NCBI GenBank assembly: GCA_029265995.1
Contig: JAJUFM010000014.1
Coordinates: 1-37,754 of the forward strand
DNA from: Rhodospirillaceae bacterium
GTDB lineage: Bacteria; Pseudomonadota; Alphaproteobacteria; Kiloniellales; DSM-21159
Direction of reading: 5' to 3'
Length of the DNA stretch: 37,754 nt
The translations under genes were made by a program, and so were the position numbers. The notes under the pieces were generated by a model, which searched no databases, had not been told where the DNA came from, and saw nothing but the letters and a program-made list of their open reading frames with translations. Within the stretch, counting starts at the first letter, position 1. Each line of letters opens with the position of its first letter. This document shows positions 1 through 37,754 of the stretch, one piece after another.

Positions 1-94
1 CAAACGCGTGAATCCGGTCTACATCAAATAGATAGAGCAGATTCACGCGCCAAATCGGATCACTTCGTGAACCTGATTTGGCGCGATCTGCTCT
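1..94 (+). repeat. Bipartite palindromic repeat, copy A (cut by window edge)
   Basis: This is the right-hand part of a roughly 135-base dispersed element also found at 24865-24999 and, inverted, at 29835-29971. Here the window begins inside the right arm of the first palindrome. The second palindrome is complete at 34-94, running from AGAGCAGATTCACGCG to GCGCGATCTGCTCT. The spacer ACATCAAATAGAT between the two palindromes is preserved. The copy ends 27 bases downstream of the accC stop codon, so it lies at the 3' end of that operon. It is non-coding; the reading frames crossing it are chance. Confidence 0.9.
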
Positions 95-121
95 AATCCT
101 TTAATGCAGGCCGGATCGGAT

Positions 122-1465
122 CTAGCGGTGGGCCGCCATCCACTCCTCTAGCCAGTGAATGGCGTAGCTGCCGTTGATGAAGGTGGGATTTTCCACGAGC
201 CGCCGGTGCAGGGGAAGGGTGGTCTCGATGCCGTCGATGACCATCTCCTCGAGGCAGCGCCGCAGGCGCATGAGGCACTCATTGCGGGTCTGCCCGTGCA
301 CCACCAGCTTGGCAATCAAGCTGTCATAGTGGGGCGGTACGCGGTAGCCGCCGTAGAGCGCGCTGTCGACCCGAACGCCCATGCCTCCCGGTGGGTGATA
401 GTCGATCACCTGCCCGGGGGAGGGCACGAAGGTTTCCGGATGCTCGGCGTTGATACGGCACTCGATGGCATGGCCGTTGAAACTGATGTCTTCCTGCCGA
501 AGCGTCATGGGGTGGCCTGCGGCAATGCGGATCTGCTCCCGCACCAGATCAACTCCAGTGATCATTTCGGTAATAGGATGCTCTACCTGCAGCCGCGTGT
601 TCATCTCGATGAAGTAGAACTCGCCGTCCTCGTAGAGGAACTCCAGAGTGCCGGCCGAGCGATAGCCCAGCTTCAGCATCGCCTGGCGCGCGATCTCGCC
701 GATGCGTTCGCGGGCCTCGGTGTTGAGTCCAGGGGAGGGCGCTTCTTCGAGCACCTTTTGGTGGCGGCGTTGGAGCGAGCAGTCGCGCTCGCCCAAGTGG
801 ATCGCATTGCCCTGCCCGTCAGCCAGGATCTGAACTTCGATGTGTCGCGGCCGCGTCAGGTATTTCTCGAGATAGACCTCGCTGTTGCCGAAAGCCGCCT
901 TGGCCTCGTTGCGGGCCATGCGATAGGCGTCTTCAAGCTCATCTTCGCTGCGCGCCACCTTCATGCCGCGCCCGCCGCCGCCCGCGGCCGCCTTGATCAA
1001 CACCGGATAGCCGATGTCGCCCGCGACTGAGCGTGCCTCCTCCAGGCTCTCGACGGCGCCCTTGGACCCGGGGACGACCGGCAGCCCCAAGTCGATGGCT
1101 GCTTCCTTGGCCTGAACCTTGTCGCCCATCAATGCCAGGTGCTTCGGCTCGGGCCCGATGAAGACGAGTCCGTGCTCTTCCACCATTTCGGCGAAGCGGG
1201 CGTTCTCTGACAAGAAGCCCACGCCCGGATGAATGGCATTGACGCCTGTCATTGTCGCGGTTGTCAGGATTGCAGCCATGTTCAAATAGGACTGGCTGGA
1301 GGGGGGTGGGCCGATGCAGACGCTTTCGTCGGCCAGGCGCACGTGCATGGCATCCGCGTCAGCCGAGGAGTGCACGGCTACCGTAGCTATGCCCATCTCT
1401 CGGCAGGCTCGATGAATGCGCAGCGCAATTTCGCCGCGATTGGCGATCAGTACCTTGTCAAACAC
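122..1465 (-). CDS. accC: Acetyl-CoA carboxylase, biotin carboxylase subunit
   Basis: AccC carboxylates the biotin on AccB using ATP and bicarbonate. This is the first half-reaction of acetyl-CoA carboxylase, which makes malonyl-CoA for fatty acid synthesis in the cytoplasm. The 447-residue product has the normal family length. It opens with the biotin carboxylase signature FDKVLIANRGEIALR, carries the glycine-rich ATP-grasp loop AAAGGGGRGMKV near residue 160, and has the FIEMNTRLQVEHPITE segment that holds metal- and substrate-binding residues. Its start lies 21 bases after the accB stop, so it is the last gene of an aroQ-accB-accC operon, a common arrangement in alphaproteobacteria. The family and gene assignment are very secure. 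Confidence 0.97.
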   Translation of the reverse strand: MFDKVLIANRGEIALRIHRACREMGIATVAVHSSADADAMHVRLADESVCIGPPPSSQSYLNMAAILTTATMTGVNAIHPGVGFLSENARFAEMVEEHGLVFIGPEPKHLALMGDKVQAKEAAIDLGLPVVPGSKGAVESLEEARSVAGDIGYPVLIKAAAGGGGRGMKVARSEDELEDAYRMARNEAKAAFGNSEVYLEKYLTRPRHIEVQILADGQGNAIHLGERDCSLQRRHQKVLEEAPSPGLNTEARERIGEIARQAMLKLGYRSAGTLEFLYEDGEFYFIEMNTRLQVEHPITEMITGVDLVREQIRIAAGHPMTLRQEDISFNGHAIECRINAEHPETFVPSPGQVIDYHPPGGMGVRVDSALYGGYRVPPHYDSLIAKLVVHGQTRNECLMRLRRCLEEMVIDGIETTLPLHRRLVENPTFINGSYAIHWLEEWMAAHR

Positions 1466-1486
1466 TGCGGGACCGGCCCTTTCCCG

Positions 1487-1936
1487 TTATTCGAGGATCA
1501 ACAGAGGTTCGCCGAATTCAACCGGCTCCCCGTCCTGGACCAATACCCGCACCACCCGGCCGGCACGCGGCGCGGGCAGGGCGTTCATTACTTTCATCGC
1601 CTCGATGATCATCAAGGTCTGTCCTTCCGACACGCTGTCGCCCGGTTGCACGAAGGGCTTGGCGCCAGGCTCCGGTGCCAGGTAGGCGGTTCCGACCATG
1701 GGCGAGGTGACGGCAAACTCGTGTTCGGCCAGGTCGCTCGGTGCCGCGGTCGGCTGGGCGGCCGCGGGGGCAGCCACAGGCATGGGAGCGGATACGGCGG
1801 ATGTCACGGCCGGCGTCTTTGCGACGCGCATGCGATGATCGCCTGCCTCGACCTCGATTTCAGTGAGGCCGGTGTCTTCCAGGATCGAAGCGAGGCGTCG
1901 CAACGCCTCCTCGTCGAGCGGAAACTTCTGGTTCAT
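1487..1936 (-). CDS. accB: Acetyl-CoA carboxylase, biotin carboxyl carrier protein
   Basis: AccB carries the biotin cofactor between the biotin carboxylase and carboxyltransferase parts of acetyl-CoA carboxylase. The 149-residue product has an N-terminal helical segment, an Ala/Pro-rich linker at about residues 41-68 and a C-terminal biotinyl domain. The biotinylation motif EAMKVMN places the modified lysine at residue 115. Its ATG overlaps the aroQ stop codon by four bases (ATGA), which indicates translational coupling. accC follows after 21 bases. Length, linker and motif all match the family. Confidence 0.97.
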   Translation of the reverse strand: MNQKFPLDEEALRRLASILEDTGLTEIEVEAGDHRMRVAKTPAVTSAVSAPMPVAAPAAAQPTAAPSDLAEHEFAVTSPMVGTAYLAPEPGAKPFVQPGDSVSEGQTLMIIEAMKVMNALPAPRAGRVVRVLVQDGEPVEFGEPLLILE

Positions 1937-2391
1937 GCGCCCTTGTTGCCTTTCAGTCGTCGTGCAAGCGCCAGCAGCGCCGCCCGATAGCCGTCGAACC
2001 CGAGGCCGCAGATCACGCCGACAGCCTGAGGACTGATATAGGAGTGATGGCGGAAGGATTCGCGCTTGAAGATGTTCGAGAGATGCACCTCGATGGTCGG
2101 TAGGCCGACCGCCTCAAGGGCATCGTGCAACGCGATGGAAGTATGGGTGTAGGCCCCGGCGTTCAAGACCAGGCCGCCATAGACCCCGCCCGCCTGCTGG
2201 ATCCACTCTACCAGTTCCCCCTCGTGGTTGGACTGGCGGCAGTCTACCTCCAGCCCCAAGGCTTCGCCTTCGCTACGGCACAAGTTCTCGAGATCTGCCA
2301 GGCTCGCTGAGCCGTAGACCTCCGGCGCGCGGCGGCCAAGCATATTGAGGTTGGGACCATGAAGCACCAGGACTCGCATGGTGTCGGTCAA
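1933..2391 (-). CDS. aroQ: 3-dehydroquinate dehydratase, type II
   Basis: This enzyme dehydrates 3-dehydroquinate to 3-dehydroshikimate in the shikimate pathway for aromatic amino acids. Type II motifs are clear: LHGPNLNMLG at the N-terminus, EVYGS with the catalytic tyrosine, QSNHEGELVEWIQ, LNAGAYTHTS, and EVHLSNIFKRESFRHHSY near the C-terminus. The TTG at 2391 is preferred because AGGAG lies six bases upstream of it. The ATG at 2379 begins a slightly shorter protein but has no clear ribosome binding site. The gene overlaps accB by four bases and heads the aroQ-accB-accC operon. The function is secure; the start is moderately so. Confidence 0.95.
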   Translation of the reverse strand: MTDTMRVLVLHGPNLNMLGRRAPEVYGSASLADLENLCRSEGEALGLEVDCRQSNHEGELVEWIQQAGGVYGGLVLNAGAYTHTSIALHDALEAVGLPTIEVHLSNIFKRESFRHHSYISPQAVGVICGLGFDGYRAALLALARRLKGNKGA

Positions 2392-2473
2392 GAGCTTCTC
2401 CTAAGGCGAATGAGGCGCGGAAGCGTTATCACGCTCGGCCGCGAGCCGCAATGTTACTAGACAGAAGCTCCTG

Positions 2474-2788
2474 TCAGTCGCGTGGCGCCAGGCGCACCGG
2501 TTGGCCATGGGGTGTGGTTCGATAGGCTTCGGCCCAGGCGGCCTCCAGTCGATCGAGATCCGCCGACGACGCCAGGTCACGCTGTTGCAGCAGGCGCTGC
2601 AGGGCGGTTAGCCAGGCCTCCCAATAGCCGACTTCCGTGTCTTCCGCGCGCCGGTCGCGCAATGCCCTGCCAAAGGTGTCCGCCCATTCGCTCCAGGTGA
2701 AGCGACCCGTTTCGTTGAGCTGGACCGTGAGGGCGAATACCTGGGCGTGCCAGGGGTCGGAAAAGACAGGGGGTTCAGGCCGGTTCAA
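2474..2788 (-). CDS. Nitrile hydratase accessory (activator) protein
   Basis: This short protein resembles the accessory or activator proteins encoded downstream of nitrile hydratase beta subunits. In cobalt enzymes these help load the metal and mature the alpha subunit. The best start is a TTG at 2788 inside the end of the beta-subunit gene (14-base overlap), giving 104 residues that begin [16 protein letters not shown]. The characteristic stretch follows: FALTVQLNETGRFTWSEWA and then WLTALQRLL. Like other family members it is homologous to the N-terminal part of the beta subunit. An upstream in-frame extension exists but only shadows the beta gene. The gene order alpha, beta, accessory supports the call. 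Confidence 0.85.
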   Translation of the reverse strand: MNRPEPPVFSDPWHAQVFALTVQLNETGRFTWSEWADTFGRALRDRRAEDTEVGYWEAWLTALQRLLQQRDLASSADLDRLEAAWAEAYRTTPHGQPVRLAPRD

Positions 2789-3434
2789 GGTGCGGCTCCC
2801 AAAGGTCCAGGGTGATGCTGTCCCGAGGCGAGGCGTCTTTCCCCCAAAGCTCGCGGGCGGTGAAACGTACGGCATAGAGGTGTTGCGGGTCCTCACCGCG
2901 AAAGTGCGCGTTTGCGTCGGCGAAGACATGGGGGCCGTGGTGCAGCACGATTTCCCCGATGTGTCCGCGGGCGTAGCAGGGCAAGCGGGTGTGCCCCTTG
3001 GGGTGGGCGTTGATGGCCCGAACCTTCTGCCCCAGCGCGAAGCGAGGTTCCCGATCCAGCGGGCGCGCAGTCGGCCCCCCACGGCGTAAAGCCTCCCGCA
3101 CCTTGGCTGCATCGAGCGGGGGGCGCGCCTTCGGGCTTCCGGGATCGGGCTGGCCACTTTCCAGCTCCTCGGAGGTGACCAGGCCGTGCTCGACCATCAT
3201 GCGGGTCAGCGCCGCGATCCAGCGCTCGTAGTAGCTGTAGCGCAGGTAATCCGCTGGAGGCAGAGTTTCTCGAGCGTGGCGCGAGGAATCGATGTTCCAC
3301 TTGCCCCAGCCTGCCATGGCCAGAGTGATGGCCAGCGCGCGCGCTTCCCACTCGGCGTGAAAGACGGGCTCATTCGTTTCCGGCAAGACCGGCCCGAAGC
3401 ACTGCATGCCGCCCATGTCATGAACCCCATTCAT
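2775..3434 (-). CDS. nthB: Nitrile hydratase, beta subunit
   Basis: The beta subunit pairs with the alpha subunit to form the nitrile hydratase heterodimer, which converts nitriles to amides in the cytoplasm. The 219-residue protein begins with the family signature [16 protein letters not shown], has the [16 protein letters not shown] helix and the [12 protein letters not shown] segment. It ends in the SH3-like barrel with [16 protein letters not shown] and ELWG. Its start overlaps the alpha stop by four bases, and the accessory gene begins inside its end, so the three genes are translationally coupled. The assignment is secure. The real substrates cannot be told from sequence. Confidence 0.95.
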
Positions 3435-4090
3435 CGCTCCAGTTCCTCCGGCGTTAGAGGTAGTCCGGTGCCGATCATGGAGTCACGGGTGACCAAATTC
3501 GCAAGCTGCTCCTCGCTCATGCCATCCGTGCCTTCGGGTCGTTGTGGCAGAACCAGATAGCGGACTTCAGCGGTGGAGTCCCAAACCCGTACGGCCTTCT
3601 CTTCGGGGAGCTCCAGCCCGAATTCCCGCAGCACGCCGCGCGGATCGATAACCGCGCGCGAGCGGTAGGCATCGGATTTGTACCAGACCGGCGGCAGGCC
3701 CAGGACCGGCCAGGGATAGCAGGAGCACAAGGTGCAGACGACGAGGTTGTGGGTTTGCGCATCGTTTTCCACAATCACCATGTGCTCGCCCTGGCGGCCC
3801 TCGTAGCTCAGTTCGGCAATGGCCGCCGTCGCATCTTTGCGTAGTCGCTCCAGGTAATCAGGATCGCTCCAGGCGCGGGCGACCACGCGCGCGCCGTTGC
3901 GCGGCCCCACCTTCTCGGCATAGGTCTCGATGATGGCATCCAGAGCAGCTGGATCGACGAGCCCCTTCTCAACCAGCAGGGTTTCCAGGGCCTTTACCCG
4001 CAAGGCCGCTGCAGATGGGGGATGCTGGTGCTCATGGTCATGCTCATGACCGAGTGCATGATCATGATGAGGACGGTTGCGCTCTGGCAT
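3431..4090 (-). CDS. nthA: Cobalt-type nitrile hydratase, alpha subunit, with His-rich N-terminus
   Basis: This is the catalytic, metal-binding subunit of nitrile hydratase. The claw motif [11 protein letters not shown] is at residues 118-128 (Cys119, Cys122, Ser123, Cys124). The threonine at 120 is typical of cobalt enzymes; iron enzymes have serine there. The ATG at 4090 is chosen because AGGGAGG lies just upstream and because the longer in-frame extension does not resemble the family. The 219-residue product has an odd N-terminus, with eight histidines between residues 8 and 23, not found in the well-known enzymes. This may bind or store cobalt. It is the first gene of the operon and is divergent from the carbonic anhydrase gene 124 bases away. 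Confidence 0.95.
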
Positions 4091-4214
4091 GGGCTTGCCT
4101 CCCTTTCGCAAGGCTGAAGTTTGGCCCAGGAAGAAGCCTCTGTCATCTCTCTGCAGTTCGCCCTTGCAACGAACGGCGGCGCGGGGCATTTCCTCATTAC
4201 CACTGCGAGAATGG

Positions 4215-4853
4215 ATGACGGCGATGATCAGCGATCTGCTGGAGAATAACCGCCGCTGGGCTGCGCAAAAGGTCCAGAAAGACCCTGACTTCTTCAATCG
4301 CCTGTCAAAGCAGCAGGCCCCCGAATACCTTTGGATCGGATGCGCCGACAGCCGGGTGCCCGCCAACGAAATCGTCGGCCTCGACCCGGGCGAGCTGTTT
4401 GTCCATCGCAATGTCGCGAACATCGTGCACGGCGCCGACTTCAATTGCCTCTCGGTGATGCAATTCGCCATCGAGGTGCTGAAAGTCCGCCACATCATTG
4501 TCTGTGGCCACTACGGCTGTGGCGGTGTCCGCGCGGTGCTGGCGGGGCGGCAGTTCGGCCTGACGGACCACTGGCTCTGGCCGCTGCGGGAATTGCGCGC
4601 GCAGCATGTGGAGGAGCTCGAGGCGCTCCCGGACGAGGACGCGCGTGTCGACCGCCTCTGCGAGATCAACGTGCGGGTCCAGGCGCTGAATGTCGCGCGC
4701 ACCCCTCTGGTCCAGAACGCCTGGCATCGCAAGCAGCCCTTGAAGATCCACGCCTGGATCTATGGGCTGAAGGACGGGCACGCCCACGACCTCAATTTCA
4801 CTATCGATGGGCCAGACCGCCTGGCTCAGGCCCACCGGCTGGATCCCTTGTAG
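4215..4853 (+). CDS. can: Beta-class carbonic anhydrase
   Basis: This enzyme interconverts carbon dioxide and bicarbonate in the cytoplasm, supplying bicarbonate to carboxylases such as the acetyl-CoA carboxylase encoded nearby. The 212-residue product has the zinc site of the family: Cys43, Asp45 and Arg47 in CADSR, and His99 and Cys102 in GHYGCGG. The segment [20 protein letters not shown] is typical of the E. coli Can type. The ATG at 4215 gives the usual N-terminus [16 protein letters not shown]; an ATG at 4224 is possible. The longer upstream frame runs back across the nitrile hydratase promoter and is not likely to be translated. Confidence 0.95.
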
Positions 4854-4904
4854 AGATCCATCGGCCGGCAGGGGCGGTTCTTGTCCCGTCGCGCGCTTCC
4901 TCCG

Positions 4905-5774
4905 CTATGACTTATCGGGTTCGGGGTAGAGGGTGACGACAGCGGCGCCATCCAACTCGCTGTGACCCTGCGCCACCAGCAGGCGGAACAGCGTAGTGGC
5001 CGTGGCCGCCATTGGCATCGCAATATGCTGCTTGCGCGTTGCCTCGTGGAGCATTTCGAGATCCTTGAGGATCTGCCGAGCGTAGCCGCGGGGTGCGTAG
5101 TCGCGCTCTACCATGCGCGGGAAGATGTTCTGGAGGACTGCGGAGTTGCCGAGACCGGGTTCCAGCGCCTCGGGAACCTTCCGCGCATCGACCCCATAGG
5201 CTTCGGCCAAGCGAAGCCCTTCCGCGACGATACAGTAGTTGGTGAGGCAGAGTGCCTGATTGACGAGCTTGGTGGCCTGACCGGCGCCGGTCGGCCCCAT
5301 GTGGGTGAGGCGACCGAGCGTCTCCAGAAGCGGCCGCGCGGCTTCCACTGCTTGTGTGTCCCCACCGGCCATGATCGCAAGTGTCCCAGCTTCCGCCGCC
5401 GGCGGGCCACCGGAGACGGGGGCATCGATAAAATGGCCTCCGGCTTCTGCCATGAGGGCGGCCACTTTCTGGGTGGTCTCCATTTCAGTGGTGGAGAAGT
5501 CGATGATCCGCTTTCCTTCGATCTGGCCGCTGCCCGCGAGCTCTTCCACCACAGCCGCCACTGCCGCGGTGGTGGTGACGCAGATCGCCATAGTGTCGCT
5601 CTTCATCGCGACCTCTGAGGCTGAGGCGGCAACTTCCACGCCGCGGTCCTGCGCCTGCTGTCTGCGATCCTCATCCAGATCGAATCCAACCACCTTGTAG
5701 CCCGCGGCCAGAAGCCGGCTGGTGAAGCCTGTGCCCATGAGGCCCAGTCCGATGAATCCCACTGCTTCCGTCAT
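4905..5774 (-). CDS. NAD(P)-dependent beta-hydroxyacid dehydrogenase (3-hydroxyisobutyrate dehydrogenase family)
   Basis: The product belongs to the family that includes 3-hydroxyisobutyrate, tartronate semialdehyde and L-threonate (LtnD) dehydrogenases. It has the Rossmann signature GFIGLGLMGTG at residues 6-16, an acidic FDLD at 31-34 suggesting NAD, the substrate-binding DAPVSGGP at 118-125, and the catalytic lysine 169 with Asn172 in GAGQATKLVNQ. Length (289) is normal. A strong ribosome binding site (GGGAGG) precedes the ATG. It lies 28 bases downstream of the amidohydrolase gene, so the two form an operon that shares a control region with the first TRAP transporter. The exact substrate is unknown. 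The PdxA2-like gene in the same regulon makes threonate-type acids one possibility. Confidence 0.9.
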   Translation of the reverse strand: MTEAVGFIGLGLMGTGFTSRLLAAGYKVVGFDLDEDRRQQAQDRGVEVAASASEVAMKSDTMAICVTTTAAVAAVVEELAGSGQIEGKRIIDFSTTEMETTQKVAALMAEAGGHFIDAPVSGGPPAAEAGTLAIMAGGDTQAVEAARPLLETLGRLTHMGPTGAGQATKLVNQALCLTNYCIVAEGLRLAEAYGVDARKVPEALEPGLGNSAVLQNIFPRMVERDYAPRGYARQILKDLEMLHEATRKQHIAMPMAATATTLFRLLVAQGHSELDGAAVVTLYPEPDKS

Positions 5775-5802
5775 ACCTTATCCTCCCTGTAGTTCGTGCT
5801 GC

Positions 5803-6720
5803 TCAAAGGCGATAGAGCCGAACCGCATTGTCATGAAAGAGCGCTCGCTGAGCGGCCGGGGAAAAGTCCGACACGGCCGAGAAGAAGCCGGAGTAAATTT
5901 CCTGAAAGCTGCCCACCAGGCTGTCCACTGGATAGTTGCTGGCAAACATGCAGCGCGTGACCCCCATGATCGCGATGGCATCTCGAATGATTGGTCCGTT
6001 CGCTTCTACACTCCAGGGAAGGCCGGGTCGGCCAAGTCCCGATATCTTCATCGCGATGTTGGGAAGCTCGGCGACCTGCTCGAGCGCCTTTCGCCAGGCG
6101 GCCAAACCCGCTTCGCTGCGATCTGCGGGCAGGGCCGTGTGATTGATGATGATCTGCGTCTGGGGAAAGTCACGCCCGAGGTCGGCGGCCGCCTCCAGGT
6201 GCCACCACGGGGTCTGCAGGTCAAAGGACAGGTCGTACTTGTGCAACAGGGCGAAGCCTTGGCGCCAGAGTGGGCAATCCATGGAGCCGGGTTCCCCTCG
6301 TCGCGCATCACCTGGGGTTGCCGCGGATCGGGGCTTGTGCCGGATACCACGTATCAGGCGGCTCCTGGCCTGAGCGGCCAGAATTTCTTCCACATCCGGT
6401 CGGTCTAGCCAGGCCTGGGCGACGCAGGCGCTGGGCAGCTTTTCCGATTCAGCGAGGCCCTCCAACCATCGGGTTTCCTTCAGCGGGTCCGATGGATCAT
6501 GTTCTGCCTCGATATGGACCGTGCCAACGATGTTGAAAGCGCCGCTATCGTTCCTGTAGTCAGCAGGGAGATAGGTGCGACGGATGGCGCTGTAATCGCC
6601 GTAGCGGAAGGGGATGGCAGCCCGATCGCACAGCCAGGGATAGTAGTTCTCCTGCAGATCCCAGAAATGCTGATGAGCATCCACCACAGGCAGGGAATGG
6701 CTGTCTTCCGTTTCGCTCAT
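5803..6720 (-). CDS. Amidohydrolase-related metal-dependent hydrolase (lactonase-like)
   Basis: This 305-residue TIM-barrel protein belongs to the amidohydrolase-2 family, which includes L-fuconolactonase, L-rhamnonolactonase and 2-pyrone-4,6-dicarboxylate lactonase. Visible metal-site elements are VDAHQHFWDL at residues 13-22, IIINHTALP in the middle and FASNYPVD near the C-terminus. Where fuconolactonases usually have SDWP, this protein has SNYP, so the usual catalytic aspartate is replaced by asparagine; several uncharacterised relatives share that change. A sugar-acid lactone is the likeliest substrate, but this is inference. GGAGG precedes the ATG at 6720. The gene is divergent from the TRAP operon, with a regulon operator at 6783-6794 between them. 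Confidence 0.82.
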   Translation of the reverse strand: MSETEDSHSLPVVDAHQHFWDLQENYYPWLCDRAAIPFRYGDYSAIRRTYLPADYRNDSGAFNIVGTVHIEAEHDPSDPLKETRWLEGLAESEKLPSACVAQAWLDRPDVEEILAAQARSRLIRGIRHKPRSAATPGDARRGEPGSMDCPLWRQGFALLHKYDLSFDLQTPWWHLEAAADLGRDFPQTQIIINHTALPADRSEAGLAAWRKALEQVAELPNIAMKISGLGRPGLPWSVEANGPIIRDAIAIMGVTRCMFASNYPVDSLVGSFQEIYSGFFSAVSDFSPAAQRALFHDNAVRLYRL

Positions 6721-6782
6721 GCTCCTCCTTCGCTGGCCGCTTTTGTGTCGGCTGGCTGTGGTCGGCTCTTCCCATAGGAAAT

Positions 6783-6794
6783 TTGGTATGCAAT
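6783..6794 (+). promoter_or_regulatory. Probable GntR operator, site 1
   Basis: The sequence TTGGTATGCAAT lies 63 bases upstream of the amidohydrolase start and 76 bases upstream of the dctP start, in a divergent promoter region. Its 11-base core TGGTATGCAAT recurs at 12363-12373, just before the GntR gene, and reversed at 18090-18100, before the second TRAP operon. It resembles the TTGGTATACCAA-type palindromes recognised by FadR/FCD-class GntR regulators. By chance an 11-mer should appear about 0.02 times in a window of this size. Confidence 0.75.
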
Positions 6795-6870
6795 TCTAGT
6801 CGCGCCTTGATCGTGCTGTCCAACAAGATCGACAGGCCAACAAAGCCAAATCTTTGGGAGGAAAAGACCA

Positions 6871-7872
6871 ATGCTCAGACGGAGTTTTGTCGCCGCAGGC
6901 CTGATCGCCGGTCTCGGACTTGCTATTCAAGCCGGTGATCTTTCGGCACAGGAAGTGAACCTGCGCTACGCCCATGTCGGTGCTGAAGGAGATATCCAGT
7001 ACTGGTACGGCGCGGAAGCGGCCGAACGGATCCCCGAGGCCACCAACGGCCGGGTCACTGTCACGGTATTTCCCAATTCGCAGCTTGGCGGTGTGCAGGA
7101 AACGATCGATGGCGTCCGTAGCGGCTCCATTGCGATGGCGCATCACGAGTTTGCCTCTCTGGCGCAGCTTGCGGAAGACATCGCCGTTTTCAACGCCCCC
7201 TTCGTCTATAGAGACGGCGCCCATGCTCTTGCCGCGACCGATCCGGCCAGCTCCGAGATCATGCAGGAGTTCAACGAGCGGCTGATCGAAGGCGGCGACA
7301 TGCGGATCATCGGCCGCCTCTTCCGCGGCGCGCGCCAGATGACCGCCAATCAAGAGGTGCTCTCTCCCGCCGACCTCCAGGGCAAGCCCTTCCGCGGGGT
7401 GCCCGTTCAGCTCTGGACCAGCATGGTGACCGGTTTCGGGGCAATACCCACACCGGTTGAAGTGAGTGAGCTGCCGACCGCGCTGATGACGGGAATGGTG
7501 ATCGGCCAGGAAAACCCCTTGACCATGATCAACGCCAACAAGCTCTACGAGGTTCAAACCCACGTGATGCTGACCGGACACATGCAGAATGTGCTGCCGG
7601 TCTTCATCAACGAAAGCGTCTGGCAAAGCATCAACGAAGAGGATCAGGAGGCCATCCTCGCGGTTCTCGACGAAATTGCGCAGGAGACCCTCGCCAACGC
7701 GACCCAAGCCGAGAAGGATCTGATCGGTGAACTGGAGGGCAAGGGCTTGACCTTCATCACCGAAGAGGACGGGCTTGATATCGAGGCTTTCCGCGAGAGC
7801 GTTCTGGCGCAGGTCAATGCCGACTTCCCGACCTGGGGCCCCTACATGGAGCGGATCGCCGCGGTCGAATAG
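6871..7872 (+). CDS. dctP: TRAP transporter substrate-binding protein (system 1)
   Basis: This periplasmic solute receptor delivers an organic acid to the DctQM membrane complex of a sodium-driven TRAP transporter. The 333-residue product begins with a signal peptide (MLRRSFVAAG, hydrophobic core, cleavage near LSAQE at about residue 27). It has the conserved arginine region FRGARQMTANQ near residue 150, which would salt-bridge a substrate carboxylate, and the family motif GQENP near residue 212. A strong GGGAGG ribosome site precedes the ATG. It is the first gene of a dctP-dctQ-dctM-SAF oxidoreductase operon and has a GntR operator upstream. A stable stem-loop follows it. Confidence 0.95.
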   Translation: MLRRSFVAAGLIAGLGLAIQAGDLSAQEVNLRYAHVGAEGDIQYWYGAEAAERIPEATNGRVTVTVFPNSQLGGVQETIDGVRSGSIAMAHHEFASLAQLAEDIAVFNAPFVYRDGAHALAATDPASSEIMQEFNERLIEGGDMRIIGRLFRGARQMTANQEVLSPADLQGKPFRGVPVQLWTSMVTGFGAIPTPVEVSELPTALMTGMVIGQENPLTMINANKLYEVQTHVMLTGHMQNVLPVFINESVWQSINEEDQEAILAVLDEIAQETLANATQAEKDLIGELEGKGLTFITEEDGLDIEAFRESVLAQVNADFPTWGPYMERIAAVE

Positions 7873-7886
7873 GCGATCTCGCCGCC

Positions 7887-7920
7887 TTCGAGGCCGGAGG
7901 CTGTCGCTTCCGGCCTCGAA
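7887..7920 (+). terminator. Intercistronic stem-loop after dctP
   Basis: A perfect 12-base stem, TTCGAGGCCGGA pairing with TCCGGCCTCGAA across a 10-base loop, lies between dctP and dctQ. It has no T-run, so it may be a partial terminator or a barrier to 3' exonucleases. Either would leave more binding-protein message than permease message, as is usual for such operons. Confidence 0.6.
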
Positions 7921-7941
7921 ACTTGCGTAGAGTGATGGTTC

Positions 7942-8514
7942 ATGTCGCTTCCGCCCACCGACTTCTCCCTTGTCCCTCCTGAAGACGCAACGCTGGCTGA
8001 TCGCGTGATCAGGCCAGTCCGACGGGTACTGCGGGCTGTGGGGCTGCTGTTGCTCGCGGTGATGGTGGCCTTGCCAGTGCTCCAGGTGGCGCTACGCGAG
8101 TTCACCTCGTTTACCTTCGTGGGTGCCGGCGAACTCACGCGCTTCATGTTGATCTGCGTGGTCTTCGTGACGCTTCCCTATGTCGTTGCCTCGGGCGTCT
8201 CGATACGCATGGATGAATTGACCAGCGAGTTGCGCGGCGTGTGGAGGAGGGGCCTGCGCATGCTGATCGCTGCCAGCGCGTCGACCGCCTTCGGCATTGC
8301 CGCCTGGTCAGTCGCGCTGGCCACGCTGCGCAACCTGAACAACTCAACCCCGACGCTCGGGATTCCCTACTGGATCTTCTTTTCGGCGGCTTTCCTGGGG
8401 CTCCTTCTCGCGGCGGTGGAGTGCCTCATTCAGCTGGTCAAGGCGTGGCGGGACGTACCCCTCTACGTGAGCTTCGCCGAAGAACTGCCGCCCGAGGACC
8501 TCCCGGAGATTTGA
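7942..8514 (+). CDS. dctQ: TRAP transporter small permease (system 1)
   Basis: DctQ is the small inner-membrane subunit of the TRAP transporter and helps couple the binding protein to the large permease. The 190-residue product shows about four membrane segments: near residues 35-55 (GLLLLAVMVALPVLQVALRE), 65-85 (FMLICVVFVTLPYVVASG), 105-125 and 140-160. The conserved pattern with a glutamate before the second segment (GAGELTRFMLI) matches the family. It lies 69 bases after dctP with a stem-loop between, and 67 bases before dctM. Confidence 0.9.
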   Translation: MSLPPTDFSLVPPEDATLADRVIRPVRRVLRAVGLLLLAVMVALPVLQVALREFTSFTFVGAGELTRFMLICVVFVTLPYVVASGVSIRMDELTSELRGVWRRGLRMLIAASASTAFGIAAWSVALATLRNLNNSTPTLGIPYWIFFSAAFLGLLLAAVECLIQLVKAWRDVPLYVSFAEELPPEDLPEI

Positions 8515-8519
8515 AAACG

Positions 8520-8585
8520 ATGAGTATTGTCCCGCGGCTGCGGAGGTTCCTGCAATCTGCCCTCACAGCGAGTAAGCGCCCATGA
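8520..8585 (+). CDS. Possible 21-residue ORF coupling dctQ to dctM
   Basis: A short frame begins with ATG six bases after the dctQ stop and ends in a TGA overlapping the dctM start as ATGA. It would encode MSIVPRLRRFLQSALTASKR plus proline, which is basic and resembles no family I know. Upstream is GGAG at the end of dctQ, with spacing longer than ideal. The dctM start lacks a strong ribosome site, so translation of this frame could deliver ribosomes to dctM by coupling. It may equally be a chance frame in a 67-base gap. Confidence 0.3.
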   Translation: MSIVPRLRRFLQSALTASKRP

Positions 8586-9856
8586 CCTTGTTGCTCATTG
8601 GGGCGTTCTGCCTGTTTTTCCTGCTTGGATGGCCCGTCGTCCTGGCCATTCTGCTACCCGCCATCGTCTATATCCTGGCGAACGACCTTCCGCTGCAGCT
8701 GGTCGGGCAGCGTATGACCTACGCACTCGACTCCTTCCCTCTGGTAGCGGTGCCGATCTTCATCCTGGTCGGCAATATCATGAACCAGGCCGGCATTACC
8801 GAGAGAATCTTTCGTTTTGCGGATACGCTCGTAGGCCGTGTTCCCGGCGGCCTGGGGCAGGTGAATATCTTCTCCAGCCTTATCTTCTCCGGCATGAGTG
8901 GCGCGGCGCTGGCGGATGTAGGTGGCCTTGGCCGTATCGAAGTGAAAGCCATGACCAGGCGGGGCTTCACGCCTCAATTCGCGGGTGCATTAACCTGTGC
9001 GTCAGCGGTTGTAGGTCCCATCTTTCCGCCATCGATTCCGCTGATCATCTATGGATCGGTGACCAGCGTTTCCATCGTCCAGCTTCTGCTCGCCGGCATC
9101 ATCCCCGCGATCCTCTGTGTGCTGCTGTTGATGGGAACGGTGGCGGTGATGTCCTACTGGCGAGACTTTCCGCGCTCGGAGCGCTGGGCGCGGCCCCGCG
9201 AAATCTGGCGCGATCTCAAGCCAGCCCTGCCGGCCCTCTTGACGCCGGTTCTGCTCGTTCTAGGCATGCTGCTCGGCTACTTCACGCCCACCGAAGCAGC
9301 CGCCGTGACGGTGGTTTACGTGCTGTTCATCAGCCTCTTCGTCTATCGCAGTCTGACCTGGGCGCATCTACGCTATGCGGCCTATGAAACGCTGAAAAGC
9401 ACATCCGCCATCCTTATCATTGTCTCTGCCGCCGCGATCTTTGGCTGGATCATGGCGATCGAGCAGGTGCCTCAGGCCTTCGCGCAGCAGCTGCTCTCGC
9501 TCAGCAGCGACCCCATCATTCTCCTGCTGATCGTGAACGTGATACTGCTGCTGACCGGCATGATCCTGGACAGCACGACGGCAACACTGCTGGTTATTCC
9601 CATCATCGCCGGTCCCCTCCACATGGCGGGTGTCGATCCGGTGCATCTGGGGATCGTGGCGATCTTCAATCTCATGATCGGCCTCTTGACGCCTCCGATG
9701 GGGCTCGCGCTCTTCCTGATCACCGACATTGCCAAGGTGCCGATGCGCTCGATCCTGAAAGAACTTCTGCCGCTCTACATCCCCCTCTTCGGTACCCTGA
9801 TGATCATTACCTTCTTTCCCGAGCTCTCGTTGTGGTTACCGAAGCTGATCCGCTAA
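8582..9856 (+). CDS. dctM: TRAP transporter large permease (system 1)
   Basis: DctM is the large ion-coupled permease subunit of a TRAP transporter. The 424-residue product is hydrophobic throughout, with about 12 membrane segments. Family landmarks include GWPVVLAILLPAIVY at the N-terminus, PLVAVPIFILVGNIMNQAG around residues 55-75, the GMSGAALADVGGLG reentrant region near residue 100, and the PPSIPLIIYG segment near residue 150. The C-terminal half repeats the pattern with GLLTPPMGLALFL. It follows dctQ and is followed 18 bases later by the SAF-domain oxidoreductase gene, so the oxidoreductase is transcribed with the transporter. Confidence 0.95.
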   Translation: MTLLLIGAFCLFFLLGWPVVLAILLPAIVYILANDLPLQLVGQRMTYALDSFPLVAVPIFILVGNIMNQAGITERIFRFADTLVGRVPGGLGQVNIFSSLIFSGMSGAALADVGGLGRIEVKAMTRRGFTPQFAGALTCASAVVGPIFPPSIPLIIYGSVTSVSIVQLLLAGIIPAILCVLLLMGTVAVMSYWRDFPRSERWARPREIWRDLKPALPALLTPVLLVLGMLLGYFTPTEAAAVTVVYVLFISLFVYRSLTWAHLRYAAYETLKSTSAILIIVSAAAIFGWIMAIEQVPQAFAQQLLSLSSDPIILLLIVNVILLLTGMILDSTTATLLVIPIIAGPLHMAGVDPVHLGIVAIFNLMIGLLTPPMGLALFLITDIAKVPMRSILKELLPLYIPLFGTLMIITFFPELSLWLPKLIR

Positions 9857-9874
9857 CCCAGGTCCGGAGGCGTC

Positions 9875-11269
9875 ATGAACCTAGAAGCTCTGCTGCCGAA
9901 TCCCGGTCAGCGCCTGTTCGAGGTCGCGCTGGTTGGAGCGGGTGAATTCGGTCGAACCTTCCTTTCCCAGGCACGGCGGGTTGCCGGCCTGCGCGGGCGG
10001 GTGGTCTGTGATCGCGATGCCGCGCGGGCGGTCGAAGCGCTGGTGGCCATGGGAATTGAGCCGGAAGCGGTGAGTCGCTGCGACAGCCCGAGGGAAGCCC
10101 GAGAGGCCTTCGATGCCGGTAACTATGTTGTGGTTCAGGACGCGAGCCTCCTGCTTGACCTGCCGCTGGACATGGTCGTGGAAGCCACCGGTATTCCCGA
10201 AGCGGCGGCCGCCATTGCCGAGGGCGCTCTTGCGCATGGCATGCATGTGGCCATGGTGACCAAGGAAGCCGAAAGCGTCGTCGGACCCCTGTTGAGCCAG
10301 CGAGCACGAGCGGCCGGCCTTGTCTATACGCCGGTGGATGGAGATCAGCCCAGTCTTTTGATCGGCCTGGTGAGCTGGTGTCGCCTGCTGGGTCTGGAGA
10401 TCCTCTCTGCCGGGAAGGCGAGCGAGTACGATTTCATCTACGATCCAGCCTCGGAGAGTGTCACGGCCCAGGGACGGAGCCTCACCGTTCCGGAGATGCG
10501 GCGGCTTTGGTCGGTTGAAGCTGGCGGCCTCGCTTCCTGCGCCCGCGAACGCGCAAGCCTCCTATCGGAGTTCTGGCACCGGACCGTGCCGGATCTCTGT
10601 GAAATGACCATCGTGGCGAATGCCACGGGCCTGGTGCCAGACGTACCAGGCTTGCATGCCCCGATTGCTCGAACGCTGGAACTGCCGGACCTCTTCGGGC
10701 TGCGAAAAGAGGGAGGCCTGACAAGCCGCCGCGCCACCGTCGACATCTTCAACTGTTTGCGGCGACCCGACGAACTCAGCTTTGCTGGTGGGGTCTACGT
10801 GGTCGCGGAAGCGCCGGACCCTGAAACGGCCCAACTTTTCGCCGAAAAGGGCATCCCGGTCAGCGCCGACCTGCGTCGCGTCCTGGTACACAACCCCGTT
10901 CACCTGCTGGGAGCGGAAGCGCCCATGTCGGTGTTGTCTGCCTGTCTGGCGGGAAAGAGTACGGGAGCTGCAGCGCCTGAACCTCTGGTCGACCTGGTGG
11001 CTCGTGCCGCGCAGGACATTCCCCGCGGCACTTGTTTCGAGCTTGGCTGGCGCCACACCATCGCAGGCTTGGAGCCTGAAATGCTGGTGGCGGCCGAGAC
11101 GGACGAAGCGCCGCCTCCCTTGCCCTACTATCTGCTTCCTGGCGCCCAAGCGCGTGTGGACATCCCTGCTGGAACGAGGATCATCGCGGCCATGGTCACG
11201 CCCCCGGAACACTCGGTGCTGTGGCGGCTCCGGCGGGAGCAGGAAGAACTCTTCGGTAAATCGGCGTAG
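9875..11269 (+). CDS. NAD(P)-binding oxidoreductase with C-terminal SAF domain (homoserine dehydrogenase-like)
   Basis: The 464-residue protein resembles the group called predicted homoserine dehydrogenase with a C-terminal SAF domain. The Rossmann fold is at the N-terminus (VALVGAGEFGRTF, about residues 17-29), with VVEATGIPEAAAA near residue 105 and MVTKEAESVVGP near residue 125. The last 60-70 residues, with PGAQARVDIPAGTRIIAAMV, form the SAF-like region found also in UxaA-type dehydratases and sialic acid synthases. Members usually lie in sugar-acid catabolic clusters, and their reaction is mostly unproven. It is the last gene of the TRAP operon and is convergent with the pdxA-like gene 13 bases away. 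Confidence 0.8.
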   Translation: MNLEALLPNPGQRLFEVALVGAGEFGRTFLSQARRVAGLRGRVVCDRDAARAVEALVAMGIEPEAVSRCDSPREAREAFDAGNYVVVQDASLLLDLPLDMVVEATGIPEAAAAIAEGALAHGMHVAMVTKEAESVVGPLLSQRARAAGLVYTPVDGDQPSLLIGLVSWCRLLGLEILSAGKASEYDFIYDPASESVTAQGRSLTVPEMRRLWSVEAGGLASCARERASLLSEFWHRTVPDLCEMTIVANATGLVPDVPGLHAPIARTLELPDLFGLRKEGGLTSRRATVDIFNCLRRPDELSFAGGVYVVAEAPDPETAQLFAEKGIPVSADLRRVLVHNPVHLLGAEAPMSVLSACLAGKSTGAAAPEPLVDLVARAAQDIPRGTCFELGWRHTIAGLEPEMLVAAETDEAPPPLPYYLLPGAQARVDIPAGTRIIAAMVTPPEHSVLWRLRREQEELFGKSA

Positions 11270-11282
11270 GAGCCGCTCTCGG

Positions 11283-12302
11283 CTAGCTCCGCCCGGCGCG
11301 CGATTTGGCCATCTGTTTTGCCATGTTGAAGGCAAGGCGCGTCGGTTCAAGACGAGCGATGCCGCGCCCGGCGATATCGTAGGCCGTGCCGTGAGCTGGG
11401 GTGGTGATGGGCACGGTGAAACCATAGAGGACCGTGATCCCGCGGTCGAAGCCCAACAACTTGATCGCGATCTGCCCCTGGTCGTGGAACATGGTCAGCA
11501 CCGCGTCGAAATGTCCGTCGCGGGCCCGAACGAAAACAGTGTCGGACGGGAAGGGGCCTTCCACGACAAATCCCTGCGCCTCTGCCAGGCGGCGCGCCTT
11601 GTGGACCGCAGGTTCGATGACGTCGATTTCTTCTCGGCCGAAGGAACCGCCATCACCGGCGTGGGGGTTGAGGGCTGCGACTGCGATGCGGGGCCGATCG
11701 AACCCCGCTTCCTTCAGCGCGCGCACTGCCAGGTCAAGATGCTCCAGCAGACGCTCTTCCGTGATGAGATCCGCCACGTCACGCAGGGCCACATGTGAGG
11801 TCACCCGCGCGTTCCATAGCTTGTCCACGACGTTGAATTCGGCCACCGCTCCTTGGTGCCCGAGGCGGTCTGCGGCGAAGCTCATCTCGTCGTCGAAGGG
11901 ATTGCCCCCAAGACGCAAGGCCTCCTTGTTGAAGGGAACGAAGGTGATGGCATCCACCCGACCGTCGCGCGCCATGTCCAGGGCCAGGGCGAAGTTTTCC
12001 AGTGCCGATTTACCTCCCAGCGCCGAGGCTGTGCCAGGAGGCAGTTCCTCCGGGTCGATGTTTCCCATGTCGTAGAAGAGGGGTCGCCCCGGCTCTGCCG
12101 GCCGCAGATTTCCCTGGCCGCGGCAGGTTTCCAATTCCAGGGTGATGCCGAGCGCTCGTTCTCCTTTGGCCAAAACCCGTCGATCGCCGATCGCCACGAC
12201 ACCAGCATCAGCAAGATCATCCGCCCGGGCGAGTAGTCCAGCCATCAACTCAGGACCGATGCCGGCGGGGTCGCCCATTACCAATGCCATTTGCGGTATC
12301 AT
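11283..12302 (-). CDS. PdxA-family dehydrogenase, PdxA2-like
   Basis: The PdxA family oxidises 4-phosphorylated hydroxy acids: PdxA acts in vitamin B6 synthesis and PdxA2 acts on 4-phospho-threonate or -erythronate. The 339-residue product begins ALVMGDPAGIGPE and has three metal histidines in TSHVAL, MFHDQGQ and PAHGTAYD, plus ALNPHAGDGG. The PAHGTAYDIAG form and the catabolic setting favour PdxA2 over the biosynthetic enzyme. PdxA2 normally works with a DUF1537 four-carbon acid kinase, and no such kinase is present in this window. An alternative is a PdxA-like diol dehydrogenase of the TphB type. The gene is divergent from the GntR gene, with an operator between. Confidence 0.85.
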   Translation of the reverse strand: MIPQMALVMGDPAGIGPELMAGLLARADDLADAGVVAIGDRRVLAKGERALGITLELETCRGQGNLRPAEPGRPLFYDMGNIDPEELPPGTASALGGKSALENFALALDMARDGRVDAITFVPFNKEALRLGGNPFDDEMSFAADRLGHQGAVAEFNVVDKLWNARVTSHVALRDVADLITEERLLEHLDLAVRALKEAGFDRPRIAVAALNPHAGDGGSFGREEIDVIEPAVHKARRLAEAQGFVVEGPFPSDTVFVRARDGHFDAVLTMFHDQGQIAIKLLGFDRGITVLYGFTVPITTPAHGTAYDIAGRGIARLEPTRLAFNMAKQMAKSRAGRS

Positions 12303-12361
12303 GATTTCATTCCTTTAGAGGCAGAAGCAGATACGCCGACCTTCCACGTTACCGGGATAGC

Positions 12362-12373
12362 GTGGTATGCAAT
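12362..12373 (+). promoter_or_regulatory. Probable GntR operator, site 2 (autoregulatory)
   Basis: GTGGTATGCAAT contains the same 11-base core as sites 1 and 3. It lies 16 bases upstream of the GntR start codon and 60 bases upstream of the divergent pdxA-like gene, a position suited to control of both. A site directly before the regulator's own gene is the main reason for assigning this motif to that regulator. Confidence 0.75.
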
Positions 12374-12388
12374 GTTCGGAGACACAAG

Positions 12389-13117
12389 ATGAGCAGCAAA
12401 ATCACACCTATTACCGATGCCGCGGAGCCGTCCTTGCTGGCGCCCGACGGAGGCCGGAAGGGCGCGGCGGTGGCAGAGCGCATCCGGGTAATGATCATTC
12501 AGGATGAGTTGCCGCCGGGGGCACCGGTCCGCGAACGCGCGCTGGCGGAACGCCTGGAGGTATCGCGCACGCCCTTGCGTGAAGCGATCAAGATCTTGTC
12601 TGCGGAAGGCCTTGTGGAAGTGCAGCCGCATCGTGGTGCGGTGGTGGCGGACCCCAGCAACGAGGAGTTGCGCGGGCTGGTGGAGCTTTTGGGAGTTCTG
12701 GAAGCCTTTGCCGCCGAGCTGGCTTGCCGTAACCGGACCGACGCGGAACTGCAGGAACTGAGGGCGCTGCAGGACGAGATGATGGCGGCCTACGCCCGCG
12801 ACGACAGGCTCGGCTATTTCCGCTGCAACCAGGCCATTCATCTGGCCATCGTCAAGGCATCTCGCAATCGTGCGCTGATTCATCACCACGGGGTCGTCAA
12901 CGCCCGTCTCTACCGGGCGCGCTACATCTGCAATCTGCGGACGCGGCGCTGGGCCTCCGCCTTGCAAGAGCATGAAGACATGCTGCAGGCTCTGGAAGCT
13001 CGTGACGAGGCCAAGATAAGCGGGATCCTGCGCAACCACGTGCTCCAGGCCTGGGACAAGATGGTGGTCATGCTGGAAGAGGCCGCAGCCAACCTGCCAA
13101 GGCGACGCGCGTCCTGA
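12389..13117 (+). CDS. GntR family transcriptional regulator, FCD (FadR) class
   Basis: The 242-residue product has an N-terminal winged helix-turn-helix (AERIRVMII, then VRERALAERLEVSRTPLREA, about residues 30-75) and a C-terminal all-helical FCD ligand domain. FCD metal-site histidines are visible in NQAIHLAI and in the LQEHEDML and RNHVLQ segments. The first position of the usual D-x3-H motif is Asn here. Such regulators usually repress catabolic and TRAP genes and release DNA when bound to the organic acid substrate. The ATG at 12389 is preferred over an in-frame GTG at 12362 because GGAG lies 10-11 bases upstream and the GTG would fall in the operator. The conserved operator in front suggests autoregulation. 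Confidence 0.93.
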   Translation: MSSKITPITDAAEPSLLAPDGGRKGAAVAERIRVMIIQDELPPGAPVRERALAERLEVSRTPLREAIKILSAEGLVEVQPHRGAVVADPSNEELRGLVELLGVLEAFAAELACRNRTDAELQELRALQDEMMAAYARDDRLGYFRCNQAIHLAIVKASRNRALIHHHGVVNARLYRARYICNLRTRRWASALQEHEDMLQALEARDEAKISGILRNHVLQAWDKMVVMLEEAAANLPRRRAS

Positions 13118-13154
13118 CTGCGGCCCTCCAATCACGTTCACACCCCTTGCGCCA

Positions 13155-14369
13155 TCAGCCACGCCGAGGAATGTCGGCCGCGATCACGGCTCCCTCGGTT
13201 ACTAGCTGATCGATTTCCTGTGGCGCAAAGCCGTGTTCAGCCAGCACCTCTCGGGTGTGCTCGCCCAGCAACGGTGCCCCTCGGCGCGGGCCGCCGGGGG
13301 TATCGGAAAACTTGATGGGGAGCCCGAGCGTTCTGACAGACCCCAGCGTCGTGTGGGGAACTTCCATAACCATTTCCCGCGCCTGGACCTGCGGGTCCTC
13401 GTGCATCTCCACCACGTCGTTGACGGGTCCGGAGGGAACCCCGGCGGCCTCCAGACGAGCCAGCCACTCGGCGCTGCTGCGCTGGCGAAAGCAGGCGTTC
13501 AGCTCGCTCTCCAAGGCGCTGAGGTTGGTCATGCGATCGGCGTTGGTCTTGAACCGCAGGTCTTCGGCAAGATGCGGTGCCTCGAGCACCTGCACCAACC
13601 GCAGCCAGTTGGCCTGGTTGGCGCCTCCCACCACGATCCATCCGTCGCTGGTTTCGAAGGCCTGGTAGGGAGCCGAAAGGGGATGAGCGGAGCCCATGGG
13701 CCCCGGCGCCTCCCCCGTGGCCATCGCCATCGCCGACTGCCAATAGGTATGGATGATGCCTGCCTCCAGCAGTGAGGTTTCGACCATCTGCCCTTTACCG
13801 GTTGTCTCGCGGTTCCTTAAAGCTGCCAGGATTCCGATCACCGCGAGAAGACCGGCGGTGATGTCAGTGAGCGGCGGGCCGCACTTGACCGGTGGTTCGT
13901 TGCGAGACGTACCGGTGATGCTCATGATCCCGCTCATGGCCTGCGCCACCAGATCGAAGCCCCCGCGGTCGGCATAGGGGCCTGTCCGCCCGAAGCCCGA
14001 AATGGCGCAGTAGATCAGGCGCGGGTTTTCCTGGCGCAGGCTTTCGTAGTCAAAGCCCAGTTTGGGCAGGGTTTGTCGCCGGTAGTTCTCGACCAGGACG
14101 TCCGCCTCCTTGAGGAGGCGACGCAGCACCTCCTTGCCGCCGTCACTGCGCAGGTTCACGGCGATGCCCCGCTTGTCGCGGTTCATCATCAGGAAGGAGG
14201 CGGCCTGGTCGCCGATCTGTGGGGGAACGGAGCGTCGGGTGTCGTCCCCTCCGGGGACCTTTTCTACCTTGATGACGTCAGCGCCCATGTCGGCCAGCAT
14301 CAGGGTACAGGCAGGTCCGGCCATGATGTGGGTCATGTCGATGACCTTGAGCCCTTTAAGTGCAGTCAT
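13155..14369 (-). CDS. CoA-transferase family III (CaiB/BaiF) protein
   Basis: This family moves CoA between carboxylic acids through an enzyme-bound aspartyl thioester. The 404-residue product begins LKGLKVIDMTHIMAGPACTL, carries ADVIKVEKVPGGDDTRR near residues 30-46 and VLVENYRRQT near residue 95. Asp169 in PLTDITAGL is at the position of the catalytic aspartate of formyl-CoA transferase. The C-terminal GAPLLGEHTREVL is typical. It is downstream of a crotonase and a TRAP transporter on the same strand, so it probably activates the imported acid as its CoA thioester. Donor and acceptor cannot be read from sequence. Confidence 0.92.
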   Translation of the reverse strand: MTALKGLKVIDMTHIMAGPACTLMLADMGADVIKVEKVPGGDDTRRSVPPQIGDQAASFLMMNRDKRGIAVNLRSDGGKEVLRRLLKEADVLVENYRRQTLPKLGFDYESLRQENPRLIYCAISGFGRTGPYADRGGFDLVAQAMSGIMSITGTSRNEPPVKCGPPLTDITAGLLAVIGILAALRNRETTGKGQMVETSLLEAGIIHTYWQSAMAMATGEAPGPMGSAHPLSAPYQAFETSDGWIVVGGANQANWLRLVQVLEAPHLAEDLRFKTNADRMTNLSALESELNACFRQRSSAEWLARLEAAGVPSGPVNDVVEMHEDPQVQAREMVMEVPHTTLGSVRTLGLPIKFSDTPGGPRRGAPLLGEHTREVLAEHGFAPQEIDQLVTEGAVIAADIPRRG

Positions 14370-14388
14370 TTCAAATACTCTATCCAGA

Positions 14389-15183
14389 TCAACGGCCGGT
14401 GAAGCGCGGCTTGGTCTTGTTCAGAAAAGCTTTGTAGCCGATCTGGAAATCCTCGGTGCCGAAGCAGGCGAAGCTCTCGTCATTTTCCTCGGCCGACAGC
14501 GGGGTGGGATCCAGCAAACGCCGGGCGAACTTCTTGTGCCAACGAGCCACCAGCGGCGCCCCTTCCGCGATCCGGCGCGCGGTGGCAAGGCCTTCGGCAG
14601 AGACCTCGCCGTCTTCCACGACGCGGTTGATCAGTCCCATGCTCAGTGCTTCTTCGGCGTCGAAAATGTCGCCTTCTAGCAGGATGCGCAGGCTGTTGGA
14701 GCGCCCCACGGTTTCGACAAGCGCGCGCATCTCGTCGTAGGCCACGACGAGCCCCAGCCGCTTGACCGGAATGCCAAAGCGCGCGCTTTTGCCGGCAATG
14801 CGCAGATCCGCGCAGAGCGCCGTCTCCAGCCCGCCGCCGACACAGAGGCCGCGGATTTCCGCTACCACCGGGTGCCGGCAGTTCTGGATGGCGCGCAGCG
14901 CGCCGTGCGTTCGCTTGGCAAAGGCGCGGGCCTTTTCCACGTTGGACCGGTTCTCCTCGAACTCCGAGATGTCCGCCCCCGTGCTGAAAGCCTTCTCTCC
15001 CGCCCCCGTGATCAGGATGCATCGCAGGTCGCTGTCGCTGTCGAAGCGGGTGAAGAGGCTTGTCAGCTCCTCCCACATGGCATTGTTGATGGCGTTGAGG
15101 CGCGCTTGTTGATCAAGAACGACGCGCGCGATGCCATCCTCGAGTATTTCGTGCCTGACAGTCCCGGACATGGTGCCTCTCAT
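14389..15183 (-). CDS. Crotonase (enoyl-CoA hydratase/isomerase) family protein with atypical active site
   Basis: The 264-residue product has the crotonase fold. The oxyanion-hole segments are KAFSTGADISEF (residues 64-75) and EIRGLCVGGGLE (109-120). Glu120 occupies the position of the first catalytic glutamate of enoyl-CoA hydratase. The second, normally in FGxPE, is replaced by Val140 in FGIPVKRLG, and the usual PGxGGTQRL motif is absent. This argues against a simple hydratase and for another crotonase activity on a CoA ester. The start is ATG 15183, two bases after the dctM stop. ATG 15171, with GAGAGG before it, is an alternative. It sits between dctM and the CoA-transferase gene in one operon. 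Confidence 0.88.
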   Translation of the reverse strand: MRGTMSGTVRHEILEDGIARVVLDQQARLNAINNAMWEELTSLFTRFDSDSDLRCILITGAGEKAFSTGADISEFEENRSNVEKARAFAKRTHGALRAIQNCRHPVVAEIRGLCVGGGLETALCADLRIAGKSARFGIPVKRLGLVVAYDEMRALVETVGRSNSLRILLEGDIFDAEEALSMGLINRVVEDGEVSAEGLATARRIAEGAPLVARWHKKFARRLLDPTPLSAEENDESFACFGTEDFQIGYKAFLNKTKPRFTGR

Positions 15184-15185
15184 AC

Positions 15186-16469
15186 TTACCGATAGAAGAT
15201 GTCCACCAGCGTCATCGACACTGGCGGTACATAGGTGATCAGCAGCAGCAGTGCTGCCAGAACGCCGATGAAGGCGATGTTGACCTTGGTGACGTCCCAG
15301 ACATCTGCCTTTGCGATCGAGCAGGCGGTCATCAGCACGCTCGCCACCGGGGGCGTCTGCTGACCGATCGCGAGATTGAGGGTGACGATGAGGCCGAAGT
15401 GCACCGGGTCGATGCCGATGGTGTGCACGATCGGCATAACGATCGGGACAACGAGGATGATCGCGGCAGCACCGTGGAGGAAGCAGCCCAGGACCAGGAA
15501 CAGCAGGTTCAGCATGGCGAGAACCGCATAGGGATTCTCGGTGACCGAGATGATGGCCTGGGTGAGCTGCTGGGGCACACGCGCCTGGGTGAGGTACTGA
15601 CCAAGCAGCGCCGAGGTGGCGACCAGGAGCATGACAACTGCCGTCTGAATGACACCGTCGCGGAGGCTGTCGAAGAGCTCGCGGAAACTGAGCTCGCGGT
15701 AGATAACACCTCCAATGAAGAGCGCCGCCGCCACCGCGAGGCCTGCGCCTTCAGTTGCGGTGACGAAGCCGCCAAAGATGCCGCCCAGGATGATGAGCGG
15801 CAGGAGGAAGGCCCAGGCGGCTTCCTTGAAGGTTCTCCAGACCCGGCGCAGTTGGAAGGTTTCCTCAACAGGAAAGTCGTAGCGGACGGCAAACCAATAG
15901 GCGAGGGCGGCCATCATGATGGCGCCGAGCAGACCGGGCACGATTCCGGCGACGAAAAGCTGGACGACGGAGGCGTCCGCGATCACCGCGTAGAGGATCA
16001 TCGGGATCGAGGGCGGGATGATGATCGCCAGGGAAGCCGAAGAAGAGGTGATCGCCGCGGCATACTCCTTCGAATAGCCGAGGCGCTTCATCGCCGGAAT
16101 CAGGATTGACCCGAGGGCGGCGACATCCGCCACCGCAGAGCCCGAAATCTCGGCAAAAAACAGCGAGGTGCCGATGTTGACCATCGACAGGCCACCACGC
16201 AGGAAGCCGACGAGGGCCGCGGCGAAGGCGATGAGGCGGCGCGAGATGCCCGAGGTGTTCATGATGGCGCCGGCGAGCACGAACAGCGGAATCGCCAGCA
16301 GGGGAAAGGAGGTGGCGCCTTCGAAAAGCACCACGGCCGACATCACCAGGTTGTCGAAGCCGTAGGTGTACCAGAGCGCCCCCATGGCCACGACGCCCAG
16401 GGAAACGGCGATGGGGACATTGATCATCACCAGCGCGATCAACGTCCCGAACATCAGGACCTGGATCAT
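15186..16469 (-). CDS. dctM: TRAP transporter large permease (system 2)
   Basis: This is the large ion-coupled permease subunit of the second TRAP transporter, with 427 residues and about 12 membrane segments. It shows PIAVSLGVVAMGALWY at the N-terminus, SFPLLAIPLFVLAGAIMNTSGI near residues 50-75 (family signature), AEISGSAVADVAALG near residue 105, IIPPSIPMILYAV near residue 150 and IGQQTPPVASVL near the C-terminus. The start overlaps the dctQ stop by four bases. It is clearly different from the system 1 permease, so the two systems are not a recent duplication. Confidence 0.95.
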   Translation of the reverse strand: MIQVLMFGTLIALVMINVPIAVSLGVVAMGALWYTYGFDNLVMSAVVLFEGATSFPLLAIPLFVLAGAIMNTSGISRRLIAFAAALVGFLRGGLSMVNIGTSLFFAEISGSAVADVAALGSILIPAMKRLGYSKEYAAAITSSSASLAIIIPPSIPMILYAVIADASVVQLFVAGIVPGLLGAIMMAALAYWFAVRYDFPVEETFQLRRVWRTFKEAAWAFLLPLIILGGIFGGFVTATEGAGLAVAAALFIGGVIYRELSFRELFDSLRDGVIQTAVVMLLVATSALLGQYLTQARVPQQLTQAIISVTENPYAVLAMLNLLFLVLGCFLHGAAAIILVVPIVMPIVHTIGIDPVHFGLIVTLNLAIGQQTPPVASVLMTACSIAKADVWDVTKVNIAFIGVLAALLLLITYVPPVSMTLVDIFYR

Positions 16470-16987
16470 GTGGTTGCCTCCTCTAGGACCCGCTCGGGAT
16501 CCACGGGAGCAGCACCGCGCGCTGCCTCCCTGAGGCGTTCGGGCACGGTCAGCAATTCTGCCAGGATGAAGAGCGCGCCCGCGATGGGAATGACACTCTG
16601 GGAGAACTGGGTGGTAACCCAGGGGAGAGAGATGAGGGTGTCACCCCAGAGCAGCATGATGACCTGGTAGCCGAACCAGGTTACCAGCCCGAAAAAGCCG
16701 ATCACGATCACTTCGGCAATGATGACGAGAGCGACGCGCAGGGGCGGCGGTGCCGCGGCGACCAGGTTGGGAAAGCCCAGATGCGCCCGCTTCAGGGCGG
16801 CCAGGGCCGCCCCGTAGTAGGTGATCCAGGCCAGCATGATGGACGCCACTTCATCGTACCAGCTAAGCGAAGCCCCCAGTTTGCGTGTGGTGACGCCCCA
16901 GACGATCAGGATGGCCAGCGCGGCCATCAGGAACACGCAGAAGATCACCAACGTCCATTCCAGGCACTTGCTCACAGTCTTGAGCAT
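16466..16987 (-). CDS. dctQ: TRAP transporter small permease (system 2)
   Basis: The 173-residue product has four membrane segments: about residues 12-32 (VIFCVFLMAALAILIVWGV), 45-62, 85-107 (VALVIIAEVIVIGFFGLVTW) and 130-150. SWYDEVASIMLAWITYYGAAL is the typical DctQ segment with an acidic pair before the second helix. It is 49 bases downstream of dctP and overlaps dctM by four bases. It should form the membrane complex of system 2 with DctM. Confidence 0.92.
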   Translation of the reverse strand: MLKTVSKCLEWTLVIFCVFLMAALAILIVWGVTTRKLGASLSWYDEVASIMLAWITYYGAALAALKRAHLGFPNLVAAAPPPLRVALVIIAEVIVIGFFGLVTWFGYQVIMLLWGDTLISLPWVTTQFSQSVIPIAGALFILAELLTVPERLREAARGAAPVDPERVLEEATT

Positions 16988-17036
16988 CGCTCGCTCCCTG
17001 CTCGGTGGCTGCTAGCCTGTGCTCTCGCCGCGGCAA

Positions 17037-18032
17037 TCAGCAGCCGTCAGCCAGCGCGAGGGCCCGCTCGATCAACTCGGCGCCGCCAGGGACCTCTTCC
17101 GCAAAGGCGTCGTAAACCGCCTTGGAGCCGGCCACGAAAGCTTCCCGGTCGGCAACGTTGAACTCCATCCCGGCCTCAAGCAGCTTTTCCTTCGTTTCCT
17201 CTTCGAGCACTGCTGCCTGCTCATAGGTCCAGCCCTGGGTTTCACGCCCAGCCCGGAGAATCGCTTCCTGTACCTCTTCCGGATAGCTTTCGAAACGCCT
17301 CAGGCTCGCCGTCGGAAAGCTGGGCGTATAGATGTGGCGGGTTTCCGTCAGGTAGGTCTGCACTTCCTGGAACCGGCCGGCGTAGATGTTGGAATAGGGG
17401 TTTTCCTGGCCATCGATGACGCCCGTCTGCAAACCGACGAAGACCTCCGAAAAGGCCATTGGGGTCGGATTGGCGCCATAGGTCTCGAACATGCGCACGC
17501 GCCACACACCCTGCGGCACCCGCAGCTTTACGCCCTGCAGATCTTCCGGCTTGTTGATGGGGCGGACGTTGTTCGAGATGTGCCGGAAGCCGTTTTCCCA
17601 GATGCCGATCAGCTTGTAGCCGGCGGCTTCGACCTTGGGCGCCAGTTCAGGCCATACGATCTCTTCGCCGATGCATCGCATGTGTTCACGCGACGCTACC
17701 AGGTAAGGCAGGTCGAACAGCCCAAACTCCGGAACGATCGTCGACATGATCGTCGAGGGCTGCGACATGTCCTGGGTGCCGAGCTTCAGCTTCTGCAGCA
17801 TTTCCCGGTCGCTGCCCAACTGGCTGTCGGTGTAGACGGTGACCGTAGCGGTCCCATCCAGCTGCTCATTGACGCGCTCGGCGAAGTTCTCGGCAGAGAG
17901 AGATTGCATATTTCCCGGAGGGCTGGTGGTACCGAACTGCAGCTCAAGGGGCTGCGCTTGGGCACCCTCCGCGGTCAGACCTACCACCAGACCAAAGACA
18001 GCGGCGGGAACGAGATGCTTCCATTGGGTCAT
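17037..18032 (-). CDS. dctP: TRAP transporter substrate-binding protein (system 2)
   Basis: This is the periplasmic receptor of the second TRAP transporter. The ATG at 18032 is chosen because GGGAGGAAG lies just upstream and a signal peptide follows directly (MTQWKHLVPA, hydrophobic core, AQAQP near residue 27). The frame extends further upstream, but that part contains the operator. The 331-residue protein has the conserved arginine segment VKLRVPQGVWRVRMF near residue 165 and the family signature MAFSEVFVGLQTGVIDGQENP near residue 195. It heads a dctP-dctQ-dctM-crotonase-CoA-transferase operon. It shares little local sequence with the system 1 receptor, so the two may bind different acids. 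Confidence 0.95.
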   Translation of the reverse strand: MTQWKHLVPAAVFGLVVGLTAEGAQAQPLELQFGTTSPPGNMQSLSAENFAERVNEQLDGTATVTVYTDSQLGSDREMLQKLKLGTQDMSQPSTIMSTIVPEFGLFDLPYLVASREHMRCIGEEIVWPELAPKVEAAGYKLIGIWENGFRHISNNVRPINKPEDLQGVKLRVPQGVWRVRMFETYGANPTPMAFSEVFVGLQTGVIDGQENPYSNIYAGRFQEVQTYLTETRHIYTPSFPTASLRRFESYPEEVQEAILRAGRETQGWTYEQAAVLEEETKEKLLEAGMEFNVADREAFVAGSKAVYDAFAEEVPGGAELIERALALADGC

Positions 18033-18089
18033 CAATACTTCCTCCCTGCTTGCAGTGGCGGTTCTGCCGCCCTTTGTGGTCAGGGAAGA

Positions 18090-18100
18090 ATTGCATACCA
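18090..18100 (-). promoter_or_regulatory. Probable GntR operator, site 3
   Basis: On the minus strand this reads TGGTATGCAAT, identical over 11 bases to sites 1 and 2. It lies 58 bases upstream of the dctP start of system 2, nearly the same distance as the other sites from their minus-strand genes (60 and 63 bases). It ties the TRAP 2/CoA-transferase operon to the GntR regulon. Confidence 0.75.
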
Positions 18101-18198
18101 TTTTTGCGCGGGTCAACGCGCCGGCTCGCTTTTCCCACAAAATCGAACAGGAGATTGCGGGGGAGCGACTTTGCTCTTCAGCAGGGTTGGAGGCGCGG

Positions 18199-19125
18199 CT
18201 ACAGCCCCAGCATCAGCTCCAGGTTCTGGACTGCGGCGCCCGAGGCACCTTTGCCAAGGTTGTCGAGGCGCGCCACAAGAAGTACCTGTCCAAGAGCATC
18301 GTTGCCGAAGACGAAGATCTCCAGATCATTGGTACCATTGAGCGCTTCGGGCTCGAGGCGCGCCGGTGGCTGCTCGGCAAGAGGCTGCACCTGTACATGG
18401 CGCTGACCGGCATAGGCCTCTGACAACAGGCCATGAATGTCGGCGGAACCAGGCCGCTTCTGCAGCGCACCCAGATTCAGCGGCACCTGCACTAGCATCC
18501 CCTGGCGAAAGCGACCGACCGCTGGAAAGAACAACGGCGCGTGAGAGAGGCCGCTATAGTGCTGCATCTCCGGCAGGTGCTTGTGGGAGAGACCGAGGCC
18601 ATAGAGGCGATAGTTGTCGCTGGTAGGCGCGTCGCCCTGGCCCTCGAAGGCTTCGATCAGTTGCCGCCCACCGCCGCTGTACCCAGAGATCCCGTGGATT
18701 ACGGTCGGGAAATCGCGCGGTAGAACTTCAGCTTCAACCAGCGGACGTAGCAGGGCGATGGCGCCGGTCGGATAGCAGCCGGGATTGGAAACCCGTTTCG
18801 CCGTCGCGATCGCCTTCTCCTGCTCGCGGTTTATCTCGGGAAAGCCGTAGGCCCATCCCTTGGCCACCCGGTGCGCGGAAGAGGCATCAAGGACTTTCAC
18901 TTCGGCCCGCTCGATCAAGGAAACCGACTCGCGCGCGGCCTCGTCTGGCAGGCAGAGGACAACGAGATCGGCGGCGTTGAGCAGACGGCGGCGCTCCGTC
19001 AGATCCTTGCGTTTTGCCGGATCGATCGAAAGCAGCTCGAGGTCAGGGCGATCCTCTAGCCGCGAACGTATCTGCAGCCCGGTGGTCCCGGCCTCGCCAT
19101 CAATAAAAATCGTTGCTCTTGCCAT
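18199..19125 (-). CDS. argC: N-acetyl-gamma-glutamyl-phosphate reductase, type 2
   Basis: ArgC reduces N-acetylglutamyl phosphate to the semialdehyde with NADPH in arginine synthesis. The product begins [19 protein letters not shown], characteristic of the shorter type 2 enzymes. The catalytic cysteine is Cys117 in [27 protein letters not shown] precedes it, and the C-terminus has [10 protein letters not shown] and [15 protein letters not shown]. The ATG at 19125 gives 308 residues, the usual size, with GAGAG upstream. The upstream in-frame ATG at 19158 adds 11 unlikely residues. It is apparently monocistronic and is not part of the catabolic regulon. Confidence 0.95.
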
Positions 19126-19318
19126 GATCCATCTCTCAGCGGCGATCCCGCGCCGCAATTAACCTGCACACGGACCTATGTTCTGTGGCCCAGTGTCGTC
19201 TTGCCCCCGGCTTGGCGCGGTCCGCGGGACCCTTTCCCTGCGGAACGGCATGACCACCTTTACCAGAGGCGGGTCAAGAGGTGTAGTGTGCCGATGGCAA
19301 GGGAGGGTTGAGGCTTTG

Positions 19319-20047
19319 GTGAGGGCCGTGCAGCGGGCGCTGGAAGAGAATGATGCAGAGGTTTGGGTCTTGCGCACCGCTACAATTGCTCTGGAGCGGG
19401 AAGAGGCGCTGGATGCTCTGCTAGATCCGGTCGAACGGGCGCGTGCGGCGCGCTTTGCCTTCGCTCGCGACAGGCGGGACTACCGCGTCGCCCACGGTCT
19501 CCTGCGGCTTCTCCTTTCCGCCGTGGTGCCGCGCGATCCGCGAGACTGGCGCATAAGGGCTGGCGCAGGGGGTAAGCCGGAACTCGTCGAAGGGCAGGCG
19601 GACGGGCTCTTCTTCAATATTTCCCACACCCGCGGCTGTGTCGCCTGCCTTGTTGGTCGCCGCCCGCTGATCGGCGTCGACGTGGAAAGCCGTGAGCGCA
19701 GGACGGCCGCGGATCTGGGGGAACGGCTCTTTGCACCGGCAGAGGTCGCTCTCTTGCGTCATCCGGATGAGCAGGAGCGCTGGGATCGCTTTTTTCGTAT
19801 CTGGACGCTGAAGGAAGCCTATCTCAAGGGCACAGGTTTAGGCCTGCGCATGCCCCTCGACTCCTTTGCTTTCAGCCTCGACCCCCCGCGGGTGCGCTTT
19901 GCGCCCAGCATCGACGACGACCCGACCGCCTGGCACTTCGAGCAGCGGCTGCTGCCCGGCGGCTTTATCGCCGCGGTCAGCCAGCGCGAGCCCGCGGGGC
20001 CACCGCCGTTACGTTGGCGCGTGCTGGATGAGGTCCCTGGCATTTGA
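19319..20047 (+). CDS. 4'-phosphopantetheinyl transferase, Sfp type
   Basis: This enzyme transfers the phosphopantetheine arm of CoA to a serine of acyl or peptidyl carrier proteins. Diagnostic motifs are FFNISHT (residues 98-104), IGVDVES (118-124, metal ligands Asp121 and Glu123) and FRIWTLKEAYLKGTGLGL (159-176, with Glu166 and Lys170). The start is uncertain. GTG 19319 has GAGG five bases upstream and gives 242 residues, typical for the family. In-frame ATGs at 19250 and 19178 would add 23 or 47 residues of unlikely composition. The gene is convergent with a PptH-like hydrolase gene whose product would remove the same group; the stop codons are only about 25 bases apart. Confidence 0.92.
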   Translation: MRAVQRALEENDAEVWVLRTATIALEREEALDALLDPVERARAARFAFARDRRDYRVAHGLLRLLLSAVVPRDPRDWRIRAGAGGKPELVEGQADGLFFNISHTRGCVACLVGRRPLIGVDVESRERRTAADLGERLFAPAEVALLRHPDEQERWDRFFRIWTLKEAYLKGTGLGLRMPLDSFAFSLDPPRVRFAPSIDDDPTAWHFEQRLLPGGFIAAVSQREPAGPPPLRWRVLDEVPGI

Positions 20048-20071
20048 AGAAAGCTGCCCTGCATCCATTGG

Positions 20072-20959
20072 TCAGCGCGCTTCCGCTTTGGCTCCATAGC
20101 CGTGGAAGATAGTCCCCGGCTCCTCGACCTGGGGCAGCGGGCCAGGAAGGATTTCTCGCAGGTAGGGTTTGAGGCCTTCCCCTTGTCGCCATTGCTTAGG
20201 ATAGCCCAGGGAGACTTCCTCAAACCGCGTGCCGTCTCGCCAGTCGGTGCGACGGATGTGCAGGTGGCCGCTAACGCAGGCGAGGGCCCGATAACGCTGA
20301 TGCCAATTCTCCGTCGCCCGCGTGCCGCACCAGGGGGAAAAGCGAGGAATGCGCGGGAGGTAGACGAATTCCTCACGCAGCGGATAGTGGTTCACCAGGA
20401 TCGTGGGCCGGTCCGCAGGCACCTCCTGATCCAGCCGCTGCCGCGTGTGAGATATCCGAGCTGCACACCAGGCCTGTCGACTGGGATAGGGATCCGGCGA
20501 AAGCAGCACTTCATCGGAACAGACCGCGCGCTCCTCGGCCGCCCAGGCCACGACCTCGTCTTGGGGCACGTGATCGGGCCGGAAACTGTAGTCGTAGAGC
20601 AGGAAGAGCGGTGCGATGGTGCAGGTGCCCCCCGCGCCGTGCCATAGCGGATAGGGATCTTCCGGCGTGATGGCCCCGGCGGAACGAGCTACCTCCACCA
20701 TTAGGTCGTATTTGGCCTGCCCCGCTATGGCCGCCTCGCCTTCACGTACGGTCCAGAGTTCATGATTGCCGGGGGTCCAGATCACCTGGGCGAAGCGCTC
20801 TTTCAAGAGCTCGAGTACCTCCCACAGCTGCTCCGGTCGTTCCGCTACATCTCCGGCGACGATCAACCAGTCGTCTGGATGCTCTGCCAGCTCAGCGACC
20901 GCCTGTCGGTTGGTCTCGACCGCAGCGTGCAGGTCGCTGATCGCATAAAGTTTCGACAA
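20072..20959 (-). CDS. Metallophosphoesterase, PptH-like (phosphopantetheinyl hydrolase)
   Basis: The 295-residue product has a complete calcineurin-type di-metal site: Asp9 and His11 (SDLH), Asp37 (GDVAE), Asn65 and His66 (GNHE), His191 (VNHYP), and His232 and His234 (GHLH). Beyond these it has stretches I recognise from the mycobacterial and streptomycete family of PptH (Rv2795c), such as DDWLIVAGDVAE, FLLYDYSF, EVLLSPDPYPSRQAWC and FEEVSLGYPKQW. PptH removes phosphopantetheine from carrier proteins and is encoded beside the PptT transferase. The same pairing with a transferase gene is seen here. Function is inferred from that family and context. Confidence 0.82.
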   Translation of the reverse strand: MSKLYAISDLHAAVETNRQAVAELAEHPDDWLIVAGDVAERPEQLWEVLELLKERFAQVIWTPGNHELWTVREGEAAIAGQAKYDLMVEVARSAGAITPEDPYPLWHGAGGTCTIAPLFLLYDYSFRPDHVPQDEVVAWAAEERAVCSDEVLLSPDPYPSRQAWCAARISHTRQRLDQEVPADRPTILVNHYPLREEFVYLPRIPRFSPWCGTRATENWHQRYRALACVSGHLHIRRTDWRDGTRFEEVSLGYPKQWRQGEGLKPYLREILPGPLPQVEEPGTIFHGYGAKAEAR

Positions 20960-21203
20960 GTCACCTCACCATCTGTCGTTCCTAGAGGCTTTTGGGGTGG
21001 CCCAAGTGAATGTCAAGCTGCCACCTTCGATCCGGCGGTGCTTTTACAGTCTGTGTCTCCAGGGGGTTCAGATTACCCTCGGTCCGGTCTAGAATGTTCA
21101 CGTCTTGTGCCGGGGGCTGGGGGCGGCCGCGCTGCATCCCGGATTGACCGGCGCCTGCCAAAGGCGGCAAGAAGTGCGGAAGCCGCTGCAAATCCGAGGA
21201 GAC

Positions 21204-22448
21204 ATGATGACCACCCACCGCCAGCCGCGCGAGCTTGCAGCGAGTTCCACGCCCCTGAGGGTTGATCCGCGGGCCTTCCAGCCCTTCCTGCGGCTGGCGC
21301 GACTGCTTGAAGGTGTTCAGCCGGGGCGGTCTTTTCTTCCAGACGGATCTCCAGTGAACCTCGCGGTTGGGGATCCCCAGCGGGCAGCGCCGCCGCTTGT
21401 TGCGCAAACGATCGCGCAGTTTCCTGACGACTGGTCGCGCTACCCTCCATTCCGCGGGCCCGCACGTTATCGCGAAGCAACCTTTTCCTGGCTCCGCCGT
21501 CGCTTCTCACTGCCCGAAGGCTTCCTCGACCCGGACCGTCACCTCCTGCCCATCCCGGGCAGCCGTGAGGGGCTTTTCTTTGCCAGCCTGGCGGCGGTCA
21601 CCCTCGGGGCGGAGGAAGGCCGGGACAAGGTGCTGATCCCGGCGCCGGGCTACCATGTGTACGTAGGCGGCGCCATAGCTGCCGGGGCGGAGCCGGTATC
21701 CGTGCCGGTCCTGCGAGAAAATCGCTTTCTCCCCGATTTCAGCGCGCTTGATCCCGCGATTCTGGATCAGGCCGCCATCGCCTTTCTTTGCTCCCCTTCT
21801 AACCCGGAAGGGGCGGTCGCAGAGAAGGCTGACTGGATGCACTGCATCGACCTGGCGCGCCGGCACGGTTTCGTGCTGGCCGCGGATGAATGCTACACGG
21901 ATGTCTATGCTGGGGACCCGCCCACGGGCGTGCTTGAGGCGGCTGCCGAGACGGGCTCGCTCGATCGGGTTCTCTCCTTCCACTCCCTTTCCAAACGATC
22001 CAACGCTGCCGGGCTGCGCTGCGGTTTTATCGCCGGGGAAGAGGGCATGGTGGATGCCATCGATGCCTACTTCCGCTACGGTGGCGCCGGGGTGCCGGTA
22101 CCAATATTGCAGGCTGGCGCAGCGCTTTGGGAGGATGAGGCGCACGTCGTGGAGACACGGCGGTTCTATCAAGGCCTGTTCGAGATTGCGGAACGCAAGA
22201 TTGGCAACCGCTTCGGCTGGCGCCGGCCGGCCGGCGGCTTTTTCCTCTGGCTGGACGTAGGCGACGGAGAAGAAGCGGCGAAGAAGCTTTGGGCAGAGGC
22301 TGGAATCAGGACACTGCCCGGCGGCTACATGTGTCCGCTGCCGCTGGAAGGGGGCAATCCGGGTGCCCCCTACCTGAGGGTCGCGATGATCTATGAACCT
22401 GAGATTACCGAACCTGCTCTGGAGCGCCTGGTAGAGGTTCTGGGCTAG
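21204..22448 (+). CDS. Class I/II aminotransferase, probable N-succinyldiaminopimelate aminotransferase
   Basis: This PLP-dependent fold type I aminotransferase has 414 residues. The PLP lysine is Lys264 in SFHSLSKRSNAAG. Asp228 and Tyr231 in AADECYTDVY contact the cofactor, and CSPSNPEG (196-203) is the usual Asn-Pro segment. The SLSKRSNAAGLRCGF version and PILQAGAALW resemble DapC-type enzymes of lysine/diaminopimelate synthesis, so that role is likely but not certain. The ATG at 21204 has GAGGAGAC directly upstream and is preferred to an upstream in-frame ATG at 21105. ftsK begins nine bases after the stop, an arrangement known from other alphaproteobacteria. Confidence 0.88.
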   Translation: MMTTHRQPRELAASSTPLRVDPRAFQPFLRLARLLEGVQPGRSFLPDGSPVNLAVGDPQRAAPPLVAQTIAQFPDDWSRYPPFRGPARYREATFSWLRRRFSLPEGFLDPDRHLLPIPGSREGLFFASLAAVTLGAEEGRDKVLIPAPGYHVYVGGAIAAGAEPVSVPVLRENRFLPDFSALDPAILDQAAIAFLCSPSNPEGAVAEKADWMHCIDLARRHGFVLAADECYTDVYAGDPPTGVLEAAAETGSLDRVLSFHSLSKRSNAAGLRCGFIAGEEGMVDAIDAYFRYGGAGVPVPILQAGAALWEDEAHVVETRRFYQGLFEIAERKIGNRFGWRRPAGGFFLWLDVGDGEEAAKKLWAEAGIRTLPGGYMCPLPLEGGNPGAPYLRVAMIYEPEITEPALERLVEVLG

Positions 22449-22457
22449 CGGGAAGAC

Positions 22458-24866
22458 ATGGCATCGGCGAGAGGAACAGTCAGTAGTGGTGCGCGCGGCG
22501 AGCGGGGCGTGACGGGCGGCGGAAGCGGGCGCCTGCGCCTTCTGCCGGAAGGAACCGGCGTCTTTTTACGCAAGCGATTGATCGAGTCGCTGGGCTTCAC
22601 CCTGTTTCTCAGTGGACTGCTTCTGGTCGCCGCCTGTCTTTTCTTCGATCCAAGCGACCCTTCCCTCAATAACGCCGTAAGCGGCGAGGTATCCAACCCA
22701 CTTGGCTGGCCGGGCGCCTATGCGGCAGATCTTCTGCTCCAGAGCCTCGGGCTCGGCGCCTTTCTCCTAGCCATGGTGCCGGTAAGTTGGGGATGGCGCC
22801 TCATGCGCAGCCACGGGGTGCCCGCCTTCACCTGGCGGCTTCTGGCTGCACTCACCGCTCTCCTCGCAGCGACGCTGGCCCTTTCCGTGTTGCCGCAGCT
22901 TGGGGGATGGCCGCTGCGGAGTGGTCTTGGCGGGTGGTTGGGGCTGCTGCTTCTCTCCCAAAGCCTGCAGCTGTTCCCCGTGGCGGCGGTCGTTCCGGCC
23001 GTTATGGGCGCGGCGCTCGCCCTGGCGCTCGGGAGCTACGCACTGGCCATCAGTGTCGGAGAGTGGAAGGCGATCGGCCGGGGCACCCGGAACGGCGCGC
23101 TTTGGGGTTTCCAGGGCGCGCGCAGCGGCTGGCAACGCCTGAACGCCTTGAAGCCGCGAGGGAGCGAGGAAGCGGAGGAGGCTCCTGCCGCACAGCAAGT
23201 CCGGCGCCCAAGACGGCGACCGCGCAGAGCGTCAGACGACACAATCCCCTTGGCCGAGAAGCGGCCGACAAGCGAATCGGATCTCGTCGCCGAGCCTGCG
23301 CCGCGCCCGAAGCGCCCTGCCAAGGCCCGGGAAAAGGCGCAGACCTCCCTGGTCTTCAGCGAAGGCGGTTATGAAGCGCCGGCCCTGTCGCTCCTGTCCG
23401 AGCCGAAAAGCAAGGCGGGCCAGCTTGACCGCGACGCTTTGGAAAAGAACGCGCGTCTATTGGAAGGGGTGCTCGAGGACTTCGGCGTGCGTGGTGAGAT
23501 CGTCAAGGTCCGCCCAGGCCCCGTCGTCACCCGCTACGACCTGGAGCCGGCTCCGGGCACCAAGACCAGTCGTGTGGTGGCGCTTTCCGACGACATCGCA
23601 CGCTCCATGTCGACCACTTCGGTCCGTGTCGCCGTGGTGCCGGGGACCAGCACAATCGGCATCGAGTTGCCGAACATGAAGCGGGAAACGGTCTACTTAC
23701 GAGAACTGCTGGCCAGTCCCGACTACAGCGAGAGCAAGGCTGCCCTGCCGCTGGTACTGGGCAAGGACATCGGCGGGATGCCGATGACCGTGGATTTGGC
23801 ACGCATGCCCCACCTGCTGATTGCCGGCACGACCGGCTCCGGCAAGTCGGTGGGGATCAACGCCATGATCCTCTCGCTGCTCTATCGCCTGCCGCCCGAG
23901 CGCTGCCGCATGATAATGGTCGATCCCAAGATGCTGGAGCTCTCCGTCTACGACGGCATCCCGCATCTGCTGACGCCGGTTGTGACGGAGCCGAAGAAGG
24001 CGGTGGTCGCCTTGAAGTGGGCGGTTCGGGAGATGGAGAACCGCTATCGCTCCATGTCGCTGCTCGGCGTGCGCAATATCGACGGCTACAACGCCCGCCT
24101 CGAGGAGGCGCGCCGCTCCGGTGAGGTGCTGACGCGCCGGGTGCAGACCGGCTTTGATCCTGATACGGGCCAGCCGATCCATGAGGAGGAGCCCTTCGAT
24201 CTCGACTCGCTCCCCTACATCGTGATCGTCGTCGACGAGATGGCGGATCTGATGCTGGTCGCGGGCAAGGACGTTGAGGCCGCAATTCAGCGACTGGCAC
24301 AGATGGCTCGCGCTGCTGGCATCCACCTGATCATGGCGACTCAGCGCCCCTCGGTGGACGTCATCACCGGCACCATCAAGGCGAACTTCCCGACCCGCAT
24401 TTCCTTCCATGTTACCAGCAAGATCGACAGCCGCACGATCCTTGGTGAATCGGGCGCCGAGCATTTGCTTGGGCAGGGCGATATGCTGCACATGGCGCAT
24501 GGCGGGCGCCTGACCCGCGTGCATGGCCCCTTCGTGTCCGACGAGGAGGTCGAGGGTGTCGTCGCGCATCTGAAGGCGCAGGGTCAGCCTGCTTTCGTCG
24601 AGGGGTTGACCGATGAACCGGAAGGCGAGGAAGAAAGCCTGCTCGGGGTCGGCGGGCCTGACGAGGGACCGGATGCGGAGCTCTATCGCAAGGCCGTGGA
24701 AGTCGTGGCGCGCCATCAGAAGGCCTCGACCTCCTTCATCCAGCGCCAGCTACAGATCGGCTACAATCGCGCCGCGCGCTTGGTTGAGCAGATGGAGGCA
24801 GAGGGCATCGTCAGCCCCGCCAACCACGTCGGCAAGCGCGAGGTACTGCTGGGCGACCGCGGCTAG
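22458..24866 (+). CDS. ftsK: DNA translocase FtsK
   Basis: FtsK anchors at the division septum and pumps DNA to resolve chromosome dimers at dif with XerCD. The 802-residue protein has a short polar N-terminus, four membrane segments between about residues 45 and 200 (for example [19 protein letters not shown]), and a charged linker at about 225-310. The RecA-like motor carries Walker A ([14 protein letters not shown], near residue 455) and Walker B ([13 protein letters not shown], near residue 590). The C-terminal gamma winged helix has [20 protein letters not shown]. The linker is short compared with E. coli, as in other alphaproteobacteria. Its stop codon TAG shares two bases with repeat copy B. 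Confidence 0.97.
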
Positions 24867-24999
24867 ACCGGATCGCGTTTGATCTGAACCACCTTGGGGT
24901 TCAGTCAAGCGCGTGAATCCGGTCTACATCAGATAGATAGAGCAGATTCACGCACCAAATCTGATCACTTCGTGAATCTGATTTGGCGCGATCTGCTCT
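24865..24999 (+). repeat. Bipartite palindromic repeat, copy B
   Basis: This 135-base element has two long imperfect palindromes back to back. The first, at 24865-24925, runs from AGACCGGATCGCG to CCGGTCT and the second, at 24939-24999, from AGAGCAGATTCACG to CTGCTCT. They are separated by the 13-base spacer ACATCAGATAGAT. It is in the same orientation as copy A and opposite to copy C. The first two bases of the element complete the ftsK stop codon, so it lies exactly at the gene's 3' end. Transcribed, it would fold into two stem-loops of about 60 nucleotides each. Confidence 0.92.
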
Positions 25000-25012
25000 C
25001 ACGAGGGAAGAC

Positions 25013-25477
25013 ATGCCTGGGGATCTTCAAGGCGGCTGTTTCTGCGGAGCGGTTCGCTACCAACTCACGTCCCAACCTCTGTTCGTGCACTGCTGCCATT
25101 GTCGCGACTGTCAGCGCCAGACCGGCAGCGCCTTCGTCATCAATGCGCTGATCGAAACCGACCGGATCACGCTCTTGTCCGAGCTGCCGGAGCCCGTGGC
25201 CATGAGAACCGACAGCGGCCGGCCCCACGACATCTATCGCTGCTCCTCCTGCAGCGTTGCCCTGTGGAGCGACTACGGTCGCCGACCGATGCGGTTCGTG
25301 CGGGTGGGGACACTGGATAATCCGGCCAGGCTTGCGCCGGCCGTCCACATCTTCACCCGCTCAAAGCTTCCCTGGGTCCAGTTGCCGAACGGCATTCGGG
25401 CGTTCGAGGCCTTCTACGACGTAAATAAGGAATGGCCAGCGGAAAGCCTCGCACGTCGCGCTGCAATCGGTTTGTGA
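25013..25477 (+). CDS. GFA (glutathione-dependent formaldehyde-activating enzyme-like) domain protein
   Basis: The 154-residue protein is a small zinc-binding GFA/CENP-V domain. Zinc ligands are visible in GGCFCGAVRY at the N-terminus, HCCHCRDCQRQTGSAF near residue 30 and RCSSCSVALW near residue 75. Most such proteins have no proven substrate; they are related to Gfa, which was thought to form S-hydroxymethylglutathione. The ATG at 25013 has GAGGGAAG upstream. An in-frame start inside the repeat at 24983 is rejected. The gene begins 13 bases after repeat copy B, so its promoter must lie in or before the repeat. Confidence 0.9.
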   Translation: MPGDLQGGCFCGAVRYQLTSQPLFVHCCHCRDCQRQTGSAFVINALIETDRITLLSELPEPVAMRTDSGRPHDIYRCSSCSVALWSDYGRRPMRFVRVGTLDNPARLAPAVHIFTRSKLPWVQLPNGIRAFEAFYDVNKEWPAESLARRAAIGL

Positions 25478-25504
25478 GGTCGGCCTTTGCCGCTGCCACC
25501 GGCC

Positions 25505-27031
25505 TCAGACGGTCGCGCCGATCTGCCAAGGTACGAACTCATTGTCGCCGAAGTCGAAGAGCTCGCTCTTGGTCTGCTTGCCGGAAGCGGTTTCCAGGAA
25601 AAGCTGGAAGAGGCGCTCGCCCATCTCCTCCACGGTGGCTTCGCCGTCCGCGATCTCGCCGCAGTTCATGTCCATGTCCTCTTCCATGCGGCGGTACATC
25701 GGGGTGTTGGTGGCGAGCTTGATGGTCGGCGCCGGCTTGAAGCCGGACACGGAGCCCCGTCCGGTGGTGAAGCAGACGAGCTGGCAGCCAGCGGCAACCT
25801 GTCCGGTGACGGAGGCCGGATCGTAGCCAGGGCTATCCATGAAGTTGAAGCCGGGTTTACGGATGAGCTCCGCGTAGTGCAGCACATCGACCAGATTGGT
25901 CGTTCCTCCCTTGGCGGCTGCCCCCAGTGACTTCTCGAGGATGGTGGTCAGGCCGCCCGCCTTGTTGCCAGGGGAGGGATTGTTGTTCAGCTGAGCTCCA
26001 TTGCGGCGGGTATAGTCTTCCCACCAGTGGATGAGGTCCACCAGCCGCTCGCCCACGTCGCGGGTTATGGCGCGGCGGGTGAGCAGGTGCTCCGCACCAT
26101 AGATCTCAGGGGTTTCGCTAAGGACGCCGGTGCCGCCATGGCGCACCAGCAGGTCCACCGCCGCTCCCAGAGCGGGGTTCGCGGTGATGCCGGAGTAGGC
26201 GTCCGAGCCGCCGCACTGCAAAGCGACAGAAAGCTCAGCTGCCGGGATTTCGCTGCGCCGCGCTTCGTTCGCCAGGGGCAGCATGTCCATCAGGCGCTCC
26301 ACGCCCGCCTCGATGGTGCGCCTCGTGCCTCCGGTCTCCTGAATCGTGATGGTCTGGAACAGCGGGCCCGGTTGCAGCCCGTAGGCGTCCAGGAGGAAGG
26401 GGATCTGATTGACCTCGCAGCCAAGGCCGACGAGCAGAACGCCGGCGAAGTTCGGGTGGCGCGCATAGCCCCAAAGTACCCGCTGCAGGTTTGCGAAGCC
26501 TTCGCCGCTATCGGCCATGCCGCAGCCGGTCCCGTGGGTCAGGGCCACGACACCGTCGACATTGGGGTAGGCCGCAAGAACTTCCGGATTGAAGCGGGCG
26601 GCGATTGCCCGCGCAACCGTGGCGGAGCAATTTACTGTGGTCAGGATGCCAAGGTAGTTCCGCGTCCCTGCGCTGCCATTGGCTCGGCGATAGCCCAGAA
26701 AGCTCGCGCGCTGCTCTTGCGGCACAAAATCCAACGGACGCGCGTCGTCGCAAAAGGCGTAGTCCCGCTCGAACTCCGCCATGGCGAGATTGTGCACGTG
26801 AACATGTTCGCCTGGTGCGATCGCCTGCTGGGCCACCCCGATGATCTGGCCATATTTCCTGACCGGAGCGCCTGCGGCGATGGCTTTCAGCGCCACCTTG
26901 TGGCCGCGCGGGATCCGTTCTCGAGTTGTTACTGCCTCTTGCGGAAGGGGGGTGTTCGGCAGGATGTCGCTACGCGCTACCGCGACATCATCCTCCTGCC
27001 GGAGGCGCAGGGTCAGGACAGGCTCGCTCAT
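25505..27031 (-). CDS. UxaA family dehydratase (altronate/galactarate dehydratase-like) with N-terminal SAF domain
   Basis: The family dehydrates sugar acids such as D-altronate or galactarate to 2-keto-3-deoxy acids using iron. The 508-residue product has an N-terminal SAF domain (about residues 5-85) followed by the UxaA domain with NGSAGTRNYLGILTTVNCS, VDGVVALTHGTGCGMA, ALQCGGSDAYSGITANPALG and NNPSPGNKAGGLTTI. Single-chain SAF-UxaA proteins of this length are common. The ATG at 27031 has GGAGG just upstream; the longer frame is unlikely. It is divergent from the 2-hydroxyacid dehydrogenase, with a perfect TTGTCAGACAA palindrome between them. The precise sugar acid is unknown. Confidence 0.9.
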   Translation of the reverse strand: MSEPVLTLRLRQEDDVAVARSDILPNTPLPQEAVTTRERIPRGHKVALKAIAAGAPVRKYGQIIGVAQQAIAPGEHVHVHNLAMAEFERDYAFCDDARPLDFVPQEQRASFLGYRRANGSAGTRNYLGILTTVNCSATVARAIAARFNPEVLAAYPNVDGVVALTHGTGCGMADSGEGFANLQRVLWGYARHPNFAGVLLVGLGCEVNQIPFLLDAYGLQPGPLFQTITIQETGGTRRTIEAGVERLMDMLPLANEARRSEIPAAELSVALQCGGSDAYSGITANPALGAAVDLLVRHGGTGVLSETPEIYGAEHLLTRRAITRDVGERLVDLIHWWEDYTRRNGAQLNNNPSPGNKAGGLTTILEKSLGAAAKGGTTNLVDVLHYAELIRKPGFNFMDSPGYDPASVTGQVAAGCQLVCFTTGRGSVSGFKPAPTIKLATNTPMYRRMEEDMDMNCGEIADGEATVEEMGERLFQLFLETASGKQTKSELFDFGDNEFVPWQIGATV

Positions 27032-27083
27032 CTCATCCTCCGGAAAATTGCTGGGCCGGCTGTCGTTGACGGGCTTCCGGCTT

Positions 27084-27094
27084 TTGTCAGACAA
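27084..27094. promoter_or_regulatory. Candidate operator palindrome TTGTCAGACAA
   Basis: This perfect 11-base palindrome (TTGTC-A-GACAA) lies in the 121-base divergent region, 52 bases upstream of the uxaA-like start and 58 bases upstream of the dehydrogenase start. Its shape matches sites used by FCD-class GntR regulators of sugar-acid genes. It differs from the TGGTATGCAAT sites, and no regulator gene is adjacent, so the controlling protein is unknown. Confidence 0.45.
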
Positions 27095-27152
27095 TAGCGC
27101 GCCTGACGGCACCTTTCGAGTGCCTCGAGAAGCATCCCAAAGGGAGGAATTT

Positions 27153-28190
27153 GTGGCCCGCTACCGCATACTCGTGACGGACGCCAAATACGCGGACGAT
27201 GGCGAGATCGAAAAACGCCTTTCCGGTCCGGAATACGAATGGACCATTTGCCGTGCTACCACCGCGGAGGAATTACCTGCAGACATCCTGGAGAGCTGCG
27301 ACGGTATCCTCACCTGGCACGTGTTGCGCTATGACCCTGCGGTGGTTGAGCGGCTGAAGCGCTGCCGCATTATCGTGCGCGCGGGCGTCGGCTATGATCA
27401 TATTGACCTACAAGCCACAGCGGCGGCCGGCATCCCGGTAAGCAATACGCCGGACTATGGAACGATGGAGGTGGCGGACCACGCCCTTGCCATGGCGCTG
27501 GTGCTGGGCCGTGGCCTTCTGCGCTATCACACGGAGCTGCTGGCGGATCCCTTGGCTGGCTTCAACACCGCGCGCTCCATGGGCCAGCGGCGGCTGAGCG
27601 GCCAAACCTTTGCGGTTCTTGGTATCGGCCGGATCGGCACGGCAGCGGCGCTCCGGGCCAAGGCCTTCGGGTTTCGCGTCCTCTGTTACGACCCCTATGC
27701 CTCCCGCGGTACCGAGCGAGCGCTGGGCATTGAGCGGACGGATAGCCTCCAGGACCTGCTGTCCCAGGCGGATATCCTGAGCCTGCATGCACCCCTGACC
27801 GAAGAGACGCGCAATATCATCAATCGCGACACGGTGGCCTGGCTCAAGCCCGGTGCGATCCTGGTAAATACCGCCCGTGGCGGGCTCGTGGATCCGGCGG
27901 TCGTGGTCGATGCCATCCGCGACGGAAAGCTGGCTGCGGCGGGTCTTGACGTCTTTCCAAAGGAGCCGATCGATCCCGCGACACCTTGGTATCGCTGCTG
28001 GGTCGAGCAGCCGGAGTGGTTGCGAGGCCGCCTGCTGCTGAGCCCGCATACCGCTTGGCTGGCCGACGAAAGTCGTGCGGATGCGCGCTCGAAGGCCGTC
28101 GAAACGCTGATCGCATATCTGGAGCGCGGTGAACTGCGCAACTGCGTTAACGGCCTGACCGCGGAGACAGCCCGCACTTTCGAAGCTTAG
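27153..28190 (+). CDS. D-isomer-specific 2-hydroxyacid dehydrogenase (CtBP-like)
   Basis: This 345-residue NAD-dependent dehydrogenase has the Rossmann motif FAVLGIGRIGTAAA near residue 155. The catalytic triad of the family is visible as Arg in NTARGGLVD, Glu in FPKEPID and His in LLSPHTAW. The segment NTPDYGTMEVADHALAM resembles the CtBP-like branch. The GTG at 27153 is chosen because AGGGAGGA lies five bases upstream and the first strand ARYRILVTDAKY begins immediately. The upstream frame is a shadow of the divergent uxaA-like gene. It is the first gene of an operon with the SDR and FAH genes. It could reduce a 2-keto acid product of that pathway. Confidence 0.9.
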   Translation: MARYRILVTDAKYADDGEIEKRLSGPEYEWTICRATTAEELPADILESCDGILTWHVLRYDPAVVERLKRCRIIVRAGVGYDHIDLQATAAAGIPVSNTPDYGTMEVADHALAMALVLGRGLLRYHTELLADPLAGFNTARSMGQRRLSGQTFAVLGIGRIGTAAALRAKAFGFRVLCYDPYASRGTERALGIERTDSLQDLLSQADILSLHAPLTEETRNIINRDTVAWLKPGAILVNTARGGLVDPAVVVDAIRDGKLAAAGLDVFPKEPIDPATPWYRCWVEQPEWLRGRLLLSPHTAWLADESRADARSKAVETLIAYLERGELRNCVNGLTAETARTFEA

Positions 28191-28201
28191 GAGAAGAATA
28201 T

Positions 28202-28957
28202 ATGGCAAATCGCTACGATCTGGACGGGCGACGCGCAGTCGTGACCGGTGGTGCCCAGGGCATCGGGCGCGCGGTCGCGGAGCGCCTGCTCGAATCCGGC
28301 GCAAAGCTTGTGCTCTGGGACCGGGATCAGGACCTCCTGCAGCGCACTCTCGAGGAGCTGCAGGTGGGGGACAGGGCGCGCGGCAAAGCCATCGACGTGA
28401 CCGACCCCACCGCCGTCGAGGCCGCGGCAGCCGAAGCTGCCCAGGCTTGGGACGGCATCGATATTCTGGTGAACAACGCCGGAATCAGTGGCCCTAACGC
28501 GACCGTTGTCGACTATCCGCTTGATGCCTGGCGCCAGGTGCTTTCGATCGATCTCGACGGCGTCTTCTACGGCTGCAAGTTCGTCGCCCCCTACATGATC
28601 AAGGGCGGCTATGGGCGGATCGTGAACGTTGCCTCGATCGCGGGCAAGGAAGGCAATCCGAACGCCGCCGCCTATAGCGCGGCGAAAGCGGGAGTCATTG
28701 CGCTTACAAAGTCGCTGGGTAAGGAGCTCGCGGGCCACGACATCGCGGTCAACTGCATTACTCCGGCGGCGGCGCGCACGGCGATTTTCGACCAGATGAC
28801 GCAAAAGCATATCGACTACATGCTGTCGCGTATTCCTCGCGGCCGTTTCCTCCAGGTGGAGGAGGTGGCATCCATGGTCTCTTGGCTCGTGTCCGCGGAG
28901 AACTCCTTTACGACCGGTGCGGTATTCGACCTGAGTGGCGGCCGCGCAACCTACTGA
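28202..28957 (+). CDS. Short-chain dehydrogenase/reductase (sugar-acid dehydrogenase-like)
   Basis: The 251-residue protein is a classical SDR with the cofactor motif TGGAQGIG (residues 15-22), Asp40 favouring NAD, NNAG (91-94), and the catalytic set Ser145, Tyr158 and Lys162 in AAYSAAKAG. The pairing with a FAH-family hydrolase directly downstream matches 2-keto-3-deoxy-L-fuconate or -rhamnonate 4-dehydrogenases, which oxidise the keto-deoxy acid to a 2,4-diketo acid. Without that context it would only be called FabG-like. GGAGAAG precedes the ATG, which follows the previous stop by 11 bases. Confidence 0.88.
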   Translation: MANRYDLDGRRAVVTGGAQGIGRAVAERLLESGAKLVLWDRDQDLLQRTLEELQVGDRARGKAIDVTDPTAVEAAAAEAAQAWDGIDILVNNAGISGPNATVVDYPLDAWRQVLSIDLDGVFYGCKFVAPYMIKGGYGRIVNVASIAGKEGNPNAAAYSAAKAGVIALTKSLGKELAGHDIAVNCITPAAARTAIFDQMTQKHIDYMLSRIPRGRFLQVEEVASMVSWLVSAENSFTTGAVFDLSGGRATY

Positions 28958-28990
28958 ACCCGATGAACAAGAGGGAAGGGGACTAAGTTT

Positions 28991-29836
28991 ATGAAGCTTT
29001 TGCGCTGGGGCGCCGCAGGTCAGGAAAGGCCCGGTTTGCTCGACAATACTGGGAAGATCCGGGATCTGTCAGGCGTCATTGACGACATCGATGGCAAGGC
29101 TGTCACGGCCGAAGGACTCGCGCGCCTGAGTGGGGTCGATGCATCAGGCCTGCCGGAAGTGCCGGCGGGCACGCGCCTGGGCCCCTGCATCGGCAATGTC
29201 GGCAAGTTCATTTGCATCGGCCTCAACTATGCAGACCATGCCGCCGAGTCGAACCTGCCAATACCCACCGAGCCGGTGGTCTTCATGAAGGCGACGAGTT
29301 GCATCGTCGGACCCAACGACGACATCGAGATCCCGCGCAATTCTCGCAAGACTGATTGGGAAGTTGAGCTGGCCTTTGTGATCGGCAAGGAAGCCAAGTA
29401 CGTGAGCGAGGAAGAGGCGCTCGATTACGTCGCTGGCTACTGCGTCGTTAACGATGTGTCGGAGCGTGAATTCCAGGCAGAGCGCGGCGGGCAGTGGGTG
29501 AAGGGCAAGAGCCACGACACCTTCGGACCGGTTGGCCCCTACCTCGTCACGCGAGAAGAGGTGGCGGATCCGCAGAACCTGAAGCTCTGGTTGGAGGTGG
29601 ACGGACACCGCTATCAGAATGGCTCGACCGATACGATGATCTTCCCGGTGAAGAAGATCGTCTCCTATCTGTCGCAGTTCATGAGCTTGCAGCCTGGTGA
29701 TCTGGTTTCGACCGGGACGCCGCCAGGCGTGGGTATGGGCATCAAGCCCGAGCCGGTCTATCTGCGGCCGGGGCAGCGCGTTCGCCTGGGAGTCGAGGGG
29801 CTCGGCGAACAGGACTGCAAGACCGTAGAAGCTTAG
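28991..29836 (+). CDS. Fumarylacetoacetate hydrolase family protein, probable 2,4-diketo-3-deoxy sugar-acid hydrolase
   Basis: The 281-residue FAH-family protein has metal ligands in TDWEVELAFVIG (two Glu) and VVNDVSERE (Asp). The lysine-containing segment WVKGKSHDTFGPVGPYLV and the STGTPPGVGMG motif also belong to the active site. These proteins hydrolyse a carbon-carbon bond beside a diketo acid. With an upstream SDR, the likely substrate is a 2,4-diketo-3-deoxy acid, giving pyruvate and a hydroxy acid such as lactate or glycolate. It could otherwise be labelled ureidoglycolate lyase, but nothing here supports purine degradation. Its TAG stop shares two bases with repeat copy C. Confidence 0.9.
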   Translation: MKLLRWGAAGQERPGLLDNTGKIRDLSGVIDDIDGKAVTAEGLARLSGVDASGLPEVPAGTRLGPCIGNVGKFICIGLNYADHAAESNLPIPTEPVVFMKATSCIVGPNDDIEIPRNSRKTDWEVELAFVIGKEAKYVSEEEALDYVAGYCVVNDVSEREFQAERGGQWVKGKSHDTFGPVGPYLVTREEVADPQNLKLWLEVDGHRYQNGSTDTMIFPVKKIVSYLSQFMSLQPGDLVSTGTPPGVGMGIKPEPVYLRPGQRVRLGVEGLGEQDCKTVEA

Positions 29837-29971
29837 AGCAGATCGCGCCAAATCAGGTTCACGAAGTGATCCGAATGCGGCGCGTGAATCTGCTCTATCT
29901 ATTTGATGTAGACCGGATTCACGCGTTTGATCTGAACCCCATAGTGGTTCAGATCAAACGCGATCCGGTCT
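29835..29971 (-). repeat. Bipartite palindromic repeat, copy C (inverted)
   Basis: This is a complete 137-base copy in the opposite orientation to copies A and B. The AGAGCAG palindrome is at 29835-29896 and the AGACCGG palindrome at 29910-29971, with the spacer ATCTATTTGATGT between. It begins inside the TAG stop codon of the FAH gene. Its flanks are TTAGAGC on the left and GGTCTAA on the right, so a TA dinucleotide borders both ends. That would fit a TA target duplication, but copy B has TC on its right side. Confidence 0.92.
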
Positions 29972-30003
29972 AAGGGCCTACGAGCATTGTAGTATGTGCG
30001 GAT

Positions 30004-30032
30004 AGCAGCGGGAGCTTCGTGCTCCCGCTGCT
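30004..30032. terminator. Bidirectional terminator-like hairpin
   Basis: A perfect 12-base stem, AGCAGCGGGAGC pairing with GCTCCCGCTGCT over a 5-base loop, lies between repeat copy C and the stop of the convergent membrane protein gene at 30036. There is no clear T-run on either strand. The position between convergent genes supports a 3'-end role. Confidence 0.6.
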
Positions 30033-30035
30033 GAT

Positions 30036-30623
30036 TCAACGCCGCAGAAACTGGATCAACAACATCGCCACCAGGAAGGCCCAGAAGTTCAAGAGCGCCA
30101 GCAGCCAGTAGAAGAGGCAGATCAGGTAGACGGTCGCATAGGCTGCCCAGATGGCGATCAGCAGATTTCGGGCACTGTTGGCGACGGCCGCGGGGCCCCG
30201 CTCCAACAGCAGTGGCAAAACGAGCAGCACACCGAGAGCTGGTAGCAAACCCTGTTGCACGGGGCCGAAGTGCTGATCGGCGACCCCTGGAACCAGCACC
30301 TCCATCAAGGGAAAGGCGGAAGGATTGGCGCGCTCGAAGAGGAACTCCTTGAGGCCAATGTTCCAGTGACTCGCGGGCGTGAAAACGTCGGTAAGGCTGA
30401 GCGCGCCAGCTGGTAGGTGTTGCGCGAGCAGGAAGCTCCCCAGAAGTACGCCCACTGCAAGGGCCGCCGTTTCGATCACCGGCGTGAGTGGCAGGCGCGC
30501 ATTCTGAATCAGGCTGATCAGCCTTGTGCCGGCAGCCAAGGGGACGAAGGGCAGCGCCAATACCAGGAAGGCATGAAAGGCCGCCAGCAGGAACAGGGAC
30601 AGCAGCATGTCCAGGCTAAGCAT
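30036..30623 (-). CDS. Hypothetical multi-pass membrane protein
   Basis: I do not recognise a family for this 195-residue protein. It is strongly hydrophobic, with about five predicted membrane segments: near residues 5-30 (LLSLFLLAAFHAFLVLALPF), 48-68, 122-140 (LLPALGVLLVLPLLL), 150-170 and 172-192 (LLALLNFWAFLVAMLLIQFL). There is a soluble loop at about 70-120. AAGGAGG is 11 bases upstream of the ATG. It follows a small membrane protein gene by 39 bases on the same strand, so the two are probably co-transcribed. There is no catalytic motif and no evidence for a function. Confidence 0.75.
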   Translation of the reverse strand: MLSLDMLLSLFLLAAFHAFLVLALPFVPLAAGTRLISLIQNARLPLTPVIETAALAVGVLLGSFLLAQHLPAGALSLTDVFTPASHWNIGLKEFLFERANPSAFPLMEVLVPGVADQHFGPVQQGLLPALGVLLVLPLLLERGPAAVANSARNLLIAIWAAYATVYLICLFYWLLALLNFWAFLVAMLLIQFLRR

Positions 30624-30662
30624 GCGCCGGCTGCCTCCTTGTTCCGGAATCTGCGTGCTCGT

Positions 30663-30929
30663 TCATAATAGACAGCCCTGTGGGGCCTTTACCCCAGAGC
30701 CGTCGGCAACAAAGCAACTTGCTGGCTGGTAAAGAGGCATTTCCGCTTTGGTGCGATCGAACAGGCCATAGTCCTGCGCCGCTATCTTCAGCAACCCCCA
30801 AACCGCTACCGCGAGAAGGCTTACGACCAGCATGTTCCTGATGAATCTGCGCGCGCGATACACCAGGAAGAGCACGGCGGCCACCAGGGGAAGGACGACG
30901 AATAGAGCGACAAAGAGCGTCTCGGTCAT
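30663..30929 (-). CDS. Hypothetical small membrane protein
   Basis: The 88-residue protein has two membrane segments, at about residues 3-24 (TLFVALFVVLPLVAAVLFLV) and 32-51 (NMLVVSLLAVAVWGLLKIA), joined by an arginine-rich turn (YRARRFIR). A polar tail with two cysteines (PASCFV and PQGCLL) follows. No family is recognised. The ribosome binding site is weak. The longer overlapping frame on the same strand has the composition of a shadow. It is upstream of the larger membrane protein gene, and the pair may work together. Confidence 0.6.
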   Translation of the reverse strand: MTETLFVALFVVLPLVAAVLFLVYRARRFIRNMLVVSLLAVAVWGLLKIAAQDYGLFDRTKAEMPLYQPASCFVADGSGVKAPQGCLL

Positions 30930-31025
30930 TGCAGCTCGACTGATAAAGCTGGTCCGGCCTGCCAGGGAGAGGCACGAGGCGATCTTACGTGTCTCTCGGC
31001 CCTTATGCTACCACAGACAGTGATC

Positions 31026-31054
31026 TTGCGAACAAGCACTAGTAATTATAGTAT
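31026..31054 (+). promoter_or_regulatory. Candidate sigma-70 promoter
   Basis: TTGCGA at 31026-31031, a 17-base spacer and TAGTAT at 31049-31054 lie in a locally AT-rich stretch 27 bases before the start of the small gene at 31081. This is a by-eye match only. Confidence 0.35.
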
Positions 31055-31080
31055 CAATGTGCAGTGGGGGAGGGAGAAGC

Positions 31081-31311
31081 ATGGAGGCTCTATTAATCGC
31101 CTCTATTCTTGTGGGGGTGACCGTTTCCAAGATCGGCGTCGAGATTGCGGCAGAGCCGCTCGCCCACAATCTTCAGATGGTACACGGCAACTGGTTCTGG
31201 TCCCTTGACCCGGCGCGCGCGTCAGATCGCGAGCTGCTGCAGGTTGTCGAGGCGGTGCTCCCCCGGGTGGAGGTGCTGGAAGAGCTCTGCTCGGTTCCGG
31301 GTCTTTATTGA
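31081..31311 (+). CDS. Hypothetical 76-residue protein
   Basis: The small product begins with a short hydrophobic stretch (MEALLIASILVGVTVSKIGV) that could be a membrane anchor or uncleaved signal. It continues with HNLQMVHGNWFWSLDPARAS and an acidic helix. It matches no family I know. The ATG at 31081 is preferred because GGGGGAGGGAGAAGC lies directly upstream. A promoter-like sequence is 27 bases further up. Good translation signals suggest that it is real. Confidence 0.55.
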   Translation: MEALLIASILVGVTVSKIGVEIAAEPLAHNLQMVHGNWFWSLDPARASDRELLQVVEAVLPRVEVLEELCSVPGLY

Positions 31312-31367
31312 AGAAGGCGACCCGCAGCGCTGCAGTAAAGGATTTCCCATCGTGCACGGAACAAGGT

Positions 31368-31396
31368 AGGGCGCAACTGCGCGGCAGCTGCGCCCT
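31368..31396. terminator. Terminator-like hairpin between convergent genes
   Basis: AGGGCGCAACTGC pairs with GCAGCTGCGCCCT (one mismatch in 13) over a 3-base loop. It sits 12 bases beyond the stop of the minus-strand gene ending at 31408 and 56 bases beyond the plus-strand gene ending at 31311, so it could end both transcripts. Confidence 0.55.
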
Positions 31397-31407
31397 GACC
31401 GCGAGCC

Positions 31408-31737
31408 TTACTTGCCGTAAAGCCAGTTGCCGATGAAGCCGCCTGCGATGGCGCCCGTACCGATCACTGCGGAACGCGCCGCTGTCGCAACGACCACGTT
31501 GGCACCGGCTGCCGTCCCGCCATTCGCCATGCCGGCGGTAAGCCAGGGTGTGATCATGCCGCCGGTCACCGCGTTAGCGGCAATGACGCCTCCAACCGCG
31601 CCGGCCGCGATAGCGAGCACGCGATAGCCGTCGACTTGAACTTCTTCCGCAGGCACCGGCACCGGCTGAGACGACTGAGCCTGCGCCGCTGCTGGAAGTG
31701 CAAACAAGAAGAGTACCAGAAGAAGCTTTCTTATCAT
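31408..31737 (-). CDS. Exported glycine-zipper-like small protein
   Basis: The 109-residue product starts with a clear signal peptide (MIRKLLLVLFLFALPAAAQA, cleavage near residue 20). After a Pro/Val-rich stretch (SSQPVPVPAEEVQV) come Ala/Gly-rich hydrophobic segments, AIAAGAVGGVIAANAVTGG and AVIGTGAIAGGFIGNWLYG, with GxxxG spacing typical of glycine-zipper membrane proteins. A periplasmic or outer-membrane location is likely. The ATG at 31737 has GGGGGATGGAG upstream; an upstream start at 31767 would bury the signal peptide. No specific function can be given. Confidence 0.7.
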   Translation of the reverse strand: MIRKLLLVLFLFALPAAAQAQSSQPVPVPAEEVQVDGYRVLAIAAGAVGGVIAANAVTGGMITPWLTAGMANGGTAAGANVVVATAARSAVIGTGAIAGGFIGNWLYGK

Positions 31738-31972
31738 CGCTCCATCCCCCTTTTGTTGCTGATGCATAGAGTCGCTTTACGCCGACTGCACGAGGAGCCT
31801 TGCTGTGCCGCCGCCGCCGAGAGGTGAAGCGCACCTCTCCCGCACGAAAGATAGAGGGATTATCTTTTCAAGGGAAGAACAAGCTTAGTATTCTCGGAAC
31901 AGCGGTGGCATAGTGCTCCGAGAAGTAGAAGCTCGGACGCGAAAATTCAGGATGCCGAGCAAGGGGGAAAGA

Positions 31973-32434
31973 GTGGAGAGCTCCAGGGAAGAGGCGCGCC
32001 GACGATACCGCGGCTTCGTGTGCATGGCGGCACAGGATCGAAAGTTTCTATCGCGATCCGAAGAAAAGCGCCTTTTGGAAGAGGGCGTTACCGAGTTCGA
32101 TCTGGAAGCTGAGGAAGCGCGCGGAATCCTGTTATCGGTGATGGATGAGCGTGAGTTCCTGTTGGAGCGCGACCTCGACCGCCGTATCGCGGCCGTCCTG
32201 AAGTACGAGGCCGGAAAGAACCGCCGAATCGACCGCAAGCGCTTCAAGCGGATCACAAAGCTTTATGTCGAACTGAGCAATGGCGCGGTCACGGGCTCGC
32301 AGGCGCGGCATAACGTCAAGCGGGTGATGGAGGAAGAGGACATCCGGCCCGCCCGCAGCGGGCCTTTGGCGTCACGCCGTTGGTTCCGCCGGGTTGATGC
32401 CAAGGCACGTCCGCTGGAGCCCGCGAAGGCTTAA
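31973..32434 (+). CDS. Hypothetical highly charged protein
   Basis: This is a soluble, helical, strongly charged protein of about 153 residues with many Arg, Lys and Glu (for example RRIAAVLKYEAGKNRRIDRK and RITKLYVELSNG). I recognise no family, and there is no signal or membrane segment. The start is unclear. GTG 31973 has AAGGGGG about five bases upstream. ATG 31952 and GTG 31913 are in frame but lack a well-placed ribosome site. The next gene begins 46 bases after its stop, so it may belong to the following exopolysaccharide-related transcript. Confidence 0.6.
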   Translation: MESSREEARRRYRGFVCMAAQDRKFLSRSEEKRLLEEGVTEFDLEAEEARGILLSVMDEREFLLERDLDRRIAAVLKYEAGKNRRIDRKRFKRITKLYVELSNGAVTGSQARHNVKRVMEEEDIRPARSGPLASRRWFRRVDAKARPLEPAKA

Positions 32435-32480
32435 GGCGGGTCTCCGGTCGGGCAAGTCAGAGAGCAGAGAGGCGAGATCA

Positions 32481-34367
32481 GTGAGACGCATATTGTATCT
32501 GGCCGCGGGGCTTCTGCTCGCTGTGGAGACCAGCAACGCAGCGCCTGCACAGAATTCCGTTCCGGACGCGCTGGCTCACACGCCTGATGTCAATCGAGCC
32601 TTCCCAGCGCCGCCCCCCACACGTAAGGCGTGGACGGAGCGGCTTTTTGAGGGAGTGACTGAGGAATTGGCGGTGGCCGGCGAGCGTGCCGCCGGAATCG
32701 CAAAAGGAACTCGCGAAGGCATTCGCGGACTGCTGCAAGCGGGCTATGATGCGCTTCCGCGCCGCCTGGTGCCTGTCGATCCGCAAGGGCAGGCACAGGT
32801 CGCCAAGCCCAGTTGGCGTGGCCCGCCAAGTGACGATGAACTGGACGAGATGCTGCAGCGCCTGGACGCCTTGCAGACACCCCCGATCAAGGACTTGGGC
32901 GACAGGCCCCCTCCGGGCCAGCCCTCCGATTCGGAACGCCCTGCACCTGAAAAGCCGACGGTGTCTGCGGAAAACGCGGAAGGTGCGCGCGGTTTGCTCC
33001 GCCGGTTGCAGGCCCGCGGGGAAGTGCAGCAGCGGCCGACGACGAGGACCTCTGCCTACTCCCAGATGCTACCTTCGCAACTCGTGCAAGCGGGTTTTCA
33101 GGATTGGGAGAACGATGAAGCTTCTGCGGACGAAAGTACCGGGATCGAAGTAGCCTCGGCCTTCCCTGACCCCCTTGGTTCGGGCGCTACGTGCCTTGAT
33201 GTACAGCAGCAGGGTGCAGAGCCGCTACGCCTCGCCGCCTCGGCAGGTGATGCAAGCGATGTTCTCGACAAGTTGACGCTTGCTGAGGTGATGCCAGATC
33301 AGCCGCGCCTGCTGCCCGATGGCTCGCTCTTTTTGCCAAAATTGGCCCAGCGGCTGCTCGAAATTGGAACGTTGCAAGCCTGTGAGGAACAGCTATTGCG
33401 CGTGGAGAGCGTGAGCGGCCGTGTGGTTGCCGATCCGGACGCCAGCGGCCTGGTCCAGGCGGCTCAGGTTGGACGGATACGCCCTGGCCCTGACGGCCTA
33501 CCGGCCTTGGGAACGCGGGTGCGGGCTGGCCAACCTCTGGCCGTTCTCGAACCGGCGGTTCCGGCGGTGGAGCGGGGTCAGCTCGAGCGCCAGCTTGCCG
33601 AACTACGCAGCCAGATCATCGAGACCGAGCTGCAGTTGGCACGCATGCGTGATTTCCCCATTGTTCCCTTCCGTTCGGGCCGCATGTTGGCACTGCGCCT
33701 TGAACTGGACGGCTTGAGGAAGCAGCGAGATCAATTGATTGCAGCACTCGATGATCACGAGGTGCTGCTAAGTCCGGTAGAGGGGGTGATCTCGCGTGCG
33801 GAAATACGCGCAGGTCAGCTTGCCCAGCCTGGCGACACCCTGTGGGAGATCGTCGATCCGCAACGTCTGCGCCTGGAGGTATTGGCGCCTGCGGATTTTC
33901 CGCTCGAAGAGCTGCGGGGGGCGCAAGCCCTGACCAGTGGCGGAGAGCGCCTGGAGCTGCGCCTCGCCGGCCAAGGCAAGGCACGCGATGATGGAAGCCT
34001 GCTTCTGCAGTTCAAGATTGAGGATCCGCCAAAGAGCCTGCGCCTGGAAACGATGGTGCAGGTCCATCTCAGCGGCGGAGAGCCTCGCCCAGCTTTGCTC
34101 TTGCCCCAGGAAGCACTCTGGGAACGAGGGGACGGGAGCTTCCTGGTATGGGAACATTTGGAGGGTGAACGTTTCCTACCTCGGCGTGTGCGGGGCGAAC
34201 GCGGAAGCGATTCAGCCTTCATTCTGCGCGACGGCCTGGAGCAGGGGGCCCGAATTGTCCACCGCGGGGTCGAGCAACTCGAGCGCCTGGTCCTTGATCT
34301 GCATGTCTCGGGCCACGCATCTGTAGCCTCCGTGGCTCGCCCGGAGCCGCTCACCGGAGGCCGTTAG
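32481..34367 (+). CDS. Periplasmic adaptor (HlyD/CusB-like) with a long unassigned N-terminal region
   Basis: The product, 628 residues from the GTG at 32481, has a signal peptide (RRILYLAAGLLLAVETSNAA). From about residue 300 it resembles membrane fusion proteins of RND and type I exporters. It has a split lipoyl domain (RVVADPDASGLVQAAQVGRI and, after the hairpin, VLLSPVEGVISRAEI), a short coiled-coil hairpin (QLERQLAELRSQIIETELQL) and a beta-barrel with LLPQEALWERGDGSFLVWE. The first 280 residues are Pro/Arg-rich and low in recognisable domains. No inner-membrane pump is adjacent; the neighbours are polysaccharide export genes. The start is supported by AGAGG upstream and by the signal peptide. 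Confidence 0.8.
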   Translation: MRRILYLAAGLLLAVETSNAAPAQNSVPDALAHTPDVNRAFPAPPPTRKAWTERLFEGVTEELAVAGERAAGIAKGTREGIRGLLQAGYDALPRRLVPVDPQGQAQVAKPSWRGPPSDDELDEMLQRLDALQTPPIKDLGDRPPPGQPSDSERPAPEKPTVSAENAEGARGLLRRLQARGEVQQRPTTRTSAYSQMLPSQLVQAGFQDWENDEASADESTGIEVASAFPDPLGSGATCLDVQQQGAEPLRLAASAGDASDVLDKLTLAEVMPDQPRLLPDGSLFLPKLAQRLLEIGTLQACEEQLLRVESVSGRVVADPDASGLVQAAQVGRIRPGPDGLPALGTRVRAGQPLAVLEPAVPAVERGQLERQLAELRSQIIETELQLARMRDFPIVPFRSGRMLALRLELDGLRKQRDQLIAALDDHEVLLSPVEGVISRAEIRAGQLAQPGDTLWEIVDPQRLRLEVLAPADFPLEELRGAQALTSGGERLELRLAGQGKARDDGSLLLQFKIEDPPKSLRLETMVQVHLSGGEPRPALLLPQEALWERGDGSFLVWEHLEGERFLPRRVRGERGSDSAFILRDGLEQGARIVHRGVEQLERLVLDLHVSGHASVASVARPEPLTGGR

Positions 34368-34503
34368 ATCGCGTGCTGCAGAGCAGAGGTAACCTGAGCG
34401 AATAGGTCTGTAACCTACCTAAGAAGAAAAGTGCCTTTCCCCTCTGCCCCCCTCTGCAGGAGGGTTCCGGAAGCCTAGGCTGAACCGAGATGGACAGTCT
34501 TAA

Positions 34504-35088
34504 ATGAGGCTTTCGAAGATGCAGCTCTGGACTTCTGGGGGCCAGCTTTGCTGGCAGCGGTTGAAGCCGCTCTGCCTTTTGGTGATGGCGCTACTGGTTG
34601 GAATGATGGCGTCATCCTTGGTTCGGGCGGAGGAGGCTTATCGGCTAGACGCCGGCGACAAGTTGAGGGTCAACGTTTACAATGAACCCTCTCTTTCCGG
34701 CGAGTTCGAGGTCGACGGTTCGGGCTTCGTATCACTCCCCCTGATCGGCGAGGTGGCCGCGCGGGACCTGACGGTGCGGGAGTTGGAACAGCGCGTGGCT
34801 GACGCCTTGCGCGGCGACTATCTGGTCTCACCTCGGGTATCGGTCGAGGTCACCAACTACCGGCCCTTCTATATAATCGGCGAGGTCAATAACCCGGGGC
34901 GCTACGCCTATGTGGACGGGATGACCGTAATGAACGCGGTCGCCATGGCCGGTGGCTTCACCTATCGCGCGCGGGAAAGCCGTGCAGAGATCAAGCGGCA
35001 GGGACAGGGCGAAGTGGATCGCAATGCTGCTCCTCATTCGCCGGTGATGCCGGGAGATGTGATTACCATCCCGGAGCGCTTTTTTTGA
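34504..35088 (+). CDS. Polysaccharide export outer-membrane protein (Wza family)
   Basis: This is a short Wza/KpsD-type export protein of 194 residues. After a membrane-type signal (LCLLVMALLVGMMASSLVRA) comes the polysaccharide export domain, with YRLDAGDKLRVNVYNEPSLSG, VDGSGFVSLPLIGEV and VELEQ-like helices. A single SLBB domain follows (FYIIGEVNNPGRYAYVDGMT, VMPGDVITIPERFF). No lipobox cysteine follows the signal. The short form is common in alphaproteobacteria. It would form the periplasmic and outer-membrane part of the export channel and works with the Wzc-like kinase encoded 175 bases downstream. The ribosome site is weak. Confidence 0.9.
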   Translation: MRLSKMQLWTSGGQLCWQRLKPLCLLVMALLVGMMASSLVRAEEAYRLDAGDKLRVNVYNEPSLSGEFEVDGSGFVSLPLIGEVAARDLTVRELEQRVADALRGDYLVSPRVSVEVTNYRPFYIIGEVNNPGRYAYVDGMTVMNAVAMAGGFTYRARESRAEIKRQGQGEVDRNAAPHSPVMPGDVITIPERFF

Positions 35089-35263
35089 TGCAGCCCGCTC
35101 TGCCGAGCGCATGACGGGCGAAGTCAAAGCTTCTCAAAAAGAGGTAGCGGCCAGGCTCTTGTCGAGAGGGCTGGCGAGCTTATCGAAAGGCGATGGGTAA
35201 CTGCCCTGCAAGCGCAAGCATCCCAAGAGGCTTGTCGTTGAGCGGCGGCAACTGGAGGCGTCC

Positions 35264-37492
35264 ATGAGGCCGGTGTTGGACGGGCAAGCAGTGTCTTCAA
35301 GTCTGGAAGAGCCCCAAGGGGAAGGTGCGCAGCTTTCTTCCACGCTGCGCTTCCTGCGCCGCAGGCTCGGTATCATTGCCGGAGGCGGCCTCCTCGCAAT
35401 GGGGCTTGCCGGCTTGGTGGCCTATAACCTGACACCGCAGTATACCGCTCGGTCACTCTTGATGATCGACGCGCGCCAAATTCACGTCACCGACGTGCAA
35501 TCGGTCCTCTCCGGGCTGACGGCGGAAAACGCGGTGCTGCGCACGGAACTGGACGTGCTCAACTCGCCCGTCTTGATGCGGAACGTTGCGGATTATCTCG
35601 ACCTCTACTCCCATCCCTACTTCAATCCGCCGCCGGAACCGAGCCGCTGGGCGAAATGGCGCGACGAAGGGCGGGAGTTTTTGATGTCGGTGTTCCCGGC
35701 GGAGATGCTTCCCCGCTGGGTAAAGGAGAAGGAGGTTGTCGAGGAGCTTGATCCTCTCGACCCTGAAAGCGTGCGTCGACGAGTTGTCGACCTTCTGCTG
35801 CGAAGCACACACACGGACAACGACGGCCGCTCCTACACCATTAAGGTGAGCTTCACCTCCCCTGACCCCGAGTTGTCGGCGGAGATCGTGAACAACATCG
35901 TCGAGCAGTATCTCTACGATCAGCTCAGCGCGAAACGTGATGCGACCCGTGCGGCCAATGAATGGCTTCTTGAACGCCTGGACGAACTGGGCGTGGAAGT
36001 GCGTGAGGCCGAGCTTGCCGTCCGAAACTATCGAGAGGAGCACGGCCTGATCGAAAGCCGCGGGGAAACCGTGAGCGAGCAGCAACTGGCGGAAATCAAC
36101 GCCCGTCTGGTCGAGGCGCAGGTCGAGCGATCACAGGCAGAAGCCCGGCTTAGCGCAGCGCGCAATGGCAACCCCGAAGGGCTACGGGATGTTGAAGGCG
36201 CCACGATCCTCTCGAGCTTGCGGGCGGAAGAGACGATCCTGCGCCGGCGGGAGGCAGAGATGGCGTCGCGCTATGGTCCGCAGCATCCGGAAATGCTGCA
36301 GTTGCGCGCCGAGCGCAATGAAATCCAGGCAAAGCTTCGCGAGGAAACTGGCCGGATCATCCAGTCGCTCTCGGTTGCGGTACAAGAGGCCGTTGCCAAG
36401 GAGGAGGCGCTGGTGGAGGCCCTCAATGGGCTGCGGCGGAGTACCAGCACCAACCAACGTGCCGAAGTCGAGTTGAACGAGCTGATCCGCCAGGCCGAAT
36501 CTGTGGGCGCGCTCTATGCGAACTTCCTTCGGCGCTACCGAGAAACGTCCGAGCAGGAGGGGCTGCTGCGCGCTGACGCGCGGGTGGTTTCCACGGCGGA
36601 GGTTCCGTCGGTACCCTCCTTCCCGCGTCCTACCCTGATGATGGGGGCGGGTGCGGTTCTTGGGTTGCTTATGGGCCTGCTTGTCGCCGCCATCATGGAA
36701 TTGGTCGATCGAGGCTATCGCTTGTCCGCGCAGGTAGAGAAGGAAACCGGCGTGGCAGTGCTGGGTGTTGAGCCGCTGCTTCGAACTCGCCTGGAGCCCT
36801 CAACCTACGCCCTCTGCAAGCCCTATTCTGCTTTCAGCGAGGGCGTCCAGGGGTTGCGCATGACATTACAGTTCGGCAATGCCGGCGATCCCCATCGGAT
36901 CATCATGATCACCTCTTCCGTACCTTCCGAGGGAAAAACTTCCCTGTGCATGACCCTCGGACGCATTGCCGCCAAGTCCGGCGCCCGTACACTCCTGGTA
37001 GAAGCTGACATGCGCCGGCCGCGGATGCTGCATCGGCTGAAACTACGGCCAAAGGGCTATCTCACCGATGTGCTCGACGGCACCTACCGCCTCGAGGAGG
37101 CGGTTGTAGAGGACCGCTTTAGCGGCATGCACATCCTCGCTTCGCGTCATGGGGTGCCGAGCCCACTGGAAAGGTTGGCCTCTCGTAGAATGGCCTCCTT
37201 CCTGGAAAGCGTGCGGCATCGCTATGACTTGGTGATCGTCGATACCCCGCCAATCATGGCCGTCGCCGATGCCGGGCCGCTGGCCAAGATCGCCGACGCA
37301 GTCCTCTTCGTCGTCCGCTGGGGCCACACGCCTCGGGAAACGGTAAAGGCTGCCTTACGCCGCCTGGCGATCGTAGACGTTGAGGTCACAGGCATTGTCC
37401 TGTCGCAGGTCGATCTTCGGCGGCAAGCAACCTATGGGTACGGAGACTATGGGTATCACTACGATCAATACAAGAATTACTATGCAGACTAG
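35264..37492 (+). CDS. Polysaccharide co-polymerase / BY-kinase (Wzc/ExoP-like tyrosine autokinase)
   Basis: The 742-residue inner-membrane protein has a Wzz domain with a first membrane segment near residues 33-53. A long periplasmic coiled-coil region and a second membrane segment near 456-480 (MMGAGAVLGLLMGLLVAAIM) follow. The cytoplasmic kinase has Walker A SVPSEGKTSLCM (about 551-562), Walker A' LLVEADMRRPRM and Walker B YDLVIVDTPPIMAVAD. The C-terminal tail carries eight tyrosines in the last 20 residues, the autophosphorylation cluster. Cycles of phosphorylation control chain length and export of exopolysaccharide. The ATG has GGAGG upstream. The domain call is secure. Confidence 0.95.
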   Translation: MRPVLDGQAVSSSLEEPQGEGAQLSSTLRFLRRRLGIIAGGGLLAMGLAGLVAYNLTPQYTARSLLMIDARQIHVTDVQSVLSGLTAENAVLRTELDVLNSPVLMRNVADYLDLYSHPYFNPPPEPSRWAKWRDEGREFLMSVFPAEMLPRWVKEKEVVEELDPLDPESVRRRVVDLLLRSTHTDNDGRSYTIKVSFTSPDPELSAEIVNNIVEQYLYDQLSAKRDATRAANEWLLERLDELGVEVREAELAVRNYREEHGLIESRGETVSEQQLAEINARLVEAQVERSQAEARLSAARNGNPEGLRDVEGATILSSLRAEETILRRREAEMASRYGPQHPEMLQLRAERNEIQAKLREETGRIIQSLSVAVQEAVAKEEALVEALNGLRRSTSTNQRAEVELNELIRQAESVGALYANFLRRYRETSEQEGLLRADARVVSTAEVPSVPSFPRPTLMMGAGAVLGLLMGLLVAAIMELVDRGYRLSAQVEKETGVAVLGVEPLLRTRLEPSTYALCKPYSAFSEGVQGLRMTLQFGNAGDPHRIIMITSSVPSEGKTSLCMTLGRIAAKSGARTLLVEADMRRPRMLHRLKLRPKGYLTDVLDGTYRLEEAVVEDRFSGMHILASRHGVPSPLERLASRRMASFLESVRHRYDLVIVDTPPIMAVADAGPLAKIADAVLFVVRWGHTPRETVKAALRRLAIVDVEVTGIVLSQVDLRRQATYGYGDYGYHYDQYKNYYAD

Positions 37493-37670
37493 AGCAATTT
37501 TCTTGAAAAGGTTGTGTTTGTAAAAAGGTAGTTGTTCCAGTGTATTTTCCCCGAATAAAAATACCACCTAAGCGCAAAACCTATACTTCTGATTACTGTG
37601 ATCAAAGTCGCGCTGAGTTAGAATGTCTTCAGTCCTATGAATTATTGATCAGCGTGAATGGGAGGGGCGA

Positions 37671-37754
37671 TTGGTTCAAGCTACTGACCAGGAAGTCTCA
37701 ACCCGGTGGGGCTGGTACTGTGTCCAAACACTGGCGAGCAAGGAGTCCCTGGCG
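37671..37754 (+). CDS. NusG-like transcription antiterminator (N-terminal fragment, cut by window end)
   Basis: A frame opening with TTG at 37671, five bases after GGAGG, reads MVQATDQEVSTRWGWYCVQT and continues LASKESLA to the window edge. The WYCVQTLASKESLA segment matches the first strand and helix of NusG N-terminal domains (WYVVQTxSGKE). Specialised NusG paralogs of the RfaH/UpxY type are often encoded in capsule or exopolysaccharide loci and help polymerase read through the long operon. Only 28 codons are visible, so the call is tentative. Confidence 0.6.
   Translation, partial: MVQATDQEVSTRWGWYCVQTLASKESLA

Follow-up and report, generated by a model that had tools for sequence, protein, structure and literature searches.

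A phosphopantetheinyl transferase gene converges on a metallophosphoesterase gene

Within the window, by which we mean the whole 37,754-nucleotide stretch analysed here, two genes face each other tail to tail between argC and a gene for a dapC-like aminotransferase.

19319–20047, plus strand: phosphopantetheinyl transferase (PPTase) of the Sfp/HetI type (PF01648, PF22624, alignment to Sfp 1qr0)
20048–20071, no strand: intergenic gap of 24 bp, stop codon to stop codon (sequence, terminator scan)
20072–20959, minus strand: PptH-type metallophosphoesterase, predicted holo-carrier-protein phosphopantetheinyl hydrolase (phmmer, AlphaFold, Foldseek, VIA-align, invariant residues)

The PPTase reading frame is open from an ATG at 19178, with the GTG at 19319 as the likelier start, and ends at 20047. 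The metallophosphoesterase gene starts from a TTG at 20959—its protein begins MSKLYAISDLH—and stops at 20072. A preliminary description of this DNA had reported a convergent pair separated by about 25 bases; both frames indeed lie at these positions, with 24 bases between their stops. Given this convergence and a gap in which a scan detected no terminator-like hairpin, we rejected both an operon and a shared terminator. Neither an RNA element nor a tRNA insertion site was found in the window.

The window belongs to a 3.17-Mb assembly that is 96.8% complete (G000). The same convergent pair occurs in the nearest relative, the isolate Aquibaculum arenosum CAU 1616 (G001, locus L002), whose PptH is 79% identical to that of the window, and an assembly artefact is thereby excluded.

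The esterase is a PptH-type protein

A profile search assigned the esterase to PF00149 (2.9e-15). Compared by phmmer with all PDB sequences, it matched 6unc, the structure of PptH from M. tuberculosis, with an E-value of 7.6e-88 over residues 4–275; the next match was at 0.18, and no LpxH, nucleotidase or Ap4A hydrolase appeared at E<1. Identity to M. tuberculosis PptH is 51% over the full length. An AlphaFold model (pLDDT 89.7, built from 28 aligned sequences) superimposed on 6unc with a VIA-align Z of 39.5 and an rmsd of 2.1 over 273 residues. Foldseek likewise returned 6unc (2.2e-36, TMq 0.87), with LpxH at a TMq of only 0.35–0.40.

Residues D9, H11, D37, N65, H66, H191, C211, H232 and H234 are invariant in the alignment of the window esterase. 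The last-named cysteine and histidines, C211/H232/H234, correspond to C225/H246/H248 of the M. tuberculosis enzyme; across 112 aligned proteins their conservation rounds to 100%. The window esterase has the binuclear metal site together with the equivalents of these three residues. In M. tuberculosis PptH, H246N is inactive and C225R confers resistance to a PptT inhibitor, C225 lying within hydrogen-bond distance of the metal ligand H248 (PMC8557913). The window esterase is thus a genuine PptH-type protein, neither an LpxH nor a nucleotide hydrolase. This bears out the earlier recognition of a PptH-like esterase with a full metal site, and the check set for it, kinship with LpxH or nucleotide hydrolases, turned up none by E-value or Foldseek.

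Metallophosphoesterases switch substrates easily, and the next-best folds to the model after 6unc were Rv0805 and GpdQ (Z 16.8). If the PptH fold here now served to cleave a small phosphodiester connected with CoA or pantetheine, in CoA degradation or salvage, instead of acting on holo-carrier proteins, the PPTase neighbour would reflect shared CoA metabolism. We consider this improbable: the identity to PptH is high, and 49 columns of the PptH alignment are invariant, the majority at positions other than the metal ligands. Moreover, M. tuberculosis PptH showed no role in CoA salvage (PMC8557913).

E. coli AcpH, the ACP phosphodiesterase, removes phosphopantetheine from holo-ACP, the same reaction as we propose for the window esterase, but is an unrelated HD-type protein. 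Its domain, PF04336, was found neither in the window esterase, a PF00149 protein, nor elsewhere in the window genome, in a search that recovered the E. coli control.

PptH forms a cross-phylum family

The 2021 characterisation of PptH called it ‘unique to mycobacteria’ (PMC8557913). Its occurrence is sparse and patchy: we detected it in 12 of 385 Alphaproteobacteria, in five of 398 genomes of a phylum draw (all five labelled as the same class) and in 15 of 246 genomes of an even draw from Actinomycetota, the PptH-bearing centre genome included. A collection scan added an acidobacterium, Myxococcota, Candidatus Parabeggiatoa and Dictyobacter vulcani. PptH is therefore a cross-phylum family, contradicting the mycobacteria-only statement.

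A maximum-likelihood tree of 65 proteins, unrooted and limited to family members, divided all actinobacterial PptH, including that of M. tuberculosis, from the rest by a branch with 100/99 support. The window protein grouped with that of Aquibaculum (100/91), inside a set of Alphaproteobacteria joined by a single acidobacterium (95/95). Acquisition by transfer had been entertained at the outset; a transfer from actinobacteria finds no support in this tree: the split between actinobacterial and all other PptH argues against actinobacteria as the source, and excludes a recent transfer of the window gene from Actinomycetota. The patchiness of PptH points to losses and to transfers between other lineages.

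Two actinobacterial genomes, G980 (L146/L160) and G1013 (L148/L159), contain two PptH genes each, one with and one without an adjoining PPTase gene. In genome G517 (L134:6747-10060), a second, different metallophosphoesterase frame of 595 aa lies near PptH on the opposite strand.

The partner transferase is of a different class from PptT

The window PPTase matched PF01648 (3e-17) and AASDHPPT_N (PF22624) in profile searches. Its closest solved relative is Sfp (1qr0, 1.9e-17), and it displays the motifs FNISH, VDVE and W-T-LKEAYLKG. HetI was the nearest NCBIfam model, at 1.9e-26 and below the cut-off. With PF01648, an N-terminal pseudo-repeat, a length of at least 220 aa and the VD.E and W..KE...K motifs, the protein classifies as Sfp-type. 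It is also the only PF01648 protein that we found in the window genome.

The window PPTase falls on the Sfp/HetI side and a tested actinobacterial partner on the EntD-type side (4PPT_N, PF17837). In a PPTase tree with long branches, all sampled actinobacterial partners were set apart (100/99) by a branch of 2.3 changes per column. The window had been described as uniting the same two activities as PptH and PptT; the class of the transferase differs, being Sfp/HetI-type here and EntD-type in PptT.

Compared with M. tuberculosis PptH (Rv2795c, 6UNC), which is encoded beside PptT (Rv2794c), the window esterase agrees in full-length sequence, fold, metal site, the equivalents of C225/H246/H248 and an adjoining PPTase gene. 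It differs in belonging to a separate clade (100/99) and in its partner: an Sfp/HetI-class enzyme encoded convergently, in a genome where AcpS was undetected, as opposed to an EntD-class enzyme on the same strand. A Streptomyces sco6673-like PPTase locus similarly has a calcineurin-like phosphoesterase gene beside the PPTase gene, but there the two genes overlap on the same strand and the PPTase is EntD-type; Bunet et al. 2014 recorded this overlapping upstream neighbour, its function then unknown (PMC3909215). A search of open-access papers returned no literature on the pair outside Actinomycetota. New here is the occurrence of a PptH-type enzyme in a lineage from which none had been described, beside a PPTase of a different class.

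PptH and a PPTase are repeatedly neighbours

We ran profile searches on every fetched locus and counted PptH as paired when a PPTase domain lay within 600 bp. Adjoining PPTase genes were present at nine alphaproteobacterial loci (L001, L002, L003, L084-086, L091, L094, L109) and also in Gammaproteobacteria (L007), Myxococcota (L012) and Chloroflexota (L008). The suggestion that the esterase be surveyed for Sfp-type neighbours in proteobacteria thus led to a recurrent arrangement, in two proteobacterial classes and beyond. Gene order varies. Pairs are convergent in the window, A. arenosum, Roseibium, G006, genus g160 (G191, G291) and G155; on the same strand, the PPTase gene lies downstream of PptH in Parabeggiatoa, Dictyobacter and G417, and upstream of it in a myxobacterium and G791. 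In one further genome, G010, PptH and the PPTase occupy two contig ends in an orientation that fits a split convergent pair, and we counted it as paired.

The even Actinomycetota draw had at least one paired copy in 14 of 14 PptH-bearing genomes, leaving the centre genome aside, and 39 of the 69 actinobacterial loci from the collection scan were paired. Outside Actinomycetota, roughly half of the PptH genes have no adjoining PPTase (for instance in SAR116, Nisaea, Niveispirillum, G163, G433 and Citreicoccus). Pairing is therefore non-obligatory. In two streamlined single-contig genomes of 1.5 Mb, G267 and G356 (L105, L106), PptH and the sole Sfp-type PPTase are ~2.7–3 kb apart, and little coding sequence was called between them; in G433, a congeneric genome of 5.6 Mb, the two genes are unlinked and AcpS is also present.

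The genes around the pair change from lineage to lineage: even the sister pair of A. arenosum is flanked by an aldehyde dehydrogenase gene, unlike that of the window, amidase and HTH genes flank the pair in g160, and an RND pump, an MFS transporter or a kinase do so in others. We therefore rejected a conserved wider gene cluster. The varied gene order and unrelated flanks imply that the pair is retained on its own account, and two deeply different PPTase classes, Sfp/HetI-type and, in Actinomycetota, EntD-type, are found beside PptH. That a generic phosphoesterase came to lie beside a PPTase gene by chance could be argued from the many unpaired family members outside Actinomycetota. We give this reading next to no credence: genomes hold one to a few PPTase genes among thousands, and the recurrence of adjacency across at least five phyla or classes, with varying gene order and flanking genes, refutes it. 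As to the small-phosphodiester reading, one paired locus (L104) adjoins a ketopantoate-reductase-like gene, as CoA metabolism would have it, but the partners of PptH in five lineages are PPTases, not CoA-synthesis genes.

The pair is associated with absence of AcpS

No AcpS was found in the window genome, whose PPTase is the single PF01648 match, nor in the genomes of A. arenosum and Roseibium limicola. AcpS (TIGR00516) was detected in 337 of the 372 Alphaproteobacteria drawn; it was absent from six of 11 PptH-bearing genomes versus 29 of 361 others (Fisher 1.5e-4), or, counting genera on the PptH side as a rough correction, from three of seven (p about 0.016). Within the window's family (f1), four of four PptH-bearing genomes are without AcpS (G000, G001, G006, G010), and eight of eight PptH-less genomes have AcpS (G002-G005, G007-G009, G011). 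In genus g160, AcpS is missing from two PptH-bearing species; it is present in a third (G372), for which the draw reported no PptH.

Outside Actinomycetota, 10 of 13 PptH genomes with the pair lacked AcpS, compared with two of nine unpaired ones (p 0.027); this count takes G010 as paired and omits the 3-kb cases as well as unclear genomes. An independent-pairs test of pairing against AcpS absence gave the same direction in ~1.9 of four pairs and the opposite in 0.1, too few for significance. These counts are suggestive of a link between the PptH–PPTase pair and AcpS absence, with relatedness incompletely corrected and draft genomes that may miss a gene. The correlation is further limited in that loss of AcpS is affordable only where an Sfp-type enzyme exists. 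The link is apparently unreported. Pair and AcpS absence coincide in family f1, genus g160, G791, G797, G801 and G806.

Sfp-type enzymes accept acyl-CoAs. The best alternative to a switch keeps the same chemistry: PptH would perform quality control, stripping mis-primed (acyl-phosphopantetheinyl) carriers left by a promiscuous Sfp-type PPTase that serves fatty-acid synthesis without AcpS. The excess of AcpS absence among paired over non-adjacent cases and the contrast within family f1 favour it. Set against it are the actinobacterial relatives, which combine a PptH–PPTase pair with a retained AcpS, and the above limits of the correlation. We regard quality control as possible, with odds clearly against it.

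In SAR116 (locus L004, genome G798), PptH occurs with AcpS as the sole PF01648 protein found, and there it would oppose AcpS.

A putative on/off module for carrier proteins

We propose that the two genes of the window probably constitute an on/off module for carrier proteins, by analogy with the M. tuberculosis system, whose Mn/Fe-dependent PptH strips the phosphopantetheine off AcpM, Pks13 and heterologous FAS and NRPS carriers (PMC8557913). The PPTase would transfer 4'-phosphopantetheine from CoA to the conserved serine of carrier proteins, and the PptH-type enzyme, through its two-metal centre and an activated water, would cut the serine–phosphopantetheine phosphodiester, returning the apo protein. 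We infer that PptH opposes its PPTase neighbour on ACP and on NRPS carriers alike; NRPS modules and small carrier proteins are encoded in the window genome. Since no second PPTase was found in that genome, action on fatty-acid ACP is expected as well. Reversible control of carrier-protein activation, as envisaged from the start, is plausible on this basis.

What triggers removal is a matter of guesswork: CoA shortage, growth arrest, or the clearing of carriers mis-primed by a promiscuous PPTase. Convergent transcription with no shared promoter counts against simple co-expression of the pair in the window genome, and PptH-deficient M. tuberculosis has no phenotype in mice (PMC8557913).

More speculatively, and with perhaps one chance in a few of being right, in AcpS-less bacteria the holo/apo state of all carriers, even of the essential fatty-acid ACP, may be governed by a single Sfp-type PPTase and the adjoining PptH, which would allow the synthesis of lipids and secondary metabolites to be turned down together. 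PptH would then have joined different PPTase classes more than once, an unopposed broad PPTase being costly.

PptH thus emerges as a cross-phylum family repeatedly joined to two PPTase classes and linked, as far as the counts suggest, with AcpS absence. Harmless, cultured hosts in which to ask why cells strip their carrier proteins are at hand in Aquibaculum arenosum, Roseibium limicola and Dictyobacter vulcani. The Dictyobacter vulcani strain of locus L008 has a PPTase, vulcPPT, described in 2025 with an unusually broad carrier range (PMC12391972).
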